From assembly GCA_030706635.1 (NCBI GenBank), contig JAUZOD010000024.1, positions 1 to 56,928 on the forward strand: a DNA stretch of 56,928 nt, written 5' to 3'. Shown here in pieces: positions 1 through 56,928 of this stretch (its first letter is position 1; each line of letters starts with the position of its first letter). The notes under the pieces are model-generated. The model was given only the letters and a program-made list of their open reading frames with translations. It ran no database searches and had not been told where the DNA came from. The stretch is from Bacteroidota bacterium. GTDB lineage: Bacteria > Bacteroidota > Bacteroidia > Chitinophagales > Chitinophagaceae. The position numbers and the translations under genes were made by a program.

Positions 1-1212
1 ATGGTCGCTGACGTTTGTTTCAAAGAATTTAAAGGAGATGTTGGGATAGGATTTTAGTTCCTGTGCGATCTCGTATAAATGGGTGGACAGGACAAATAAA
101 GAGGATTTTATTTTGATCAACCCGCGAATCACCGCCGACGAACACTTCATGGCGTCTTCCACATTGGTTCCTTTAAACAATTCGTCAATTAATACCAGCC
201 ATTTTTTTTTATCGCTGATCTGGATAATGGTCTTTTTTATCCGCTGCACTTCGTTATAAAAATAACTTTCTCCTTTCACCAGATTATCCACCACATTGAT
301 ATTGCTGAGTATTCCATCGAAGAGACTGAGTTTCATATTTGAGGCGGGAACGCCCATGCCCAGGTGGGCAAGAAAAAGAGAACAGCCGATGGCCTTGATG
401 AAAGTGCTTTTTCCGGCCATATTGGCGCCGGTCAGAAAAACGAAATTACTGCCCGGATCCATTTTTACATGATAGGAAACCGGTGCGGCAAGCAGCAAAT
501 GGTAGAGGTCCGATATCTCTATATACGGTTCATCCTGTTGTATAAATTCGGGCATCACCAGTTGGTAACGTTTGCAAGCCATTGCCATGGAATACCAGGC
601 ATCGAGTTTTCCGTAAATGGCGATCAGGTCGAGTGCCGCAGTCTTAAACCGGTTCCTGATAAAATATCCGTATTGGACCACTTCCGGTGCCGTAAACTTT
701 CTCTCCGGCTTTTTTTCCACGAGTGCATTCAGAACATCGTGATCAAGTAATCTGCCGATCCGCTGAAGCAGGCCTTTCAGCAAGGAGGGACAATCTTCCG
801 TATCCGCCAGGGAAGCGATGGATTTCATGCCGCGGATAAAATCCGCAAAATGAGTAATCGAATACCGGGTGAGGGAATAATCGGGGGTATGGAAGAATTT
901 ATATGCGCCTGCGCTGAAGAGATCATAGCTGCCGGGAATGTTTTCCAGGGCTGTTTCATAGAATTTTTCCATCACCATCACGGTGCCATTGGAAATAGAG
1001 GGGGCCCAGGCATTTTCATTCCGGAGAATGATGCCCAGGATCTGCTGGGTTTCCAGGATCTTTTCCAGGCTGCCGAGCGGTTGATTGAAAAACTGGTAGA
1101 GCTGCATCCTTCCTCCAACCGTTCTGGTTTGATCCAGTTTGTTGAACAGGGAGAATTCGCCTGCGGTTTCGAAAACAGACAGGTCACTATACGTCGTTTG
1201 GTCTATTTGCAT
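1..1212 (-). CDS. MutS-family ATPase lacking the mismatch-recognition domains (3' end outside window)
   Basis: The frame is open from the ATG at 1210-1212 to the window edge (404 codons), so the C-terminus is missing. The P-loop reads GANMAGKST and the Walker B region LVLIDELFKGTN, both typical of the MutS ATPase domain. The N-terminus starts directly in the MutS core/lever region (SLFNKLDQTRTVGGRM), with no room for the mismatch-binding domain I or connector II. It is therefore a MutS-like DNA-binding ATPase rather than canonical MutS, and a role in classical mismatch repair should not be assumed. It lies 25 bp downstream of pyrC on the same strand and may be co-transcribed with it. The ATPase assignment is firm; the biological role is unknown. 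Confidence 0.85.
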   Translation of the reverse strand, partial: MQIDQTTYSDLSVFETAGEFSLFNKLDQTRTVGGRMQLYQFFNQPLGSLEKILETQQILGIILRNENAWAPSISNGTVMVMEKFYETALENIPGSYDLFSAGAYKFFHTPDYSLTRYSITHFADFIRGMKSIASLADTEDCPSLLKGLLQRIGRLLDHDVLNALVEKKPERKFTAPEVVQYGYFIRNRFKTAALDLIAIYGKLDAWYSMAMACKRYQLVMPEFIQQDEPYIEISDLYHLLLAAPVSYHVKMDPGSNFVFLTGANMAGKSTFIKAIGCSLFLAHLGMGVPASNMKLSLFDGILSNINVVDNLVKGESYFYNEVQRIKKTIIQISDKKKWLVLIDELFKGTNVEDAMKCSSAVIRGLIKIKSSLFVLSTHLYEIAQELKSYPNISFKFFETNVSDH

Positions 1213-1237
1213 AGTTGAAGCATGTACCGGAAACCAT

Positions 1238-2626
1238 TTACCGTTGAAAGCTTAGTCTTTTTCCCATTTGGGATTCATCGAACTGTCCATTTCCATAAAC
1301 TTTATGGCCGTTCACAAAAGTATTTTTGATGGTTGCAGGGAATTGCACGCCTTCGAGGGGACTCCAACCACATTTATACTGAATATTACCGGCATGGATA
1401 TCCGAAGACCCGTTCAGATCAACCATGACCAGGTCGGCAAAATAACCTTCCCGGATATATCCCCTTTCCCGGATCTGGAAGCAGACAGCTACGGCATGGC
1501 TCATTTTTTCAACCACTTTCTCCAACGATATTTTTCCCTCTTTCACATAGTGTAACATCAGCAGCAGGGAATGCTGCACCAGGGGCAGACCGGCATGGGC
1601 ATTCAGATAAGATCCTGCTTCGCCGGCCAGTTTTTCCAGTTGACCGCGGCCGTTCCGGCTATAGCCTTTCTCTTTTAGGGTGTGTGGAGCATGGTCCGTG
1701 GCAATCAGGTCCAGACGGTCATCCAGCAAAGCGACCCACAGCGCATCCCGGTTGAACGGCGCCTTGATTGCGGGATTGCATTTGATCAGGTTTCCGAGAC
1801 GCGGATAATCATCCGCCGTAAAATGCAGATGATGCACACACACCTCGGTCGTAATGCGCTTTTCTGAAAGCGGAATCCGGTTGGTGAACAACTGCATTTC
1901 TTTTTCAGTTGAAAGATGGAAAATGTGCAGTCTGGTTCCATATTTGCGGGCCAGCTCCACAGCGGCCAGGGAAGATGCATAACAGGCTTCCTCATTTCGG
2001 ATCAGGGGATGATCCGCGGCGCTGAGTTCCCTGTGTGAAGATTTAAATTGCGCCAGGTTATGCCGGATGATCTGTTCGTCTTCGCAATGCGTGGCAATCA
2101 GCACTTCGCTTCCGGCGAAGAGTTTGTTCAGCGTTCCGGAATCATCTACCAGCAGGTTCCCGGTGGAGGAGCCCATGAATATTTTAATTCCGCAGACTTC
2201 GTTTTTCTTTTCATTGGTTTTAAGCGCTTCTTCCGCATTGGTATTGGACGTGCCCATGTAAAAAGAATAATTGGCCAGCGCAGTTTTTGCACCGATGGCA
2301 TATTTCTCTTCCAGCAGTTCCTGGGTGAATGCTGGCGGCAGGGTGTTGGGCATTTCCATAAAGGAGGTGACGCCTCCCGCCACGGCGGCCCTGGACTCCG
2401 TGTGAATGTCGGCCTTATGTGTGAGTCCAGGTTCCCGGAAATGTACCTGATCGTCGATGCATCCGGGCAGCAGGTGTAACCCCTCTCCGTTGATTTCTGT
2501 TATTCCTGCGGTTGTCGAAATGGAGCCGGCGATCTTTTCTATTCGCCCGTTTCTGATCAGCAAGTCGCTGTGAAACCTGCGGCCTTCGTTGACGATGGAA
2601 ATATTCTTAATCAGGTAATTTTGCAT
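1238..2626 (-). CDS. pyrC: Dihydroorotase (class I type)
   Basis: This 462-residue amidohydrolase interconverts N-carbamoyl-aspartate and dihydroorotate in pyrimidine synthesis, in the cytoplasm. Visible motifs: LPGCIDDQVHFREPG (residues 53-67), a GIKIFMGSS segment that may hold the carbamylated metal-bridging lysine, THC and HLST histidine motifs, and ATDHAPH with the catalytic Asp. The usual HxH pair is QxH here (Gln60, His62). I recall the same QVH form in other Bacteroidota dihydroorotases, so this is probably a family trait. The gene is divergent from the outer-membrane protein gene at 2656, with only 29 bp between the starts, so their promoters must be close or overlap coding sequence. 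Confidence 0.9.
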   Translation of the reverse strand: MQNYLIKNISIVNEGRRFHSDLLIRNGRIEKIAGSISTTAGITEINGEGLHLLPGCIDDQVHFREPGLTHKADIHTESRAAVAGGVTSFMEMPNTLPPAFTQELLEEKYAIGAKTALANYSFYMGTSNTNAEEALKTNEKKNEVCGIKIFMGSSTGNLLVDDSGTLNKLFAGSEVLIATHCEDEQIIRHNLAQFKSSHRELSAADHPLIRNEEACYASSLAAVELARKYGTRLHIFHLSTEKEMQLFTNRIPLSEKRITTEVCVHHLHFTADDYPRLGNLIKCNPAIKAPFNRDALWVALLDDRLDLIATDHAPHTLKEKGYSRNGRGQLEKLAGEAGSYLNAHAGLPLVQHSLLLMLHYVKEGKISLEKVVEKMSHAVAVCFQIRERGYIREGYFADLVMVDLNGSSDIHAGNIQYKCGWSPLEGVQFPATIKNTFVNGHKVYGNGQFDESQMGKRLSFQR

Positions 2627-2655
2627 ATCTTGGATCGAAATCGTAAACAGCTTAC

Positions 2656-4362
2656 ATGGTGCAATTTATTAAAACCGTTGCAAGGCATGTGATATTTCTG
2701 ATCCTGCCCGCGTTCGGTTTCACGCAATCCACTTACCTGCCCGAAGAATCTAACTACGATCATTTCCTGGACCGCCTCGGCATTCTTCTTCAGAATAACT
2801 CAGACCTGAATGTATTTACCGCCAAACCGATGAGCCGGAAAGTGGCTGTTGAAGCGGCTGAACAGGCGGATTCTCTCAGTAAGGCCTTTCCTTACGACGA
2901 TTTCTATCACCTGTCCAAGACGGATCAGGATAACCTGCACAGCCTGCTGATGAATAACAGCGAATGGGTGCGGGGAAGCAAAGCTTCTTTCGAGAGCAAA
3001 CATCCGCTCTGGAATACGATTTATAAAACGAAGGCGAATTTTCTGGAGGTCAATGAAAAAGATTTTTTCCTCGCCATCAATCCCGTGATTCAACAACAGC
3101 AGTCCTCAGAAACGGGTAATCATGAACACGTTTTTCTAAATTCAAAAGGATTGACCGCCCGCGGGCTTATCGCCAACCACCTGGGGTTCTCCACCTATAT
3201 TACGGACAATCAGGAGCGGGGGCCCAGCTTTTTTCAGGAACGTGTTAGAGCAAATGGTTTTCCGGCAGTTCCGGGCGCCGGCTATTTTAAGCCCTTCAAA
3301 GGAACAGCTTTCGATTATTTCGATGTCAGGGGATCCATCAATGTGGATTTCTGGAAATATTTCAGTGCGCAGTTCGGGTATGACAAAAACTTTATCGGCA
3401 ATGGATACCGCAGTCTTTTTCTGAGCGACTATGCGGCGCCTTATCTATTCCTGAAGCTCAATACCCGCATCTGGAAAATAAATTACCAGACGATCTTTAT
3501 GGAGCTGATCAGCCAGCACCAGACCGGCGATTATCAGTATCCGAGAAAATATGCCGTGGTGCATCATCTGAGTGTGAATGCCACGAAATGGCTGAACCTG
3601 GGTTTATATGATAATGTGGTTTTCAGCCGGGCAGATTATTTCGACTTCTCTTATCTCAATCCTGTTATTTTCCTGGTGGCGGCGCAGCAGCAGAATGGCA
3701 GCCCGGATAAAACCACGGTGGGGCTGGATTTCAAGGCAAACGCCGGACATGCAGTACAGATTTACGGCCAGTTGCTGATCAATGAATTTGTGCTTCATGA
3801 GGTGCTGCACTATTCCCATGGATGGTGGGGTAACAAACAAGGACTGCAGCTCGGTATTAAATACATTGATGCCTTTAATCTGAAGAACCTGGACTTCCAG
3901 TTCGAAACCAACCTGGTGCGTCCTTATACCTATGCACACAACGATTCGGTATCCAATTATTCTCATTACAACCAGCCCCTGGGCCATCCGCTGGGATCTA
4001 ATTTTATTGAATTCATCGGCATTGGCAGGTATCAGCCCGTTTATAAATGGAATGTGGAATTGAAGTGCATCTATTACCGGCAGGGACTCGATTCCGGGGG
4101 AATCAATTACGGAAGCAATATCTTTCTGAATTATAATACACGTCCGGCGGACTACGGTTTCGGCCTGCCTTCCGGGGTGCCTGCAAATTGTCTGAACGCT
4201 TCAGCCTATGTTTCATATCAGTGGAAAGAAAATCTTTTTCTGGAAGGCACGATCATGCACCGTTCTTTCTCAAGGCATGATCTGGTTACCAGCACGACCA
4301 GCTCCACCACTTTTACACTGGGTTTACGGATGAATATGTTCCGGAGAATATATGACTACTGA
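2656..4362 (+). CDS. Outer-membrane beta-barrel protein, RemB/Wzi-like
   Basis: This 568-residue protein has an N-terminal hydrophobic export signal (about residues 7-22, ending FGFTQS). It continues with alternating aromatic and polar stretches typical of an outer-membrane barrel and ends in alternating hydrophobic residues closing in YDY. The segment FIGNGYRSLFLSD resembles a motif I associate with Wzi-like capsule-assembly proteins and the gliding protein RemB of Flavobacterium. The barrel and export calls follow from the sequence. The RemB/Wzi relationship is from memory and unconfirmed; a generic surface-polysaccharide or gliding role is the best guess. It converges on porT with a 3-bp gap, leaving no space for a separate terminator. 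Confidence 0.6.
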   Translation: MVQFIKTVARHVIFLILPAFGFTQSTYLPEESNYDHFLDRLGILLQNNSDLNVFTAKPMSRKVAVEAAEQADSLSKAFPYDDFYHLSKTDQDNLHSLLMNNSEWVRGSKASFESKHPLWNTIYKTKANFLEVNEKDFFLAINPVIQQQQSSETGNHEHVFLNSKGLTARGLIANHLGFSTYITDNQERGPSFFQERVRANGFPAVPGAGYFKPFKGTAFDYFDVRGSINVDFWKYFSAQFGYDKNFIGNGYRSLFLSDYAAPYLFLKLNTRIWKINYQTIFMELISQHQTGDYQYPRKYAVVHHLSVNATKWLNLGLYDNVVFSRADYFDFSYLNPVIFLVAAQQQNGSPDKTTVGLDFKANAGHAVQIYGQLLINEFVLHEVLHYSHGWWGNKQGLQLGIKYIDAFNLKNLDFQFETNLVRPYTYAHNDSVSNYSHYNQPLGHPLGSNFIEFIGIGRYQPVYKWNVELKCIYYRQGLDSGGINYGSNIFLNYNTRPADYGFGLPSGVPANCLNASAYVSYQWKENLFLEGTIMHRSFSRHDLVTSTTSSTTFTLGLRMNMFRRIYDY

Positions 4363-4365
4363 TCA

Positions 4366-5112
4366 TTATCCCTCAAAGATCAGGGAGAAGATGATCATGC
4401 GGGAGCGCAGTTTGTCAATGCTGCTGGAATAGATGAGATTCGGGTCCCGGGAATGGGAATTGATTATGCCGTTGCTGATCTTAATTTCCGGCGAAAGAAT
4501 AAATACCGGGAAGAAGAACTGGAAACCGATCCCTGCTTCAATGCTGAAATCGTAAGGCTTGAGTTTTACCAGATCATCTGCTTTTCTGGATGTTGCATTG
4601 GAGGCCAGGTCATACTGATAATTAACGCCCCCCAGCATATATACCCGGAAATTATCGATGCGGTCAGACAGGAATTTTACCTGTAAGGGAAATCCCAACA
4701 GAATAGACTCTACCCGTTTCGTGGCGACCGCCTGTTCTCCCGGCGCCGGATATTTAATATTATAGGTGAGGTTTTTATAGGAAAACATCAATTGCGGAAA
4801 TACAATCCGGAACTCCAGGTGTTTGCTGAATTTAAACGTATGCATGCCGGCCAGGCCAAACCCACCGGTATTCACCGGATTGACGGACAGTACACTGTCG
4901 CTTTGCAAAAATGATGGATGGGACTCTACCTGAAAATGAGAGGTATTGTAAATAAGGGCTATCCCCAGGTGATAGAATTTGCTGTCATTATCCGGCAAAT
5001 TGATATTATCCCTCAGCTGTGCCCGGGCACCCATGGAAAACATCAGGGTGAGCGTGAATAAGACGAATAAAACCCGGTTTAGCTTTCTTTTGTTCCGCAA
5101 TAAATCGTGCAT
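4366..5112 (-). CDS. porT: PorT-family protein, T9SS-associated outer-membrane barrel
   Basis: This 248-residue protein has a signal peptide (hydrophobic stretch about residues 14-30, ending GARAQ) followed by a small beta-barrel. The pattern FYHLGIALIYNTSHF near the mature N-terminus and the later GFGLAG and LEFRIVFPQLMFSY segments match the PorT/SprT family, which is needed for type IX secretion and gliding in Bacteroidota. The start at 5112 lies 34 bp inside the 3' end of menG, so translation is probably coupled. The menG-porT order is, as I recall, conserved in the phylum. T9SS cargo-like proteins occur in this window at 7383-8333 and 16518-16940. Confidence 0.8.
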   Translation of the reverse strand: MHDLLRNKRKLNRVLFVLFTLTLMFSMGARAQLRDNINLPDNDSKFYHLGIALIYNTSHFQVESHPSFLQSDSVLSVNPVNTGGFGLAGMHTFKFSKHLEFRIVFPQLMFSYKNLTYNIKYPAPGEQAVATKRVESILLGFPLQVKFLSDRIDNFRVYMLGGVNYQYDLASNATSRKADDLVKLKPYDFSIEAGIGFQFFFPVFILSPEIKISNGIINSHSRDPNLIYSSSIDKLRSRMIIFSLIFEG

Positions 5113-5828
5113 ATACCTAAACTGAGCTTTTTGCTGTACGTGTTAATAAATCCGGTTTTTTTCAGGATTTCTGTAAAAACATCTCCTTCCGGAAAGGCAT
5201 TGACAGAATCATTCAGATATTGGTATGCATCCAGATTCCCGGACAGCATTTTTCCGATACGCGGGGTTATATACCGGAGATAAATTTTATAGATCTTCAG
5301 AAAGGGTCCTTTCCGGGGCTTTGAAAACTCAAGGATCACCAGTTTACCTTCCGGTTTCAGCACCCTGTGCATTTCCTGCAAGCCCTTCTCCAGATTCTGG
5401 AAATTGCGCACCCCGAAAGCCACCGTTACGGCTTCAAACGAAGCCCCCGGAAAATTTATTGCCTCACTATCACCCTCCTGAAGGGTAATTTGCGGCTTTA
5501 ACCTGAGTTTAGCAATTTTCTGATTTCCAAGCTCCAGCATGCCGGAGGAGATGTCTATCCCCACGATCCTTTCCGGCCTCAGCTGTCTTGCCATCCGGAT
5601 GGCCAGATCGCCAGTGCCGGTTGCCACATCCAGGATTATGGCAGGACGAATGGATTCCAGCTCCCGGATGGCTTTGCTTCGCCAGTATTTATCCACACCC
5701 CCGCTTAGGAAATGATTCAGGAAGTCGTAACGGGATGCGATTTTATCGAACATCTCCGCCACCTGCTGCTTTTTAGTCCGGGAAGAATCTTTGAAGGGAA
5801 CAATGCTGTCGTGCTGGTAAGGCGCCAT
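5079..5828 (-). CDS. menG: Demethylmenaquinone methyltransferase (UbiE/MenG)
   Basis: This 249-residue class I SAM methyltransferase has the UbiE signature near its N-terminus (MFDKIASRYDFLN), SAM motif I (DVATGTGDLA) and the family motif FGVRNFQNL. It performs the last step of menaquinone synthesis, C-methylation of demethylmenaquinone, at the membrane. Ubiquinone is not expected in Bacteroidota. The ATG at 5828 is the only plausible start, because no other Met occurs before the family core. A perfect -7 box ends only 7 bp upstream of it, so the mRNA may be nearly leaderless. It overlaps porT by 34 bp at its 3' end. Confidence 0.93.
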   Translation of the reverse strand: MAPYQHDSIVPFKDSSRTKKQQVAEMFDKIASRYDFLNHFLSGGVDKYWRSKAIRELESIRPAIILDVATGTGDLAIRMARQLRPERIVGIDISSGMLELGNQKIAKLRLKPQITLQEGDSEAINFPGASFEAVTVAFGVRNFQNLEKGLQEMHRVLKPEGKLVILEFSKPRKGPFLKIYKIYLRYITPRIGKMLSGNLDAYQYLNDSVNAFPEGDVFTEILKKTGFINTYSKKLSLGICTIYCGTKES

Positions 5829-5835
5829 GGGCTGG

Positions 5836-5843
5836 CAAAATTA
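5836..5843 (-). promoter_or_regulatory. Bacteroidota-type -7 box upstream of menG
   Basis: Read leftward, the sequence is TAATTTTG, a perfect match to the TAnnTTTG -7 element. Its 3' end is 7 bp from the menG ATG, so a normally placed transcription start would fall on or next to the start codon. I could not identify a convincing -33 TTTG. A T-rich run, which belongs to the preceding terminator, lies roughly where it would be. Confidence 0.45.
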
Positions 5844-5866
5844 GCCCTTCGGCCGGTTTATTCTGT

Positions 5867-5903
5867 AAAAAAAACCCGCAGGGACAACGTTCCCTGCGGG
5901 TTT
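5867..5903 (-). terminator. Strong intrinsic terminator, leftward
   Basis: A perfect 13-bp stem (5872-5884 with 5891-5903, including CCCGCAGGGA and its complement) closes a 6-nt loop. An eight-A run on its left flank (5867-5874) becomes a U-tract when read leftward. Read rightward it is followed by A's, so it acts on leftward transcripts. The only sequence it can serve is the 5908-6186 interval, because menG starts downstream of it. Confidence 0.85.
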
Positions 5904-5934
5904 AAAAAAAAGTCATTTGGAAAGCGGTCTTTAC

Positions 5935-6111
5935 TTATCCCAGCAAAGGTGCTCGGTCAGGGCCACCGTTGGTACATTGCCGCCGTTGGTTGATGATATA
6001 ATTCCAGGTACTGGAGGCATCGATGCTGTTATAGGTGTCCAGATCGCTGGCTATACCCATGTATCCGTTGTTTTGACCCTGACAATTTAGGCAAATTGTG
6101 CTTATGCCGGC
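5935..6111 (-). pseudogene. Possible small peptide gene or remnant just upstream of a terminator
   Basis: A leftward frame is open from 6111 to a TAA at 5935-5937. Its first ATG is at 6060, giving 41 codons; upstream of that ATG the frame reads ICLNCQGQNNGYM before a stop. A second frame, open to a TAA at 5931-5933, ends in TNGGNVPTVALTEHLCWDK. Both have ordinary-looking composition, as if one small Cys-containing protein had been broken by a frameshift. The dedicated leftward terminator 28 bp downstream is the main reason to list it. I recognise no family. It may be a decayed gene, a small peptide gene or chance. Confidence 0.25.
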
Positions 6112-6186
6112 TCATATATTTTTTATGATCAGATAACCCGGCTCCCTTTTATCGGGACCTGAGTTTCTGAAATATTAACTTGCAGC

Positions 6187-6819
6187 ATGGAAATCAGATC
6201 CGCTAAATATGTGATCAGCAGTCCCGATATTCAAAGTTGCCCTGCAGCGGACAGGCCCGAATACGCTTTCATCGGCAGGAGCAACGTAGGTAAATCTTCG
6301 CTGATCAATATGCTGGTTGATATAGATAAGCTGGCTAAGACTTCCGCGGCTCCGGGAAAAACCCAGTTGATCAATCATTTTGACATTGAAAGCATCAGTT
6401 CTTCCAGAGTGGTTTCCAAATGGTATCTGGTGGATCTTCCCGGTTATGGTTTTGCGAAAGTATCCATGGCCCAGCGTAAGAAATGGGAAAAAATGATCGA
6501 GGATTATCTGAGAAAGCGCGAAACTCTGGTGCATGTATTTATTTTGATTGACAGCCGGCACAGTCCCCAGAAACTGGATCTGGATTTTGTCAACAATCTT
6601 GGGAAATGGGAAATTCCCTTCTCCCTTGTTTTTACAAAATCAGATAAAGAAAATCAGCGGACCGTTCAGGCCAATGTAAAGGCTTTTTTAAATAGCATGC
6701 TGAAAACCTGGCAGTTTCTTCCGCAGCATTTTATCAGTAGTGCGGTGAAAAAATTGGGCAGGGATCAGCTGCTCCGACTGATCGAAGAGATGAATAAGGA
6801 GTTAAAGGAAATCAAATAG
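6187..6819 (+). CDS. engB: Ribosome biogenesis GTPase EngB/YsxC
   Basis: This 210-residue TRAFAC-class GTPase has G1 GRSNVGKSS (residues 30-38), a G2 Thr in APGKTQ, G3 DLPGYG (about 87-92) and G4 TKSD. Size and motif order fit EngB, which acts late in assembly of the large ribosomal subunit and is usually essential. The ATG at 6187 is the first in frame. It converges on the YkuK-like gene with a 29-bp gap containing no obvious terminator. Confidence 0.93.
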   Translation: MEIRSAKYVISSPDIQSCPAADRPEYAFIGRSNVGKSSLINMLVDIDKLAKTSAAPGKTQLINHFDIESISSSRVVSKWYLVDLPGYGFAKVSMAQRKKWEKMIEDYLRKRETLVHVFILIDSRHSPQKLDLDFVNNLGKWEIPFSLVFTKSDKENQRTVQANVKAFLNSMLKTWQFLPQHFISSAVKKLGRDQLLRLIEEMNKELKEIK

Positions 6820-6848
6820 CCGACGTTTTCCGGGAATTCCAGACCTGA

Positions 6849-7322
6849 TCAGTTCACCACTTTATTCGCGCAGCTGCTGCTGGCAAAGGCTTCCGGCTTG
6901 GCTTTGAATGCAAAGCCCATGCCCAGGATATAACCCATGGCTTCTTTCAGTGCGTCGTTGCTTTTGAAGTTCGGATTGGTATTGATGTCTGCATGCACTT
7001 CCATATCCACATTGTATTTTGTGAACAATGGACAAAGTTCATAGGCGATCTCAATGCTCCGGGCAACTTCCACCAGCATACGTTCCTTGATGCTGTACCG
7101 GGTTTTTGTTTTTTCGTTGTGAATGAACATGAAACCCCCGTGGCCTTCCCGGAGGAAAACAATAACCGTTGCGAATTCTGTTTCTGCGCCTTTAACCTGG
7201 GAGTCGGTTCCGATACAAACTTTCAGATGAAATCCATTCTGTGTCTCCCGCCGGATTGCATTTTCCACTTCGCGGGCAATGGGCAATTCGATGAGATCGC
7301 CGTTAAATTTTCGCCATAGCAT
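6849..7322 (-). CDS. YkuK/DUF458-like RNase H-fold protein
   Basis: This is a 157-residue cytoplasmic protein. IGTDSQ near residue 38, the region LKVCIGTDSQ followed by ATVIVFL, a charged stretch containing SIKERML, an acidic VHADIN segment and a C-terminal KPEAFASSSCANK match the DUF458/YkuK family. That family is predicted to have an RNase H fold, with acidic residues on adjacent strands. No enzymatic function is firmly assigned to it as far as I know. It stands alone between engB (convergent) and the secreted metzincin-like gene (same strand, 60 bp downstream). Confidence 0.75.
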   Translation of the reverse strand: MLWRKFNGDLIELPIAREVENAIRRETQNGFHLKVCIGTDSQVKGAETEFATVIVFLREGHGGFMFIHNEKTKTRYSIKERMLVEVARSIEIAYELCPLFTKYNVDMEVHADINTNPNFKSNDALKEAMGYILGMGFAFKAKPEAFASSSCANKVVN

Positions 7323-7382
7323 ATGGTAATGGGTTTTTCGAATTTAACGAAAAATCACTTCTGCAAAAAAAATAGTTGTTGA

Positions 7383-8333
7383 TTAGCGGAGTATCTTCTG
7401 TGATCCGGACCCGGTTTCGCCGTACCATTGCAGCACCAGCACTGCATTTGCGGTGGAACCGGCCTGAATCTGATTCCATCCTTTTTTGAGGTTTCCCTGC
7501 GTGAGTAAGCGCCCACTGATGTCAAAAAGACGGTAGTTATAGTCACCCGTGCTGTTCAGATCAATGGAGCCCGATAGCTGGGTTTGAACTTTTACTGCCG
7601 CATCCGGGGAGCTGATGTGCGTTTCGCTGCTCACAGACTTCCTGCGATAGCCGATTTCATTGGGCTCGCCGGCAATAAGGGCGGTGTCACTTTGAAAATC
7701 GCGGGCTCCTGTAGACGAAGTTCCGTTGCTCCAGTCGGCCGTTTTATAGAAGGGAATGCCCATCAAAGGCGCTTCATTGGAGAATATATTGTTTTCGCCT
7801 CCGCTGAGTTCAGAGATCATGATACCATACGAATCGTACAGGCTTTGATGCTGCAATCCTAGCGTATGACCGATCTGATGGGTTGCTGCTGCGGCGATGA
7901 ACAATGGGTTGTTGGACAAATGGTCAGTAAAAACCCAGGCTGGCGTATCATCGCCCCACACAAACGAACCCACGGCAGACACGCCCGGAGCTGGTCCGTA
8001 CCAGCTGCCCTTTGGTGTGATGATGATGCGCGTCCGCTGATGGATAGGCGCTCTTTCGTAAACGGCCGGATCCGTGGTAATGTTCAGGTTGAACAGAATA
8101 AAATGTTCTGCAATTTTTTTGTGTATATAGGCGATGGTTGCCGGGGAGAAACCGGCAGATTCCGCAATGATTTTTCCCTGTTCATTCCATAGTGTCCCCT
8201 CCACCGTAGCTCCGTCAAAATCCAGATACACCGTTGCCGCCGCCGGCGGATAGCTGTTGAGCAGAGGTGTCTGCGCTTTTATTCCGCTGACGGTAATCAC
8301 AAACAGCATTATTTGGAGTATAGGTATTTTCAT
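7383..8333 (-). CDS. Secreted metzincin-like protein with Glu-to-Gln active site and T9SS tail
   Basis: This 316-residue protein has a signal peptide (residues 1-20, ending GIKA), a metzincin-like domain and a C-terminal T9SS type A-like sorting domain (about 240-316, with YNYRLFDISGRLLTQGNL and a basic end). The zinc-binding helix reads HQIGHTLGLQH (residues 152-162). The three zinc His are kept, but the catalytic Glu of HExxHxxGxxH is Gln153 (codon CAG at 7875-7877). A Met-turn-like GIM follows at 170-172. As read, it should bind zinc but be inactive or weak as a protease. Its start overlaps the stop of the upstream small secreted protein by 4 bp (ATGA), so the two are coupled. Confidence 0.75.
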   Translation of the reverse strand: MKIPILQIMLFVITVSGIKAQTPLLNSYPPAAATVYLDFDGATVEGTLWNEQGKIIAESAGFSPATIAYIHKKIAEHFILFNLNITTDPAVYERAPIHQRTRIIITPKGSWYGPAPGVSAVGSFVWGDDTPAWVFTDHLSNNPLFIAAAATHQIGHTLGLQHQSLYDSYGIMISELSGGENNIFSNEAPLMGIPFYKTADWSNGTSSTGARDFQSDTALIAGEPNEIGYRRKSVSSETHISSPDAAVKVQTQLSGSIDLNSTGDYNYRLFDISGRLLTQGNLKKGWNQIQAGSTANAVLVLQWYGETGSGSQKILR

Positions 8334-8755
8334 TCTGCAACCAGGAATTTTTGTTCTGTACGGATGAAATAATAGTGTTTGTCTTTCACCACCAGCAACA
8401 TGCCACCGGCATCATGCAGTTTGAGCAGATGGCCCGTATATTGAATGGAACCATCCTGCCGGATGGAACGCGACAAACTCAGCATCGCGCCCTGCATATT
8501 TTCTGTTTTAATTAATAAGGTGGTCACCGAAAGCCCTTTCTCCATCCTGTTTTGAATAGTTCCGGTTACTGAAAGAGAGGGGGTGAGTTGCAGCGTGCAT
8601 ACTGAAGTGGAATGAAATAATTTTTCCAGGGATTCTGAACTGACTTCCATTTTGGTATTAAACGGAATATTCTGCGGAAATGATTTTTCCTGGGCAGAGA
8701 GCAGCAGAACGGACAGCAGACTCCATCCGCAAAAGATTGTTTTCAGGGTATTCAT
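8330..8755 (-). CDS. Small secreted protein of unknown function
   Basis: This 141-residue protein has a signal peptide (hydrophobic residues about 9-20, ending LLLSAQ). The mature part is about 120 residues, rich in beta-type alternation, with one Cys (STSVCTL) and a KDKHYYFIRTEQK tail. I recognise no family. The 4-bp ATGA overlap with the metzincin-like gene makes a two-gene unit likely. Its pairing with an apparently dead protease suggests a partner, inhibitor or chaperone role, but that is inference only. Confidence 0.6.
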   Translation of the reverse strand: MNTLKTIFCGWSLLSVLLLSAQEKSFPQNIPFNTKMEVSSESLEKLFHSTSVCTLQLTPSLSVTGTIQNRMEKGLSVTTLLIKTENMQGAMLSLSRSIRQDGSIQYTGHLLKLHDAGGMLLVVKDKHYYFIRTEQKFLVAE

Positions 8756-8835
8756 CGGATCAGGACCCCCGGCTCTGTTGGAAGCAGGATCCTGGGGTTA
8801 AAACGTGGGAATGGGGGGTTAAATTGCGGGGCGCG

Positions 8836-8973
8836 ATGTGAAAATGTGGAGATGTGCTGATGTGTGAATGATGGAATTTGTTGATTATCAAATATTTATT
8901 TTAAATAAGGTAGGTAGATGAATTGTTCTTATCCTGCCGCCTGAATTTACACATCAGCACATTTCCACATTCT
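8836..8973. repeat. Intergenic inverted-repeat element, copy A
   Basis: The left arm (about 8836-8869) and right arm (about 8945-8973) are near-perfect inverted copies, sharing the core ATGTGCTGATGTGT with a few mismatches outside it. A roughly 75-bp AT-rich spacer lies between them. The right arm abuts the stop codon of the CoA-binding gene. Copies B (28297-28370) and C (41478-41594) share arm sequence with it. No open frame lies inside. Confidence 0.75.
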
Positions 8974-9345
8974 TCAGTATTGCCCCGTTCCCAACAACAC
9001 CAACGTGCAAGCCTCCTGGGTTTTGATGTGATTTGCGCCGGCGAGTTCTTCGAGTTCAGGGTTTTCTGCTCCGGGATTAAAAATGATCCTTTTGGGATGC
9101 AGGGAGAGGATATAATCGTAATAGGACTTCTGATTGTTGGGATTCAGGTAAACCGTTACCGTGTCAACATCCGGAACTGCGGTTGCTTCTAACTGTACAG
9201 GCACATCGGCTACGAAGGATTTTCTTTTTCCGATAGCCACGACGTCGTGGCCGTGCGCCCTCAGTTTATTAATGGCCATATTACTGTATCGCTCAGGATT
9301 ATCAGAAGCGCCAAGCACAACCGTTTTTTTATTAGCAGAAGCCAT
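8974..9345 (-). CDS. CoA-binding domain protein (YccU-like)
   Basis: This 123-residue protein has the glycine-bearing first loop VVLGASDNPERYSNMA and the later segment IIFNPGAENPEL, matching the stand-alone CoA_binding_2 family, a Rossmann-fold nucleotide or CoA binder. It has no signal peptide and is cytoplasmic. The exact role is unknown; relatives are linked to acyl-CoA handling or protein modification. It is probably monocistronic: repeat element A lies immediately downstream and a 40-bp gap separates it from the TonB-like gene upstream. Confidence 0.75.
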   Translation of the reverse strand: MASANKKTVVLGASDNPERYSNMAINKLRAHGHDVVAIGKRKSFVADVPVQLEATAVPDVDTVTVYLNPNNQKSYYDYILSLHPKRIIFNPGAENPELEELAGANHIKTQEACTLVLLGTGQY

Positions 9346-9385
9346 ACTTTGAAAACAATTGAATGAGGGAATGGTTCAGGCGACT

Positions 9386-10144
9386 CTATTTGGAGACTTC
9401 AAGTTTAAAAACGAGCGGTTGGGTTTTATACGACACGACCTTTCTTCCGTTCACTGAAGCGGGTTCCCATTTTCCTGAATTCACGATGATGCGAAAGGCT
9501 TCCCTGTCTAAAGAATATTCAACGGACTTTGAAACTATGGGCTCTACCACATTCCCGTCTTCATCGATCTGAAAAATCATCCGCACGATCCCCTGGATTT
9601 CCCGGGACATAGCGCGGTCGGGATACTGCAAATGATGCTGTAAATATTGCTGCCACTGAATGATGCCTCCCGGGAAAATGGATTCTTTTACATCGGAACT
9701 ATCTTTGTAATTTGGTTTGCCGAGGGTATCCCGGCCCGGGTCCGTGACTTTGATCAGACTGTCCCGGACATAATCATACAGCATCGCCGCTCTTAGGGTA
9801 TCATGGGGTAAAAAAGCATATTTAATGAATTTACCGTCTTTTTTTCCGTCTTTATAATGACCTATTGAATCCAGATTGCCGGAGGTATAATAATAACAGC
9901 TCAAACCATTTAACGTGGTCCCGTCATGATCCTTATAAGTCTGCAATTTGATCATCGGGCCCCACATATGATAATAACTGTATTCCCAGTTTCCGGCTGA
10001 ATCCAGATGGATCCATAAAAGATATTTGGCCGATTTTTCATCGGTTTGTTTCCACTGTTTATCCAGCGCATAAAAAGATTCTTTGAACTGGGCTATGGAA
10101 AAGAGACTGCCGAAGCAGAGGCAGATGGTCAGGATCAGTTTCAT
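9386..10144 (-). CDS. Periplasmic protein with TonB C-terminal-like domain
   Basis: I place the start at 10144 (MKLILTICLCFG), which gives a clean signal peptide and 252 residues; a longer frame back to 10291 has no such signal. A MORN-like stretch (GHYKDGKKDGKFIKY) sits near the middle. The last ~90 residues (from about WQQYLQHHLQYP) match the TonB/energy-transducer C-terminal fold, with IDEDGNVVEP as its usual turn. There is no N-terminal TonB membrane anchor or proline-rich linker, so it is a stand-alone periplasmic domain rather than a working TonB. Such proteins are common in Bacteroidota. Confidence 0.65.
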   Translation of the reverse strand: MKLILTICLCFGSLFSIAQFKESFYALDKQWKQTDEKSAKYLLWIHLDSAGNWEYSYYHMWGPMIKLQTYKDHDGTTLNGLSCYYYTSGNLDSIGHYKDGKKDGKFIKYAFLPHDTLRAAMLYDYVRDSLIKVTDPGRDTLGKPNYKDSSDVKESIFPGGIIQWQQYLQHHLQYPDRAMSREIQGIVRMIFQIDEDGNVVEPIVSKSVEYSLDREAFRIIVNSGKWEPASVNGRKVVSYKTQPLVFKLEVSK

Positions 10145-10248
10145 GCAACCAATATAATAAATTTTTATGGCCGGTTTAAATTCTTCTGTGTTGGGTGCGT
10201 ACGGGTAATTTCCCCTGCTCCATTCCGTTTCATTTCTTATATTGCCGC

Positions 10249-12474
10249 ATGCCGGAAACAGACCTTTCCAATGCGGATTTTCAACTGGCACTGCAGTTTG
10301 TCAACCAAACGGCCCAGCATATATTTCTTACCGGGAAAGCAGGAACGGGCAAAACCACTTTTCTGAAATACGTCAGGGATCACTGCAGTAAGAAAATGGC
10401 CATTGTAGCACCTACCGGTGTTGCGGCCATCAATGCCGGCGGTGTGACAATGCATTCCTTTTTTCAGCTACCTTTTAACCCATTTATACCGGGGAGCGGG
10501 AATTACTGGGATCAAACGGAATCTGCGGTCAATGAGCAAACCTTATTGAAGAAAGTCCGATTTTCCGCATCGAAGAAGGATCTCTTGCAGGAGCTGGACC
10601 TGCTGGTGATCGATGAAGTCAGCATGCTGCGGGCCGATACGCTTGATGCCATGGATTCGATTCTGCGGTTTTATCGCAAAAGATCTCTGCCTTTTGGGGG
10701 CATGCAGATCCTTTTTATCGGAGACCTTCACCAGTTGCCTCCGGTGATTAATAAAACGGAATGGGAAATCCTCAGGAACCATTATGCCAGCCCTTTCTTT
10801 TTTGATGCGCAGGTTTTGAAGAATTGCGCCATGGTAAATATTACCCTAAAAAAAATATACCGGCAAAAAGATGCGGCTTTCATTGATCTGCTGAACGGCA
10901 TTCGCACCAATCAGATAACAGAAAATGAACTGACCGTTCTCCATAAACGGCATGACCCTCATTTTGAGCCGGGTTATGGGGAACAATACATCACGCTCAC
11001 CACCCACAATGCCAGAGCCGATACGATCAATAAACAGCAACTGGATAAATTGTCCGGCTATCCATATTGCTTTCAAGCTGAAATGACAGGCGATTTTGAT
11101 CCGAGATCGCTGATAGCAGAGGATCAGCTGTTCCTGAAAAAAGGGGCGCAGGTGATGTTTGTCAAGAATGATAAAGGCGAGAACCGACGATATTTCAACG
11201 GCAAGATTGCTGTTGTAAGCCAGGTCAGCCAGGATGAAATTCGCGTGCGTTTTCCCGGAGAAAATGTTGAGCTGATATTGGAAAAAGAAACCTGGAGAAA
11301 TATCCGCTATCAGTATGACCGCGAAAAAGAAACGGTGGAAGAGGAAACCATCGGCAGTTTTACGCAGTACCCGGTGAGGCTGGCCTGGGCCATTACCATT
11401 CATAAAAGCCAGGGCCTGACCTTTGACAAGGCAATCATTGATGCCGGTGCCTCTTTTGCGCCCGGGCAGGTATATGTTGCGCTGAGCAGGCTGACTTCGT
11501 TGGAAGGACTGATTTTGTATTCCCGCATTCATCCCGGCAGTATCCTTACCGATCCGCAGGTAGCTGCGTTCTCAGCGTCTGAAGCATCTTCCGTTTTTTT
11601 GCAGGAGCGGCTGCAGCAGGAACAAGGCGATTACGTGCTGAGATTAATTGAAGAAGCTTTTCAATGGGATAAACTGACGGCCGTTTTCAGGAATCATTAT
11701 GTGCTGCGCGGTAATTCTTTTATTTCCGAAAGGGACGAACCTGCTGAATGGGCAAAACATATCCTGGCTAAAGTAGAGGAGGAAGGCCTGGTGTGTGCGA
11801 AATTCGGAAAGCAACTCACTGCCCTGATGGTAAGCGCTAAGGAAGACGGCTATCAATCGCTGCAACCCCGGATTGAAGCGGCCTGCCATTATTTCCTTAA
11901 AGTGATTGACCTGTTACTGAATGCTGTTGCCGGCCGCAAAACCAAAGCAAAGAATACGATCAAAGCTAAAAAATATACGAAAGAATTAAACGGATTGGAA
12001 AGAACCTTGCTTTCTAAGAAAGACCAGCTTAATCAGTCGTTGCGTATGGGGGAAGGATTGGTAAAGGGGTTGGAGGTGAACTCCTTGTTCGAAATGACAA
12101 AACCCACCCGACCGGCTGTTGAAGAAAAGACCACTGCGGAAAAAACCCCGAAATTAAAGAAGGGCGAAACCCAACGTATAAGCCTTGCGATGTTTAAGGA
12201 GAATAAAACGATACCTGAAATTGCAAAACTTCGTTCTCTGAGTGCCTATACCGTAGAAAATCACATTGTTTCATTTATCGGAACCGGAGAAATTAATGTT
12301 CACGAATTGGTTGCGGAGGAGAAATTAAATCCTATTTTGGAAGCCATCCGGGATTCTGGTGATGGGTTCATCGGACCAATAAAAGAAAAACTGGGCGGAG
12401 CATTTTCCTGGCTGGAGATCAAGGCAGTGATGAATTATCGGGAAAGATCAGCGACCAGTACTACAGACGCCTGA
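10249..12474 (+). CDS. PIF1-type DNA helicase with C-terminal helix-turn-helix
   Basis: This is a 741-residue protein from the ATG at 10249; an upstream frame from 10195 would add an unrelated tail. It has Walker A GKAGTGKTT (29-37), a TGVAAINAGG motif typical of PIF1/RecD-like SF1B helicases, Walker B IDEVSML (121-127), GDLHQLPPV, and the late motif VRLAWAITIHKSQGLTF. The C-terminal third has a basic linker, then a helix-turn-helix-like segment (IPEIAKLRSLSAYTVENHI), like the C-terminal HTH of some bacterial helicases. It probably unwinds DNA structures or aids recombination and replication. It converges on the FAD oxidoreductase gene, 14 bp away. Confidence 0.85.
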   Translation: MPETDLSNADFQLALQFVNQTAQHIFLTGKAGTGKTTFLKYVRDHCSKKMAIVAPTGVAAINAGGVTMHSFFQLPFNPFIPGSGNYWDQTESAVNEQTLLKKVRFSASKKDLLQELDLLVIDEVSMLRADTLDAMDSILRFYRKRSLPFGGMQILFIGDLHQLPPVINKTEWEILRNHYASPFFFDAQVLKNCAMVNITLKKIYRQKDAAFIDLLNGIRTNQITENELTVLHKRHDPHFEPGYGEQYITLTTHNARADTINKQQLDKLSGYPYCFQAEMTGDFDPRSLIAEDQLFLKKGAQVMFVKNDKGENRRYFNGKIAVVSQVSQDEIRVRFPGENVELILEKETWRNIRYQYDREKETVEEETIGSFTQYPVRLAWAITIHKSQGLTFDKAIIDAGASFAPGQVYVALSRLTSLEGLILYSRIHPGSILTDPQVAAFSASEASSVFLQERLQQEQGDYVLRLIEEAFQWDKLTAVFRNHYVLRGNSFISERDEPAEWAKHILAKVEEEGLVCAKFGKQLTALMVSAKEDGYQSLQPRIEAACHYFLKVIDLLLNAVAGRKTKAKNTIKAKKYTKELNGLERTLLSKKDQLNQSLRMGEGLVKGLEVNSLFEMTKPTRPAVEEKTTAEKTPKLKKGETQRISLAMFKENKTIPEIAKLRSLSAYTVENHIVSFIGTGEINVHELVAEEKLNPILEAIRDSGDGFIGPIKEKLGGAFSWLEIKAVMNYRERSATSTTDA

Positions 12475-12488
12475 CAACCCCCCAGCCT

Positions 12489-13625
12489 CTAAAATCCTGC
12501 GCCATGGGTTTTCCTGATCAATCTGCGAAGGAGACCTGGAAAGGGTTTCAGCAACCTGATGAGCAGAGCAGACCAAAATGGATTTCCAAAAAAACGTTGA
12601 AGGATGCGGCCAGTGTTTAAGCGGGCAGCAAAATTTCTTTTCCATTCCCTCTGGTATGTTGTTTCCAGTTGACTGCGTTCACACGAATGCCCTAAAAACT
12701 TATCCAGGCAATCCGCCGCAATCTTTGATCCATGAAGTGCCATGCTCATTCCGTTTCCGCATAAAGGAGTGATCATACCGGCCGCGTCTCCCACGCAGAG
12801 CACGTGATTCTCCACCTGCGTTTTTTTGGCGAAGCTGATCTGGGATATCGTCAACGGGTCTTCATAAAGATGTTCAATGCTGTCGAATACTTCCCGGAGT
12901 TTTGGATTTCGTTTAAGTATCCCGTTTTCCATTTCTTTAATGGACTGACCGCTTTTTTTTAAATTCCTGGAAAGAGTAAGGTAACAGAGGCAATACCGGT
13001 TGTCTTCAATTTTGGAGATTCCGCAATAACCGCCCCGGAAATTGTGCAGCGCTATCTGGTTCTCCGGGAATGCCGCCCGGACATGATATTTTACACCTAC
13101 ATAGTTTTTACTGCCGGCCGCATTTGTAAAAGGCCGCTTCCATTTAACATCGAGATTGCTTCTTTTCCCATAACCCGCGCAGGCCGTGCGGGCTCTGAAT
13201 AGACCTGCGGATGTACTGATGTTGAACAGATCTCTCTTATAGCTGATGTCCGTTACTTTTGTGTTCTCCAGAACGGTTGCTCCGGAATTTTTAGCAATCC
13301 TTGCCATCGCCGCATCGAGTTTGAACCGGCTGATGCCAAAACCACCCAGCGGCAGGGTTTCCGTAATAGAATATCCATCGGGGGCGCTGATCGTTACCTG
13401 GCTGATTCGCGGCAGATTCCATTCATTCAGGGGCAAACCCAGTTTCAATAGGAAATCCCAGCTTTCCATGCTGATGTATTCGCCGCAGACTTTATGAAAA
13501 GGATAGGTTTCCTTTTCCAGCAACAACACGCGATAGCCTTTGCGGGAGAGCAGGATAGCGAGAGATAGTCCTGCCAGTCCGCCACCCACAATGGCTGTGT
13601 CGTATAGGATGGGAGGATTGGTCAT
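12489..13625 (-). CDS. FAD-dependent oxidoreductase, geranylgeranyl reductase-like
   Basis: This 378-residue protein has an N-terminal FAD dinucleotide fold (IVGGGLAGLSLAILL), the family segment FHKVCGEYIS, and a second FAD motif (CVGDAAGMITPLCGNGM). These match the geranylgeranyl reductase/aromatic hydroxylase superfamily. It could reduce prenyl double bonds or hydroxylate an aromatic ring; the sequence alone does not decide. It is the last gene of a four-gene leftward cluster. The start at 13625 overlaps the methyltransferase stop by 4 bp (ATGA). The position suggests a tailoring step after polyketide formation and methylation. The C-terminus is basic and hydrophobic (LLIRLLKPFPGLLRRLIRK), perhaps for membrane contact. 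Confidence 0.8.
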   Translation of the reverse strand: MTNPPILYDTAIVGGGLAGLSLAILLSRKGYRVLLLEKETYPFHKVCGEYISMESWDFLLKLGLPLNEWNLPRISQVTISAPDGYSITETLPLGGFGISRFKLDAAMARIAKNSGATVLENTKVTDISYKRDLFNISTSAGLFRARTACAGYGKRSNLDVKWKRPFTNAAGSKNYVGVKYHVRAAFPENQIALHNFRGGYCGISKIEDNRYCLCYLTLSRNLKKSGQSIKEMENGILKRNPKLREVFDSIEHLYEDPLTISQISFAKKTQVENHVLCVGDAAGMITPLCGNGMSMALHGSKIAADCLDKFLGHSCERSQLETTYQREWKRNFAARLNTGRILQRFFGNPFWSALLIRLLKPFPGLLRRLIRKTHGAGF

Positions 13626-14311
13626 GATGGAACAATAACCAGCCACCGGAATGCCCAGTTCCAGGTGATTGTGTAATCAGGAATTCCGGCTTTATCCAGG
13701 ATGACTTTTAATTCTTTTCTTTTAAAACCTCTGAGCACAGACAGGGGCGCATCGTTTTTCACGAGATAGGATCTGGAAAAAAGGGCAGTCAGTATCCGGA
13801 TGGCATAATAAGCAAGCGGATGCCGGTGCAGATCGTTGATAAAAAATCCAATCCGGGACTGCGCTTTCATCCAGCGGAACATGTCCGGGAGTTGCGATTC
13901 GCTGAAGTGATGACAAAACAGGGAAGAAAACAGAATATCCGGTTTTTCGTCAAATATAACCTGCCGGTAATCGCTCAAAATAAATTGCGGTTTTTTCTTC
14001 CAGGCCACTGTCTGCGCCACCTGGATACAGTCCGGGTTCAGATCAATGCCGGTGCAGTTCAGACTTATTTTTTTTTCAGGAGTATTTTCCTGAATGGTCA
14101 GCAGATTATCTCCTCCTCCGCAGCCGATTTCGCACAGGCTGATTTTTTGGTGACCGGAAGCGAGGGCTTTGAAGCCTTTCCGGGTTATGGCATGGCCACC
14201 GAGCCAACGATTAATCACCTGAAGCTCGTACAAATTCCGGGTTATGTCCGCCGACGGAATACCCGGCTGGTCAAGCAGTTCTGACTTATGACTGCGCGGG
14301 GAAAAATACAT
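13622..14311 (-). CDS. Class I SAM methyltransferase of the type III PKS cluster
   Basis: About 229 residues from the ATG at 14311; a TTG at 14332 would add seven. SAM motif I reads EIGCGGGDNLL and is followed by an acidic GIDLNPDC turn. The fold is that of small-molecule methyltransferases such as those acting on polyketide or quinone rings. It lies between the type III PKS (stop at 14336) and the FAD enzyme (4-bp overlap), so one transcript is nearly certain. By analogy with the actinobacterial srs operon (PKS, methyltransferase, oxygenase), it may methylate a resorcinol-type product. The substrate is inferred, not shown. Confidence 0.8.
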   Translation of the reverse strand: MYFSPRSHKSELLDQPGIPSADITRNLYELQVINRWLGGHAITRKGFKALASGHQKISLCEIGCGGGDNLLTIQENTPEKKISLNCTGIDLNPDCIQVAQTVAWKKKPQFILSDYRQVIFDEKPDILFSSLFCHHFSESQLPDMFRWMKAQSRIGFFINDLHRHPLAYYAIRILTALFSRSYLVKNDAPLSVLRGFKRKELKVILDKAGIPDYTITWNWAFRWLVIVPS

Positions 14312-14335
14312 AATCAGTGTAAAAAGATTCAAGAT

Positions 14336-15424
14336 TTAGTTGCCGGCGATAAATGTTTCCATGGTTAGTCCGGGTCCAAATGCAGCACCGAACACCGTAT
14401 GTGAATCCCCGCTAGTGAAACTTTTGAAAAGCTTGTCGAGCACAAACAGAATGGTCGGAGACGACATGTTGCCGAAATCATTCAGTACCTCATATCCCGC
14501 AGCCAGTTTTTCTTTCGGTAGCCCGAGACTTTTTTCTATGGCTTCCAGAATTTTTCTGCCACCGGGATGGATACACCAATCGGAAACTGCATCCAGGGGA
14601 AGCCGTGTTTTTGCAAGGGCATTTTCCACCAGATTTTTAAAATCCTCTTCGATCAGGCCGGGGACATAATTGCTCAGGGTCATGGCGAAACCTGTGGAAG
14701 ATAGTGCCCAGCTCATATCCTGTTTCCCTTTGGGAATCACTTCGGCATAAAATCCGTGAAGCTGGAATCCCCCTATTTTGTCGTCATCTCCGGTAACCAG
14801 CACAGCGGCTGAACCGTCTCCAAACAAAAGGCTGGAGGTAATATTATCTATGGAGGGCTCCTGCTGAAAATGCAGAGTACAAAGTTCCGTACAAACGATC
14901 ATCACCCTGGCTGAGGGTTCAGCATTACAGATCGCATCAGCCAGTTTAAGTGCATGAATGGCTGCGTAACATCCCATAAAATTTACCGAGGTCCTGAAAA
15001 TATTCTTCGGAAGATCCAGCAGGTCCATTAAATACAAATCCAGGCCGGGAGCACTTAATCCCGTACAGGTCACCGTAATGAGATGCGTGATTTCCTTTGC
15101 AGACAGATTGTTCTGCAGGCAGTTCAGGACGGCTTCGGCGGATAATGCAGGAGCGAACTGGTTAAACAGCTCCATCCTTTTTTCAAGGGAGGGAAAAGGT
15201 TCCAGGTTCTCCGTTGGTGGATAAAAGGTCCAGTTTTGCGGGGATTTGCTATAATCGGACAGAACAGAATACCGGTTTGAAATGCCACTCTGTCCATACA
15301 GGTATCTCAGCTTCCTGCGGTCCTTTTCATTGAAGGCATAGATCCGGCTCATAAAATTCAGAATCTCGTTCTGGTCATGTTTAAATCGCGGAACAGCCGT
15401 GCCGATGGATTTGATTTGGCTCAA
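14336..15424 (-). CDS. Type III polyketide synthase (chalcone synthase-like)
   Basis: A 362-residue protein with the chalcone-synthase catalytic triad: Cys152 in NFMGCYAAIHAL, His286 in CIHPGGRKIL and Asn319 in NDFGNMSS. It also has the structural motif FGDGSAAVLV and the C-terminal FGAAFGPGLT loop. It condenses malonyl-CoA onto an acyl starter to give alkylresorcinols, alkylpyrones or similar rings. The start is a TTG at 15422-15424; the next Met lies well inside the conserved region. UbiA lies 33 bp upstream, and the methyltransferase and FAD enzyme follow directly. The starter and ring type cannot be read from sequence; long fatty-acyl starters are common in bacterial members. Confidence 0.92.
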   Translation of the reverse strand: MSQIKSIGTAVPRFKHDQNEILNFMSRIYAFNEKDRRKLRYLYGQSGISNRYSVLSDYSKSPQNWTFYPPTENLEPFPSLEKRMELFNQFAPALSAEAVLNCLQNNLSAKEITHLITVTCTGLSAPGLDLYLMDLLDLPKNIFRTSVNFMGCYAAIHALKLADAICNAEPSARVMIVCTELCTLHFQQEPSIDNITSSLLFGDGSAAVLVTGDDDKIGGFQLHGFYAEVIPKGKQDMSWALSSTGFAMTLSNYVPGLIEEDFKNLVENALAKTRLPLDAVSDWCIHPGGRKILEAIEKSLGLPKEKLAAGYEVLNDFGNMSSPTILFVLDKLFKSFTSGDSHTVFGAAFGPGLTMETFIAGN

Positions 15425-15457
15425 TAAAGGGTGTTTAAGATGGTTTCTTAATGGAAT

Positions 15458-16321
15458 TTAATGTAAATGCATCAGAAATACAACAATAAAGCCAAGGTTG
15501 GTACAGCAGGATGCGATTACATTCATTCGCATGGTATGCTCAAAGTCCGCCATGGCGGAATCCCGCCAGACCTTTACCGCCCAGGTTGTAAAATATACGA
15601 TAACGGGTACCATACAGGTTGCAAAAACAAGGAATTCTTTTATTTCCAGGGAAAGCTGAAAGACCAGGGCCAGGGCTGCAAAGGCCATGCAATAGACAAC
15701 TGCCGCAAAGCAGAATGTGCCCCGGTATCCCAGTACCGCACTGAGGGTGCGGACGCCATCGAGAGCATCCTCCTTATGCTGATATATCTGGGTCAGCGGA
15801 TAAAATCCGCCAATCAGCAGAGACGCAGCCAGCATTCCGGGTACCGGCACCCGTAAACTCAAGGCGGAGTCCGCTCCGTGGAATACCATAAAAAAAATCA
15901 GTGCACCCTGGAAAATGACTACGGTGAGGTAGCCCCATACAGGATATTTTTTCAGGCGGATTTGTCTCGCACTATAGGCCCTGGATGCCAGTATATACAA
16001 TATGGTTCCCATCATAAAGTAAATGCTGATCATCATGCTGAGCAAAATAGCCAGTAGATCCATCAGCAGACTGATATAAAATAACTGATGGGTGGGAGCG
16101 GGGGGGGACTTCAGGCCCCCGATGCTTCCCTCGTCCCGGTCCATATAACTGTTATACCCATTACTGGAAGGATAAAGCAAAAAATGGATGATAAAAAAGA
16201 TCAGTAAAGCGCGGGCAAGATCAGGATGCAGCAATTGGCCGAGGGCAAACCAATATACAGGCATCAGGAAGAAAGAAAAATGAAATCTTAGCAATTGAAA
16301 GCTGGAACGGTAGAAAATCAT
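15458..16321 (-). CDS. UbiA-family membrane prenyltransferase with altered first Asp motif
   Basis: A 287-residue polytopic protein with about eight or nine hydrophobic segments. The second Asp-rich motif is clear (HKEDALDGVRTLS). The first, normally NDxxDxxxD, reads NGYNSYMDRDEGSIGG, keeping some acidic residues but not the usual spacing. UbiA enzymes transfer a prenyl chain to an aromatic acceptor in the membrane. As the first gene of the cluster with a type III PKS, it may prenylate the PKS product. Alternatively it may act as a divergent UbiA-type cyclase. The motif variant may be characteristic of this subfamily. Confidence 0.75.
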   Translation of the reverse strand: MIFYRSSFQLLRFHFSFFLMPVYWFALGQLLHPDLARALLIFFIIHFLLYPSSNGYNSYMDRDEGSIGGLKSPPAPTHQLFYISLLMDLLAILLSMMISIYFMMGTILYILASRAYSARQIRLKKYPVWGYLTVVIFQGALIFFMVFHGADSALSLRVPVPGMLAASLLIGGFYPLTQIYQHKEDALDGVRTLSAVLGYRGTFCFAAVVYCMAFAALALVFQLSLEIKEFLVFATCMVPVIVYFTTWAVKVWRDSAMADFEHTMRMNVIASCCTNLGFIVVFLMHLH

Positions 16322-16517
16322 AAACAGGCAAACTGTAATTTAAAATTCTTTGCCGGGAAAAGCGCCGGAGCACTGTCGATTGTTTCGGTTAATCCCTCCT
16401 GCAGAGGGAAATCTTTCCCGGTCCTGAAAAAATTATACGCCATAATGATCTATTATTCAGTTGCTTATATGGTGGTATGGATTTCGTTTTCAGGAGGGCG
16501 ATTTAAATATCCAACTT

Positions 16518-16940
16518 ATGAAAACCAGAATGTGTAACAGAATTTGCAGATTGATTTTACCAGGGATCTTTTTTTCTTTCCTGATGCAGGGCCAGGTTGC
16601 TCAATGGAACTTCAATAACAATCTTACGGGAACCGGTTCAACGAATGTTGTATCTGCAAATACTGTTGTCTTTGGTTCTTTTAAGGCTACATCCAATGAA
16701 AATGCCGCAGATTTATCCTGGAAACTGGGTGTCCAGTTCCGCATTAATGCAGAACTGGCAGGTGTTTATCAGTTTAATTTGTATGATATGAACGGAGTGA
16801 AGCTTGGCGTAAAACAGATTAATCTGGTATCAGGTACCCAGGTATTGAATATGGATAATGCCCGCAACAAATCAGGCATTTATATTCTCATCTCAGAACA
16901 CGCCGGCCAGCGGCGCGTGACCAAAGTAGCTGTGCTATAA
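16518..16940 (+). CDS. Very short secreted protein, T9SS sorting tail with almost no passenger
   Basis: I start at the ATG at 16518 (MKTRMCNRICRLIL), giving 140 residues. A signal peptide is followed by QVAQWNFNNNLTGTG, a phrase typical of the opening of LamG-like or repeat-bearing T9SS proteins. A linker like the FKATxxxNxxxLSW region that precedes sorting domains comes next, and then a full T9SS type A-like sorting domain with FNLYDMNGVKLG and IYILISE. Only about 40 residues could be mature passenger. It may be an internally deleted descendant of a large exoprotein or a real short surface peptide. It is flanked by leftward genes on both sides. Confidence 0.6.
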   Translation: MKTRMCNRICRLILPGIFFSFLMQGQVAQWNFNNNLTGTGSTNVVSANTVVFGSFKATSNENAADLSWKLGVQFRINAELAGVYQFNLYDMNGVKLGVKQINLVSGTQVLNMDNARNKSGIYILISEHAGQRRVTKVAVL

Positions 16941-16959
16941 ACTTACCTGTAGGAACGGC

Positions 16960-18612
16960 CTAAATAAGCATTCGTAAGGGCTCCTCAAGGAGTCCTTTCA
17001 GCGTTTGCAGAAAGGCTGCTCCCGTAGCACCATCTACAACACGATGATCGCAGCTCAGGGTAAGCCGCATGATATTTCCAGGAACGACTACCCCGTTTTT
17101 TACCACTGGGATCTGCTGAATGGCGCCAATGGCCAGGATGCAGGCATCCGGAGGATTGATGATCGCGGTAAAATCATCAATTCCGAACATGCCGAGATTG
17201 GAAATGGTGAACGTGCTACCTTCCCAGTCAGAAGGCTGCAGTTTTTTAAGTTTGGCCCTCTGGGCAAAGTCTTTCACTTCCGTCGCGATCTGCGACAAAG
17301 ATTTACCATCGGCGAAACGCACAACCGGTACAAGCAATCCATCTTCCACCGCCACTGCCACACCGATATTTACATGGTGATTTATCCGGATCTTGTCGCC
17401 CAGCCAGCTGCTGTTGACTGCTGGATGTTTTTTCAGTGCCACCGCCACGGCTTTAAGCACCATGTCGTTAAAAGATATTTTGACTGGAGATGTTTCGTTC
17501 AATTTTGATCTGCTGTCCACAGCCTTGTCCATATCCACCGACATATTCAGGTAGAAATGCGGGGCGGAAAATTTACTTTCTGCCAGGCGCTTGGCGATAA
17601 TCCTGCGCATCTGTGAAACGGGAACCTCGTCAAAACTCACCTGCCCTGCCGGAGCACTTACACCTGCCTGCGGTTTTGCGGTACCCGCAGTGACGGGCAC
17701 TTCTGCAGGATGGTATTCAGACACATCCTTTTTTACTATACGACCGTTGTCGCCACTTCCGTGCAGCCTGGATAAATCAATACCTTTTTCAGTAGCCAGT
17801 TTTTTTGCGAGCGGGGATGCTTTAATCCTGCCATCGCCATTCAGCGAGGGCTGCTGTGGTTCAGCGGGTGCTGATTCCGTATTGGCTGCTGCAGGTTTTT
17901 CCTCCTTCGGGGCAATGGGCGCAGCGGTTCCCTTATTTTTTGAAGCGTCGACGATTTGCTGCACATTCACCTTTCCTTCTTCCCCGATGATGGCGAGCAG
18001 GTCGTTCACTGCAATTTTCTGACCTTTTTCCGCACCGGTATATAATAATTTGCCTTCTTTATAACTCTCCAGCTCCATCGTTGCCTTATCGGTTTCGATA
18101 TCTGCGAGAATGTCTCCTTTCTTTACGGAGTCACCCACCTTTTTATGCCAATCGGCCACTACGCCTTCCGTCATGGTATCACTCAGACGGGGCATCAGAA
18201 TTACCTCCTGCATACTGGCAAGATCCTGTGCCGGCGCGGCCGGCTTAGGGGCCGGTGCTGTCGCATTTTTTTCAGAGGCGGAGGGTGCTGCATTTGGTTT
18301 GGCGGAAGCGGAGTCGGTTGTGGCAGCCGTTTTAGACGTCCCGCCTGTTTTAACCAGTGAACTGATATCTTCGCCAGGTTTTCCGATGATGGCGAGCAGT
18401 TCATTCACCTGCACCTTTCCTCCCTTATCTGTTCCGGTAAAAAGCAGGGTTCCGTCTTTATAGCTCTCCAGATCCATGGTGGCCTTATCTGTTTCTACCT
18501 CGGCCAGCAGATCACCCTTCTTCACCGTATCCCCTACTTTTTTATGCCAGGCGGCAATCACACCTTCCGTCATGGTATCACTTAGTCGCGGCATTAAAAT
18601 AACGTCAGCCAT
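16960..18612 (-). CDS. pdhC: Pyruvate dehydrogenase complex E2 (dihydrolipoamide acetyltransferase)
   Basis: A 550-residue protein from the ATG at 18612. It has two N-terminal lipoyl domains, each with ETDKATM (lipoyl-Lys) and each opening with MPRLSDTMTEG. Ala/Pro-rich linkers separate them. An E3/E1-binding domain follows (ASPLAKKLATEKGIDL, GSGDNGRIVKKDV), then the catalytic domain ending in the active-site motif DHRVVDGATGAAF. It forms the core of the cytoplasmic complex that makes acetyl-CoA. E1 and E3 genes are not in the window. The longer upstream frame (to 18825) runs into the 3' end of the neighbouring gene and is not supported. Confidence 0.92.
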   Translation of the reverse strand: MADVILMPRLSDTMTEGVIAAWHKKVGDTVKKGDLLAEVETDKATMDLESYKDGTLLFTGTDKGGKVQVNELLAIIGKPGEDISSLVKTGGTSKTAATTDSASAKPNAAPSASEKNATAPAPKPAAPAQDLASMQEVILMPRLSDTMTEGVVADWHKKVGDSVKKGDILADIETDKATMELESYKEGKLLYTGAEKGQKIAVNDLLAIIGEEGKVNVQQIVDASKNKGTAAPIAPKEEKPAAANTESAPAEPQQPSLNGDGRIKASPLAKKLATEKGIDLSRLHGSGDNGRIVKKDVSEYHPAEVPVTAGTAKPQAGVSAPAGQVSFDEVPVSQMRRIIAKRLAESKFSAPHFYLNMSVDMDKAVDSRSKLNETSPVKISFNDMVLKAVAVALKKHPAVNSSWLGDKIRINHHVNIGVAVAVEDGLLVPVVRFADGKSLSQIATEVKDFAQRAKLKKLQPSDWEGSTFTISNLGMFGIDDFTAIINPPDACILAIGAIQQIPVVKNGVVVPGNIMRLTLSCDHRVVDGATGAAFLQTLKGLLEEPLRMLI

Positions 18613-18686
18613 AAAACTGGATAATTTTTGATTAAGGAAGCCCGAAATTAATGCAAAAACCGCAATCCACTGTTCATTGTACATTG

Positions 18687-21600
18687 TCAATTGTCCATTG
18701 AAACATTTCCCGTCCGTTTCAAAACCCCCCAGTTTTGCAACTCGCCCTTGATTGCCCTGCGGAAGGATTTGAAAAGCACATACCACATCAGCCACCGCCA
18801 GACGAGTCTTTGCGGAATTAGCCAAAGTAGTTTCGTTATGTTTTCCTTTTCAAAGCTGAAAGCCAGGATGGCGACCGCCACATCCACGAGCATAAAGATC
18901 AGATAATAGGTGCCAATCCGGGCGGCGTTACCGGTAAGTAAACCGACCAGCATTAAAAAATCGGCCAGCGGTATAACGGCCGGAATGATATACTGGAAAA
19001 GAAGAATATTCGGCAGCGCAATCCAGCCCAGGGACGGATTACTGGTACTAAAGAGCATGTCCCGGTTTTTCCAGAAGGTTTGCAGCACGCCGAAGCTCCA
19101 GCGGAACCGTTGTTTTATGAACATCTTCAGGGTTTCCGGGGATTCAGTCAGGGCAATCGCCGCGGCTTCGTTCTGTACCAGGTAATTACAGCGGAGCAAA
19201 CGTATGGTCAGGTCGCAGTCCTCGGCCAGCGTATCCGTAGTAAATCCTCCCGCTTCTTCAATGGCCGCTTTACGGAAAGCCCCGATGGCGCCGGGCACGA
19301 CGGTGATGGCGTTCACATACGCAAAAGCCTTGCGGTCGAAATTCTGACTGCTGATATATTCGATGGATTGCCAGCGGGTCAGCAGGTTCACTTTATTCCC
19401 CACTTTTACATTCCCCGCAACTGCACCCACTTTTTTGCCGTTCGGATATTCTATGGGGCCGAAATGCATGACCAGCTTGGAGATTGCGTCCGGCAGAAGT
19501 TTGGTGTCGGCATCGATGCAGATCAGAAATTCCGCCGATGATTGCATGATGCCATAATTCAATGCAGAAGCCTTGCCGCCATTGGGTTTTGTAAAAACAC
19601 GCACCTGGGGATAGTTTTTGAAAGCCTGGATTACTCTGCGGTAAGTATCGTCTCTGCTTCCGTCATCAACAAAAATAATTTCATAACGCGGGTAATCAGT
19701 CATTAGCAGATTCTGAACAGAACTTACGGCATTTACTTCTTCATTAAATGCAGGTACGATAATGCTAACCAGCGGCGCATCTCCGGCACCGGCCGACCAG
19801 AATGGTTTTAAACCGAAATCTTTTTCCCAGCGATGCTGTTTGCTGGCGATTACGGCCATGAACAGGATACGCAACAGGGAAAGAATAATGAAAAGGATGA
19901 ACAGCGAAGCCAGTAAATGACTGCTCAGGTAGGCAGTTACGGCAACGAAATAATTTAACTGAAGTAAATAATAGCCACTGCCTCTGGGTACAGAAGGCAT
20001 AAGGTCTTCTTTTGTCTTGCCCAGTAAATCGGCGATAGTGGTAAATGTATAGCCCCGCTCCTTAAAATAATGAATAATCTGTGGCAGCGCTTCAACAGTG
20101 GCCGCGCGGCCATCTCCCCCGGCATCATGCAACAGGATGATATTTCCGCTTAGATTTTCACTGGTCATTTCTGCCTTGCGCCGGATCACCCGGGCCACAA
20201 TGGAGTCCGCAGGGGTGCCCGGTACCCAGTCCAGCGGGTCAATGGACTCTCCGATGTCAAGATAATTTTTTTGCCGGGCGATAGCAACCGGAATAAGCTC
20301 TTCCGCTTTCTGCGGTTCAAAATCGGCGTTGTAAGGCGCCCGGAATAATATGGTGGAATGCCCGGTGATGCATTCTATGAGCAGACGGGTGGCGTCCATT
20401 TCAATAACGGCGCGCTTTCGGCTTACTTTGGCAATGTTAGGATGTGTGAATGTATGATTTCCGATCTCATGCCCCTCGTTGTAAATTCTTTTTACCAGGG
20501 GGATATTATTTTCTGCATTGATACCGACCAGGAAGAATGCGCCCGGCACTTTCTCACGATTGAGAATATCAAGGATCTGAGGGGTATAAACCGGATCAGG
20601 CCCGTCGTCGAAGGTAAGCACCAGTTTCTTTTTATCTTTCGTTCCATATTTTCTGGCGACCCACTTGGAAGGCAGACTGTCGTATCTTTCTTCACTGATC
20701 AGGAGTTCGCTGGTATCCAGTTCCGGCCTGATCTTTCCGCTGGTAGGGCCGCCGATTACATCCAGCACTTCGCCTTCTCCGGAATAGGCCGGTGTTTCAT
20801 CCAGACTGAAAGATTTAACCGTGCTGAACAAATGGAAATCAAAATTTTTCAGGCTTTCCTTGCTCATGTCGTGGTCATAAAAGTCCCACATACGCGAATC
20901 CTCGCTGCCGAGTCGCCAAAGGGCTACCCCGCTGAGACCTGATTCCACGGCAAAACGCATGGAATTAAATGTGGTTGCGGCGTCGGTAAATTGTACCTGG
21001 TGTGTTGCGCCGTTGTCGTCATCATAACTGAAATGGAGGTTATAGGAATCGTTGTCAAAAATGATTTTCCCGTCAAAACTCAGGGCCAGGGTAAGGGCAT
21101 CCTGGTAGCTGATGGATTCGGCAGATATGACTTTGTTGTTGTCATCCATTTTCCAATTGTATCCAAAACCGGCAAGCGCGAGAATCATCTTGTTGCTGGG
21201 GATCTTTCTGGCTGCATCATCTATGGCGCCTTCAATCCATTTCTGGTGACAAATCGGGCCGGGCTGGGTACCTTCGGAATATTGATCATACGCCATCACA
21301 ACAATGTAGTCGTTGTATTTTGATAACTCGGAAAAATTGTAATCCTGATTAAACGGAATAACATCCTGGGAAACCAGCAGACCCCGGTTATGCATTTTTT
21401 GATATAGTTCCTGCTGGAAATTCACCAGCACTTCGTTCTTTTTTTCCTGTAGTTCTTCGAAGTCGATGTTGATCCCGTCCAGTTTAAGGCTGTCCAGGGT
21501 ATGCAGGATATCCTGAATAAGACGTTCGCGTTTCTTAGGATCTTCCAGGATGCGGTGAACCACATCGCCCCGGAAAACGGCATTGATATTGTTGGAGAGC

Positions 21601-22169
21601 ATGGGGACAATTTTAACCCCGGCCTTATTCATGATGTCGAGCGCTTTTTGATCTATGTCTACGGAAAGCTGATCGGTATTGGGATTGAGGAAGAACCATT
21701 CCGGAAATACCATATTTAAACGGGAGATATTCTGTTCCAGCGAAGTGTAAGATGTGGGTGCCCAGTTTACGTAGAAAGCCGCCCGGATTCCGGCGGCGAA
21801 CTTCTTGAAGGAATAAAAACTCGAATCGGCCTGTACAATGATCCCGTTTTTCTTCCGGAATCTTTTTGGGATTGGATAGGCGCCGGCCCTGTATGCTTCT
21901 TTTTCATTGATGTATTTCCGGAAACCGCCATATTGTTTGCCTATTTTGCTTTTGTTAAAAAGCCACCCGGAACTGTCCAGCAACACTTCCTTTTCTTTTG
22001 CTCCGAGCATATTGGGCAAAGAAGGGGTGTAAACGCGGGTCATGGTTATGGCAATAATAATGATCCCCAATACCAGGAAAAGTGCCAACAGGCGGCTGCT
22101 CCACTTAAACCGTGACCAACGCGAGGAGGAACTGGTTTGAAAAACCTGGGTCGTAAAATTTCCAGCCAT
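18687..22169 (-). CDS. Trifunctional GH18 / polysaccharide deacetylase / GT2 synthase
   Basis: A 1160-residue membrane protein. An N-terminal membrane segment (about 26-44) is followed by a GH18-like domain with LDGINIDFEEL, the spore-type variant of DxxDxDxE. Next is a NodB/CE4 deacetylase domain (TFDDGPDP, HTFTH, FRAPYN, LLHDAGG). A central membrane pair (about residues 735-780) leads to a processive GT2 domain (IVPAFNEE, DDGSRDDT, DADTKL, AEDCDLT, QRFRWSFG), and the C-terminus has further membrane segments. Known relatives synthesise beta-linked amino-sugar polymers. The logic resembles PgaB plus PgaC in one chain, so export and trimming of an N-acetylglucosamine polymer is plausible. It lies 74 bp upstream of the E2 gene on the same strand. 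Confidence 0.85.
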   Translation of the reverse strand: MAGNFTTQVFQTSSSSRWSRFKWSSRLLALFLVLGIIIIAITMTRVYTPSLPNMLGAKEKEVLLDSSGWLFNKSKIGKQYGGFRKYINEKEAYRAGAYPIPKRFRKKNGIIVQADSSFYSFKKFAAGIRAAFYVNWAPTSYTSLEQNISRLNMVFPEWFFLNPNTDQLSVDIDQKALDIMNKAGVKIVPMLSNNINAVFRGDVVHRILEDPKKRERLIQDILHTLDSLKLDGINIDFEELQEKKNEVLVNFQQELYQKMHNRGLLVSQDVIPFNQDYNFSELSKYNDYIVVMAYDQYSEGTQPGPICHQKWIEGAIDDAARKIPSNKMILALAGFGYNWKMDDNNKVISAESISYQDALTLALSFDGKIIFDNDSYNLHFSYDDDNGATHQVQFTDAATTFNSMRFAVESGLSGVALWRLGSEDSRMWDFYDHDMSKESLKNFDFHLFSTVKSFSLDETPAYSGEGEVLDVIGGPTSGKIRPELDTSELLISEERYDSLPSKWVARKYGTKDKKKLVLTFDDGPDPVYTPQILDILNREKVPGAFFLVGINAENNIPLVKRIYNEGHEIGNHTFTHPNIAKVSRKRAVIEMDATRLLIECITGHSTILFRAPYNADFEPQKAEELIPVAIARQKNYLDIGESIDPLDWVPGTPADSIVARVIRRKAEMTSENLSGNIILLHDAGGDGRAATVEALPQIIHYFKERGYTFTTIADLLGKTKEDLMPSVPRGSGYYLLQLNYFVAVTAYLSSHLLASLFILFIILSLLRILFMAVIASKQHRWEKDFGLKPFWSAGAGDAPLVSIIVPAFNEEVNAVSSVQNLLMTDYPRYEIIFVDDGSRDDTYRRVIQAFKNYPQVRVFTKPNGGKASALNYGIMQSSAEFLICIDADTKLLPDAISKLVMHFGPIEYPNGKKVGAVAGNVKVGNKVNLLTRWQSIEYISSQNFDRKAFAYVNAITVVPGAIGAFRKAAIEEAGGFTTDTLAEDCDLTIRLLRCNYLVQNEAAAIALTESPETLKMFIKQRFRWSFGVLQTFWKNRDMLFSTSNPSLGWIALPNILLFQYIIPAVIPLADFLMLVGLLTGNAARIGTYYLIFMLVDVAVAILAFSFEKENITKLLWLIPQRLVWRWLMWYVLFKSFRRAIKGELQNWGVLKRTGNVSMDN

Positions 22170-22295
22170 AAGAAGAAGATAAAGTTCCAGGGAATCAGCA
22201 GGACTGCCAAATCCGGCGGATCAAATTATATGATTTTTAGCAAATGCCCGAAAATGGTTTTTTAATTTTCAGGGCGCCGGATTACCGGCGTTTCA

Positions 22296-24116
22296 TCAAT
22301 AATCCAATTCCAGTTTCAGCTTTTCCTTTAGTTCTTTCAATAGCGGGTATTGTTCTGCCATTTGCTGGAATTGCTCCCTTTTACTGAGTGTCCTTTCCAG
22401 GTGGATGTGCTGGTTTGCGTTTTCCCGGATGGATATGGAGAAAGAAAGATTTTTGTTGTTGAAAACCTGCTGCAGTAAATCCGACAGATTTCTTTTTTCC
22501 TGTTCGATGAACCGTTGCTCCAGATTGTTGTTGGTGAGGATCTCGAAGGTTTGATCGTCCAGGATCTTCAGCACTGCTCCATCGAAACTCTGCGCTGATG
22601 AATTTTTATTTTCCTTCAGTTCCGCTGTGAACCGGTTCCAGGTAAGCTGGAGCAACTCCGGCTCCAGCGGTTTGGGCAGATCAGTCGCATCCGAATGATT
22701 CCGGCTCAACACCTGCTGGCGGATTTTTGACAGGACACCCAGGCTGGTAGACGGAGCGAAAGGGGATGATGTTTTTACCGGGAGACTGGTAGCTTGTTTA
22801 GGGGGTTTTTGTTCTGCAACTTCCTCAATTATTAGTCTGGCGCCTGGTTGGGTTTCGCCGGCAGGCATCATCAATAGCGGTTTTTCGCCCAGGGTATTTC
22901 CGGGGCCTGTAGTCAGTTTTTTTTCCCTGATCTCCAATGGATGCAGGGATCGGTAGGCAACTGGTTTTACAAGCTCAACTCCTTTTTTTTTATCATCCGT
23001 TCCCGTATCCTGCAGGCGAAGCGCCTGCCCGAGATAGGACAGCTTGATAAGGGCCAGTTCCACATGCAGTCTTTTATTCCGGGCTGCTTTATATTGCAGA
23101 TCTGATTCACTCAGCACGTTTAGTGCACTAATCAGGAAGCCGGCATCGGTTTCTTTTGCGGTAGCATGATATTTTTCCTTGAACTCGGCAACTGTTTCCA
23201 GCAATCCCGCCGCTTTTTCATCTTTGCAGATGAGCAGGTTGCGGATAAATTCGGCAAATCCTTCCAGCAACAGATCACCTTCAAACCCCTTCCGGTTGAT
23301 TTCGTCGTAAATCAGGAGTGCTTCGGACAAATTCTGCTGACGGATAACTTCCAGTAATTTAAAATAGTAACCGGCATCCAGAATGTTCAGGTGCTCGAGG
23401 GTATCTGAATAGGTAAGTTTTCCGTTTGAAAAACTGACCATCTTATCCATTATGCTGAGGGCATCGCGCATGCAGCCTTCACTTTTTTGCGCAATGATTT
23501 CGATGGCAGATTGTTCGGCGTCGATACTTTCCTTTGCGCAGATCTCCCCGAGGTGATGGATAATGTCCTGATTGGAAATGCGTTTGAAATCGAAGACCTG
23601 GCAGCGGCTGATGATCGTTGGCAGGATCTTGTGTTTTTCTGTTGTGGCCAGAATGAAGATTACATAAGGTGGGGGTTCTTCCAGGGTTTTTAAAAAGGCA
23701 TTGAATGCGGCCGAAGTGAGCATATGCACTTCATCTATGATGTATACCTTGTATTTCCCTGCCTGCGGCGCGAAACGGACTTGTTCCACCAGGGAGCGGA
23801 TATCATCTACCGAATTATTGCTGGCCGCATCGAGTTCGTGGATGTTCAGGGAACTGCCTTCATTAAAGGAAATGCAGGAATGGCATTCATTGCAGGCTTC
23901 TCCATCTGCAGCAGGATGCTCGCAGTTGATGGCTTTGGCGAGGATGCGGGCACAGGTGGTTTTCCCCACACCGCGCGGTCCGCAAAATAAAAAAGCATGC
24001 GCCAACTGGTGATTGCGTATTGCGTTTTTCAGGGTGGTAGTGATGTGTGACTGACCCACCATCGTCGAAAAATCCTGTGGCCTGTATTTTCTGGCGGAAA
24101 CAATAAACTTATTCAT
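22296..24116 (-). CDS. dnaX: DNA polymerase III subunits gamma/tau
   Basis: A 606-residue clamp-loader ATPase. Walker A is GPRGVGKTT (46-54). A four-Cys zinc knuckle lies at residues 65-81 (C65, C75, C78, C81). DEVHML is the Walker B motif, and TLEEPP and the arginine-finger region SRC follow. Domains I-III occupy about 1-370; the rest is the tau-specific region. It loads the beta clamp and organises the replisome. A run of nine A's at codons 376-378 could yield a truncated gamma form by -1 slippage (see separate entry). The start is the ATG at 24116. The 126-bp gap upstream of its own stop region shows no clear terminator. Confidence 0.95.
   Translation of the reverse strand: MNKFIVSARKYRPQDFSTMVGQSHITTTLKNAIRNHQLAHAFLFCGPRGVGKTTCARILAKAINCEHPAADGEACNECHSCISFNEGSSLNIHELDAASNNSVDDIRSLVEQVRFAPQAGKYKVYIIDEVHMLTSAAFNAFLKTLEEPPPYVIFILATTEKHKILPTIISRCQVFDFKRISNQDIIHHLGEICAKESIDAEQSAIEIIAQKSEGCMRDALSIMDKMVSFSNGKLTYSDTLEHLNILDAGYYFKLLEVIRQQNLSEALLIYDEINRKGFEGDLLLEGFAEFIRNLLICKDEKAAGLLETVAEFKEKYHATAKETDAGFLISALNVLSESDLQYKAARNKRLHVELALIKLSYLGQALRLQDTGTDDKKKGVELVKPVAYRSLHPLEIREKKLTTGPGNTLGEKPLLMMPAGETQPGARLIIEEVAEQKPPKQATSLPVKTSSPFAPSTSLGVLSKIRQQVLSRNHSDATDLPKPLEPELLQLTWNRFTAELKENKNSSAQSFDGAVLKILDDQTFEILTNNNLEQRFIEQEKRNLSDLLQQVFNNKNLSFSISIRENANQHIHLERTLSKREQFQQMAEQYPLLKELKEKLKLELDY
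22975..23028 (-). promoter_or_regulatory. Candidate slippage/-1 frameshift site in dnaX
   Basis: In the dnaX sense, a perfect 7-bp hairpin with a 3-nt loop (23028-23012, GCAGGCG and its complement) is followed 20 nt later by A9 (22991-22983), then GGAGTTGA. In frame, A9 encodes Lys376-378. A -1 shift on A AAA AAA, or insertion of one A in the transcript, gives Arg-Ser-stop (TGA at 22977-22975). The result would be a 380-residue gamma-like protein ending just after domain III. E. coli dnaX uses A AAA AAG, and Thermus dnaX uses a nine-A run. The role of the hairpin is uncertain. Confidence 0.5.
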
Positions 24117-24166
24117 AATCCGGCTGCCTCCCGATACCTTTTCGTGTTTGCAATAATAATAAAGTT

Positions 24167-25327
24167 TTATAAGATGGGGTGTCTTTTAAATTCCCGGGTG
24201 CGATCAAAAATGTAGCGGTAGGTGGTGAGCTGCCTGCTTTGAAAGTTATTTCCCAGGGCCCTCACCAGGTTGACCATTTTCGGATTGAAATCGCCGATCC
24301 ATTGCATTTCATATTCCGTATAGTGAGTGGTGCGAACCAGCCTTCCGGTTTCCACAATCAAAAAAGCATCTACGCCCTTTCCCTGAAATTCCGGTACAAT
24401 GCCAAAAGCGATGCCGGCAAATTTCTTATTGGGCTTCGTTCTCTTTATCCACAAGAATTTGAGTTTGTCCAGCAATCCGAACTTCCCATTGAGGTATTTA
24501 AACCATTGGTTGACGTCGGGAATATTCACGAACATGGCTATGGGCGTCTCCTGGTGATATACAAACCAGATCAGACGCGGGTCAATCACCGCCTTCATTT
24601 CTTTGAACATGTGGTTAACCTGCTCAAACCGGAGTTGTTTCATGCCGCCATGACCGGACCAGGCCTTATTATAGATCTCGGTAAAATCGTGCGCATATTT
24701 GGATAGATTTTTCAACTCAATGTGCCGGGCCTGTAACGCGGTATCCTCAGCCACCTTATTGTGACGCTGCACCACTTTGCCCGTAAGGTCTTTTTGGGGA
24801 TCCATGCCAAAGCAAAGCTGATGAAAGAATACCCGGAATCCGTAGGATTCAAAAAGGGCGGCATAATAAGGCGGGTTAAAATTCATACGGTACATCGGTT
24901 CGTGAAATCCTTCCGTTACCAATCCCCACCAGGTATCCCGTTCCCCGAAATTGATCGGCCCGTCCATGGCTTCCATTCCATTTTGGATTAGCCAGTGTTT
25001 TGCAACATCGAAAAGCATATCGGCGGCAACCTGGTTATCAACACAATCGAAAAAACCAATACCGCCCACGGGGAAATCATCTCCTTTTGACTTGTATCTT
25101 TTATTTACAAAAGCAGCAATCCTTCCGAGTTTTTCGTTGTCTTCCGAAAGCAATATCCATCGGGTGCAGTTTCCGTACCGGAATGCCTTATTCAGTTTCG
25201 GATCGAAAACCTGGTCAATATCCTTATTCAACGGCCGGATATAATTCGGAATATTTTTGTGGATATACACATTGATTTCAATAAAAAGATCAGCCTCTGC
25301 GGGCGTCCTCACTTCTATCAGTTTCAT
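24167..25327 (-). CDS. GNAT-like protein of unknown substrate
   Basis: About 386 residues from the ATG at 25327; a TTG at 25348 would add seven. The C-terminal part contains FGIVPEFQGKGVDAFLI, a good match to the acetyl-CoA pyrophosphate-binding turn of GNAT acetyltransferases (Q/R-x-x-G-x-G/A). An EYEMQWIGDFNPKMVNLVRALG segment follows, like the last helices of that fold. The long N-terminal half, with DGPINFGERDTWWGL, may be a second, degenerate GNAT-like domain. No signal peptide is seen. Substrate and pathway are unknown. It is tail-to-head with the membrane protein gene upstream (33 bp). Confidence 0.6.
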   Translation of the reverse strand: MKLIEVRTPAEADLFIEINVYIHKNIPNYIRPLNKDIDQVFDPKLNKAFRYGNCTRWILLSEDNEKLGRIAAFVNKRYKSKGDDFPVGGIGFFDCVDNQVAADMLFDVAKHWLIQNGMEAMDGPINFGERDTWWGLVTEGFHEPMYRMNFNPPYYAALFESYGFRVFFHQLCFGMDPQKDLTGKVVQRHNKVAEDTALQARHIELKNLSKYAHDFTEIYNKAWSGHGGMKQLRFEQVNHMFKEMKAVIDPRLIWFVYHQETPIAMFVNIPDVNQWFKYLNGKFGLLDKLKFLWIKRTKPNKKFAGIAFGIVPEFQGKGVDAFLIVETGRLVRTTHYTEYEMQWIGDFNPKMVNLVRALGNNFQSRQLTTYRYIFDRTREFKRHPIL

Positions 25328-25360
25328 ATTTTGCGGTGCAGTTGGCAACGATAATACGAT

Positions 25361-26563
25361 TTAAATGGAATGCAACTCCGGCCAAATCAATTTGTAAAGC
25401 GGCGGAAATACCTTAAAGTCGCGTATATAAGTGATTTGAATGGTGGGTATGCATAAATTAATAATGAAGATAGTGAATACGGCACGCTCCGTTCTTTCAC
25501 TATGCGTTTCATGGAATTTTGTGTAAAAAAGGAAAAATCCGATTATAACGGCAATAAAGCCATAAGCCAGGCTTCGGGTAATGTCCTGTACAGAAACGCT
25601 GATGACGAGTACCGAGATCAGGCCAAAAAAATAAACCGGGAAATCAATCTTCCTGGACCTGAGCCACCAGGCGGATAGAACGACCATGATCCAGGCAGAT
25701 TTATAAGCAAGCAGTGCGGCGGCAAAGGAAAGCCAAACCGGAAATCCTTTTTGAAAACGAAGAAAAAGAGAAATGCCGTTGTCTCCGCCGAAGGGCACAG
25801 CCAGGCCCATTGACCGCTTAAGCCAAAACCGGATCAGGAAATAGATAAGGTAAGCGGAAAGAAAGGGAATGGCCGGGTAAAACGGATGTTTTCCCGGTTT
25901 TTCCGGTTGGTTATTTCTTAACCGCTGATAAACGAATGCAAGCAAACTGCCAAAAAGCGCTCTTTCATCTGTAAAAAAGGCCAGGAGCAGACAACTAAAA
26001 AGGATCAGGTAATTCCTTTCGGAGAGGGAAAGCGCCAGGAACATAAAGGCGATACCGTCGTTCCAGAGCAGGGTGTCGTGAAAAAAGCTTTTTCCGAGAT
26101 AAAGGACCGCAAAATTCATTGCAATCAAAGCAGCAAATAAACGGTTTTGAGAATATTCAAAAACCAGGCGGAGCAGACACATAAAGAAAATGAAGCCGGC
26201 AATATTGTTTATAACATACAGACCCAGCATTCTGGATAATAAATCGTGCGCTGGAATGGCCTTGGCAAGCAGGGCGGGAACGAAACGAAAATCAAGTTTG
26301 GAGGCGTGGGTGGCTTCTGCCGCCTCATTGTGGTTAAATGGATGGTCGATCTGCTGATTGATCGCGTTGTAATTTTCGATGAGAACGGAATAAGATCTGG
26401 ATTTTTTCAGGCGGGCAGTATTAAAATTGCCATAGTTCGGCATGGAAACCAAAATGCAGTAAAGAACACAGATAAGGGAAACCCGGATCCTCCAATGCCT
26501 GCCCTTTATAAACGGTGAGAACTTATTTTTAAAGAAGACAAACAGCCTGTCCATATTTATCAT
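25361..26563 (-). CDS. Polytopic membrane protein of unknown function
   Basis: A 400-residue protein with an N-terminal hydrophobic segment (about 28-42) and roughly nine more along the chain. A soluble loop of about 60 residues follows the first segment. The layout (one segment, a periplasmic loop, then a bundle) recalls GT-C-type glycosyltransferases or O-antigen-type membrane proteins, but I see no diagnostic acidic motif in the first loop. It is unrecognised. Upstream is the atpD promoter region, so the two genes are divergent. Confidence 0.55.
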   Translation of the reverse strand: MINMDRLFVFFKNKFSPFIKGRHWRIRVSLICVLYCILVSMPNYGNFNTARLKKSRSYSVLIENYNAINQQIDHPFNHNEAAEATHASKLDFRFVPALLAKAIPAHDLLSRMLGLYVINNIAGFIFFMCLLRLVFEYSQNRLFAALIAMNFAVLYLGKSFFHDTLLWNDGIAFMFLALSLSERNYLILFSCLLLAFFTDERALFGSLLAFVYQRLRNNQPEKPGKHPFYPAIPFLSAYLIYFLIRFWLKRSMGLAVPFGGDNGISLFLRFQKGFPVWLSFAAALLAYKSAWIMVVLSAWWLRSRKIDFPVYFFGLISVLVISVSVQDITRSLAYGFIAVIIGFFLFYTKFHETHSERTERAVFTIFIINLCIPTIQITYIRDFKVFPPLYKLIWPELHSI

Positions 26564-28275
<1,712 letters not shown>

Positions 28276-28296
28276 GGGTGCCGATATGATCTTAAC

Positions 28297-28370
28297 AAAT
28301 GTGAAAATGCGTTGATGTGCAAATGAGGGCATCTGTATTCCATTTTCACATCAGCACATTTTCACATTCA
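28297..28370. repeat. Intergenic inverted-repeat element, copy B
   Basis: The left arm (28297-28325) and right arm (28341-28370) are inverted copies of about 25-29 bp with three or four mismatches, separated by 15 bp. The arms share GTGAAAATG and TGATGTG with copy A. In RNA it would form a long hairpin in the atpD-atpC spacer, with its 3' edge only about 10 bp from the atpC ATG. It could therefore affect the atpC to atpD ratio. There is no U-tract of terminator type. Confidence 0.75.
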
Positions 28371-28381
28371 TTCATTAACTT

Positions 28382-28633
28382 ATGAACCTTGAAATCCTCA
28401 CACCTGAACGCAAATTATTCAGCGACGCAGTTTACGGCGTGCAATTGCCCGGCGTTTCCGGTTCTTTTGAAGTGCTGGATAAACATGCGCCGTTGGTGAG
28501 TGCGCTGAAAAACGGTCGCATTAAGGTATTGAACGACCGGAGTCATGCTACTTATTTTGATGTGCAGGGCGGGTTTGTTGAAGTACTCCAGAATCATGTA
28601 ACCGTTTTGGTAGAGGGGGCGAAGCAGGTTTAA
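28382..28633 (+). CDS. atpC: F1F0 ATP synthase subunit epsilon, short form
   Basis: An 83-residue protein matching the N-terminal beta-sandwich of epsilon (LEILTPERKLFSD, VLDKHAPLVSAL, VQGGFVEVLQNHVTVL). It ends where that domain ends, so the C-terminal helical hairpin found in E. coli and Bacillus epsilon, which inhibits ATP hydrolysis, is absent. It couples the rotor to the F1 head. The stop overlaps the convergent YqgE stop by 4 bp. Confidence 0.93.
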   Translation: MNLEILTPERKLFSDAVYGVQLPGVSGSFEVLDKHAPLVSALKNGRIKVLNDRSHATYFDVQGGFVEVLQNHVTVLVEGAKQV

Positions 28634-29181
28634 TTTAATTGCGGATCCGTTGGGAAATTGATCATCATCAGATAATTTCCGCCAAGCTGCCGGATCGCCT
28701 CTTTCCAGATCTCTTCTGTTTTTTTGTGGAAAATCAGTTGTTGATTTGCTTTTACAGAAAGCCAGGATTTTTCTTTCAGTTCATCGTCCAACTGCCCACT
28801 GGCCCAGCCGGAATAACCGATATAGAACCGAATCCTGCCCGGTGTCACTTCACCTGAACGGATCAGCTCAATTGCCTTTTCAAAATCGCCTCCCCAGTAG
28901 ATCCCGTCGATTACTTCATATCCTCCCTGAATGAGGTCGGGATACTGATGGAGAAAATGAATGGTGTCCGTTTGAACGGGGCCGCCAAAAAAAACCGGTA
29001 TTTCAAGGTCTTCTGCGTTCTGAACCAGGTCTTTCAGAGTATATTCGTATGTCTTATTCAATAGAAATCCAAAACTCCCCTCGCTTTGATGTTCACAAAG
29101 GAAAATGACAGACCTTTTGAAATTAGGATCTTTCAGAAATGGGTCAGCGATCAGCAGTATGCCGGCAGCGGGATTGTCCAT
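28630..29181 (-). CDS. YqgE/AlgH family protein
   Basis: A 183-residue cytoplasmic protein. Family landmarks are ILLIADPFLKDPNF near the N-terminus, FGFLLNK, FFGGPVQ and FYIGYSGWASGQLDDEL. The YqgE/AlgH family is widespread but its biochemical role is unsettled; it has been linked to regulation. It converges on atpC with a 4-bp overlap of stop codons. Its start is about 100 bp from the divergent histidine kinase. Confidence 0.88.
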   Translation of the reverse strand: MDNPAAGILLIADPFLKDPNFKRSVIFLCEHQSEGSFGFLLNKTYEYTLKDLVQNAEDLEIPVFFGGPVQTDTIHFLHQYPDLIQGGYEVIDGIYWGGDFEKAIELIRSGEVTPGRIRFYIGYSGWASGQLDDELKEKSWLSVKANQQLIFHKKTEEIWKEAIRQLGGNYLMMINFPTDPQLN

Positions 29182-29217
29182 ATACGTAAATTAACTAATC
29201 CAAAGGATATTGTTTAA

Positions 29218-29225
29218 TAAATTTG
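29218..29225 (+). promoter_or_regulatory. Candidate -7 box for the histidine kinase gene
   Basis: TAAATTTG matches TAnnTTTG exactly and lies 56 bp before the GTG start. No TTTG -33 element is visible at the expected distance, so this is tentative. Confidence 0.35.
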
Positions 29226-29281
29226 CAATCTGTTAGCATATCCTGTTCGGCCGGTTTTATTGGGGTGTAAACAAAGTCTGC

Positions 29282-30667
29282 GTGAAAAAAAACTTCTCCA
29301 TTATTTTTATCCTGATCAGTATTTCCCTGATTGGCATCATCTACATCCAATGGAACTGGATTACAACCATGGTGGAAAATAAAGAGGAAGAGCTGCATCA
29401 TAAACTTGTGGATGTAACTACGGATGTGGCGCGGGATCTCATTGAATACAAGCAGGCCGAGATTTCGGCCTCCCAATTGCTCAGGTCAAGACCAGGATTT
29501 AATTGGAGACCTTCGGATCAGTTTCTTCAGGAATTGATGCGTCCTCCCCTGATCTCTCAGAAATTCAGTTATGATGAGATCCGGGATAAATTGCGGAAAG
29601 CCTTTATATACCGGGGTTTAAAGGATACCAAATTCGAATTTTGCATTTTTTCAGAAGTGGGGATCAACACCACCATGGGGGCCAATACCTACGAATTGAA
29701 ATCACCCAATTTCTTCACAGAGTTTACGGATACCGTTCATAATAAACAAACGGTTCTCCCCCTCGTTACCAATAGCAGTGAACTTACCGGTCCCGAGCCT
29801 TTCGAAACGCTTTCCATCGTGATCCCGGATTATAAATCGGTAGTCATGAAACAAATGCGCGCGATGATTTTCGGCGTGATTTTCTTTACCCTGATCATCA
29901 TTACTGCTTTTTATGTCACCGTGCACACGCTATTGAGACAGAAGAAACTCAGCGAGATCAAGAATGATTTTATTAATAACATGACGCACGAATTCAAAAC
30001 CCCGCTTGCGACCATTTCTCTTGCGGTGGATGCGATGCGGAACGAGAAGGTGGTGCACGATCGCGGGAAGTCGGAATATTTCAGCAGCATCATCAAAGAG
30101 GAGAACAAACGAATGAACAAACAGGTGGAGACGATCCTGCAGGCAGCCCTGATCGACCGGCAGGAATTACAGCTGAAACTTCAGCCCATCCATGCTCACG
30201 AAGTCATCCGGCGCGTGATGGATAATTTTGCCCTTCAATTTCAGGAGATACAGGCGAACATAAACCTGGAGCTGAATGCACGTTATGATCTTGTGGAAGC
30301 AGACGAAGTGCATTTCACTAATCTCATTGCCAATCTGATTGATAACGCCATTAAATATTCACGGGATAAACTCAGCATACGGATCTCCACACACAGTAGC
30401 GTGAAATATCTGGTCATCCGGATTGAAGACAATGGCATTGGCATGAATAAGGAAACCCAACGACGTATTTTTGAAAAATTCTACCGCGCCCACACAGGTA
30501 ATGTGCACAATGTGAAAGGATTTGGTTTAGGGTTGAGTTACGTGAAATCTGTAGTAGATGCACACCACGGGCGTATCAAAGTGGAAAGCTCAATCGGAAA
30601 GGGCACTTCATTTACTGTGGAGATTCCCCTCGTACGGCAGAAACAGACATCCGTCTCCATAACTTAA
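29282..30667 (+). CDS. Membrane sensor histidine kinase (orphan)
   Basis: A 461-residue kinase starting at a GTG (29282). Membrane segments at about 7-27 and 193-213 flank a periplasmic sensor of about 165 residues with no domain I recognise. The H-box is NNMTHEFKTPLA (phospho-acceptor His236), followed by N-box LIDNAIKYS, G1 EDNGIGM, F-box FEKFYR and G2 FGLGLSY. The arrangement resembles the RprX-type kinases of Bacteroides. No response regulator lies alongside; the next gene is queA on the other strand, and the two coding regions overlap tail to tail by 60 bp. Confidence 0.9.
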   Translation: MKKNFSIIFILISISLIGIIYIQWNWITTMVENKEEELHHKLVDVTTDVARDLIEYKQAEISASQLLRSRPGFNWRPSDQFLQELMRPPLISQKFSYDEIRDKLRKAFIYRGLKDTKFEFCIFSEVGINTTMGANTYELKSPNFFTEFTDTVHNKQTVLPLVTNSSELTGPEPFETLSIVIPDYKSVVMKQMRAMIFGVIFFTLIIITAFYVTVHTLLRQKKLSEIKNDFINNMTHEFKTPLATISLAVDAMRNEKVVHDRGKSEYFSSIIKEENKRMNKQVETILQAALIDRQELQLKLQPIHAHEVIRRVMDNFALQFQEIQANINLELNARYDLVEADEVHFTNLIANLIDNAIKYSRDKLSIRISTHSSVKYLVIRIEDNGIGMNKETQRRIFEKFYRAHTGNVHNVKGFGLGLSYVKSVVDAHHGRIKVESSIGKGTSFTVEIPLVRQKQTSVSIT

Positions 30668-31864
30668 AAATCGATAATCTTTTTCCAGCGCAAATTGATA
30701 TACCTCTTTCCATGCCGCACCAATTAATGCTGCGACCAGCAAAAGTAGTGTTGACTGCGGCTGATGAAAATTGGTGATGAGGCCGCGGATGATTTTAAAG
30801 CGATATCCCGGAACAATGAATAGCTGCGTTCTGGTCATAATTTTTTTTTCAGGCTGTTTCCCCACCCATTCCAGCAGGCACTGAAGGGAATCTTTTACGG
30901 TGATCAAATCTTCCATGCGATAGGCGTCCCATTGATTCAGTGTTAGTTCAGCGGCGGTAATTTGTTTATCTGCGGCTACTTTTAAGCCAAGCCAGTAAAG
31001 GCTTTCGACCGTTCTCAACGAGGTGGTTCCAACGGCCAGCACCGGATCCTGCAGCTTGTCGGAAAGCTGTTCTAAGCGATCTGCCCTTATCTCGATGAAT
31101 TCCTCATGCATGATATGATCTCTCAAAAACTCCGATTTCACCGGCATGAATGTGCCGGCGCCTACATGCAATGTGATGTGTAGCTGGTCAATTTGTTTTT
31201 GTTTCAGGGATTGAAAGACCCCGGTGCTGAAATGGAGGCCTGCGGTTGGTGCGGCCACGGAACCCTCTTCCGTGGCATAAATGGTTTGATATCTTTCCTC
31301 ATCTGTGGCTTCGGCATGACGCTTCAGATAAGGAGGCAGCGGAATGGAACCCAGCAGGTGAAGTACTTCCGCAAAAGGAAGCGAGGCAGGCAGCCACGTA
31401 AATTCCACAACAAAATAGTCTGTTTTTTTTTCAATGAACTGGGCGTGCAGGACAAGTTGCGCCGTTTTTCTTTCGAGTATCGTTCCTTTTTTCCATTTGG
31501 ATGCGCCGCCAATTAAACATTTCCAGCGTCCTTTTTCTTTTTCAGTCATGGCCTGATGAAAACCCGTGACGGGGTCCATGGGTTCCAGGCAAAAAATCTC
31601 GATCTCAGCCCCTGTGGGTTTGCTGAAAATCAGTCGCGCCGCAATCACTTTACTATCATTGAATACCAGCAGCGACTTTGATGAGAGGTAATCCGCAATC
31701 TGTGCGAACTGGGTTTCCCTGATTTTATCCGGTTGCCAAACCAGCAATTTGGAGGCATCCCGCCTGGCCAAAGGATATCTGGCAATCTTTTCTTCAGGCA
31801 GCAGGTATTGAAATTCTCGCATAGACAACTGGGCGGGAAAGCTTTCGGGTATGGTCATTTTCAT
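30608..31864 (-). CDS. queA: S-adenosylmethionine:tRNA ribosyltransferase-isomerase (long QueA)
   Basis: A 418-residue member of the QueA family, which transfers the ribosyl part of SAM to preQ1 at the tRNA wobble position during queuosine synthesis. Landmarks: LVFNDSKVIAARL, a GAEIEIFCLEP strand, VAAPTAGLHFS, HVGAGTFMPVK, VGTTSLRTVESL and a final NFHQPQSTLLLLVAALIG. It is some 60-70 residues longer than typical QueA, matching the long form I recall in Bacteroidota, which may have diverged in function. Its 3' end overlaps the histidine kinase by 60 bp in the opposite direction. Confidence 0.85.
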   Translation of the reverse strand: MKMTIPESFPAQLSMREFQYLLPEEKIARYPLARRDASKLLVWQPDKIRETQFAQIADYLSSKSLLVFNDSKVIAARLIFSKPTGAEIEIFCLEPMDPVTGFHQAMTEKEKGRWKCLIGGASKWKKGTILERKTAQLVLHAQFIEKKTDYFVVEFTWLPASLPFAEVLHLLGSIPLPPYLKRHAEATDEERYQTIYATEEGSVAAPTAGLHFSTGVFQSLKQKQIDQLHITLHVGAGTFMPVKSEFLRDHIMHEEFIEIRADRLEQLSDKLQDPVLAVGTTSLRTVESLYWLGLKVAADKQITAAELTLNQWDAYRMEDLITVKDSLQCLLEWVGKQPEKKIMTRTQLFIVPGYRFKIIRGLITNFHQPQSTLLLLVAALIGAAWKEVYQFALEKDYRFLSYGDGCLFLPYEGNLHSK

Positions 31865-32019
31865 CCGTTTAACGATTATCCACCGGCATTGACAGCAATT
31901 AACATCTTATGCACAGGTCATTACCAGGAATGAGAGGTTTAATTCGGGGTATACCCTTATCTGTCGTGCGTTCCGGTAACAAAATGGTACTGTGGACAAA
32001 TTAAAACCTTTCAAATTTG

Positions 32020-32048
32020 TTTGTGAAGTGGGAAAAAGTGTTATTTTG
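32020..32048 (+). promoter_or_regulatory. mraZ/dcw promoter
   Basis: TTTG at 32020-32023 and TATTTTG at 32042-32048 are 18 bp apart, the spacing of Bacteroidota -33/-7 promoters; the -7 lacks one T of the consensus. The mraZ ATG at 32086 is 37 bp downstream. The 221-bp gap upstream to queA holds nothing else I can name. Confidence 0.6.
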
Positions 32049-32054
32049 TGTGAA
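32025..32054 (+). promoter_or_regulatory. Candidate MraZ operator: three boxes at 10-bp spacing
   Basis: GAAGTGGG (from 32025), AAAGTGTT (from 32035) and TTTGTGTG (from 32045) place GTG at 32028, 32038 and 32048, exactly 10 bp apart. MraZ proteins bind tandem boxes of this type, AAAGTG(T/G) in Mollicutes and TGGGN in E. coli, with a 10-bp period. The boxes span the -7 element, so MraZ binding would block transcription of its own operon. Confidence 0.6.
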
Positions 32055-32085
32055 TTATTAAAAACATTGTTTCAAGTCATTATAA

Positions 32086-32541
32086 ATGAATGGTTTTCTA
32101 GGGGAATACGAGGTAACGCTCGATGCAAAAGGGCGGTTTCTCCTGCCGGCTTCGCTCAAGAAGCAAACCGGGGAGGAAGGCAGCCAGTTTGTTATTAACC
32201 GTGGTTTTGAAAAATGTTTGAGTTTATATCCCATGAAAAGCTGGGAACCCATTTTTGAAGAGATCAGCAAGTTGAATGATTTTGATCCGAAGGTAAGGTC
32301 ATTCAGACGATATTTTTTAAACGGGGCCACGATGATGGAGCTGGATTCGGCAAACAGACTGCTCATTCCGCAGAGTCTGAAAGAACATGCAGGTCTGGAA
32401 AAAGACATCGTCCTGGTCACCGCTGTAAATAAGATAGAAATCTGGGACAAATTTAAGTACCAACAGTTCTTTGAAACCTTTTCACCGGATGATTTCAGCG
32501 GCCTGGCCAGTGAAGTTATGAATGGTAAACCCGATAAATGA
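32086..32541 (+). CDS. mraZ: Transcriptional regulator MraZ
   Basis: A 151-residue protein with two AbrB-like MraZ domains. The first opens with FLGEYEVTLDAKGRFLLPAS, and the second is in the later half around LDSANRLLIPQSLKEHAG. Its DNA-binding ring recognises tandem boxes upstream of its own gene and regulates the dcw operon. Three such boxes are visible at 32025-32054. Its stop overlaps the rsmH start by 4 bp (ATGA). Confidence 0.95.
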   Translation: MNGFLGEYEVTLDAKGRFLLPASLKKQTGEEGSQFVINRGFEKCLSLYPMKSWEPIFEEISKLNDFDPKVRSFRRYFLNGATMMELDSANRLLIPQSLKEHAGLEKDIVLVTAVNKIEIWDKFKYQQFFETFSPDDFSGLASEVMNGKPDK

Positions 32542-33461
32542 ACTATATGACGGGCTCATCTCCCGCATATCATATACCCGTATTGCTTTCAGAAGCGATG
32601 GACGGTTTGAATATCAGGGCGAACGGGATCTACGTGGATTGCACCTTTGGCGGAGGTGGCCATTCGGCGGAGATCCTGTCGCACCTGAATAAAGACGGCC
32701 GGTTATATGCGTTCGATCAGGATGCGGATGCAAAAAGGAATGCCCTGTCTGACGAGCGATTTCATTTCATTCCGCATAATTTCCGGCACCTGCAACGTTT
32801 TCTGCGCCTGAATAATATTTCTTGTGTAGATGGCATACTGGCCGATCTGGGCGTAAGCAGTCACCAGTTTGATGAAGCGGATCGTGGATTTTCCACAAGA
32901 ATGAATGCTGCTCTGGATATGCGCATGGATGAACGGCAAGTACTGACAGCGGCGGAAATTCTCCGCACCTACAGTGAGAAAGATTTGCACAGGATCTTTG
33001 AACAATATGGGGAAGTGACCAATTCAAAAACATTGGCGAGATCCATTGTCAGTCTACGGCGGATAACCGCATTTGGTACTGTCAGTGAGTTCAAGCAATC
33101 CGTCGCTCCGTTGGTAAAGGGCAATCCCAACAGGTGGTTCGCACAGGTTTTTCAGGCCTTGCGTATTGAGGTGAATGATGAGATCGGGGCGCTCCGGGAA
33201 ATGCTGAAACAAATTCCTGCTCTGCTCAGGCCTGCTGGCCGGATTGCAATCATCAGTTTTCATTCGCTCGAAGACAGAATGGTGAAGCAGTTTTTCAGGA
33301 ACGGAACATTTGAGGAGCAGGATAATCTGAACCCGTATGAAACAAGCCCTCCGAAAACATTGCAGGTCATTACCAAAAAACCTATCACTCCTTCAGAAAA
33401 GGAGTTACAGCAGAACCCGCGCGCAAGAAGTGCAAAACTCCGGATAGCCGAAAAAATATAA
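32538..33461 (+). CDS. rsmH: 16S rRNA m4C1402 methyltransferase RsmH
   Basis: A 307-residue SAM methyltransferase (MraW). Landmarks: HIPVLLSEAMDGL, YVDCTFGGGGHSAEIL (SAM motif), DGILADLGVSSHQFD, RGFSTRMNAALDMRMD and ISFHSLEDRMVKQFF. It methylates N4 of C1402 of 16S rRNA in the decoding centre. It is translationally coupled to mraZ and lies 78 bp ahead of ftsL. Confidence 0.95.
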   Translation: MNYMTGSSPAYHIPVLLSEAMDGLNIRANGIYVDCTFGGGGHSAEILSHLNKDGRLYAFDQDADAKRNALSDERFHFIPHNFRHLQRFLRLNNISCVDGILADLGVSSHQFDEADRGFSTRMNAALDMRMDERQVLTAAEILRTYSEKDLHRIFEQYGEVTNSKTLARSIVSLRRITAFGTVSEFKQSVAPLVKGNPNRWFAQVFQALRIEVNDEIGALREMLKQIPALLRPAGRIAIISFHSLEDRMVKQFFRNGTFEEQDNLNPYETSPPKTLQVITKKPITPSEKELQQNPRARSAKLRIAEKI

Positions 33462-33539
33462 ACGAGATAAAATCCATAACTACGAATCTTCAGTTTGATA
33501 ATCTGGTACCCTTTAATTTTTATTTTTCACACAGAAAAA

Positions 33540-33872
33540 ATGAATAGCAGCGGAAATGATCAAAAGCGAAAAGTCAGGCGTGTCCTCCGTTATCAATGGA
33601 TGATCCGTAACCTGCCCTTTTTCTTATTCCTTGCTTTTTTGGCGGTGCTCTACATATATAATGGTCATTATGCCGACCGCGTAGTGCGGGACATTGGAAA
33701 AACAGGAAGGGAGCTGAACGAACTGAAATACGAATACAAAAGTCTGAAGAGCGAAGTGATGTTCCGCAGCAAACAAAGTGAACTGGCAAAAGCGGTGGAA
33801 CCGATTGGATTGAAAGAGTTGTCTTCGCCGCCGGCTGTCATTACCGACAGCAGCGAAGATGGAGCAAAATAA
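33540..33872 (+). CDS. ftsL: FtsL-like cell division protein
   Basis: A 110-residue bitopic protein from the ATG at 33540; an upstream frame from 33495 is less likely. A basic cytoplasmic tail (QKRKVRRVLRYQW) leads to one membrane segment (about 24-42) and a short coiled-coil-like periplasmic part (RELNELKYEYKSLKSE). Size, topology and position between rsmH and ftsI identify it as the FtsL of this divisome despite low sequence conservation. It overlaps ftsI by 14 bp. Confidence 0.8.
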   Translation: MNSSGNDQKRKVRRVLRYQWMIRNLPFFLFLAFLAVLYIYNGHYADRVVRDIGKTGRELNELKYEYKSLKSEVMFRSKQSELAKAVEPIGLKELSSPPAVITDSSEDGAK

Positions 33873-36027
33873 TTTTTATCATCCACATCCCCGATACCCG
33901 GTGGAATTGAGAAGAGACATATTATGGAGGGTTTACCTGTGTTTCCTGGGTATCGTAGTCGTTTGTGTCGCTGTGCTGGGGAGGGTTTTTTATATCCAGC
34001 AGGTACAGGGAAATTACTGGCGGGGACTAAGTGACAGCCTGCATCAAAAGTATGTTGATCTCAGCGCCGAAAGGGGCACGATCTATAGTGAACATGGTGA
34101 TATGCTGAGCACCTCCATCCCTTATTTTAATATTTACATAGATTTTGCGGCCGACGGACTTCGGGAAAAGAGCGGAAAGCGGTTTAAAGAAAATTTGGAC
34201 TCTCTGTCCGTTTGCCTCGCGGTTCTTTTCAAGGACCAGTCAGCCGCAGCGTATAAAAAGGAATTACAGCAGGGCTATAAAAAAGAAGACCGGTATTATT
34301 CACTTCACAGGAATCTCACGTTCGATCAATATAAACAGTTGAGGGCTTTTCCATTGGTAAGACAAGGCAGAAATAAAAGTGGATTTATTACGGAAACGAC
34401 CAGCAAACGGTTGAACCCCTTTGGCCTGCTCGCCAACAGAACCATTGGCCTCTCCCGGAACAATGCCCAGAATGTAGGCCTCGAGAGAACTTATGACACC
34501 CTCCTCAAAGGAGAAAATGGAAGAAGGCTTGTTCGTTATATGGCTGCCGGCACCTATATCCCGGTGGAAGGATATGAAATAGATCCGGAAAATGGGAGAG
34601 ACATTATTACCACCATAGATGTAAATACGCAGGATATTGCTGAAAATGCGCTGCTGAAAGTGATGCAGGCAAATGATTGTGATCACGGCACCTGCATTGT
34701 AATGGAGGTGGCCACTGGAAAGATCCGGGCCATGGCCAATCTCGGCAAACAACCTGATGGAACTTATTGGGAAGATCTTAATTATGCCATCCGTGCTTCT
34801 GAACCGGGATCCACTTTTAAATTGGCTACCCTGCTTTCCCTGCTGGAAGATCATGACGTGACACTGAGTAATATGGTAAACCTGGAACAAGGAAAATGGA
34901 AGTTTGGTAAACGTACCGTATACGATTCAGAAAAGCATCCCGCAGGCGAGTTTACCGTGAAGCAGGCTTTTGAACTGAGTTCGAATATCGGCATGGCCAA
35001 ACTGGCCGTGGCGCATTACGCGGAGCACCCTGAACAATTTGTCAATCACCTGAAGAAATTGAAACTGAACCAGGTCACCGGTATCGATCTTGCCGGCGAA
35101 ACCCAACCGATTATAAAAAGCCCGAAGTCGCGTACCTGGAGTGCCACAACGTTACCCTGGATGGCATTCGGATATGAAGTGCTGGTCAGTCCGCTGCAAA
35201 CACTCAACCTATACAACGCCGTTGCTAACCAGGGCAAAATGATGAGGCCTTATCTGGTAAATGCCATCCAGGATGCGGGGGGAATGGAGAAGCAAAATCC
35301 GCCGGAGGTGATGATAGACAAAATTTGCAGCGACAATACGCTGGCCCAGTTGAAAACATGCCTGGAAGGGGTCTGTCAGGAAGGAACTGCCAAAACCATT
35401 TTTAAAAATTCCTTTTATCCCGTTGCCGGCAAAACCGGGACGGCCCTTGTTGCCAACGGCAACAGAGGTTATGCGGACCATATTTATCAATCTTCTTTTG
35501 TGGGTTATTTTCCTGCAAACCGACCGAAATATTCCTGTATCGTCGTGATCAAGAACAAGCCCTTTGCTAAGATATATTATGGTGCTGCAATAGCCGGCCC
35601 CGTGTTTAAGGAAGTTGCAGATAAACTCATGAGCGTGGAAAAAGATAATCCGGATAACAACCGGTATACCACATTCACTTCGTTGCTGGGAAAAGACAGT
35701 TCTAACTATAATTATACCGGTGCTGCGCAAGACATAAGATCCGTGCTAAAGTCTCTGGATATTCCATATACGGATTCTTCCAATAATAAAAAATGGGGGA
35801 ACCTGTATCCGGTAAATCATCAGCCGGTAATTGCTACCTCAGTCAAAATAATGGATGCGAAACGGGTGCCCGACGTAAAAGGAATGGGTTTAAAAGATGC
35901 ACTCTATCTACTTGAATCCAGGGATATACAGGTAGTGGCCAGGGGAGCGGGAAAAGTAAGTCAGCAGAGTATTCCACCAGGAGCAACCATTGAAAAAAAT
36001 CAAAAGTTAACCATTGAACTCAACTGA
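33859..36027 (+). CDS. ftsI: Septal peptidoglycan transpeptidase FtsI (PBP3-type) with PASTA domain
   Basis: A 722-residue class B penicillin-binding protein. One N-terminal membrane segment (about 24-43) is followed by the PBP dimer domain and the transpeptidase domain, with catalytic SxxK at Ser318-Lys321 (PGSTFKLA), SSN in ELSSNIGMAKL and AGKTGTA. A C-terminal PASTA-like domain (VPDVKGMGLKDALYLLES, then PPGATIEKNQ) closes the protein, as in other Bacteroidota FtsI. It crosslinks septal peptidoglycan in partnership with FtsW (40229). It shares one base with murE (TGATG). Confidence 0.95.
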   Translation: MEQNNFYHPHPRYPVELRRDILWRVYLCFLGIVVVCVAVLGRVFYIQQVQGNYWRGLSDSLHQKYVDLSAERGTIYSEHGDMLSTSIPYFNIYIDFAADGLREKSGKRFKENLDSLSVCLAVLFKDQSAAAYKKELQQGYKKEDRYYSLHRNLTFDQYKQLRAFPLVRQGRNKSGFITETTSKRLNPFGLLANRTIGLSRNNAQNVGLERTYDTLLKGENGRRLVRYMAAGTYIPVEGYEIDPENGRDIITTIDVNTQDIAENALLKVMQANDCDHGTCIVMEVATGKIRAMANLGKQPDGTYWEDLNYAIRASEPGSTFKLATLLSLLEDHDVTLSNMVNLEQGKWKFGKRTVYDSEKHPAGEFTVKQAFELSSNIGMAKLAVAHYAEHPEQFVNHLKKLKLNQVTGIDLAGETQPIIKSPKSRTWSATTLPWMAFGYEVLVSPLQTLNLYNAVANQGKMMRPYLVNAIQDAGGMEKQNPPEVMIDKICSDNTLAQLKTCLEGVCQEGTAKTIFKNSFYPVAGKTGTALVANGNRGYADHIYQSSFVGYFPANRPKYSCIVVIKNKPFAKIYYGAAIAGPVFKEVADKLMSVEKDNPDNNRYTTFTSLLGKDSSNYNYTGAAQDIRSVLKSLDIPYTDSSNNKKWGNLYPVNHQPVIATSVKIMDAKRVPDVKGMGLKDALYLLESRDIQVVARGAGKVSQQSIPPGATIEKNQKLTIELN

Positions 36028-37490
36028 TGATCCTGCAGGAAGTATTATATAAGGTTGCTATCCGGTCCGTTCACGGAAAACTTCACGTAAACGTGAAGAA
36101 CCTTCATATAGATTCCCGTGAAGTGGAGAATGGTTCTGCCTTTATTGCGGTAAGGGGAACGCATGTGGATGGGCATCAGTTCATCCCTGCCGTCACAGAA
36201 AAAAAACCGGCTGCCATCATTTGTGAAAAAATGCCGGAGCGGCTGGCAGAGGGCATTACGTATATTCAGGTGGAAAACAGTGCGGTTGCCACGGGATTGC
36301 TTGCTCACAATTTTTTTGGACAACCCTCTGAAAAAATGAAGCTCATCGGCATTACCGGAACCAATGGGAAAACAACCATTGCGACCCTGCTTTTTAAGCT
36401 TTTCAGTTCTTTGGGTTATTCCTGCGGACTGCTGAGCACGGTGGAAAATCGTATTGGCGCCCGGGTATTGCCGGCGACGCATACCACACCGGATGCAATC
36501 TCTCTCAATGCGTTGCTGGGCGATATGGTTTCTGCCTCCTGTACCCATGTGTTTATGGAAGTAAGCTCCCACGCCATAGATCAGCACCGGGTGGAAGGAC
36601 TGCATTTTTCTGGCGGTATATTCAGCAACATCACGCACGATCACCTGGACTATCATAAAACTTTTGACGAGTACATCCGGGTGAAGAAATCTTTTTTTGA
36701 CACACTACCTTCAACTGCATTTGCCCTTTCTAATGCTGATGATAAGCGGGGTGCCGTTATGCTGCAGAATACTGCGGCACCTAAATATTATTATAGCCTT
36801 AGAACCACGGCCGCCTTCAAAGGAAAAATATTGGAGAATAACCTCACCGGTCTGGTGATGACCATCAACGAGAGAGAAGCCCATTTCCGGCTCATCGGGG
36901 AATTCAACGCCTATAACCTCCTGGCAGTTTATGGTGCGGCGACCTGTTTGGGAGAAGACAAAGAGCATGTGCTCAGAAACCTGAGCGCCCTGACGGGTGC
37001 GGAAGGGAGATTTGACTACATACTTTCTCCAAAAGAAAAGATTGTGGGCATTGTGGATTATGCGCATACGCCGGACGCATTGGAAAATGTACTGAGCACT
37101 TTGCGTAAACTCCGAAAGAACGATGAACGAATCATTACGGTGGTGGGCTGCGGTGGTGACCGGGATAAAACGAAAAGACCCATCATGGGGGAAGTAGCCT
37201 GTCGGCTCAGCGACCAGGTGGTATTTACCTCCGATAATCCCAGAAGCGAAGAAGCGGGCGCCATATTAAAAGAAATGGAAACGGGGCTAAATACTGCGGC
37301 AAGAAGAAAATTTATATCGGTTATGGACCGGAAGGAAGCCATTAAAACAGCGGTTAACCTTTCGAAACCTGCGGATATTTTATTGGTGGCAGGCAAGGGA
37401 CATGAAAAATATCAGGAGATCAAAGGTGTAAAATATCCGTTCGACGATAAGGCGGTATTGAAGGAAATATTTGAGACGCTGGATAAATAA
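36027..37490 (+). CDS. murE: UDP-MurNAc-tripeptide synthetase MurE
   Basis: A 487-residue Mur ligase. The ATP loop is GITGTNGKTT (about 110-119), the UDP-binding region is THTTPDA, and VVGCGGDRDKTKRP is the central family motif. The specificity motif is SDNPRSEE; DNPR in this place indicates meso-diaminopimelate as the added amino acid rather than lysine. It acts in the cytoplasm on UDP-MurNAc-Ala-Glu. It lies tight between ftsI (1-bp overlap) and mraY (7 bp). Confidence 0.95.
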   Translation: MILQEVLYKVAIRSVHGKLHVNVKNLHIDSREVENGSAFIAVRGTHVDGHQFIPAVTEKKPAAIICEKMPERLAEGITYIQVENSAVATGLLAHNFFGQPSEKMKLIGITGTNGKTTIATLLFKLFSSLGYSCGLLSTVENRIGARVLPATHTTPDAISLNALLGDMVSASCTHVFMEVSSHAIDQHRVEGLHFSGGIFSNITHDHLDYHKTFDEYIRVKKSFFDTLPSTAFALSNADDKRGAVMLQNTAAPKYYYSLRTTAAFKGKILENNLTGLVMTINEREAHFRLIGEFNAYNLLAVYGAATCLGEDKEHVLRNLSALTGAEGRFDYILSPKEKIVGIVDYAHTPDALENVLSTLRKLRKNDERIITVVGCGGDRDKTKRPIMGEVACRLSDQVVFTSDNPRSEEAGAILKEMETGLNTAARRKFISVMDRKEAIKTAVNLSKPADILLVAGKGHEKYQEIKGVKYPFDDKAVLKEIFETLDK

Positions 37491-37497
37491 CGCGATC

Positions 37498-38778
37498 ATG
37501 CTGTATCATTTGTTTGACTGGTTAAAACAAGCGGGGATTAAAATACCCGGAGGAGCATTGTTCCAGTTTATTACATTCCGGGTACTGCTGGCTGTTATTT
37601 TTTCTCTCGTCATCACCATGCTCTTTGGCAGAAAGCTGATTGATTACCTGCGGAAACTTCAGGTAGGCGAAAGTGTACGCGAATTGGGATTGGCGGGTGA
37701 ACAGCAGAAAAAAGGAACCCCTACGATGGGCGGCATCATCATCATCCTGGCGATTCTGATCCCTACACTGCTGCTGGCGAATCTCAGCAAAGCCTATATC
37801 CGTCTTATGATTTTCAGCACGCTGTGGATGGGCATGATCGGATTTGTTGACGATTATCTCAAACTTCGGTCTAAGCGACTGGCCCAGAAACAGGGTATAT
37901 CGTATAAAAAGGGCGACAAGGACGGACTGGCTGGTTGGTTTAAAATACTGGGTCAGGTGGTGCTTGGATTTGTGGTGGCGTCAACGCTTTTTTTTAACAG
38001 CAATACCAAAGTGTGGCGGGAATTTATCGGTGATGCAAAGCCGGCTGACACCACGGGAGTTAGAAAAGTTATGCTGGATGGCAAGGAAAAATTATTTGTG
38101 GAAGTCAGTGAGCCGATAACGACCATCCCGTTTGTCAAGAACCACGAGTTTCGCTATTCCCGCCTGTTGCCATCGGCCATGCACGGAGCCGCCTGGATAC
38201 TATATATCGTGATCGTCATATTCATCATCACGGCTGTATCCAACGGCGCCAACATTACAGATGGAGTAGATGGACTGGCCACGGGAGTGAGTGCGATCAT
38301 CGGAACCTGCCTGGGTGTATTTGCCTACGCCAGTGGAAACCTGCGGTTTGCCGAATATCTGAATATTATGTACATCCCCAATCTTGGCGAGTTATCCATA
38401 TTCATCGGCGCCATGATCGGAGCCTGCCTAGGATTTCTTTGGTACAATTCCTATCCCGCAACGGTATTTATGGGAGACACGGGAAGTCTGATGCTTGGTG
38501 GTATTATTGCTGCGCTGGCTTTCATTGTAAGAAAAGAATTACTGATACCGATATTCTGTGGGGTGTTCCTGGTGGAGAACATCAGTGTGGTATTGCAGGT
38601 TGCTTATTTTAAATACACGAGGAGGAAGTATGGAGACGGGAAAAGGATATTTCTCATGAGCCCGCTGCATCATCATTATCAGAAACTGGGGTATCATGAA
38701 AGTAAGATTGTTACCCGATTCTGGATCGTGACCATACTCTGTGTAGTGTTTGCGATCGTAACACTGAAAATTAGGTGA
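37498..38778 (+). CDS. mraY: Phospho-MurNAc-pentapeptide translocase MraY
   Basis: About 426 residues from the ATG at 37498; the frame extends upstream into murE but that start is less likely. It is a ten-or-so-pass membrane enzyme that makes lipid I from UDP-MurNAc-pentapeptide and undecaprenyl phosphate. Landmarks: QKKGTPTMGGIIII, FVDDYLKL (Asp-Asp motif), NITDGVDGLATG, and MSPLHHHYQKLG near the C-terminus. It is longer than the usual ~360 residues because of an inserted stretch around 170-220, which I recall as typical of Bacteroidota MraY. Confidence 0.95.
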   Translation: MLYHLFDWLKQAGIKIPGGALFQFITFRVLLAVIFSLVITMLFGRKLIDYLRKLQVGESVRELGLAGEQQKKGTPTMGGIIIILAILIPTLLLANLSKAYIRLMIFSTLWMGMIGFVDDYLKLRSKRLAQKQGISYKKGDKDGLAGWFKILGQVVLGFVVASTLFFNSNTKVWREFIGDAKPADTTGVRKVMLDGKEKLFVEVSEPITTIPFVKNHEFRYSRLLPSAMHGAAWILYIVIVIFIITAVSNGANITDGVDGLATGVSAIIGTCLGVFAYASGNLRFAEYLNIMYIPNLGELSIFIGAMIGACLGFLWYNSYPATVFMGDTGSLMLGGIIAALAFIVRKELLIPIFCGVFLVENISVVLQVAYFKYTRRKYGDGKRIFLMSPLHHHYQKLGYHESKIVTRFWIVTILCVVFAIVTLKIR

Positions 38779-38804
38779 AGAACAGGTAAAAAATTGGAAA
38801 GGGC

Positions 38805-40145
38805 ATGCCGGAACGAATGATTATACTGGGTGCGGGAGAAAGTGGTGTTGGAGCGGCCATCCTGGCATCCCGGAAAGGATACGAAGTATTTGTTTCTGAT
38901 GGAGGGAAAATACAGGATGAACATAAGAAAACGCTGGAAGAAAAAGGCATTGAATACGAGGAAGGAAAACACAGTGAAGAGAGGATATTGAATGGATCGG
39001 AGGTGATGAAAAGCCCGGGAATACCGGAGAAGAATGAACTGGTAAGGCAGATCAGGTACAAAGGAATTCCGGTGATCAGTGAAATGGAACTTGCTTACCG
39101 GTTTATGGGAAACGGCCGTATGGTGGGCATTACCGGAAGTAACGGAAAAACCACCACCACTGCCTTGACCTATCATATTTGTAAACAGGGCGGTTTGGAT
39201 TGTGCGCTGGTGGGTAATATCGGGGTTTCCATTGCGAGACAGGTGGCGGAAGATCCAAAACCCTGGTATATCACGGAGATCAGCAGTTTCCAGTTGGATG
39301 ACATCAAAATGTTCAGGCCGGATATCGCGATACTGACCAATATCACGGAGGATCACCTGGACAGATACGATTACCGGTTCGAAAATTATATCAGGAGCAA
39401 ATTCAATATTGTAAAGCATCAGTTGACGACAGACCATTTTATTTACAATGATGACGATCCTGTAATTAAAGAACATTTAGGTCGGTACAGTTTTCAATCT
39501 AACCCATTACCATTTACCATGCAACAGGAACCAAACCAGGGCGGCTTTATCAGGAACGGGCAGATGACATTAAAAGCGGGAAGCGAAACGGTACAAATGA
39601 GCATTTACGATTTTGCTTTGAAAGGGATTCATAATCAATACAATACCCTGGCTGCGGGGCTTGCTGCGGTTACCATCGGCATCCGGAAAGATAAGATCAG
39701 GGAGGCCGTTCAGAGTTTTCAATCTCTCGAACACCGGATGGAATTTGTGAGTACGGTGAGAGGTGTGGAATTCATTAACGACAGCAAAGCAACGAATGTC
39801 AATTCCACCTGGTATGCTCTCGAGTCCATGCAGAAGCCGGTGATCCTGATCCTGGGTGGTCTGGATAAAGGGAATGATTACTCTCTGATCCGCGAACTGG
39901 TCAGGGAAAAAGTAAAAGCGATTGTTTGCATGGGCGTGGATAACCGGAAGATACATGAGGCGTTTCAGAACGATGTGGGCATCATGGTCAATACAGAGAG
40001 TGCCCGTGAGGCCGTGAAAAGCAGTTTTCACCTGGCCGATAAAGGAGATGTGGTTTTGCTGAGCCCGGCCTGTGCGAGTTTTGATTTATTCAAAAATTAT
40101 GAAGACAGGGGAAAGCAGTTTAAGGAAGCGGTGAGGGATCTGTGA
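38805..40145 (+). CDS. murD: UDP-MurNAc-L-alanine:D-glutamate ligase MurD
   Basis: A 446-residue Mur ligase. The Rossmann-like start is LGAGESGVGAAILA, the ATP loop is GITGSNGKTTTTALT, and the ligase motif lies around NDSKATNVNSTWYALES, with LILGGLDKGNDY and LLSPACASFDLFKNYEDRG near the end. It adds D-glutamate to UDP-MurNAc-Ala in the cytoplasm. It follows mraY by 26 bp and precedes ftsW by 83 bp. Confidence 0.95.
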   Translation: MPERMIILGAGESGVGAAILASRKGYEVFVSDGGKIQDEHKKTLEEKGIEYEEGKHSEERILNGSEVMKSPGIPEKNELVRQIRYKGIPVISEMELAYRFMGNGRMVGITGSNGKTTTTALTYHICKQGGLDCALVGNIGVSIARQVAEDPKPWYITEISSFQLDDIKMFRPDIAILTNITEDHLDRYDYRFENYIRSKFNIVKHQLTTDHFIYNDDDPVIKEHLGRYSFQSNPLPFTMQQEPNQGGFIRNGQMTLKAGSETVQMSIYDFALKGIHNQYNTLAAGLAAVTIGIRKDKIREAVQSFQSLEHRMEFVSTVRGVEFINDSKATNVNSTWYALESMQKPVILILGGLDKGNDYSLIRELVREKVKAIVCMGVDNRKIHEAFQNDVGIMVNTESAREAVKSSFHLADKGDVVLLSPACASFDLFKNYEDRGKQFKEAVRDL

Positions 40146-40228
40146 GGAGCGTTGAGCATGCGAAATATGTTTATAAATGCGATACCTGAAAAGCCATTTT
40201 TTTTAACAGTTAATCGGTAAATAGAATT

Positions 40229-41479
40229 TTGCCTGAGAATATCTCCATAGAAAGACGAGCCTTTAAACACCTCGGGTCGAGAACCAAGGGGGATAAAGTG
40301 ATCTGGACTGTTGTGGTGCTGCTGGCCATCGTCTCTCTGCTCTCGGTGTACAGTTCCACGGGTTTACTGGCCTATAAGCTGTATAAGGGCAATACGGAAA
40401 TTTACCTTTTTAAGCAATTTGCTTTTATCGTTGCCGGCGTGCTGATTATCTATTTTGCCCACCAGGTCAATTATATTATTTATTCCAAAGTGGCACAGAT
40501 CCTCATTCTGGTTTCAATACCCCTGCTGATCTATACCTTGTTCTTTGGCGTAAGGATGCATGAAGGGAGCCGGTGGATCCGGCTGCCCATCATCAACCTA
40601 ACCTTTCAGACATCCGACCTGGCGAAGCTGGCGCTGATCATGTACATCAGCCGGCTACTGAGCAGGAAACAGGACGTAATAAAAGATTTTCGTCATGGAT
40701 TTTTACCGGTAATTCTGCCGGTGGCCGTTGTATGCTTGTTGATCGCACCCGCTAACCTTTCCACTGCCCTGCTGATTGGAGCCACCTGTATGATGCTGAT
40801 GTTTATCGGCAGGGTGAGTGGAAAACATTTATTGCTCTGCATCGGCATTACCTTGATTCCGTTGTTTATCCTGGTGCTCACCGCCGTGATTCGCCATAAA
40901 TCAGGGGATGCTGTCGTGGCAAAGCCGAAAACGGAAACCCGTTCTCATTTATTTGCGCGGGTGGATACCTGGATCAACCGGGTGGAGAATTTTATATATG
41001 GAAATCAGACGGCAAAAGACGATGATAATTACCAGGTGAATCAGGCCAAGATCGCGGTTGCCAATGGCGGCTGGATCGGTTTGGGCCCCGGCAACAGCAG
41101 GCAACGCAATTTTCTGCCCTATCCGTACTCGGATTTTATTTATGCCATTATCATTGAAGAATATGGATTGATTGGGGGTGCCATTATTATGTTCATTTAC
41201 CTGGTGTTCCTCTTCCGGAGTATCCGAATTTTTAAGAAATGCCCATTTGCTTTTGGGGCGTTCCTGGCACTGGGGCTGAGTTTCACACTGATGATACAGG
41301 CCATAGCAAATATGGCTGTGAATGTAAATCTGTTTCCGGTAACCGGGGTAACCCTGCCACTGATCAGCATGGGAGGCAGTTCATTTTTATTTAACTGCCT
41401 GGCCATCGGAATCATATTGAGTGTGGCCAGGAATGCAGAGCGGATAGAGGGCGAAGCGGCTGAGGAGTTAGTTAACTGA
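40229..41479 (+). CDS. ftsW: SEDS-family glycosyltransferase FtsW
   Basis: A 416-residue polytopic SEDS protein that polymerises lipid II at the septum together with FtsI. Landmarks: LSVYSSTG near the first membrane segment, GSRWIRLP, then GLGPGNSRQRNFLPYPYSDF (a family loop), NLFPVTGVTLPLISMGGSS. No ATG fits the N-terminus; a TTG at 40229 is the best start. Repeat element C follows its stop immediately. Confidence 0.93.
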   Translation: MPENISIERRAFKHLGSRTKGDKVIWTVVVLLAIVSLLSVYSSTGLLAYKLYKGNTEIYLFKQFAFIVAGVLIIYFAHQVNYIIYSKVAQILILVSIPLLIYTLFFGVRMHEGSRWIRLPIINLTFQTSDLAKLALIMYISRLLSRKQDVIKDFRHGFLPVILPVAVVCLLIAPANLSTALLIGATCMMLMFIGRVSGKHLLLCIGITLIPLFILVLTAVIRHKSGDAVVAKPKTETRSHLFARVDTWINRVENFIYGNQTAKDDDNYQVNQAKIAVANGGWIGLGPGNSRQRNFLPYPYSDFIYAIIIEEYGLIGGAIIMFIYLVFLFRSIRIFKKCPFAFGAFLALGLSFTLMIQAIANMAVNVNLFPVTGVTLPLISMGGSSFLFNCLAIGIILSVARNAERIEGEAAEELVN

Positions 41480-41594
41480 TTTGAAAATGTGAAAATATGA
41501 AAATGTGGTGATCATCGGGCTTGTTTTCAACGTGGATAAAAGGAGTGATGGATTTATCAAATATCAAATTCTCACATTTTCAAATCATCAAATT
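41478..41594. repeat. Intergenic inverted-repeat element, copy C, inside the dcw operon
   Basis: The left arm (about 41478-41510) and right arm (about 41554-41594) pair mainly through the exact 14-bp match GATTTGAAAATGTG and its complement, with partial pairing beyond. The spacer is about 45 bp. It shares GTGAAAAT-type arm sequence with copies A and B but is more diverged. The left arm begins at the last base of ftsW's stop region, and the right arm ends about 10 bp before the murG start. It is the largest gap in the dcw cluster. Confidence 0.65.
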
Positions 41595-41602
41595 GCAAGG
41601 CA

Positions 41603-42694
41603 TTGAGCAAACGCATTATCATAGCAGGGGGTGGAACCGGGGGGCACATTTTTCCTGCCCTTGCGATTGCGAACGCGCTGAAAAAAAAGGAGCCTGATAT
41701 TGAAATTTTGTTCGTCGGCGCCGAGGGTAAAATGGAAATGGAGAAAGTGCCGGAGGCCGGGTACAGAATAGAGGGGATTGATATTGCGGGATTCAACAGA
41801 AGTTCTTTGATAAAAAATATCGGGTTGCCGTATAAGCTGATTAGAAGCTTTTTCCGGGTGCGTAGAATTTTCCAGGCGTTTCGTCCGGACGCGGCCATCG
41901 GGGTAGGCGGATATTCTACCTTTCCCGTTTTGCGTTACGCGCAGGCAAAGGGGATTCCGACTTTTATTCACGAATCCAATTCTTTTGCCGGAAAATCGAA
42001 TATCCTGCTGGGGAAAAAAGCAACCCGCATTTTTACCGCCAGTGACAGGATGGAAAAGTTTTTTCCGGTGAACCGGTTGATGCATACAGGGAATCCGGTG
42101 CGAACCCAGATTGTGGGGAACAACATATCGAGAGCAGAGGGCCTTGCATTTTTCGGATTGGATGCTAATCATACGACGGTGTTGATCACAGGGGGAAGTC
42201 TTGGTGCCAAAAGCATCAATGAAGCGATTGACGCCGGCATTCCATTACTGAAGAAAAATCAGATTCAGCTGATCTGGCAAACAGGGAAAACATTTGCGGC
42301 AAAAGCGGCAGAACATGCTGCTGAAAGCAGGCTGATCTGGGCGAGCCAGTTTATTGCAAAAATGGAGTACGCTTATGCGGCAGCGGATATGGTGGTTTCC
42401 AGGTCTGGCAGTACGTTGTATGAATTATGTGCGGTGAAGAAGCCCGTCATTTTTGTTCCCTATCCCCATGCAACGGAAGATCATCAGACCGTCAATGCAC
42501 AGAATCTGTTTAATAAACAGGCTGCTTTGATGATTCCGGATAAGGAGGCGAAAAACAAACTGGTGGCTGCGCTGATTGACCTGGCCCATAACCCGGCGGA
42601 ACAGCAATTGCTGAAAGAAAATATCGGGAGACTGGCCATCACCGATGCCGATGAAAAGATTGCAACTGAAATTCTTAAAGTGATTCATGGTTGA
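41603..42694 (+). CDS. murG: Lipid II synthase MurG
   Basis: A 363-residue peripheral membrane GT28 glycosyltransferase that adds GlcNAc to lipid I. Landmarks: IIAGGGTGGHIFPALAIA at the N-terminus, GVGGYSTFPVL, IHESNSFAGKSN, and SRSGSTLYELCAVKKPVIFVPYP in the UDP-GlcNAc site region. The start is TTG at 41603; the frame upstream runs into a stop within the repeat element and offers no ATG. It overlaps murC by 8 bp. Confidence 0.94.
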   Translation: MSKRIIIAGGGTGGHIFPALAIANALKKKEPDIEILFVGAEGKMEMEKVPEAGYRIEGIDIAGFNRSSLIKNIGLPYKLIRSFFRVRRIFQAFRPDAAIGVGGYSTFPVLRYAQAKGIPTFIHESNSFAGKSNILLGKKATRIFTASDRMEKFFPVNRLMHTGNPVRTQIVGNNISRAEGLAFFGLDANHTTVLITGGSLGAKSINEAIDAGIPLLKKNQIQLIWQTGKTFAAKAAEHAAESRLIWASQFIAKMEYAYAAADMVVSRSGSTLYELCAVKKPVIFVPYPHATEDHQTVNAQNLFNKQAALMIPDKEAKNKLVAALIDLAHNPAEQQLLKENIGRLAITDADEKIATEILKVIHG

Positions 42695-44054
42695 TCTGAA
42701 AAATATTAAAGCAGTTTATTTCATAGGGATCGGGGGAATCGGAATGAGTGCGCTAGCCAGGTATTTCAGGAGCCAGGGAAAGAAAGTGCGGGGATATGAT
42801 AAAACGGAAACAGCCCTGACGAAGCAATTGATGAAAGAAGGCATCGGAGTGGAATATGTGGACAATCCGGACAGTTTGCCAAAAGACGTGCAGTTGGTAG
42901 TTTATACACCAGCGATACCGGGGGATCATTTGGGTTTACAATATTACCGGGACCATGGATATGAGTTGTTGAAGCGGAGCGATGTGCTGGGATTGGTCAC
43001 CGCAGGTTCTTTGAATGTTTGCGTGGCAGGAACGCATGGAAAAACCACGATCAGTACGCTGATTGCGCATATTCTGCGGGACAGCGGTTTTGGTTGCAAC
43101 GCATTCCTTGGTGGGATCTCCGCGAACTACGACACCAATTTCTGGAGCAATGAAAGAAATGTCTGTGTGGTAGAGGCGGATGAATACGACCGCAGTTTTC
43201 TGAAGCTTCATCCCGACATCGCGGTGATCAGTTCCATGGATGCCGACCACCTGGATATTTATGGGACGGCTGCAGCAGTGGAAGAAGCTTTTATTGACTT
43301 CAGTCGTAAAATTAAAGCCGGAGGAACGCTAATCAGTAAATATGGTTTACCGATTCCTGATCCCGAAAAGAGCATCCGGCAAATCAGGTACGGCCTGAAT
43401 GACCATAACGCGGATGTATATGCTGAGAACATTCGCATCGACGGCGGAAGTTATGTTTTTAACATGTCGGGCAAGGTCTGGTCACTGAAAGGGGTGAAGC
43501 TGAACATCGGAGGATGGCACAATATTGAAAATGCGTTGGCTGCTATGGTAGTTTCAAAGAGGCTTGGATTGAGTGACGGGCAGATCCTGCGGGCAGTGGA
43601 TCATTTCCGGGGTGTAAAGCGAAGATTCGAATACCACACATTGGGTGAAGGGACTGTGTATATTGATGACTATGCCCATCATCCGAAAGAACTGAGTGCC
43701 CTGATCAGTAGCGCCAAAGAATTGTTTCCCGGAAGACGATGTGCGGTCATCTTCCAGCCGCATTTGTTTTCGAGAACGCGTGATTTTGCCGCTGCTTTTG
43801 CAAGGAGCCTGGATATGGCGGACGAAGTGATTCTTTTGCCCATTTATCCCGCAAGAGAACTGCCTATCGAAGGAATCAGCAGCGCAACGATTCTGGATAA
43901 AATGACCATAACTAAAAAACAGATCCTGGATAAACAACAGCTGTTGGATTGGGTGAAAAGGATAAGGGATAAAGAAAAATTATTGCTCATAACAGCGGGT
44001 GCCGGCGACATAGACACGCTGGTAAAGCCACTGGCAGATATAGTCAAAGTGTAA
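42687..44054 (+). CDS. murC: UDP-MurNAc:L-alanine ligase MurC
   Basis: A 455-residue Mur ligase. The N-terminal nucleotide fold is FIGIGGIGMSALARYF, the ATP loop is VAGTHGKTTISTLI, VVEADEYDRSFL carries the acidic metal ligand, and VYIDDYAHHPKEL and IFQPHLFSRTRDF are typical late motifs. It adds the first amino acid of the stem peptide. The next gene, ftsQ, starts at the very next base. Confidence 0.95.
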   Translation: MVDLKNIKAVYFIGIGGIGMSALARYFRSQGKKVRGYDKTETALTKQLMKEGIGVEYVDNPDSLPKDVQLVVYTPAIPGDHLGLQYYRDHGYELLKRSDVLGLVTAGSLNVCVAGTHGKTTISTLIAHILRDSGFGCNAFLGGISANYDTNFWSNERNVCVVEADEYDRSFLKLHPDIAVISSMDADHLDIYGTAAAVEEAFIDFSRKIKAGGTLISKYGLPIPDPEKSIRQIRYGLNDHNADVYAENIRIDGGSYVFNMSGKVWSLKGVKLNIGGWHNIENALAAMVVSKRLGLSDGQILRAVDHFRGVKRRFEYHTLGEGTVYIDDYAHHPKELSALISSAKELFPGRRCAVIFQPHLFSRTRDFAAAFARSLDMADEVILLPIYPARELPIEGISSATILDKMTITKKQILDKQQLLDWVKRIRDKEKLLLITAGAGDIDTLVKPLADIVKV

Positions 44055-45026
44055 ATGAATATTAAGACATCATTGAAAAGAGTTCTTTCCGTTGCAATCT
44101 GGTGCGTCATCGGAGGCGGTGCGCTTGCCCTGCTGGTTGCGGCCATCAATAAAAAGAACAGCAGCGTTTGCACAGCCGTCGATATCCAGATCAATGCTGA
44201 TGGGAAATCAATCTTCTTGAATAAGAAAGAGGTGATGCGGCTGCTGGAAAAAGAGGGCGTAAAGGATATGCGGGAGAAACGGGTTCAGAGTTTTAACCTG
44301 GAGAAACTGGAAGAAGCTTTGCGGAAGAATGCATGGATAAAAGATGCCCAATTGTATTTTGATAACAACGCGGTGTTGAAAGTGCGCATTACGGAAAAAG
44401 AACCGGTAACCCGCATCTTTACGATCTCCGGGAATAGTTTTTATATGGACAGCAGCGGGAAACAATTGCCGCTGGCGGGAACTGTTCCTCTGAAGCTGCC
44501 TGTTTTTACAGGATATCCATCGGATAAGATGGGGTCGCGTGCAGACAGCGTCCTGGATCGTCAGATGCAAAACCTGAGTATGTTTTTGAAAAGCGATTCA
44601 TTCTGGGGCCGTGCGATTGAACAGGTGAACATCACGCCTTCAAAAACTTTTGAGATGACTCCGCTGGTCGGGAACCAGGTAATAGAATTTGGAGATGGGA
44701 ATAACTATGTGGATAAATTCCACCGGTTGCTGATATTCTATAAAAAAGTGATGGCAAAAACAGGATTTGAAAAATATACCAGAATTAAAGTGCAATATGC
44801 AGGGCAGATCGTTGGAACCCGCAGAGGCGGACCGGTTTCCCGAACGGATTCCCTCCAGGCGCTGCGGAATGTGATGGATATGATCCGAATGGCCCGCAGA
44901 ATGGAAGCGGACACGGCAATGCTCCGTGAGGTTAAACCGCTGGAGAAAAATGTGATTACCGAACAGAATCTGAACAGTTATGATTTTCCGGAGGAGAAAA
45001 GCCAGGTGCCGGAACAAAAAAGGTAA
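44055..45026 (+). CDS. ftsQ: Cell division protein FtsQ
   Basis: A 323-residue bitopic protein with a short cytoplasmic tail, one membrane segment (about 10-30), a POTRA-like region and a beta domain (WIKDAQLYFDNNAVLKVRITEKEP). It links the early Z-ring to FtsL and FtsI/W. The C-terminus is charged and low in complexity. It lies between murC and ftsA, as expected in a dcw cluster. Confidence 0.9.
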   Translation: MNIKTSLKRVLSVAIWCVIGGGALALLVAAINKKNSSVCTAVDIQINADGKSIFLNKKEVMRLLEKEGVKDMREKRVQSFNLEKLEEALRKNAWIKDAQLYFDNNAVLKVRITEKEPVTRIFTISGNSFYMDSSGKQLPLAGTVPLKLPVFTGYPSDKMGSRADSVLDRQMQNLSMFLKSDSFWGRAIEQVNITPSKTFEMTPLVGNQVIEFGDGNNYVDKFHRLLIFYKKVMAKTGFEKYTRIKVQYAGQIVGTRRGGPVSRTDSLQALRNVMDMIRMARRMEADTAMLREVKPLEKNVITEQNLNSYDFPEEKSQVPEQKR

Positions 45027-45058
45027 GCGACAAAAACAACTATAAATTAAACCAGACC

Positions 45059-46429
45059 ATGAACCAGGAACAACCCATTATTGTAGGACTCGACATAGGC
45101 ACAACTAAAATTGCTGCCATAGCAGGCCGTAAAAATGAATTCGGAAAACTTGAAATCCTTGGTTTTGGCCGGGCCAATTCCAACGGTGTAAAACACGGGC
45201 AGGTATTGAATATTGATGAAACCATTAAGGCGATCCGGATGGCGCTGGACAACTGTTACGCGTCCAATCCCAACCTGAGTATTTCCGAAGTGTATGTCGG
45301 CATTGCGGGGCATCATATTAAAAGCCTCCAGACCCGCGGAGACATCGTTCGTCAGAATACGGACAATGAGATCACCCAGCGGGAGATTGACCAATTGGTG
45401 GCCGATCAATATAAGACCTATATTCCAGCGGGTGATCAGATCATTGATGTCATTCCTCAGGAATACGCAGTGGATAATTTTCAGAACATCATCAGCCCCA
45501 TCGGTTATGGCGGTGTGAAAGTAGGCGCGAATTTCCACATTATCACGGGAGATAAGAATGCCATTAAAAACATCAGTCGTGCAGTGGAAAAAAGCGGATT
45601 ACAAACCAAGGATCTGGTATTGCAGCCACTGGCTTCAGCTGCAGCGGTGATGGGACAGGAGGATTTGGAAGCTGGTGTAGCCATTGTGGACATTGGCGGT
45701 GGCACCACGGACCTGGCGGTGTTTTATGAAGGCATTCTGAAACATACGGCGGTGATTCCCTTTGGCGGAGAAAATATCACCAACGATATTAAAACCGGGC
45801 TGGGTGTTCTAAAAACCCAGGCGGAACAAATGAAAGTCCAGTTCGGCTCCGCACTTTCCAACGAAGCCAAGGGAAATGCCTTCATCACCATTCCGGGATT
45901 GCGGGGAATGCCGGCCAAAGAGATCAGTGTAAAAAATCTGGCCAACATCATCCAGGCCAGGATGAGTGAGATCATGGATTTTGTGTCCTACCACCTGAAG
46001 CAGGTTGGTCTCGATAATAAAATGCTGAACGGCGGCGTGGTGCTCACTGGTGGTGGTGCCCAGTTGAAACATCTGATTCAGCTTACGGAGTATGTGACGG
46101 GTCTTAATGCGCGCATCGGCTTCCCGACGGAGCATCTGGCATCGGGACAAATTGAAGAACTGGCTAAACCCACGTACAGTACCTGTATTGGGCTGATCTT
46201 GAAAGGATACAGTGACTACGAGCACAACCGGAAACAATTTGAACAGTCGCACCTAAAGGTGGAAGTACCGCCGGCATTGAGAAAACTGGCTGAACCGGCC
46301 GAAATGGAGATGGAAGAAGATATTCAGAAAACCCGTGTAAAAAATCGCAAAGGGATAAAGGATTTCTGGGGAAAGTTTAAGGACGGCATTATTGATTTAT
46401 TTAAGGAAGAAGAAGATCACGCACTATAA
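45059..46429 (+). CDS. ftsA: Cell division protein FtsA
   Basis: A 456-residue actin-fold protein. Phosphate loop 1 is VGLDIGTTKIAAIAG, and the 1C domain opens with VYVGIAGHHIKSL. Phosphate loop 2 is VAIVDIGGGTTDLAVF and the adenosine motif GGVVLTGGGAQL. It tethers FtsZ filaments to the membrane. The C-terminus has a lysine-rich stretch and DFWGKFKDGIIDLFKEEE, which fits the amphipathic membrane-targeting helix. It lies 33 bp before ftsZ. Confidence 0.95.
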   Translation: MNQEQPIIVGLDIGTTKIAAIAGRKNEFGKLEILGFGRANSNGVKHGQVLNIDETIKAIRMALDNCYASNPNLSISEVYVGIAGHHIKSLQTRGDIVRQNTDNEITQREIDQLVADQYKTYIPAGDQIIDVIPQEYAVDNFQNIISPIGYGGVKVGANFHIITGDKNAIKNISRAVEKSGLQTKDLVLQPLASAAAVMGQEDLEAGVAIVDIGGGTTDLAVFYEGILKHTAVIPFGGENITNDIKTGLGVLKTQAEQMKVQFGSALSNEAKGNAFITIPGLRGMPAKEISVKNLANIIQARMSEIMDFVSYHLKQVGLDNKMLNGGVVLTGGGAQLKHLIQLTEYVTGLNARIGFPTEHLASGQIEELAKPTYSTCIGLILKGYSDYEHNRKQFEQSHLKVEVPPALRKLAEPAEMEMEEDIQKTRVKNRKGIKDFWGKFKDGIIDLFKEEEDHAL

Positions 46430-46462
46430 AAATTTTGTATACTAACCATTAACCATTCTATT

Positions 46463-48280
46463 ATGATCCAGTTTGATTTGCCCAAAGAAAGATCATCCAT
46501 TATCAAGGTCATCGGCGTCGGCGGCGGCGGAAGCAATGCCGTCAACCACATGTATAGCCAGAATATTGAAGGTTGCAATTTCATTATCTGCAATACGGAC
46601 GCACAAGCGCTTGCCCAGAGCCGTGTTCCGAATAAAATCCAGCTGGGACCTCTGCTTACCCAGGGACTCGGAGCCGGGGCAAATCCGGATATCGGAAGGC
46701 AGGCTACGGAAGAAAGTCTCGAGGAAATCAAGAGCCTCCTCGAAGTGAATACCAAGATGGCATTTATTACTGCCGGTATGGGTGGCGGAACAGGAACCGG
46801 CGGCGCACCGATTCTTTCCAAGATATGTAAGGACCTGGGCATCCTGACTGTCGGTATTGTCACCACTCCGTTTTCCTATGAAGGAAAGAAGAGACAGTTG
46901 CAGGCGGAAGAGGGTATTCAGTTGCTGAAAGATTATGTAGATACCTTGCTGGTGATTAGCAACGACAAGTTGCGTCACCAGTTTGGAAACCTGAAGATGA
47001 AAGAAGCTTTTTCAAAGGCTGATAATGTGCTGGCTACGGCAGCAAAATGTATAACGGACGTGATCAACAGTACGGGTCAAATCAATGTGGATTTTGCCGA
47101 TGTATGTACTGTGATGCGTAATGGCGGAGTAGCTATCCTCGGCAGTTCCGCTGCATCGGGGAACAATCGCGCGCAGCAGGCCATTGAAGAAGCATTGAAT
47201 TCTCCATTACTGAATGATAATGATATCCGCGGAGCCAAATGGATCCTGATTAATATTAATTCTGCCGAAGGTGAACATGAATTCACCATGGACGAAGTTG
47301 AAATTATACAGCAGCATCTTATCGGACAGGCAGGTCCGGATACCGACGTGATCCTGGGTCTGGGCTATGATAACAATTTAAAAGACAAGATTGGCATTAC
47401 GATTATTGCGACGGGTTTTGAATACAAGGATCCATTTCCCCGGGAACAGAAGCCGGTGATCAAAAAGGAAGAAGAGAAAATTGTGATTCCATTGGAGATG
47501 CCCTCGGCTGAAGCGGTTCCGATGAAAGAGAAGCCCATAGTGGAAGTGCAGGAAAAGACCAGGACCATTTTCAGTGTCAATGCCCTTGCGCCGGAATTGC
47601 AACCTAAGCTGGTCGAAACCAAATTAGCAGAACCGGCGAAATCTATGGGAACGGTGGTTGTATTTCCCAGTCAGCAGGGAAACCGCGGACCTGTGGAAAA
47701 TCCAGTGGAAAAAAATATCCGCCAGGAGCCAATAGAATGGATACTTTCGCGGGACGCGGTTCCCACGTTGCCCGGGCAGCAGGCGGATATCCGGCCGGTG
47801 AGCGATCCTGTAGTTGTAGCATCGTCCGGTGGATATCTGAGCAGGCCTTCCAATATTTACGCTGAAGAACAAAATTCCGAAAACGGACCAATCATTGAAC
47901 CCGTTTCACCGGATATGCAATTGGTATTCAAAGATGAAATTCCAGCGGCGGATGAGCCTCGGGCCCATCCAACCCAACCGGTATCTATGGCGGAACAGCC
48001 TGCAGAGGAGCCTGCTATGCAGGACGAAGCAGAAGGTCTTAAACGCCGTGCGGCAGAAAGGATCAATAAGTTGCGCAACTTATCGTTCAACATGAATGCT
48101 GCGGATCCGAACAATGAGTTCGAAAATGTGCCGGCTTACATCCGCCGAAATCTGGAACTGTACAATACAGTGAACAATGTAGAAACTTTTTACAGTCATT
48201 ACGAAGTTAAAGCTGACAAAAATAATCTGGGGGAGATCAGCACCATCAATAGTTTTCTGGACGGGAAGAAACCGGATTAA
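46463..48280 (+). CDS. ftsZ: Cell division protein FtsZ, long C-terminal tail
   Basis: A 605-residue tubulin homologue. GTP-binding features: GVGGGGSNAVNHM, CNTDAQALA, GMGGGTGTGGAPI, and the catalytic loop region NVDFADVCTVMRNGG. The GTPase core ends near residue 320. A long variable linker with acidic and Pro-rich stretches follows. Near the C-terminus NVPAYIRRNLE resembles the conserved FtsA-binding peptide, with about 40 further residues ending NSFLDGKKPD. That extension is, as I recall, usual in Bacteroidota. It is the last dcw gene, followed by a strong terminator. Confidence 0.96.
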   Translation: MIQFDLPKERSSIIKVIGVGGGGSNAVNHMYSQNIEGCNFIICNTDAQALAQSRVPNKIQLGPLLTQGLGAGANPDIGRQATEESLEEIKSLLEVNTKMAFITAGMGGGTGTGGAPILSKICKDLGILTVGIVTTPFSYEGKKRQLQAEEGIQLLKDYVDTLLVISNDKLRHQFGNLKMKEAFSKADNVLATAAKCITDVINSTGQINVDFADVCTVMRNGGVAILGSSAASGNNRAQQAIEEALNSPLLNDNDIRGAKWILININSAEGEHEFTMDEVEIIQQHLIGQAGPDTDVILGLGYDNNLKDKIGITIIATGFEYKDPFPREQKPVIKKEEEKIVIPLEMPSAEAVPMKEKPIVEVQEKTRTIFSVNALAPELQPKLVETKLAEPAKSMGTVVVFPSQQGNRGPVENPVEKNIRQEPIEWILSRDAVPTLPGQQADIRPVSDPVVVASSGGYLSRPSNIYAEEQNSENGPIIEPVSPDMQLVFKDEIPAADEPRAHPTQPVSMAEQPAEEPAMQDEAEGLKRRAAERINKLRNLSFNMNAADPNNEFENVPAYIRRNLELYNTVNNVETFYSHYEVKADKNNLGEISTINSFLDGKKPD

Positions 48281-48318
48281 AAGGTTTTTTGATATCGTTT
48301 GTTTTTAGTTGTTTACCT

Positions 48319-48346
48319 CCCTCCGGTTTTCCGGAGGGATTTTTTA
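48319..48346 (+). terminator. Intrinsic terminator after ftsZ
   Basis: A perfect 8-bp stem (CCCTCCGG and its complement, 48319-48326 with 48331-48338) closes a TTTT loop and is followed by A and six T's. It ends the dcw transcription unit and leaves only about 33 bp before the next gene. Confidence 0.9.
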
Positions 48347-48379
48347 CGACAACATCCGAACCATAAAATAAAACGGTCC

Positions 48380-49300
48380 ATGTCATCAGTCATTATTACG
48401 GGGGGAACCGGATTGGTCGGAAAAGCACTTTCCAAACGTTTGGTTTTACAGGGATTTTCCGTGATTATTCTTTCCCGCGACCCTGCTGCTCATCGGAGCT
48501 TGTCCCCTTCTATTACGTATGCGGCCTGGAATATCAATGACCAGTCCATCAACGAAGAGGCCGTTAACAATGCGAAATACATTATCCACCTGGCGGGCGC
48601 CGGCGTTGCGGATAAGCGCTGGACCGAAAAAAGAAAAAGAGAAATTCGGGACAGTCGAATCAAAAGCAGCCAGTTGCTGGTGAAAGCCCTGACGCAAATC
48701 CCGAATCAGGTGGAAGCCGTGGTCAGTGCCTCGGCCATCGGATGGTACAGGGAAAGCAGCGGTGGTCAGGCAGTGGAAACAGACCCTCCGGACTCCGGAT
48801 TCCTGGGCGAAACCTGCCGTTTATGGGAGGAACATATTCAACCGGTAACGGCCCTGGGCAAGCGACTGGTTATTCTTCGATCCGGCATTGTACTGAGTAA
48901 CGACGGCGGCGCATTTCCGGAATTCAAGAAGCCGGTTAAACTGGGCATTGCTGCTATCCTCGGCAACGGAAAACAAATCATCAGCTGGATCCACCTGGAT
49001 GATCTTTGCAGAATATATCTGGAGGCGATGATCAATCTGAAATGGACAGGTATTTATAACGCCGTGGCTCCGCAGCCTGTAACCAACAAAACCTTTATGA
49101 TCGAACTGGGCAAAAGAATAAAAGGAAATTTTTATATTCCATTTCCGGTGTCCGGTTTTTTACTCCACAGTTTACTTGGTGAAAAAAGCATCGAAGTGCT
49201 CAAAAGCAGCAACGTGAGCTGTGATAAAATTAAAAAGCAGGGATTTCAGTTTATTTACCCAACGCTGGGTAGCGCGTTCAGCGATTTGTTGCGCAGGTAG
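48380..49300 (+). CDS. TIGR01777-family NAD-dependent epimerase/dehydratase
   Basis: About 306 residues from the ATG at 48380, just after the terminator; a longer frame would start inside it. The Rossmann motif is IITGGTGLVGKAL, and HLAGAGVADKRWTEKRKREI is the family signature. ASAIGWYRESSGG stands where the catalytic Tyr region of SDR proteins lies (normally YG). Further on, SWIHLDDLCRIYLEA follows the usual pattern. The family (YfcH, SDR39U1) has a cell division-linked name in some annotations but no firm substrate. Confidence 0.85.
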   Translation: MSSVIITGGTGLVGKALSKRLVLQGFSVIILSRDPAAHRSLSPSITYAAWNINDQSINEEAVNNAKYIIHLAGAGVADKRWTEKRKREIRDSRIKSSQLLVKALTQIPNQVEAVVSASAIGWYRESSGGQAVETDPPDSGFLGETCRLWEEHIQPVTALGKRLVILRSGIVLSNDGGAFPEFKKPVKLGIAAILGNGKQIISWIHLDDLCRIYLEAMINLKWTGIYNAVAPQPVTNKTFMIELGKRIKGNFYIPFPVSGFLLHSLLGEKSIEVLKSSNVSCDKIKKQGFQFIYPTLGSAFSDLLRR

Positions 49301-49329
49301 GATTTTAAAACAAACTGCTATATAACTCC

Positions 49330-50700
49330 CTAGTTTTTCCCCTCATTCTTTAATTTGGAATCCGGCATTTTATTTACTGGCATACTTGTAAACAACACAG
49401 GATTTACTTTACTGGTGTCTCCCTGGTAAACCCAGGTAATGTGATTGACATATTTATTAAAAACCCGATTAACATCCGCCAGGCTTACTTTCTTCAAATC
49501 CTCATTGATCGTAAGGGAGCGCCGCCAGTTATTGTGCTGTATTTCATTTGAGGCCAGGGAAGCGGCCTGCGCAGTATTGGTCTCCATCTTATAATAAAAC
49601 CCGGTTACATACACGTTCTTTCCGTTCTTAACCTCGTCGGCAGTAAATCCTTCTTTTTTGATTTTGTCCACGAGCTGATCGAAAACAGAAATGTATTTAT
49701 CCGGATTGGTGGTGGATACGATCATGCTGGTGGAAGGCGACAGGCCACCGTCAAACCGGACGATGGGAGCATAAGATAATCCGTTGTTGGTCCGCACTTC
49801 CAGGAAATGGCGGTCATAGAATATGCGCATGGCCAGCGTATAGGCATTGAAATCGGGAGATCCAGGCTGAGGAGCGCCTGTAATGCCTTCTATATAATTA
49901 GTAGCCAGTTCTTTTCTCTCGGCCCTGAAGCTATTTTTCGCAGGTGAATAATTGTAGCGGGTCAGTTTGATTTTTTTCCCTTCCGGAATATGGGCGGTTA
50001 GCTCCTGGAGCTTTTTTTCCAGCAGGTTGCGGTCAAGATCGCCAACCACAATGATGAGCATCCGCGAGCGGGTCAGGATGGAAATATAATAAGCCTTTGT
50101 TTCCGCAGCGCTTAGTTTGCTTACACTTTCTTCTGTACCCTCAGGCTCTTTGGCATAATCTTTTCCGGCGTAAGCTGTTTCTTTCGCCAGTTTGTTGATG
50201 GCATTGTCTGGCCGGGAAGCCTGGGACTTCAGGGTGTTGATGGCATCCTGGCGGATGCGTTCAAATTCAATACTGTCAAAGCGGGGTGTGATCAGCGCAT
50301 CCACATACAGAGGCCAGACCATATCCAGATCGCTCTTGATGCAGTTCAGTCGCAGGGAAGAATAATCCATGCCCGCAGTTCCCCCGATTTCCGCACTGAC
50401 CTTATCCAGCTTGTCCTTAAAGCTATTTTTATCATCTTTAGCCGTTCCGCATTCAGAAAGTGCGTTTATGGCCAGGTCCTCAATGCCCGCTTTCTCCGCA
50501 GGATAATTCTGAACGCCGCCTTTCAGGATGGTACGAATTTCCACAATTTCATTTCCGCTGGGCTGCACGATCACTTTTACGCCGTTTACCGTCATCTCGT
50601 AAGGATCTTTATTTTGCGCCGTCAGCGGGAAAATAAAAGCCAGGGAAAACAGACTGCAGAAAAATATTTTTATTGTCGTTTGTATAAGCATGATTGACAT
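49330..50700 (-). CDS. M16 family peptidase-like subunit without zinc motif
   Basis: A 456-residue secreted protein with a signal peptide (about residues 8-28, FFCSLFSLAFIFPLTAQ). The fold is M16 (pitrilysin/processing peptidase), but the inverted zinc motif HxxEH is absent: the equivalent region reads GIEDLAINALSECGT. A conserved LSYAPIVRFDGG segment resembles the Arg/Tyr substrate-orienting motif of the non-catalytic partner. It lies 8 bp downstream of the catalytic partner at 50709, so the two very likely form a periplasmic or surface heterodimer. Confidence 0.85.
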   Translation of the reverse strand: MSIMLIQTTIKIFFCSLFSLAFIFPLTAQNKDPYEMTVNGVKVIVQPSGNEIVEIRTILKGGVQNYPAEKAGIEDLAINALSECGTAKDDKNSFKDKLDKVSAEIGGTAGMDYSSLRLNCIKSDLDMVWPLYVDALITPRFDSIEFERIRQDAINTLKSQASRPDNAINKLAKETAYAGKDYAKEPEGTEESVSKLSAAETKAYYISILTRSRMLIIVVGDLDRNLLEKKLQELTAHIPEGKKIKLTRYNYSPAKNSFRAERKELATNYIEGITGAPQPGSPDFNAYTLAMRIFYDRHFLEVRTNNGLSYAPIVRFDGGLSPSTSMIVSTTNPDKYISVFDQLVDKIKKEGFTADEVKNGKNVYVTGFYYKMETNTAQAASLASNEIQHNNWRRSLTINEDLKKVSLADVNRVFNKYVNHITWVYQGDTSKVNPVLFTSMPVNKMPDSKLKNEGKN

Positions 50701-50708
50701 TTTAGAGA

Positions 50709-52076
50709 TTATAGAGCGGGTTTGAAATCCGCGGAAGCATTAAATTGTTTATTCATGGCGGGACTGATGATCATTCCGGCCACATAGGGTTTGCCGGTTA
50801 TGTAACGGTGGACGAACCGTTTGATATCATCCCTGGTTATTTTCTGGCAATTGTCATCGTAGTCGGTAAAATAATCAAGCGAAGTGCTACACCAGTCGCT
50901 GGTGAGGAAATCAGGCAGACGGGATGGTTTTTCCTTTTGCCGGATGGCTTTCCTGCGAAGGATCTGCTTGGCATCTTCCAGTTGTGCATCCGTAAAATAA
51001 TCGTCATTTCCCCATTGCTTAACCTGGTGCAGTATTTCGTCGTTGAAGGCTTTCAGTTTGTTGGGGTTAGGCATCAGGTATAGAAAAACGGGGCCTACAT
51101 ATTTGCTGGTCAGGTATTGGGCCGAGGCGATGCTGGCAAGACCTTTATCCACCAGGGCCTGCTGCCATTTGGAGGAATTCATGCCCAAAATCGTAAAAAA
51201 AACATCAGCCGCTACCGTGGACGCAGAGTCATGCCGGGAATCCGGGCCCTGCCACCAGTACATCTCGAGTGGCGTCTGCGCAACCGTGGATTCATTCACA
51301 AAATATTCTGTAGAAGTCAGGGGTGTGAATTCCGGAATCGGAAATTTAACCTGGGGATCGAATCCACTCGATTCCCAACTGCCGAAAATATTTTGCGTCA
51401 TAGCAAAAGCGTCTTCGTGTTTGACGTCTCCGCAGATCACGAGTATGGAATTGTTGGGGAAATAATATTTATTCTTGATGATCATCATCTTTTCAGGAGT
51501 GGCCGTATTGATCACTTCGTGGATGCCGATGGCATTTTTTCGGGTCACCAGGTCGCCCCAGAGTTTTTTCTGACAGGCCAGCCATAACTGGGATGAAGGA
51601 TCGCTTTCAAACCGCTGGAATTCGCCGTCCACAACAGGCCTTTCTTTTTTCATATCCTCCACCCGGTAGATCGGAAATCGGATGGCGGCATTCATGAAGC
51701 GGAGACCTGCATCCAGGCTGTCCTTGTCGAAAGTAAAAAAGTAGTTCACTCTTTCCGCTCCCGTAGATCCATTCCAAATGGCGCCTAGTTCCTGTGTACG
51801 TTTCAGAAATTTTGCCTGGTCTGGATAGTCTTTGTTCGCCTTAAAAAACATATGTTCAAACAGATGGGAAAGCCCACTGTATTCAGGCCCTTCCGTATAG
51901 GCGCCATTTTTAACGGCGATCTCAATGGTGGCGAGAGGGACTTTATTGTTTTCGATCACGACCACTTCCAGTCCGTTAGGCATTTTTTCCCAATAGTAAT
52001 GTTCCGGGAGACGAGGTTGGGTAAAGCCGCTGACGGAAACCAGCCCCAGTGTCCAGGCGAGGATCAATTTTTTCAT
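50709..52076 (-). CDS. M16 family zinc peptidase, catalytic subunit
   Basis: A 455-residue secreted protease, started at the ATG at 52076 (MKKLILAWTL), which gives a clean signal peptide; the longer frame from 52214 overlaps the permease gene. HLFEH (residues 71-75) is the inverted zinc motif, and VVDGEFQRF provides the third ligand Glu about 75 residues later. It cleaves short unfolded peptides inside a clamshell. Its partner at 49330 lacks the zinc motif. Together they resemble the two-gene M16 pairs common in Bacteroidota. The ABC exporter genes are upstream on the same strand. Confidence 0.9.
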   Translation of the reverse strand: MKKLILAWTLGLVSVSGFTQPRLPEHYYWEKMPNGLEVVVIENNKVPLATIEIAVKNGAYTEGPEYSGLSHLFEHMFFKANKDYPDQAKFLKRTQELGAIWNGSTGAERVNYFFTFDKDSLDAGLRFMNAAIRFPIYRVEDMKKERPVVDGEFQRFESDPSSQLWLACQKKLWGDLVTRKNAIGIHEVINTATPEKMMIIKNKYYFPNNSILVICGDVKHEDAFAMTQNIFGSWESSGFDPQVKFPIPEFTPLTSTEYFVNESTVAQTPLEMYWWQGPDSRHDSASTVAADVFFTILGMNSSKWQQALVDKGLASIASAQYLTSKYVGPVFLYLMPNPNKLKAFNDEILHQVKQWGNDDYFTDAQLEDAKQILRRKAIRQKEKPSRLPDFLTSDWCSTSLDYFTDYDDNCQKITRDDIKRFVHRYITGKPYVAGMIISPAMNKQFNASADFKPAL

Positions 52077-52114
52077 AAAGAGAATTTTAAGTTTGCCGGA
52101 TGCATGTTGAAATA

Positions 52115-52927
52115 TCAGAGGTCGTTCTTTCGGAATCTCCAGCTGACATAGAGAATATACAGAATTAAATAAATAATGCCGATGGTGATGTAACCGGGAA
52201 GATGTTGCTCCCAAAAGGCCGTGTGGTCGGGCGCTATCATCCGGGGTGCAAAAGGTTGCGGGATCAGGTTGTCGGTCACTTCTTCCGGCAGGTAATTGAT
52301 CCAGGTTGCCTTGTATTTATTCCTTCCCAATACCACCACAAACTGTTCAACGATCATATAAAGGAAAAAAATACCCATAGCAAGACCAGCCCTTCGGATG
52401 ATCATGGCCATAATGACCGCGATCATGGAATAGGAAAGCATTTCGATAAAAAAGAAAACAATAAACCGGAATTGTTGCCAGCCTGGACTTGCATTTCCTT
52501 TCTGCTGTGAGTGAAAACCAAAGTATAAACAGGTCAGGACCACGATCCCGGTAACAAACAGGGAAAGCATGATCGTTTCCATGATCTTGATGGAAATAAA
52601 CCGGTTCCTGCTCCAGCCGTCAATGATGTTCTGACGGTGTGTGCGGAAGCTGAATTCGTTGGTGAGCAGGGTAATGATTAAAATAGCTGGAATGAATAAC
52701 AACAGGCCGGCATTGTAAGGCACTGTTTTCCAAACATTCGGGAATGAAAAAGGGTTTCCCAGAATATTTTGCCCGTTTACTTTGGGAAAGCTGTTGTTGG
52801 TGATATCGTAGATCACATAATTAAATGCCGGAATGCACACGGCAATAATACCCAGCAGGATCCAAAAGCTGCGGTAGTACTTCACCTTCAGCCATTCTAT
52901 CCTGAGCGTATGGCAAAATCCGTTCAT
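52115..52927 (-). CDS. ABC-2-type transporter permease
   Basis: A 270-residue membrane protein with six likely membrane segments (opening with FWILLGIIAVCIPAF) and a cytoplasmic N-terminus with HTLRIEWLKVKYYRS, typical of ABC-2 permeases. It pairs with the ATPase at 52931, 3 bp upstream. The substrate is unknown; such pairs export lipids, peptides or drugs. It may be co-transcribed with the M16 genes downstream (38-bp gap). Confidence 0.85.
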   Translation of the reverse strand: MNGFCHTLRIEWLKVKYYRSFWILLGIIAVCIPAFNYVIYDITNNSFPKVNGQNILGNPFSFPNVWKTVPYNAGLLLFIPAILIITLLTNEFSFRTHRQNIIDGWSRNRFISIKIMETIMLSLFVTGIVVLTCLYFGFHSQQKGNASPGWQQFRFIVFFFIEMLSYSMIAVIMAMIIRRAGLAMGIFFLYMIVEQFVVVLGRNKYKATWINYLPEEVTDNLIPQPFAPRMIAPDHTAFWEQHLPGYITIGIIYLILYILYVSWRFRKNDL

Positions 52928-52930
52928 GGG

Positions 52931-53830
52931 TTAACTGCTTACATTATGGGTGAGGGCTATGAATTCCGCTTCCAGGCTTTTTTTCCGAAGCTGGAGATGA
53001 CTCAGCACAACCCCATGCTCAAAACAAAATTGATTTAAGGCAGAAGCATCCGGGGATGACTCAAAAAATACAAGCAGGTAGTCGCCAGATTCTTCTGTTT
53101 TTTTAATTCCCGGAAATTGATTCAGCAGCGTTCTGAGGTTTTCCGGATTTGCCGAGCCCAGTTCCAGCCATTCTTCATTGCTCAGCACGGAGTGCACACT
53201 TCCGGATGCGATCAGCGTTCCCTGCTGCAGAATGGACACATGGGTACAAACCTTTTCCACCTCAGCCAAAAGATGACTGGCCAGGATAATGGTTTTTCCC
53301 TCTTTGGAGAGTTCGATGATCAGTTCCCTGATCTCCGCGATCCCGGAAGGGTCCAGTCCGTTGGTCGGTTCATCAAATACCAGAACAGAGGGATTTCCCA
53401 GCAGGCAGGAGGCAATCGCCAGCCTCTGTTTCATGCCCAGCGAATAGGTTTGAAATTTGGATTGCCTTCTTTCATATAACCTGACCAGCTTCACAACGCG
53501 GTCAACGTCTTCCGGTGGTTTTTGTTTAATAGCTGCAGCGATCTGCAGATTGCGTTCTCCCGAGAGGTAATGGTAAAAATTAGGAGTTTCGAGTAAAGTG
53601 CCGATCTTTCGTCTTTGCTTGTCCGACGGTTCTTCCCCGAACCATCTGAAATTTCCGCCGTTGGGTTTAAGCACATCCATCACAACGCCGAGTAAAGTGG
53701 TCTTGCCACTTCCGTTGGGTCCGAGGATACCAAATACAGATCCCTGCGGAACGTCAAACGACACGCCTTTCAGTGCCTGGATCTTTCCATATGATTTGGT
53801 AATGTTATTTAAAGAAAGAATTGAAGCCAT
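52931..53830 (-). CDS. ABC transporter ATP-binding protein
   Basis: A 299-residue ATPase. Walker A is GPNGSGKTT, signature YSLGMKQRLAIA (a variant of LSGGQ), Walker B VLVFDEPTNGLDP, and H-loop ILASHLLAEVE. The C-terminal extension of about 80 residues is of the type found in gliding or drug-export ATPases. It starts the leftward exporter-M16 group. The 187-bp region upstream (53831-54017) contains no gene or promoter I can name with confidence. Confidence 0.9.
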   Translation of the reverse strand: MASILSLNNITKSYGKIQALKGVSFDVPQGSVFGILGPNGSGKTTLLGVVMDVLKPNGGNFRWFGEEPSDKQRRKIGTLLETPNFYHYLSGERNLQIAAAIKQKPPEDVDRVVKLVRLYERRQSKFQTYSLGMKQRLAIASCLLGNPSVLVFDEPTNGLDPSGIAEIRELIIELSKEGKTIILASHLLAEVEKVCTHVSILQQGTLIASGSVHSVLSNEEWLELGSANPENLRTLLNQFPGIKKTEESGDYLLVFFESSPDASALNQFCFEHGVVLSHLQLRKKSLEAEFIALTHNVSS

Positions 53831-54017
53831 GGGAAATGCGTCGCTAATGTAACGAATAAAATAATCTGGCCGGCATCTAATGAGGAGGGCGGTATTTCCA
53901 GTGATGGGCGTGTTGAAAACCTACAAGAGCGGTAAATTAACCTGGTCGCAACAGCCTGGTTCCTGATCCTGAAAATACAATATAAATAATCATCAACAGC
54001 GGCATCACTTCTTCGTA

Positions 54018-54695
54018 TCAAGACTGCTGGTTAAGCCTCGTTTCAGGCTGATGTTTCTCATGGTAGATGCTGGAAAAGCCACCCAGAACGGCGGCTCCGC
54101 GATCGTTCCAGCTTAATTTGCGCAGGTTCAGGAGATCAATGTCCTCCTGCAATACCTGGCGCGTAAAGGGATTTATGGTGCCTCCCGCCTGTAATGGCTG
54201 CGCCTGGGGATCATACTGAAATTCCGGATCGCAAACCGTTCCGCGGGGATACATAATTCCCGGCTGCCCCTTTCCCCGGATATCCAGCTTGCGGGGATGA
54301 TCGAGACCGATCGTATGACCATATTCGTGTGCTGCTGTAGTGGAATTATTCAGAAGGTTATCTAATTTGAAATACCCGGTATTGCAGTTGATGCCATCCA
54401 CAAAAGAAACATGGGCCATCGAAAATTCTTCAATGCGGAAATAATTATTTCTGGGATCGGTATTGTACCACACCGCTTCGGGTTTGATGGCTGGCACATA
54501 GTATCCATTGATGAGGAACTCTACCTGAACATCCTTCCGTCGCATTCTGACCTTTCCCTGCGCCGCATTCCAATGGCTGGCGATGTCGAAGGCAATGGTG
54601 CTGGCAAGGACCTCAGACGCCGCATCTCCGTAAAAATAGAAATCGGAATAGATAATCAGCTTGTCAGCCTCTGGATATAATACAGCTTCCCCCAT
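54018..54695 (-). CDS. M10-like metzincin protease, apparently without signal peptide
   Basis: About 225 residues from the ATG at 54695; a TTG at 54701 would add two. The zinc helix is intact, HEYGHTIGLDH (residues 123-133, catalytic Glu124), and a Met-turn sits in GIMYPRG (Met148). The pattern FYGDAAS near the N-terminus and NNYFRIEE are shared, as I recall, with a family of Bacteroidota peptidases. No signal peptide is seen, so it may be cytoplasmic or released by another route. It follows the thioredoxin-like gene by 24 bp and is probably in one unit with it. Confidence 0.7.
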   Translation of the reverse strand: MGEAVLYPEADKLIIYSDFYFYGDAASEVLASTIAFDIASHWNAAQGKVRMRRKDVQVEFLINGYYVPAIKPEAVWYNTDPRNNYFRIEEFSMAHVSFVDGINCNTGYFKLDNLLNNSTTAAHEYGHTIGLDHPRKLDIRGKGQPGIMYPRGTVCDPEFQYDPQAQPLQAGGTINPFTRQVLQEDIDLLNLRKLSWNDRGAAVLGGFSSIYHEKHQPETRLNQQS

Positions 54696-54719
54696 ACACA
54701 ACGGATCGGGGCAGATTGC

Positions 54720-55853
54720 TCAGGGAAATATTTTCTGTAGTTCTTTGATCAGGTTATCTCCCCGTAGTTCCTTGCCGATAATTTTTCCCTCCTTGTCAAT
54801 CAGAAAGTTCATGGGAATCCCCTGGATGCCGTAAGCCGCTGTAGCGGGGGTTTCCCAGCCTTTCAAATCGGAAACCTGCGTCCAGGCAAGACCGTCTTTT
54901 TTAACCGCGGCCATCCAATCATCTTTGGATTCATCGATAGACACACCCAATATGTCGAAGCCCTTGTCGTGATACTGTTTATATGCTTTGACCACAGCCG
55001 GATTTTCTGCACGGCAGGGGCCGCACCAACTGGCCCAGAAGTCAACCAGTACGTATCTCCCCTTATAGGAGGAAAGACTTACAGGCTTGCCTTCCGCGTC
55101 GGGCGCAGAGAACTCCGGCGCTGGCTGGCCGATATCGGTTGCTTTCGCCCGTTGACGCAATTCGGCCACTTTGCGGCCATAATGGGTTGAACGGGCGGAA
55201 TCGTTCAGCATGCCGTATAATTTATCCATCTGCTTCGCGTCGGGGTTATACCGGAAATGCTCGTAAATCTCGTAAGCGGCAACGGTAGAACCGGGATGGG
55301 TGCGGGCATAATCCGCAATGAATACCTTGTGCAGGCTGTCCTGTAGATCATACACGCGATCCAGACTGTCCGCAGCCTGCTTATTCTTTTTATCACGCGC
55401 GGCCCGGTATTGTGTCATAATCTCAGCATGGCGATGCTGGTAAGCGGTGTCGGCAACATTGTCGAACTGATTAAATTCATCCTGGATAGGTGTGCCGGTG
55501 ATAATCGCATCATCCAAAGAATCTTTTTTGATCAGCATGGATATTCTTCCGTTCTCCAGAAAAAATCCTTTGAAGTTGTTGGGATCGCCGGCCTTATAAA
55601 TATGAAGATTACAAAATTCAGCACTGTCAGATCTGCCTTTGAAAGTAAAATAACCGTGATCGAGACGAGCACTGTCTTTGGCCCCGGTGCGGTCGTGATA
55701 AATATAAACCGTTCCCGTGTCCTGCCCGGTTATCTTACCGATGATCGCATACGATGCGTCTTTTTTGGCGGCCCGATCCTTGCCCGCGTTACCGTTATTA
55801 CAGGCGCTGAATATAACTATGGTCAACAGCGTGGAAAAGAGTATTTTTTTCAA
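54720..55853 (-). CDS. TlpA/ResA-like thioredoxin lipoprotein with DUF4369 domain
   Basis: A 377-residue lipoprotein: a signal peptide with lipobox IFSAC (Cys18), then a DUF4369-like domain (about 35-125, with FFLENGRISMLIKKDS). A helical linker follows, then a thioredoxin domain with WCGPC (276-280), preceded by LVDFWAS and followed by a cis-Pro region GIPMNFLID. It reduces or isomerises disulfides in the periplasm. The start is a TTG at 55853; no ATG fits. It lies 11 bp downstream of the hydratase gene, so one unit is likely. Confidence 0.88.
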   Translation of the reverse strand: MKKILFSTLLTIVIFSACNNGNAGKDRAAKKDASYAIIGKITGQDTGTVYIYHDRTGAKDSARLDHGYFTFKGRSDSAEFCNLHIYKAGDPNNFKGFFLENGRISMLIKKDSLDDAIITGTPIQDEFNQFDNVADTAYQHRHAEIMTQYRAARDKKNKQAADSLDRVYDLQDSLHKVFIADYARTHPGSTVAAYEIYEHFRYNPDAKQMDKLYGMLNDSARSTHYGRKVAELRQRAKATDIGQPAPEFSAPDAEGKPVSLSSYKGRYVLVDFWASWCGPCRAENPAVVKAYKQYHDKGFDILGVSIDESKDDWMAAVKKDGLAWTQVSDLKGWETPATAAYGIQGIPMNFLIDKEGKIIGKELRGDNLIKELQKIFP

Positions 55854-55864
55854 TTGGATGGTTT

Positions 55865-56928
55865 TTAGTTTCTGACAGGTTTGCCTGTTTTTAAAACGCT
55901 TTGTATTCTTTCGAGGGTCTTCTTCTCTCCGCAGAGTGAAAGAAAGGCTTCCCGTTCCAGATCAAGCAGGTATTGTTCCGTGACCAGTGTGGGCTCGCTC
56001 AGGTCGCCTCCGCACATCACAAAGGCGAGTTTCCGGGCCACGAGCACATCGTGATCCGTTGCATAGTTTCCCCGCCACATACCGTGGATGCCGGCATAGA
56101 GAGCGCCCAGCGCGGATCTGCCCAATACCCTGATGTCTTTGCGCAAAGTCGGCGTTTGATAACCATCGTTGAATAATTCGAGCACAGCGGTTTTCGCGTC
56201 CGCGATCCTGCGGTCGGGATTAATGGAAACGACGTCCCGGTCTTTTTTCAAAATACCCAGATCAAAAGCTTCGAATGCAGAAGTGGAGACTTTTGCAGTA
56301 GCGATGGTAAAGAAGCGGTTTTTCAGCGTGATGGTCTCCGGCTCATCGTGATGCAGTTCATCCGAAGCACGTAAAGCAAATTCCTTGGAGCCGCCCCCCC
56401 CGGGAATGAGGCCGACCCCTGCTTCCACCAGGCCAATATAAGATTCTGCGGCAGGAATTACCTTGTCTGCATGCAGACTCAGTTCACAGGCGCCGCCAAG
56501 GCTCAGACCATGCGGAGCAACCACCACGGGTATGGACGAATACCGTGCCCGCATGATGGCAGTTTGAAATAAGCGCACAGCCATATCCAGTTCTTCAAAT
56601 TCCTGCTCCACCGCCAGCATGAAGATCATGCCCACATTGGCGCCGGCAGAAAAATTTTGTCCTTCGTTGGCAACTACCAAACCCTTATATTTTTCTTCTG
56701 CGATGCCAATGGAGTGCTGGATGCCTTCGAGGACCTCGCCGCCGATGGTTCCGAGTTTGGTGTACCATTCCAGGCCGAGCACATCATCTCCGAGATGATA
56801 AAGCCGCGCAGCGCTGTTTTTCCAGACCGTCTGGTTTTCAAAATTTTTCATCACGATGAAGGCGTTGCCATCACCTGAAACGGTAGAAACATATTGTTTC
56901 TTCTTCGGAGAATAACAAAACTTTTGCC
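55865..56928 (-). CDS. 3-hydroxyacyl-CoA dehydrogenase/enoyl-CoA hydratase fusion, C-terminal part (5' end outside window)
   Basis: The frame is open through the right edge, so the N-terminal part is missing; a Met at 56854 is internal. The visible region is an enoyl-CoA hydratase/crotonase domain: NFSAGANVGM for the oxyanion hole, and LGGACELSLHAD with VGLIPGGGG for the catalytic region. Upstream of it the chain reads on without a start. The order dehydrogenase then hydratase fits the FadN-type beta-oxidation protein. The role is fatty-acid breakdown in the cytoplasm. A thiolase gene may lie beyond the edge. Confidence 0.85.
   Translation of the reverse strand, partial: QKFCYSPKKKQYVSTVSGDGNAFIVMKNFENQTVWKNSAARLYHLGDDVLGLEWYTKLGTIGGEVLEGIQHSIGIAEEKYKGLVVANEGQNFSAGANVGMIFMLAVEQEFEELDMAVRLFQTAIMRARYSSIPVVVAPHGLSLGGACELSLHADKVIPAAESYIGLVEAGVGLIPGGGGSKEFALRASDELHHDEPETITLKNRFFTIATAKVSTSAFEAFDLGILKKDRDVVSINPDRRIADAKTAVLELFNDGYQTPTLRKDIRVLGRSALGALYAGIHGMWRGNYATDHDVLVARKLAFVMCGGDLSEPTLVTEQYLLDLEREAFLSLCGEKKTLERIQSVLKTGKPVRN

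Follow-up and report, generated by a model that had tools for sequence, protein, structure and literature searches.

The dnaX gene of a bacterium of the Chitinophagaceae, located on the minus strand (22296..24116) of the window analyzed here (the 56,928 nucleotides of contig JAUZOD010000024.1, assembly GCA_030706635.1), raises the question of whether a run of nine adenines in its sense strand allows a single gene to yield two clamp-loader proteins. The source genome is a 4.58-Mb draft made up of 162 contigs, and its nearest relatives among 80 named loci are the Chitinophagaceae Longitalea, Terrimonas and Chitinophaga. Frame 0 of the gene is open over all 606 codons and encodes the clamp-loader tau subunit (68.3 kDa; NF011531 over residues 1-605 and TIGR02397, dnaX_nterm, over 6-359). 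The A9 run (22983..22991, minus strand) makes up codons 376-378, all AAA and read as Lys-Lys-Lys, in the sense-strand context GAT GAT AAA AAA AAA GGA GTT GAG. A preliminary description had paired this run with an Arg-Ser-stop ending in the -1 frame, and the sequence bears it out: entered through one extra A, the -1 frame reads AGG AGT TGA past the run and stops after two codons (TGA at 22975..22977, minus strand), with a predicted product of 380 residues and 42.6 kDa. To this we add a stop in the +1 frame, which was not given there. Entered through the loss of one A, this frame reads GAG TTG AGC TTG TAA and stops after four codons (TAA at 22967..22969, minus strand), with a predicted product of 382 residues and 42.8 kDa ending in Glu-Leu-Ser-Leu. 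A slip of one or two bases at the run is hence predicted to give a product of 380-382 residues.

The part common to both products, the clamp-loader core of domains I-III, covers residues 1-362 (23031..24116, minus strand) by Pfam match. The domain III match ends at residue 362, corresponding to position 130 of the 143 in the profile, and the A9 run starts 14 residues farther on, at codon 376; the gamma and tau chains of E. coli (e.g. 1jr3 and 3glh), among them gamma core chains 368-376 residues in length, can be aligned as far as residue 358. Both boundaries place the end of the 380-residue product just past domain III, as had been claimed. A second run, of eight adenines, is found in dnaX at codon 398 (22917-22924, minus strand), about 20 codons past the first, and is followed by an immediate +1 stop.

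The dnaX gene of Thermus thermophilus reportedly undergoes transcriptional slippage, in work said to be that of Larsen et al. (PNAS, 2000). As described in excerpts of PMC1088944 and PMC5009743, that gene has a single tau reading frame, nine adenines in the sense strand and near stops in both non-zero frames, and it yields a shorter gamma. Both Thermus-type sequence features, a run of nine adenines between the core and the tau C-terminal part and a stop in each off frame, are present in the window gene, which likewise has a single tau reading frame and a predicted shorter gamma. It differs from the T. thermophilus gene in belonging to another phylum and in the position of the run, 62% of the way along the gene as opposed to seven-eighths in T. 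thermophilus, in the wording of the PMC1088944 excerpt. In E. coli, following excerpts of PMC5009743 and PMC3711429, gamma arises by a -1 shift at A_AAA_AAG, with a Shine-Dalgarno (SD)-like element upstream and a hairpin downstream; the logic of the products is the same as that proposed for the window gene, with gamma ending early once the frame shifts at a Lys site rich in A. Caulobacter crescentus, according to PMC5009743, arrives at the tau and gamma pair by another route, the proteolysis of tau, in which a protease takes the place of recoding.

We consider it probable that programmed transcriptional slippage of the Thermus type takes place at the A9 run, yielding both tau and gamma in this bacterium. 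RNA polymerase would copy the T9 template with nine, ten, eight or other numbers of adenines. Messages with nine adenines, or with nine plus or minus a multiple of three, would be translated into full-length tau, of 606 residues or with one Lys more or less, and all other messages would lead into the -1 or the +1 frame, where translation would stop after two or four codons and release a gamma-like product of about 380 residues, which would amount to the clamp-loader core lacking the C-terminal part of tau.

To place the run in a wider context, 300 dnaX loci were read from the congeners and the order of the window, a draw on the phylum, a draw on the class and 80 named genomes; the removal of five duplicates and eight incomplete loci left 287 distinct ones. 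In the congener and order set, of 58 genomes, three with a dnaX match were left out (G037, G043 and G056) and three had no clear dnaX (G003, G025 and G040). The phylum and class draws comprised 148 genomes each, of which 146 were matched in either case, and contributed 89 loci and 79 further loci, respectively; since the draws list the best matches first, the sample leans towards closer relatives. A run of 8 to 12 adenines is found at the junction in 226 of the 287 loci (A8 in 2, A9 in 65, A10 in 141, A11 in 16 and A12 in 2), and its length is 9-11 in 222 of these 226. Among the 160 genes analyzed for phase, all with tau in frame, 47 have a run beginning in codon phase 0, 72 in phase 1 and 41 in phase 2, and the amino-acid reading of the run changes with the phase, which indicates that it is the DNA, and not the protein, that is kept.

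This conservation has exceptions. Among the congeners, A9 or longer is present in 21 of 30; of the nine that lack it (L006, L008, L009, L017, L026, L028, L029, L033 and L035), three have A8, and L006, one of the nearest relatives, with 81% identity over the whole protein, carries AAG AAA AAA in its place. No run of A8 or longer is found in 61 of the 287 loci (26 of 87 in the phylum draw), among them L207, from Bacteroides, and all four genomes read from family f77 (L154, L256, L261 and L278). Such exceptions, within the genus and within the phylum, indicate that the run has often been lost; on a DnaX tree built with FastTree, its presence changes at least 29 times against a mean of 55.8 for shuffled labels, tree errors inflating counts of this kind. 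The conservation among relatives that the preliminary description had proposed to check thus holds for most loci and fails in these, and the pattern that it had named as contrary to a decoding role, with mixed AAG and AAA codons and no -1 stop in related species, does not hold for most of the loci read. Taken together, the comparison suggests that recoding at the dnaX A-run is old and widespread in the Bacteroidota. No report of phylum-wide dnaX slippage in this phylum was found in titles and abstract openings of the literature, which is not proof of novelty.

The run might instead be a product of chance, or of a protein-level preference for poly-lysine in the linker past domain III, with no decoding role and with any slippage amounting to noise. 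The exceptions listed above are compatible with this, and so is the abundance of similar runs. Overlapping A9 matches on both strands of the draft genome number 174, and the window contains three further A9 runs in the sense of other genes: two in a queA-type gene of queuosine synthesis (PF02547; 30608..31864, minus strand; runs at 30841-30849 and 31423-31431) and one, followed by an immediate +1-frame stop, in a methyltransferase-domain gene (13622..14332, minus strand; run at 14068-14076). A bare A9 run is unremarkable in this window, and it is the conserved position of the dnaX run that exceeds chance. Within 110 codons after residue 345, A9 or longer occurs in 224 of 287 loci, as against none of 855 equal-size windows in the core of the same genes, where A8 or longer occurs in nine; in downstream windows, some of which possibly extend beyond the gene end, A8 or longer is found in 41 of 638 and A9 or longer in seven. 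Moreover, Lys-Lys-Lys is coded AAAAAAAAA, all A, in 109 of 168 instances at the junction and in none of 23 elsewhere in the same genes. A summed log10 probability of -85 for the Lys codons was set aside as circular, the runs having been picked for being all A. The independence of the run from codon phase, the confinement of all-A Lys-Lys-Lys to the junction, the stops described below, which are tied to the run in both off frames, and the 65 genes that, if their sequences are right, need recoding to express tau at all argue together against chance or poly-lysine, an explanation that we regard as very unlikely.

Of the 161 run-bearing genes that have tau in frame 0, 157 show a -1 stop within six codons past the run, 132 a +1 stop at that distance and 130 (81%) both. 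When the 30 codons after the run are shuffled within each gene, the corresponding values drop to 42%, 31% and 11%, the largest counts in 100 shuffles of the whole set being 79 and 60; in 57 run-free genes, sampled at residues 375, 380 and 385, they are 26%, 25% and 8%. Related sequences are not independent, and a test on tree pairs corrects for kinship in part: in 20 independent, well-supported pairs, the double stop goes with the run in a mean of 11.9 against 0.8 (median p 0.002, range 0.0001-0.065). The -1 stop alone behaves similarly (10.9 against 0.6, median p 0.003), and the association is weaker for the +1 stop alone (10.3 against 2.1, median p 0.039). The run and its two stops are, then, jointly conserved across the phylum. 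The earlier proposal of a gamma-like product through slippage at A9 draws strong support from this comparison, in which run, junction position and off-frame stops are co-conserved; from the same sequences we infer that the message would slip in this organism, that it would do so in some proportion of tau to gamma, and that gamma would be used in the replisome.

The main rival to message slippage is programmed -1 ribosomal frameshifting at A AAA AAA on a message that is not heterogeneous, as in E. coli dnaX. An A9 run lets tRNA-Lys slip by -1 in tandem whatever the phase, the -1 stop is both nearer and better conserved than the +1 stop, and 60 of the 65 genes that need recoding for tau need a -1 shift. 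In addition, an SD-like 5-mer within 18 nt upstream, although rare, is found in 18 of 159 run genes, above the 138 of 5217 control windows (2.6%). Ribosomal -1 frameshifting has, however, no need of the +1 stop present in 132 of the 161 genes, and five loci require a +1 shift; a heptamer would also suffice for it, yet 222 of the 226 runs measure 9-11 adenines. Stops in both off frames are a requirement of message slippage that goes beyond what a -1 ribosomal shift demands, and this, together with the maintenance of the run in all codon phases, leads us to favor transcriptional slippage and to consider ribosomal frameshifting an unlikely explanation.

The surroundings of the run also bear on this choice. 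None of the E. coli features is found in the window gene, which has no in-frame A_AAA_AAG, none of five SD-like 5-mers within the 18 nt that precede the run and no stable downstream stem-loop, but only a weak, interrupted stem; the fold around the site is ordinary (z -1.05), and Rfam gave no match up to E 1 between positions 21500 and 25000 of the window. Across the 159 run genes, downstream structure is slight (mean z -0.46, with 16 of 159 below -2, against a control mean of -0.10, with 9 of 159), and the upstream regions are not unusually structured (mean z -0.22 against -0.10 in the control). The preliminary description had regarded a perfect hairpin 20 nt upstream of the A9 run as an additional feature of the site. 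The hairpin is real, with a 7-bp stem and a 3-nt loop (23012..23028, minus strand), but a perfect stem of at least 7 bp in the 60 nt before the site is absent from all 31 relatives compared (30 of them congeners), two of which have one of 6 bp. Being private to the window gene among the 32 compared, the hairpin was rejected as a stimulator, and its lack of conservation marks it as incidental and not part of the device. As regards tRNAs, the presence of two Lys tRNAs in T. thermophilus has been put forward, in an excerpt of PMC5009743, as a possible explanation of why that species uses slippage rather than frameshifting. The genome analyzed here carries tRNA-Lys(CUU), and tRNA-Lys(UUU) is absent among the 41 tRNA matches in the draft, which leaves the tRNA argument incomplete.

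A different arrangement is found in 65 of the 287 loci, in which frame 0 stops soon after the run, so that gamma is the default product and tau lies in the -1 (60 loci) or the +1 frame (five loci). These reversed, two-ORF genes, of which the window gene is not one, sit behind runs of A9 to A12; two of them (L048 and L039) belong to the order of the window itself, and seven come from family f24 and two from f23, each of these families including one from a single-contig genome (L082 and L079, respectively). If the sequences are right, tau requires recoding in all 65 loci, and some of them could be the result of homopolymer errors in assembly. Genes of this kind have been collected before: as excerpted from PMC3711429 (GeneTack; Antonov et al. 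2013), 17 two-ORF dnaX genes are known from Chlorobi and other groups, nine of them with ten adenines, and slippage is favored as their explanation; the poly-A run has nine adenines in Chloroherpeton and eight and seven in two Chlorobium species. Some of the nine A10 genes may be of Bacteroidota, and the set shares the poly-A run with the window gene but needs a shift to produce tau, which is the default product in the window.

On the DnaX tree, a minimum of 36 changes in the frame of tau is counted, against a mean of 57.7 for shuffled labels. Switching of the default frame in both directions fits slippage of the message. It would also be expected of a contingency run acting at the DNA level, in which insertions and deletions in the A9 run, a type of mutation to which homopolymers are prone, toggle cells between making only tau and making only gamma. 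Tau is expected to be necessary for replication, and cells locked in either state would lack one of the two proteins; near stops in both off frames and a run length held at 9-11 fit instead a steady output from one DNA sequence, and we deem such toggling highly improbable.

A frame-0 stop near the junction is also seen in four loci that have no A-run, from uncultured Bacteroidales or Bacteroidetes. In one of them (L230), the long frame lies in +1; in the other three (L219, L227 and L233), the stop is an in-frame TAG after which the same frame stays open to the tau C-terminus. Searches of the class and the order with L219, read through, as the query led to genus g459 of family f116, where dnaX is matched in 30 of 31 genomes, a TAG is present at the junction in 30 of 30 by nucleotide context and 28 are flagged as having one internal TAG. 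The loci of the UAG type comprise the three just named and L343, L373-L380, L383, L386-L396, L398-L400 and L406-L411. The sister genera g472 and g474 show neither TAG nor run in six loci, and other sampled genera of f116 have A-runs, another stop or neither.

The TAG is embedded in a conserved context. It is directly followed by Ile-Ala-Arg codons in 27 of 27 loci of one batch and in five of six of another, the Arg codon being always AGA or AGG in 25 distinct sequences; in L406 (genome G1030), the motif is missing and a second stop occurs seven codons on, which indicates a broken frame. A hairpin starts 9-10 nt past the UAG in all 25 distinct sequences, with stems that differ among them (CGCC/GGCG, GCC/GGC, GUC/GAC, GCU/GGC, GCCCC/GGGGC and others) and a mean stem score of 7.56, against 2.38 (sd 0.57) in a shuffled control that ignores relatedness. 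A sequence model of the element finds 33 of 41 genomes at E < 0.05, with a single match in each except for one with two, and in the 11 of these in which the place of dnaX is known the match falls within the dnaX stretch identified or immediately after it. No internal stop is seen in rpoB in the matches from 27 of the 41 genomes of the genus, which indicates that TAG is not a general sense codon in g459. Considering these sequence features, the likeliest reading is that gamma would be formed by termination and tau by programmed readthrough of UAG, for which the genus is a candidate case; no report of stop-codon readthrough in dnaX was found in titles and abstract openings of the literature. Rfam searches of L373, L399 and L389 returned only seven matches, which were ignored: every one was to a microRNA family, scored under the gathering threshold and lay some 2 kb away from the UAG element of L389.

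A common denominator of these arrangements might be their output. We hold it somewhat likely that the end of domain III is an ancient recoding point of the Bacteroidota at which the production of a core-only gamma alongside full tau is conserved while the mechanism varies, from slippage with tau as the default, through a gamma default with shifts in either direction, to UAG readthrough. If so, selection would act on having both proteins and not on any particular mechanism. The importance of gamma beside tau was controversial even in E. coli, in the view given in an excerpt of PMC5009743; the phylum-wide signal, the stops in both directions and the repeated switching of the default suggest that many Bacteroidota have been selected to make both, and genes with the run, without it, reversed or of the UAG type offer natural replicates for the study of this selection. 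They also suggest that replisome expression in a major phylum routinely involves programmed slippage of RNA polymerase. Gene callers, for their part, may report many such dnaX genes as broken or short.

Regarding the genes around dnaX in the window, two ORFs lie just upstream on the same strand (24167..25348 and 25361..26563, minus), with no Pfam match at E 0.001, and a further ORF on the minus strand (18687..22169) encodes 1160 residues with matches to glycosyl hydrolase 18, polysaccharide deacetylase and family 2 glycosyltransferase.
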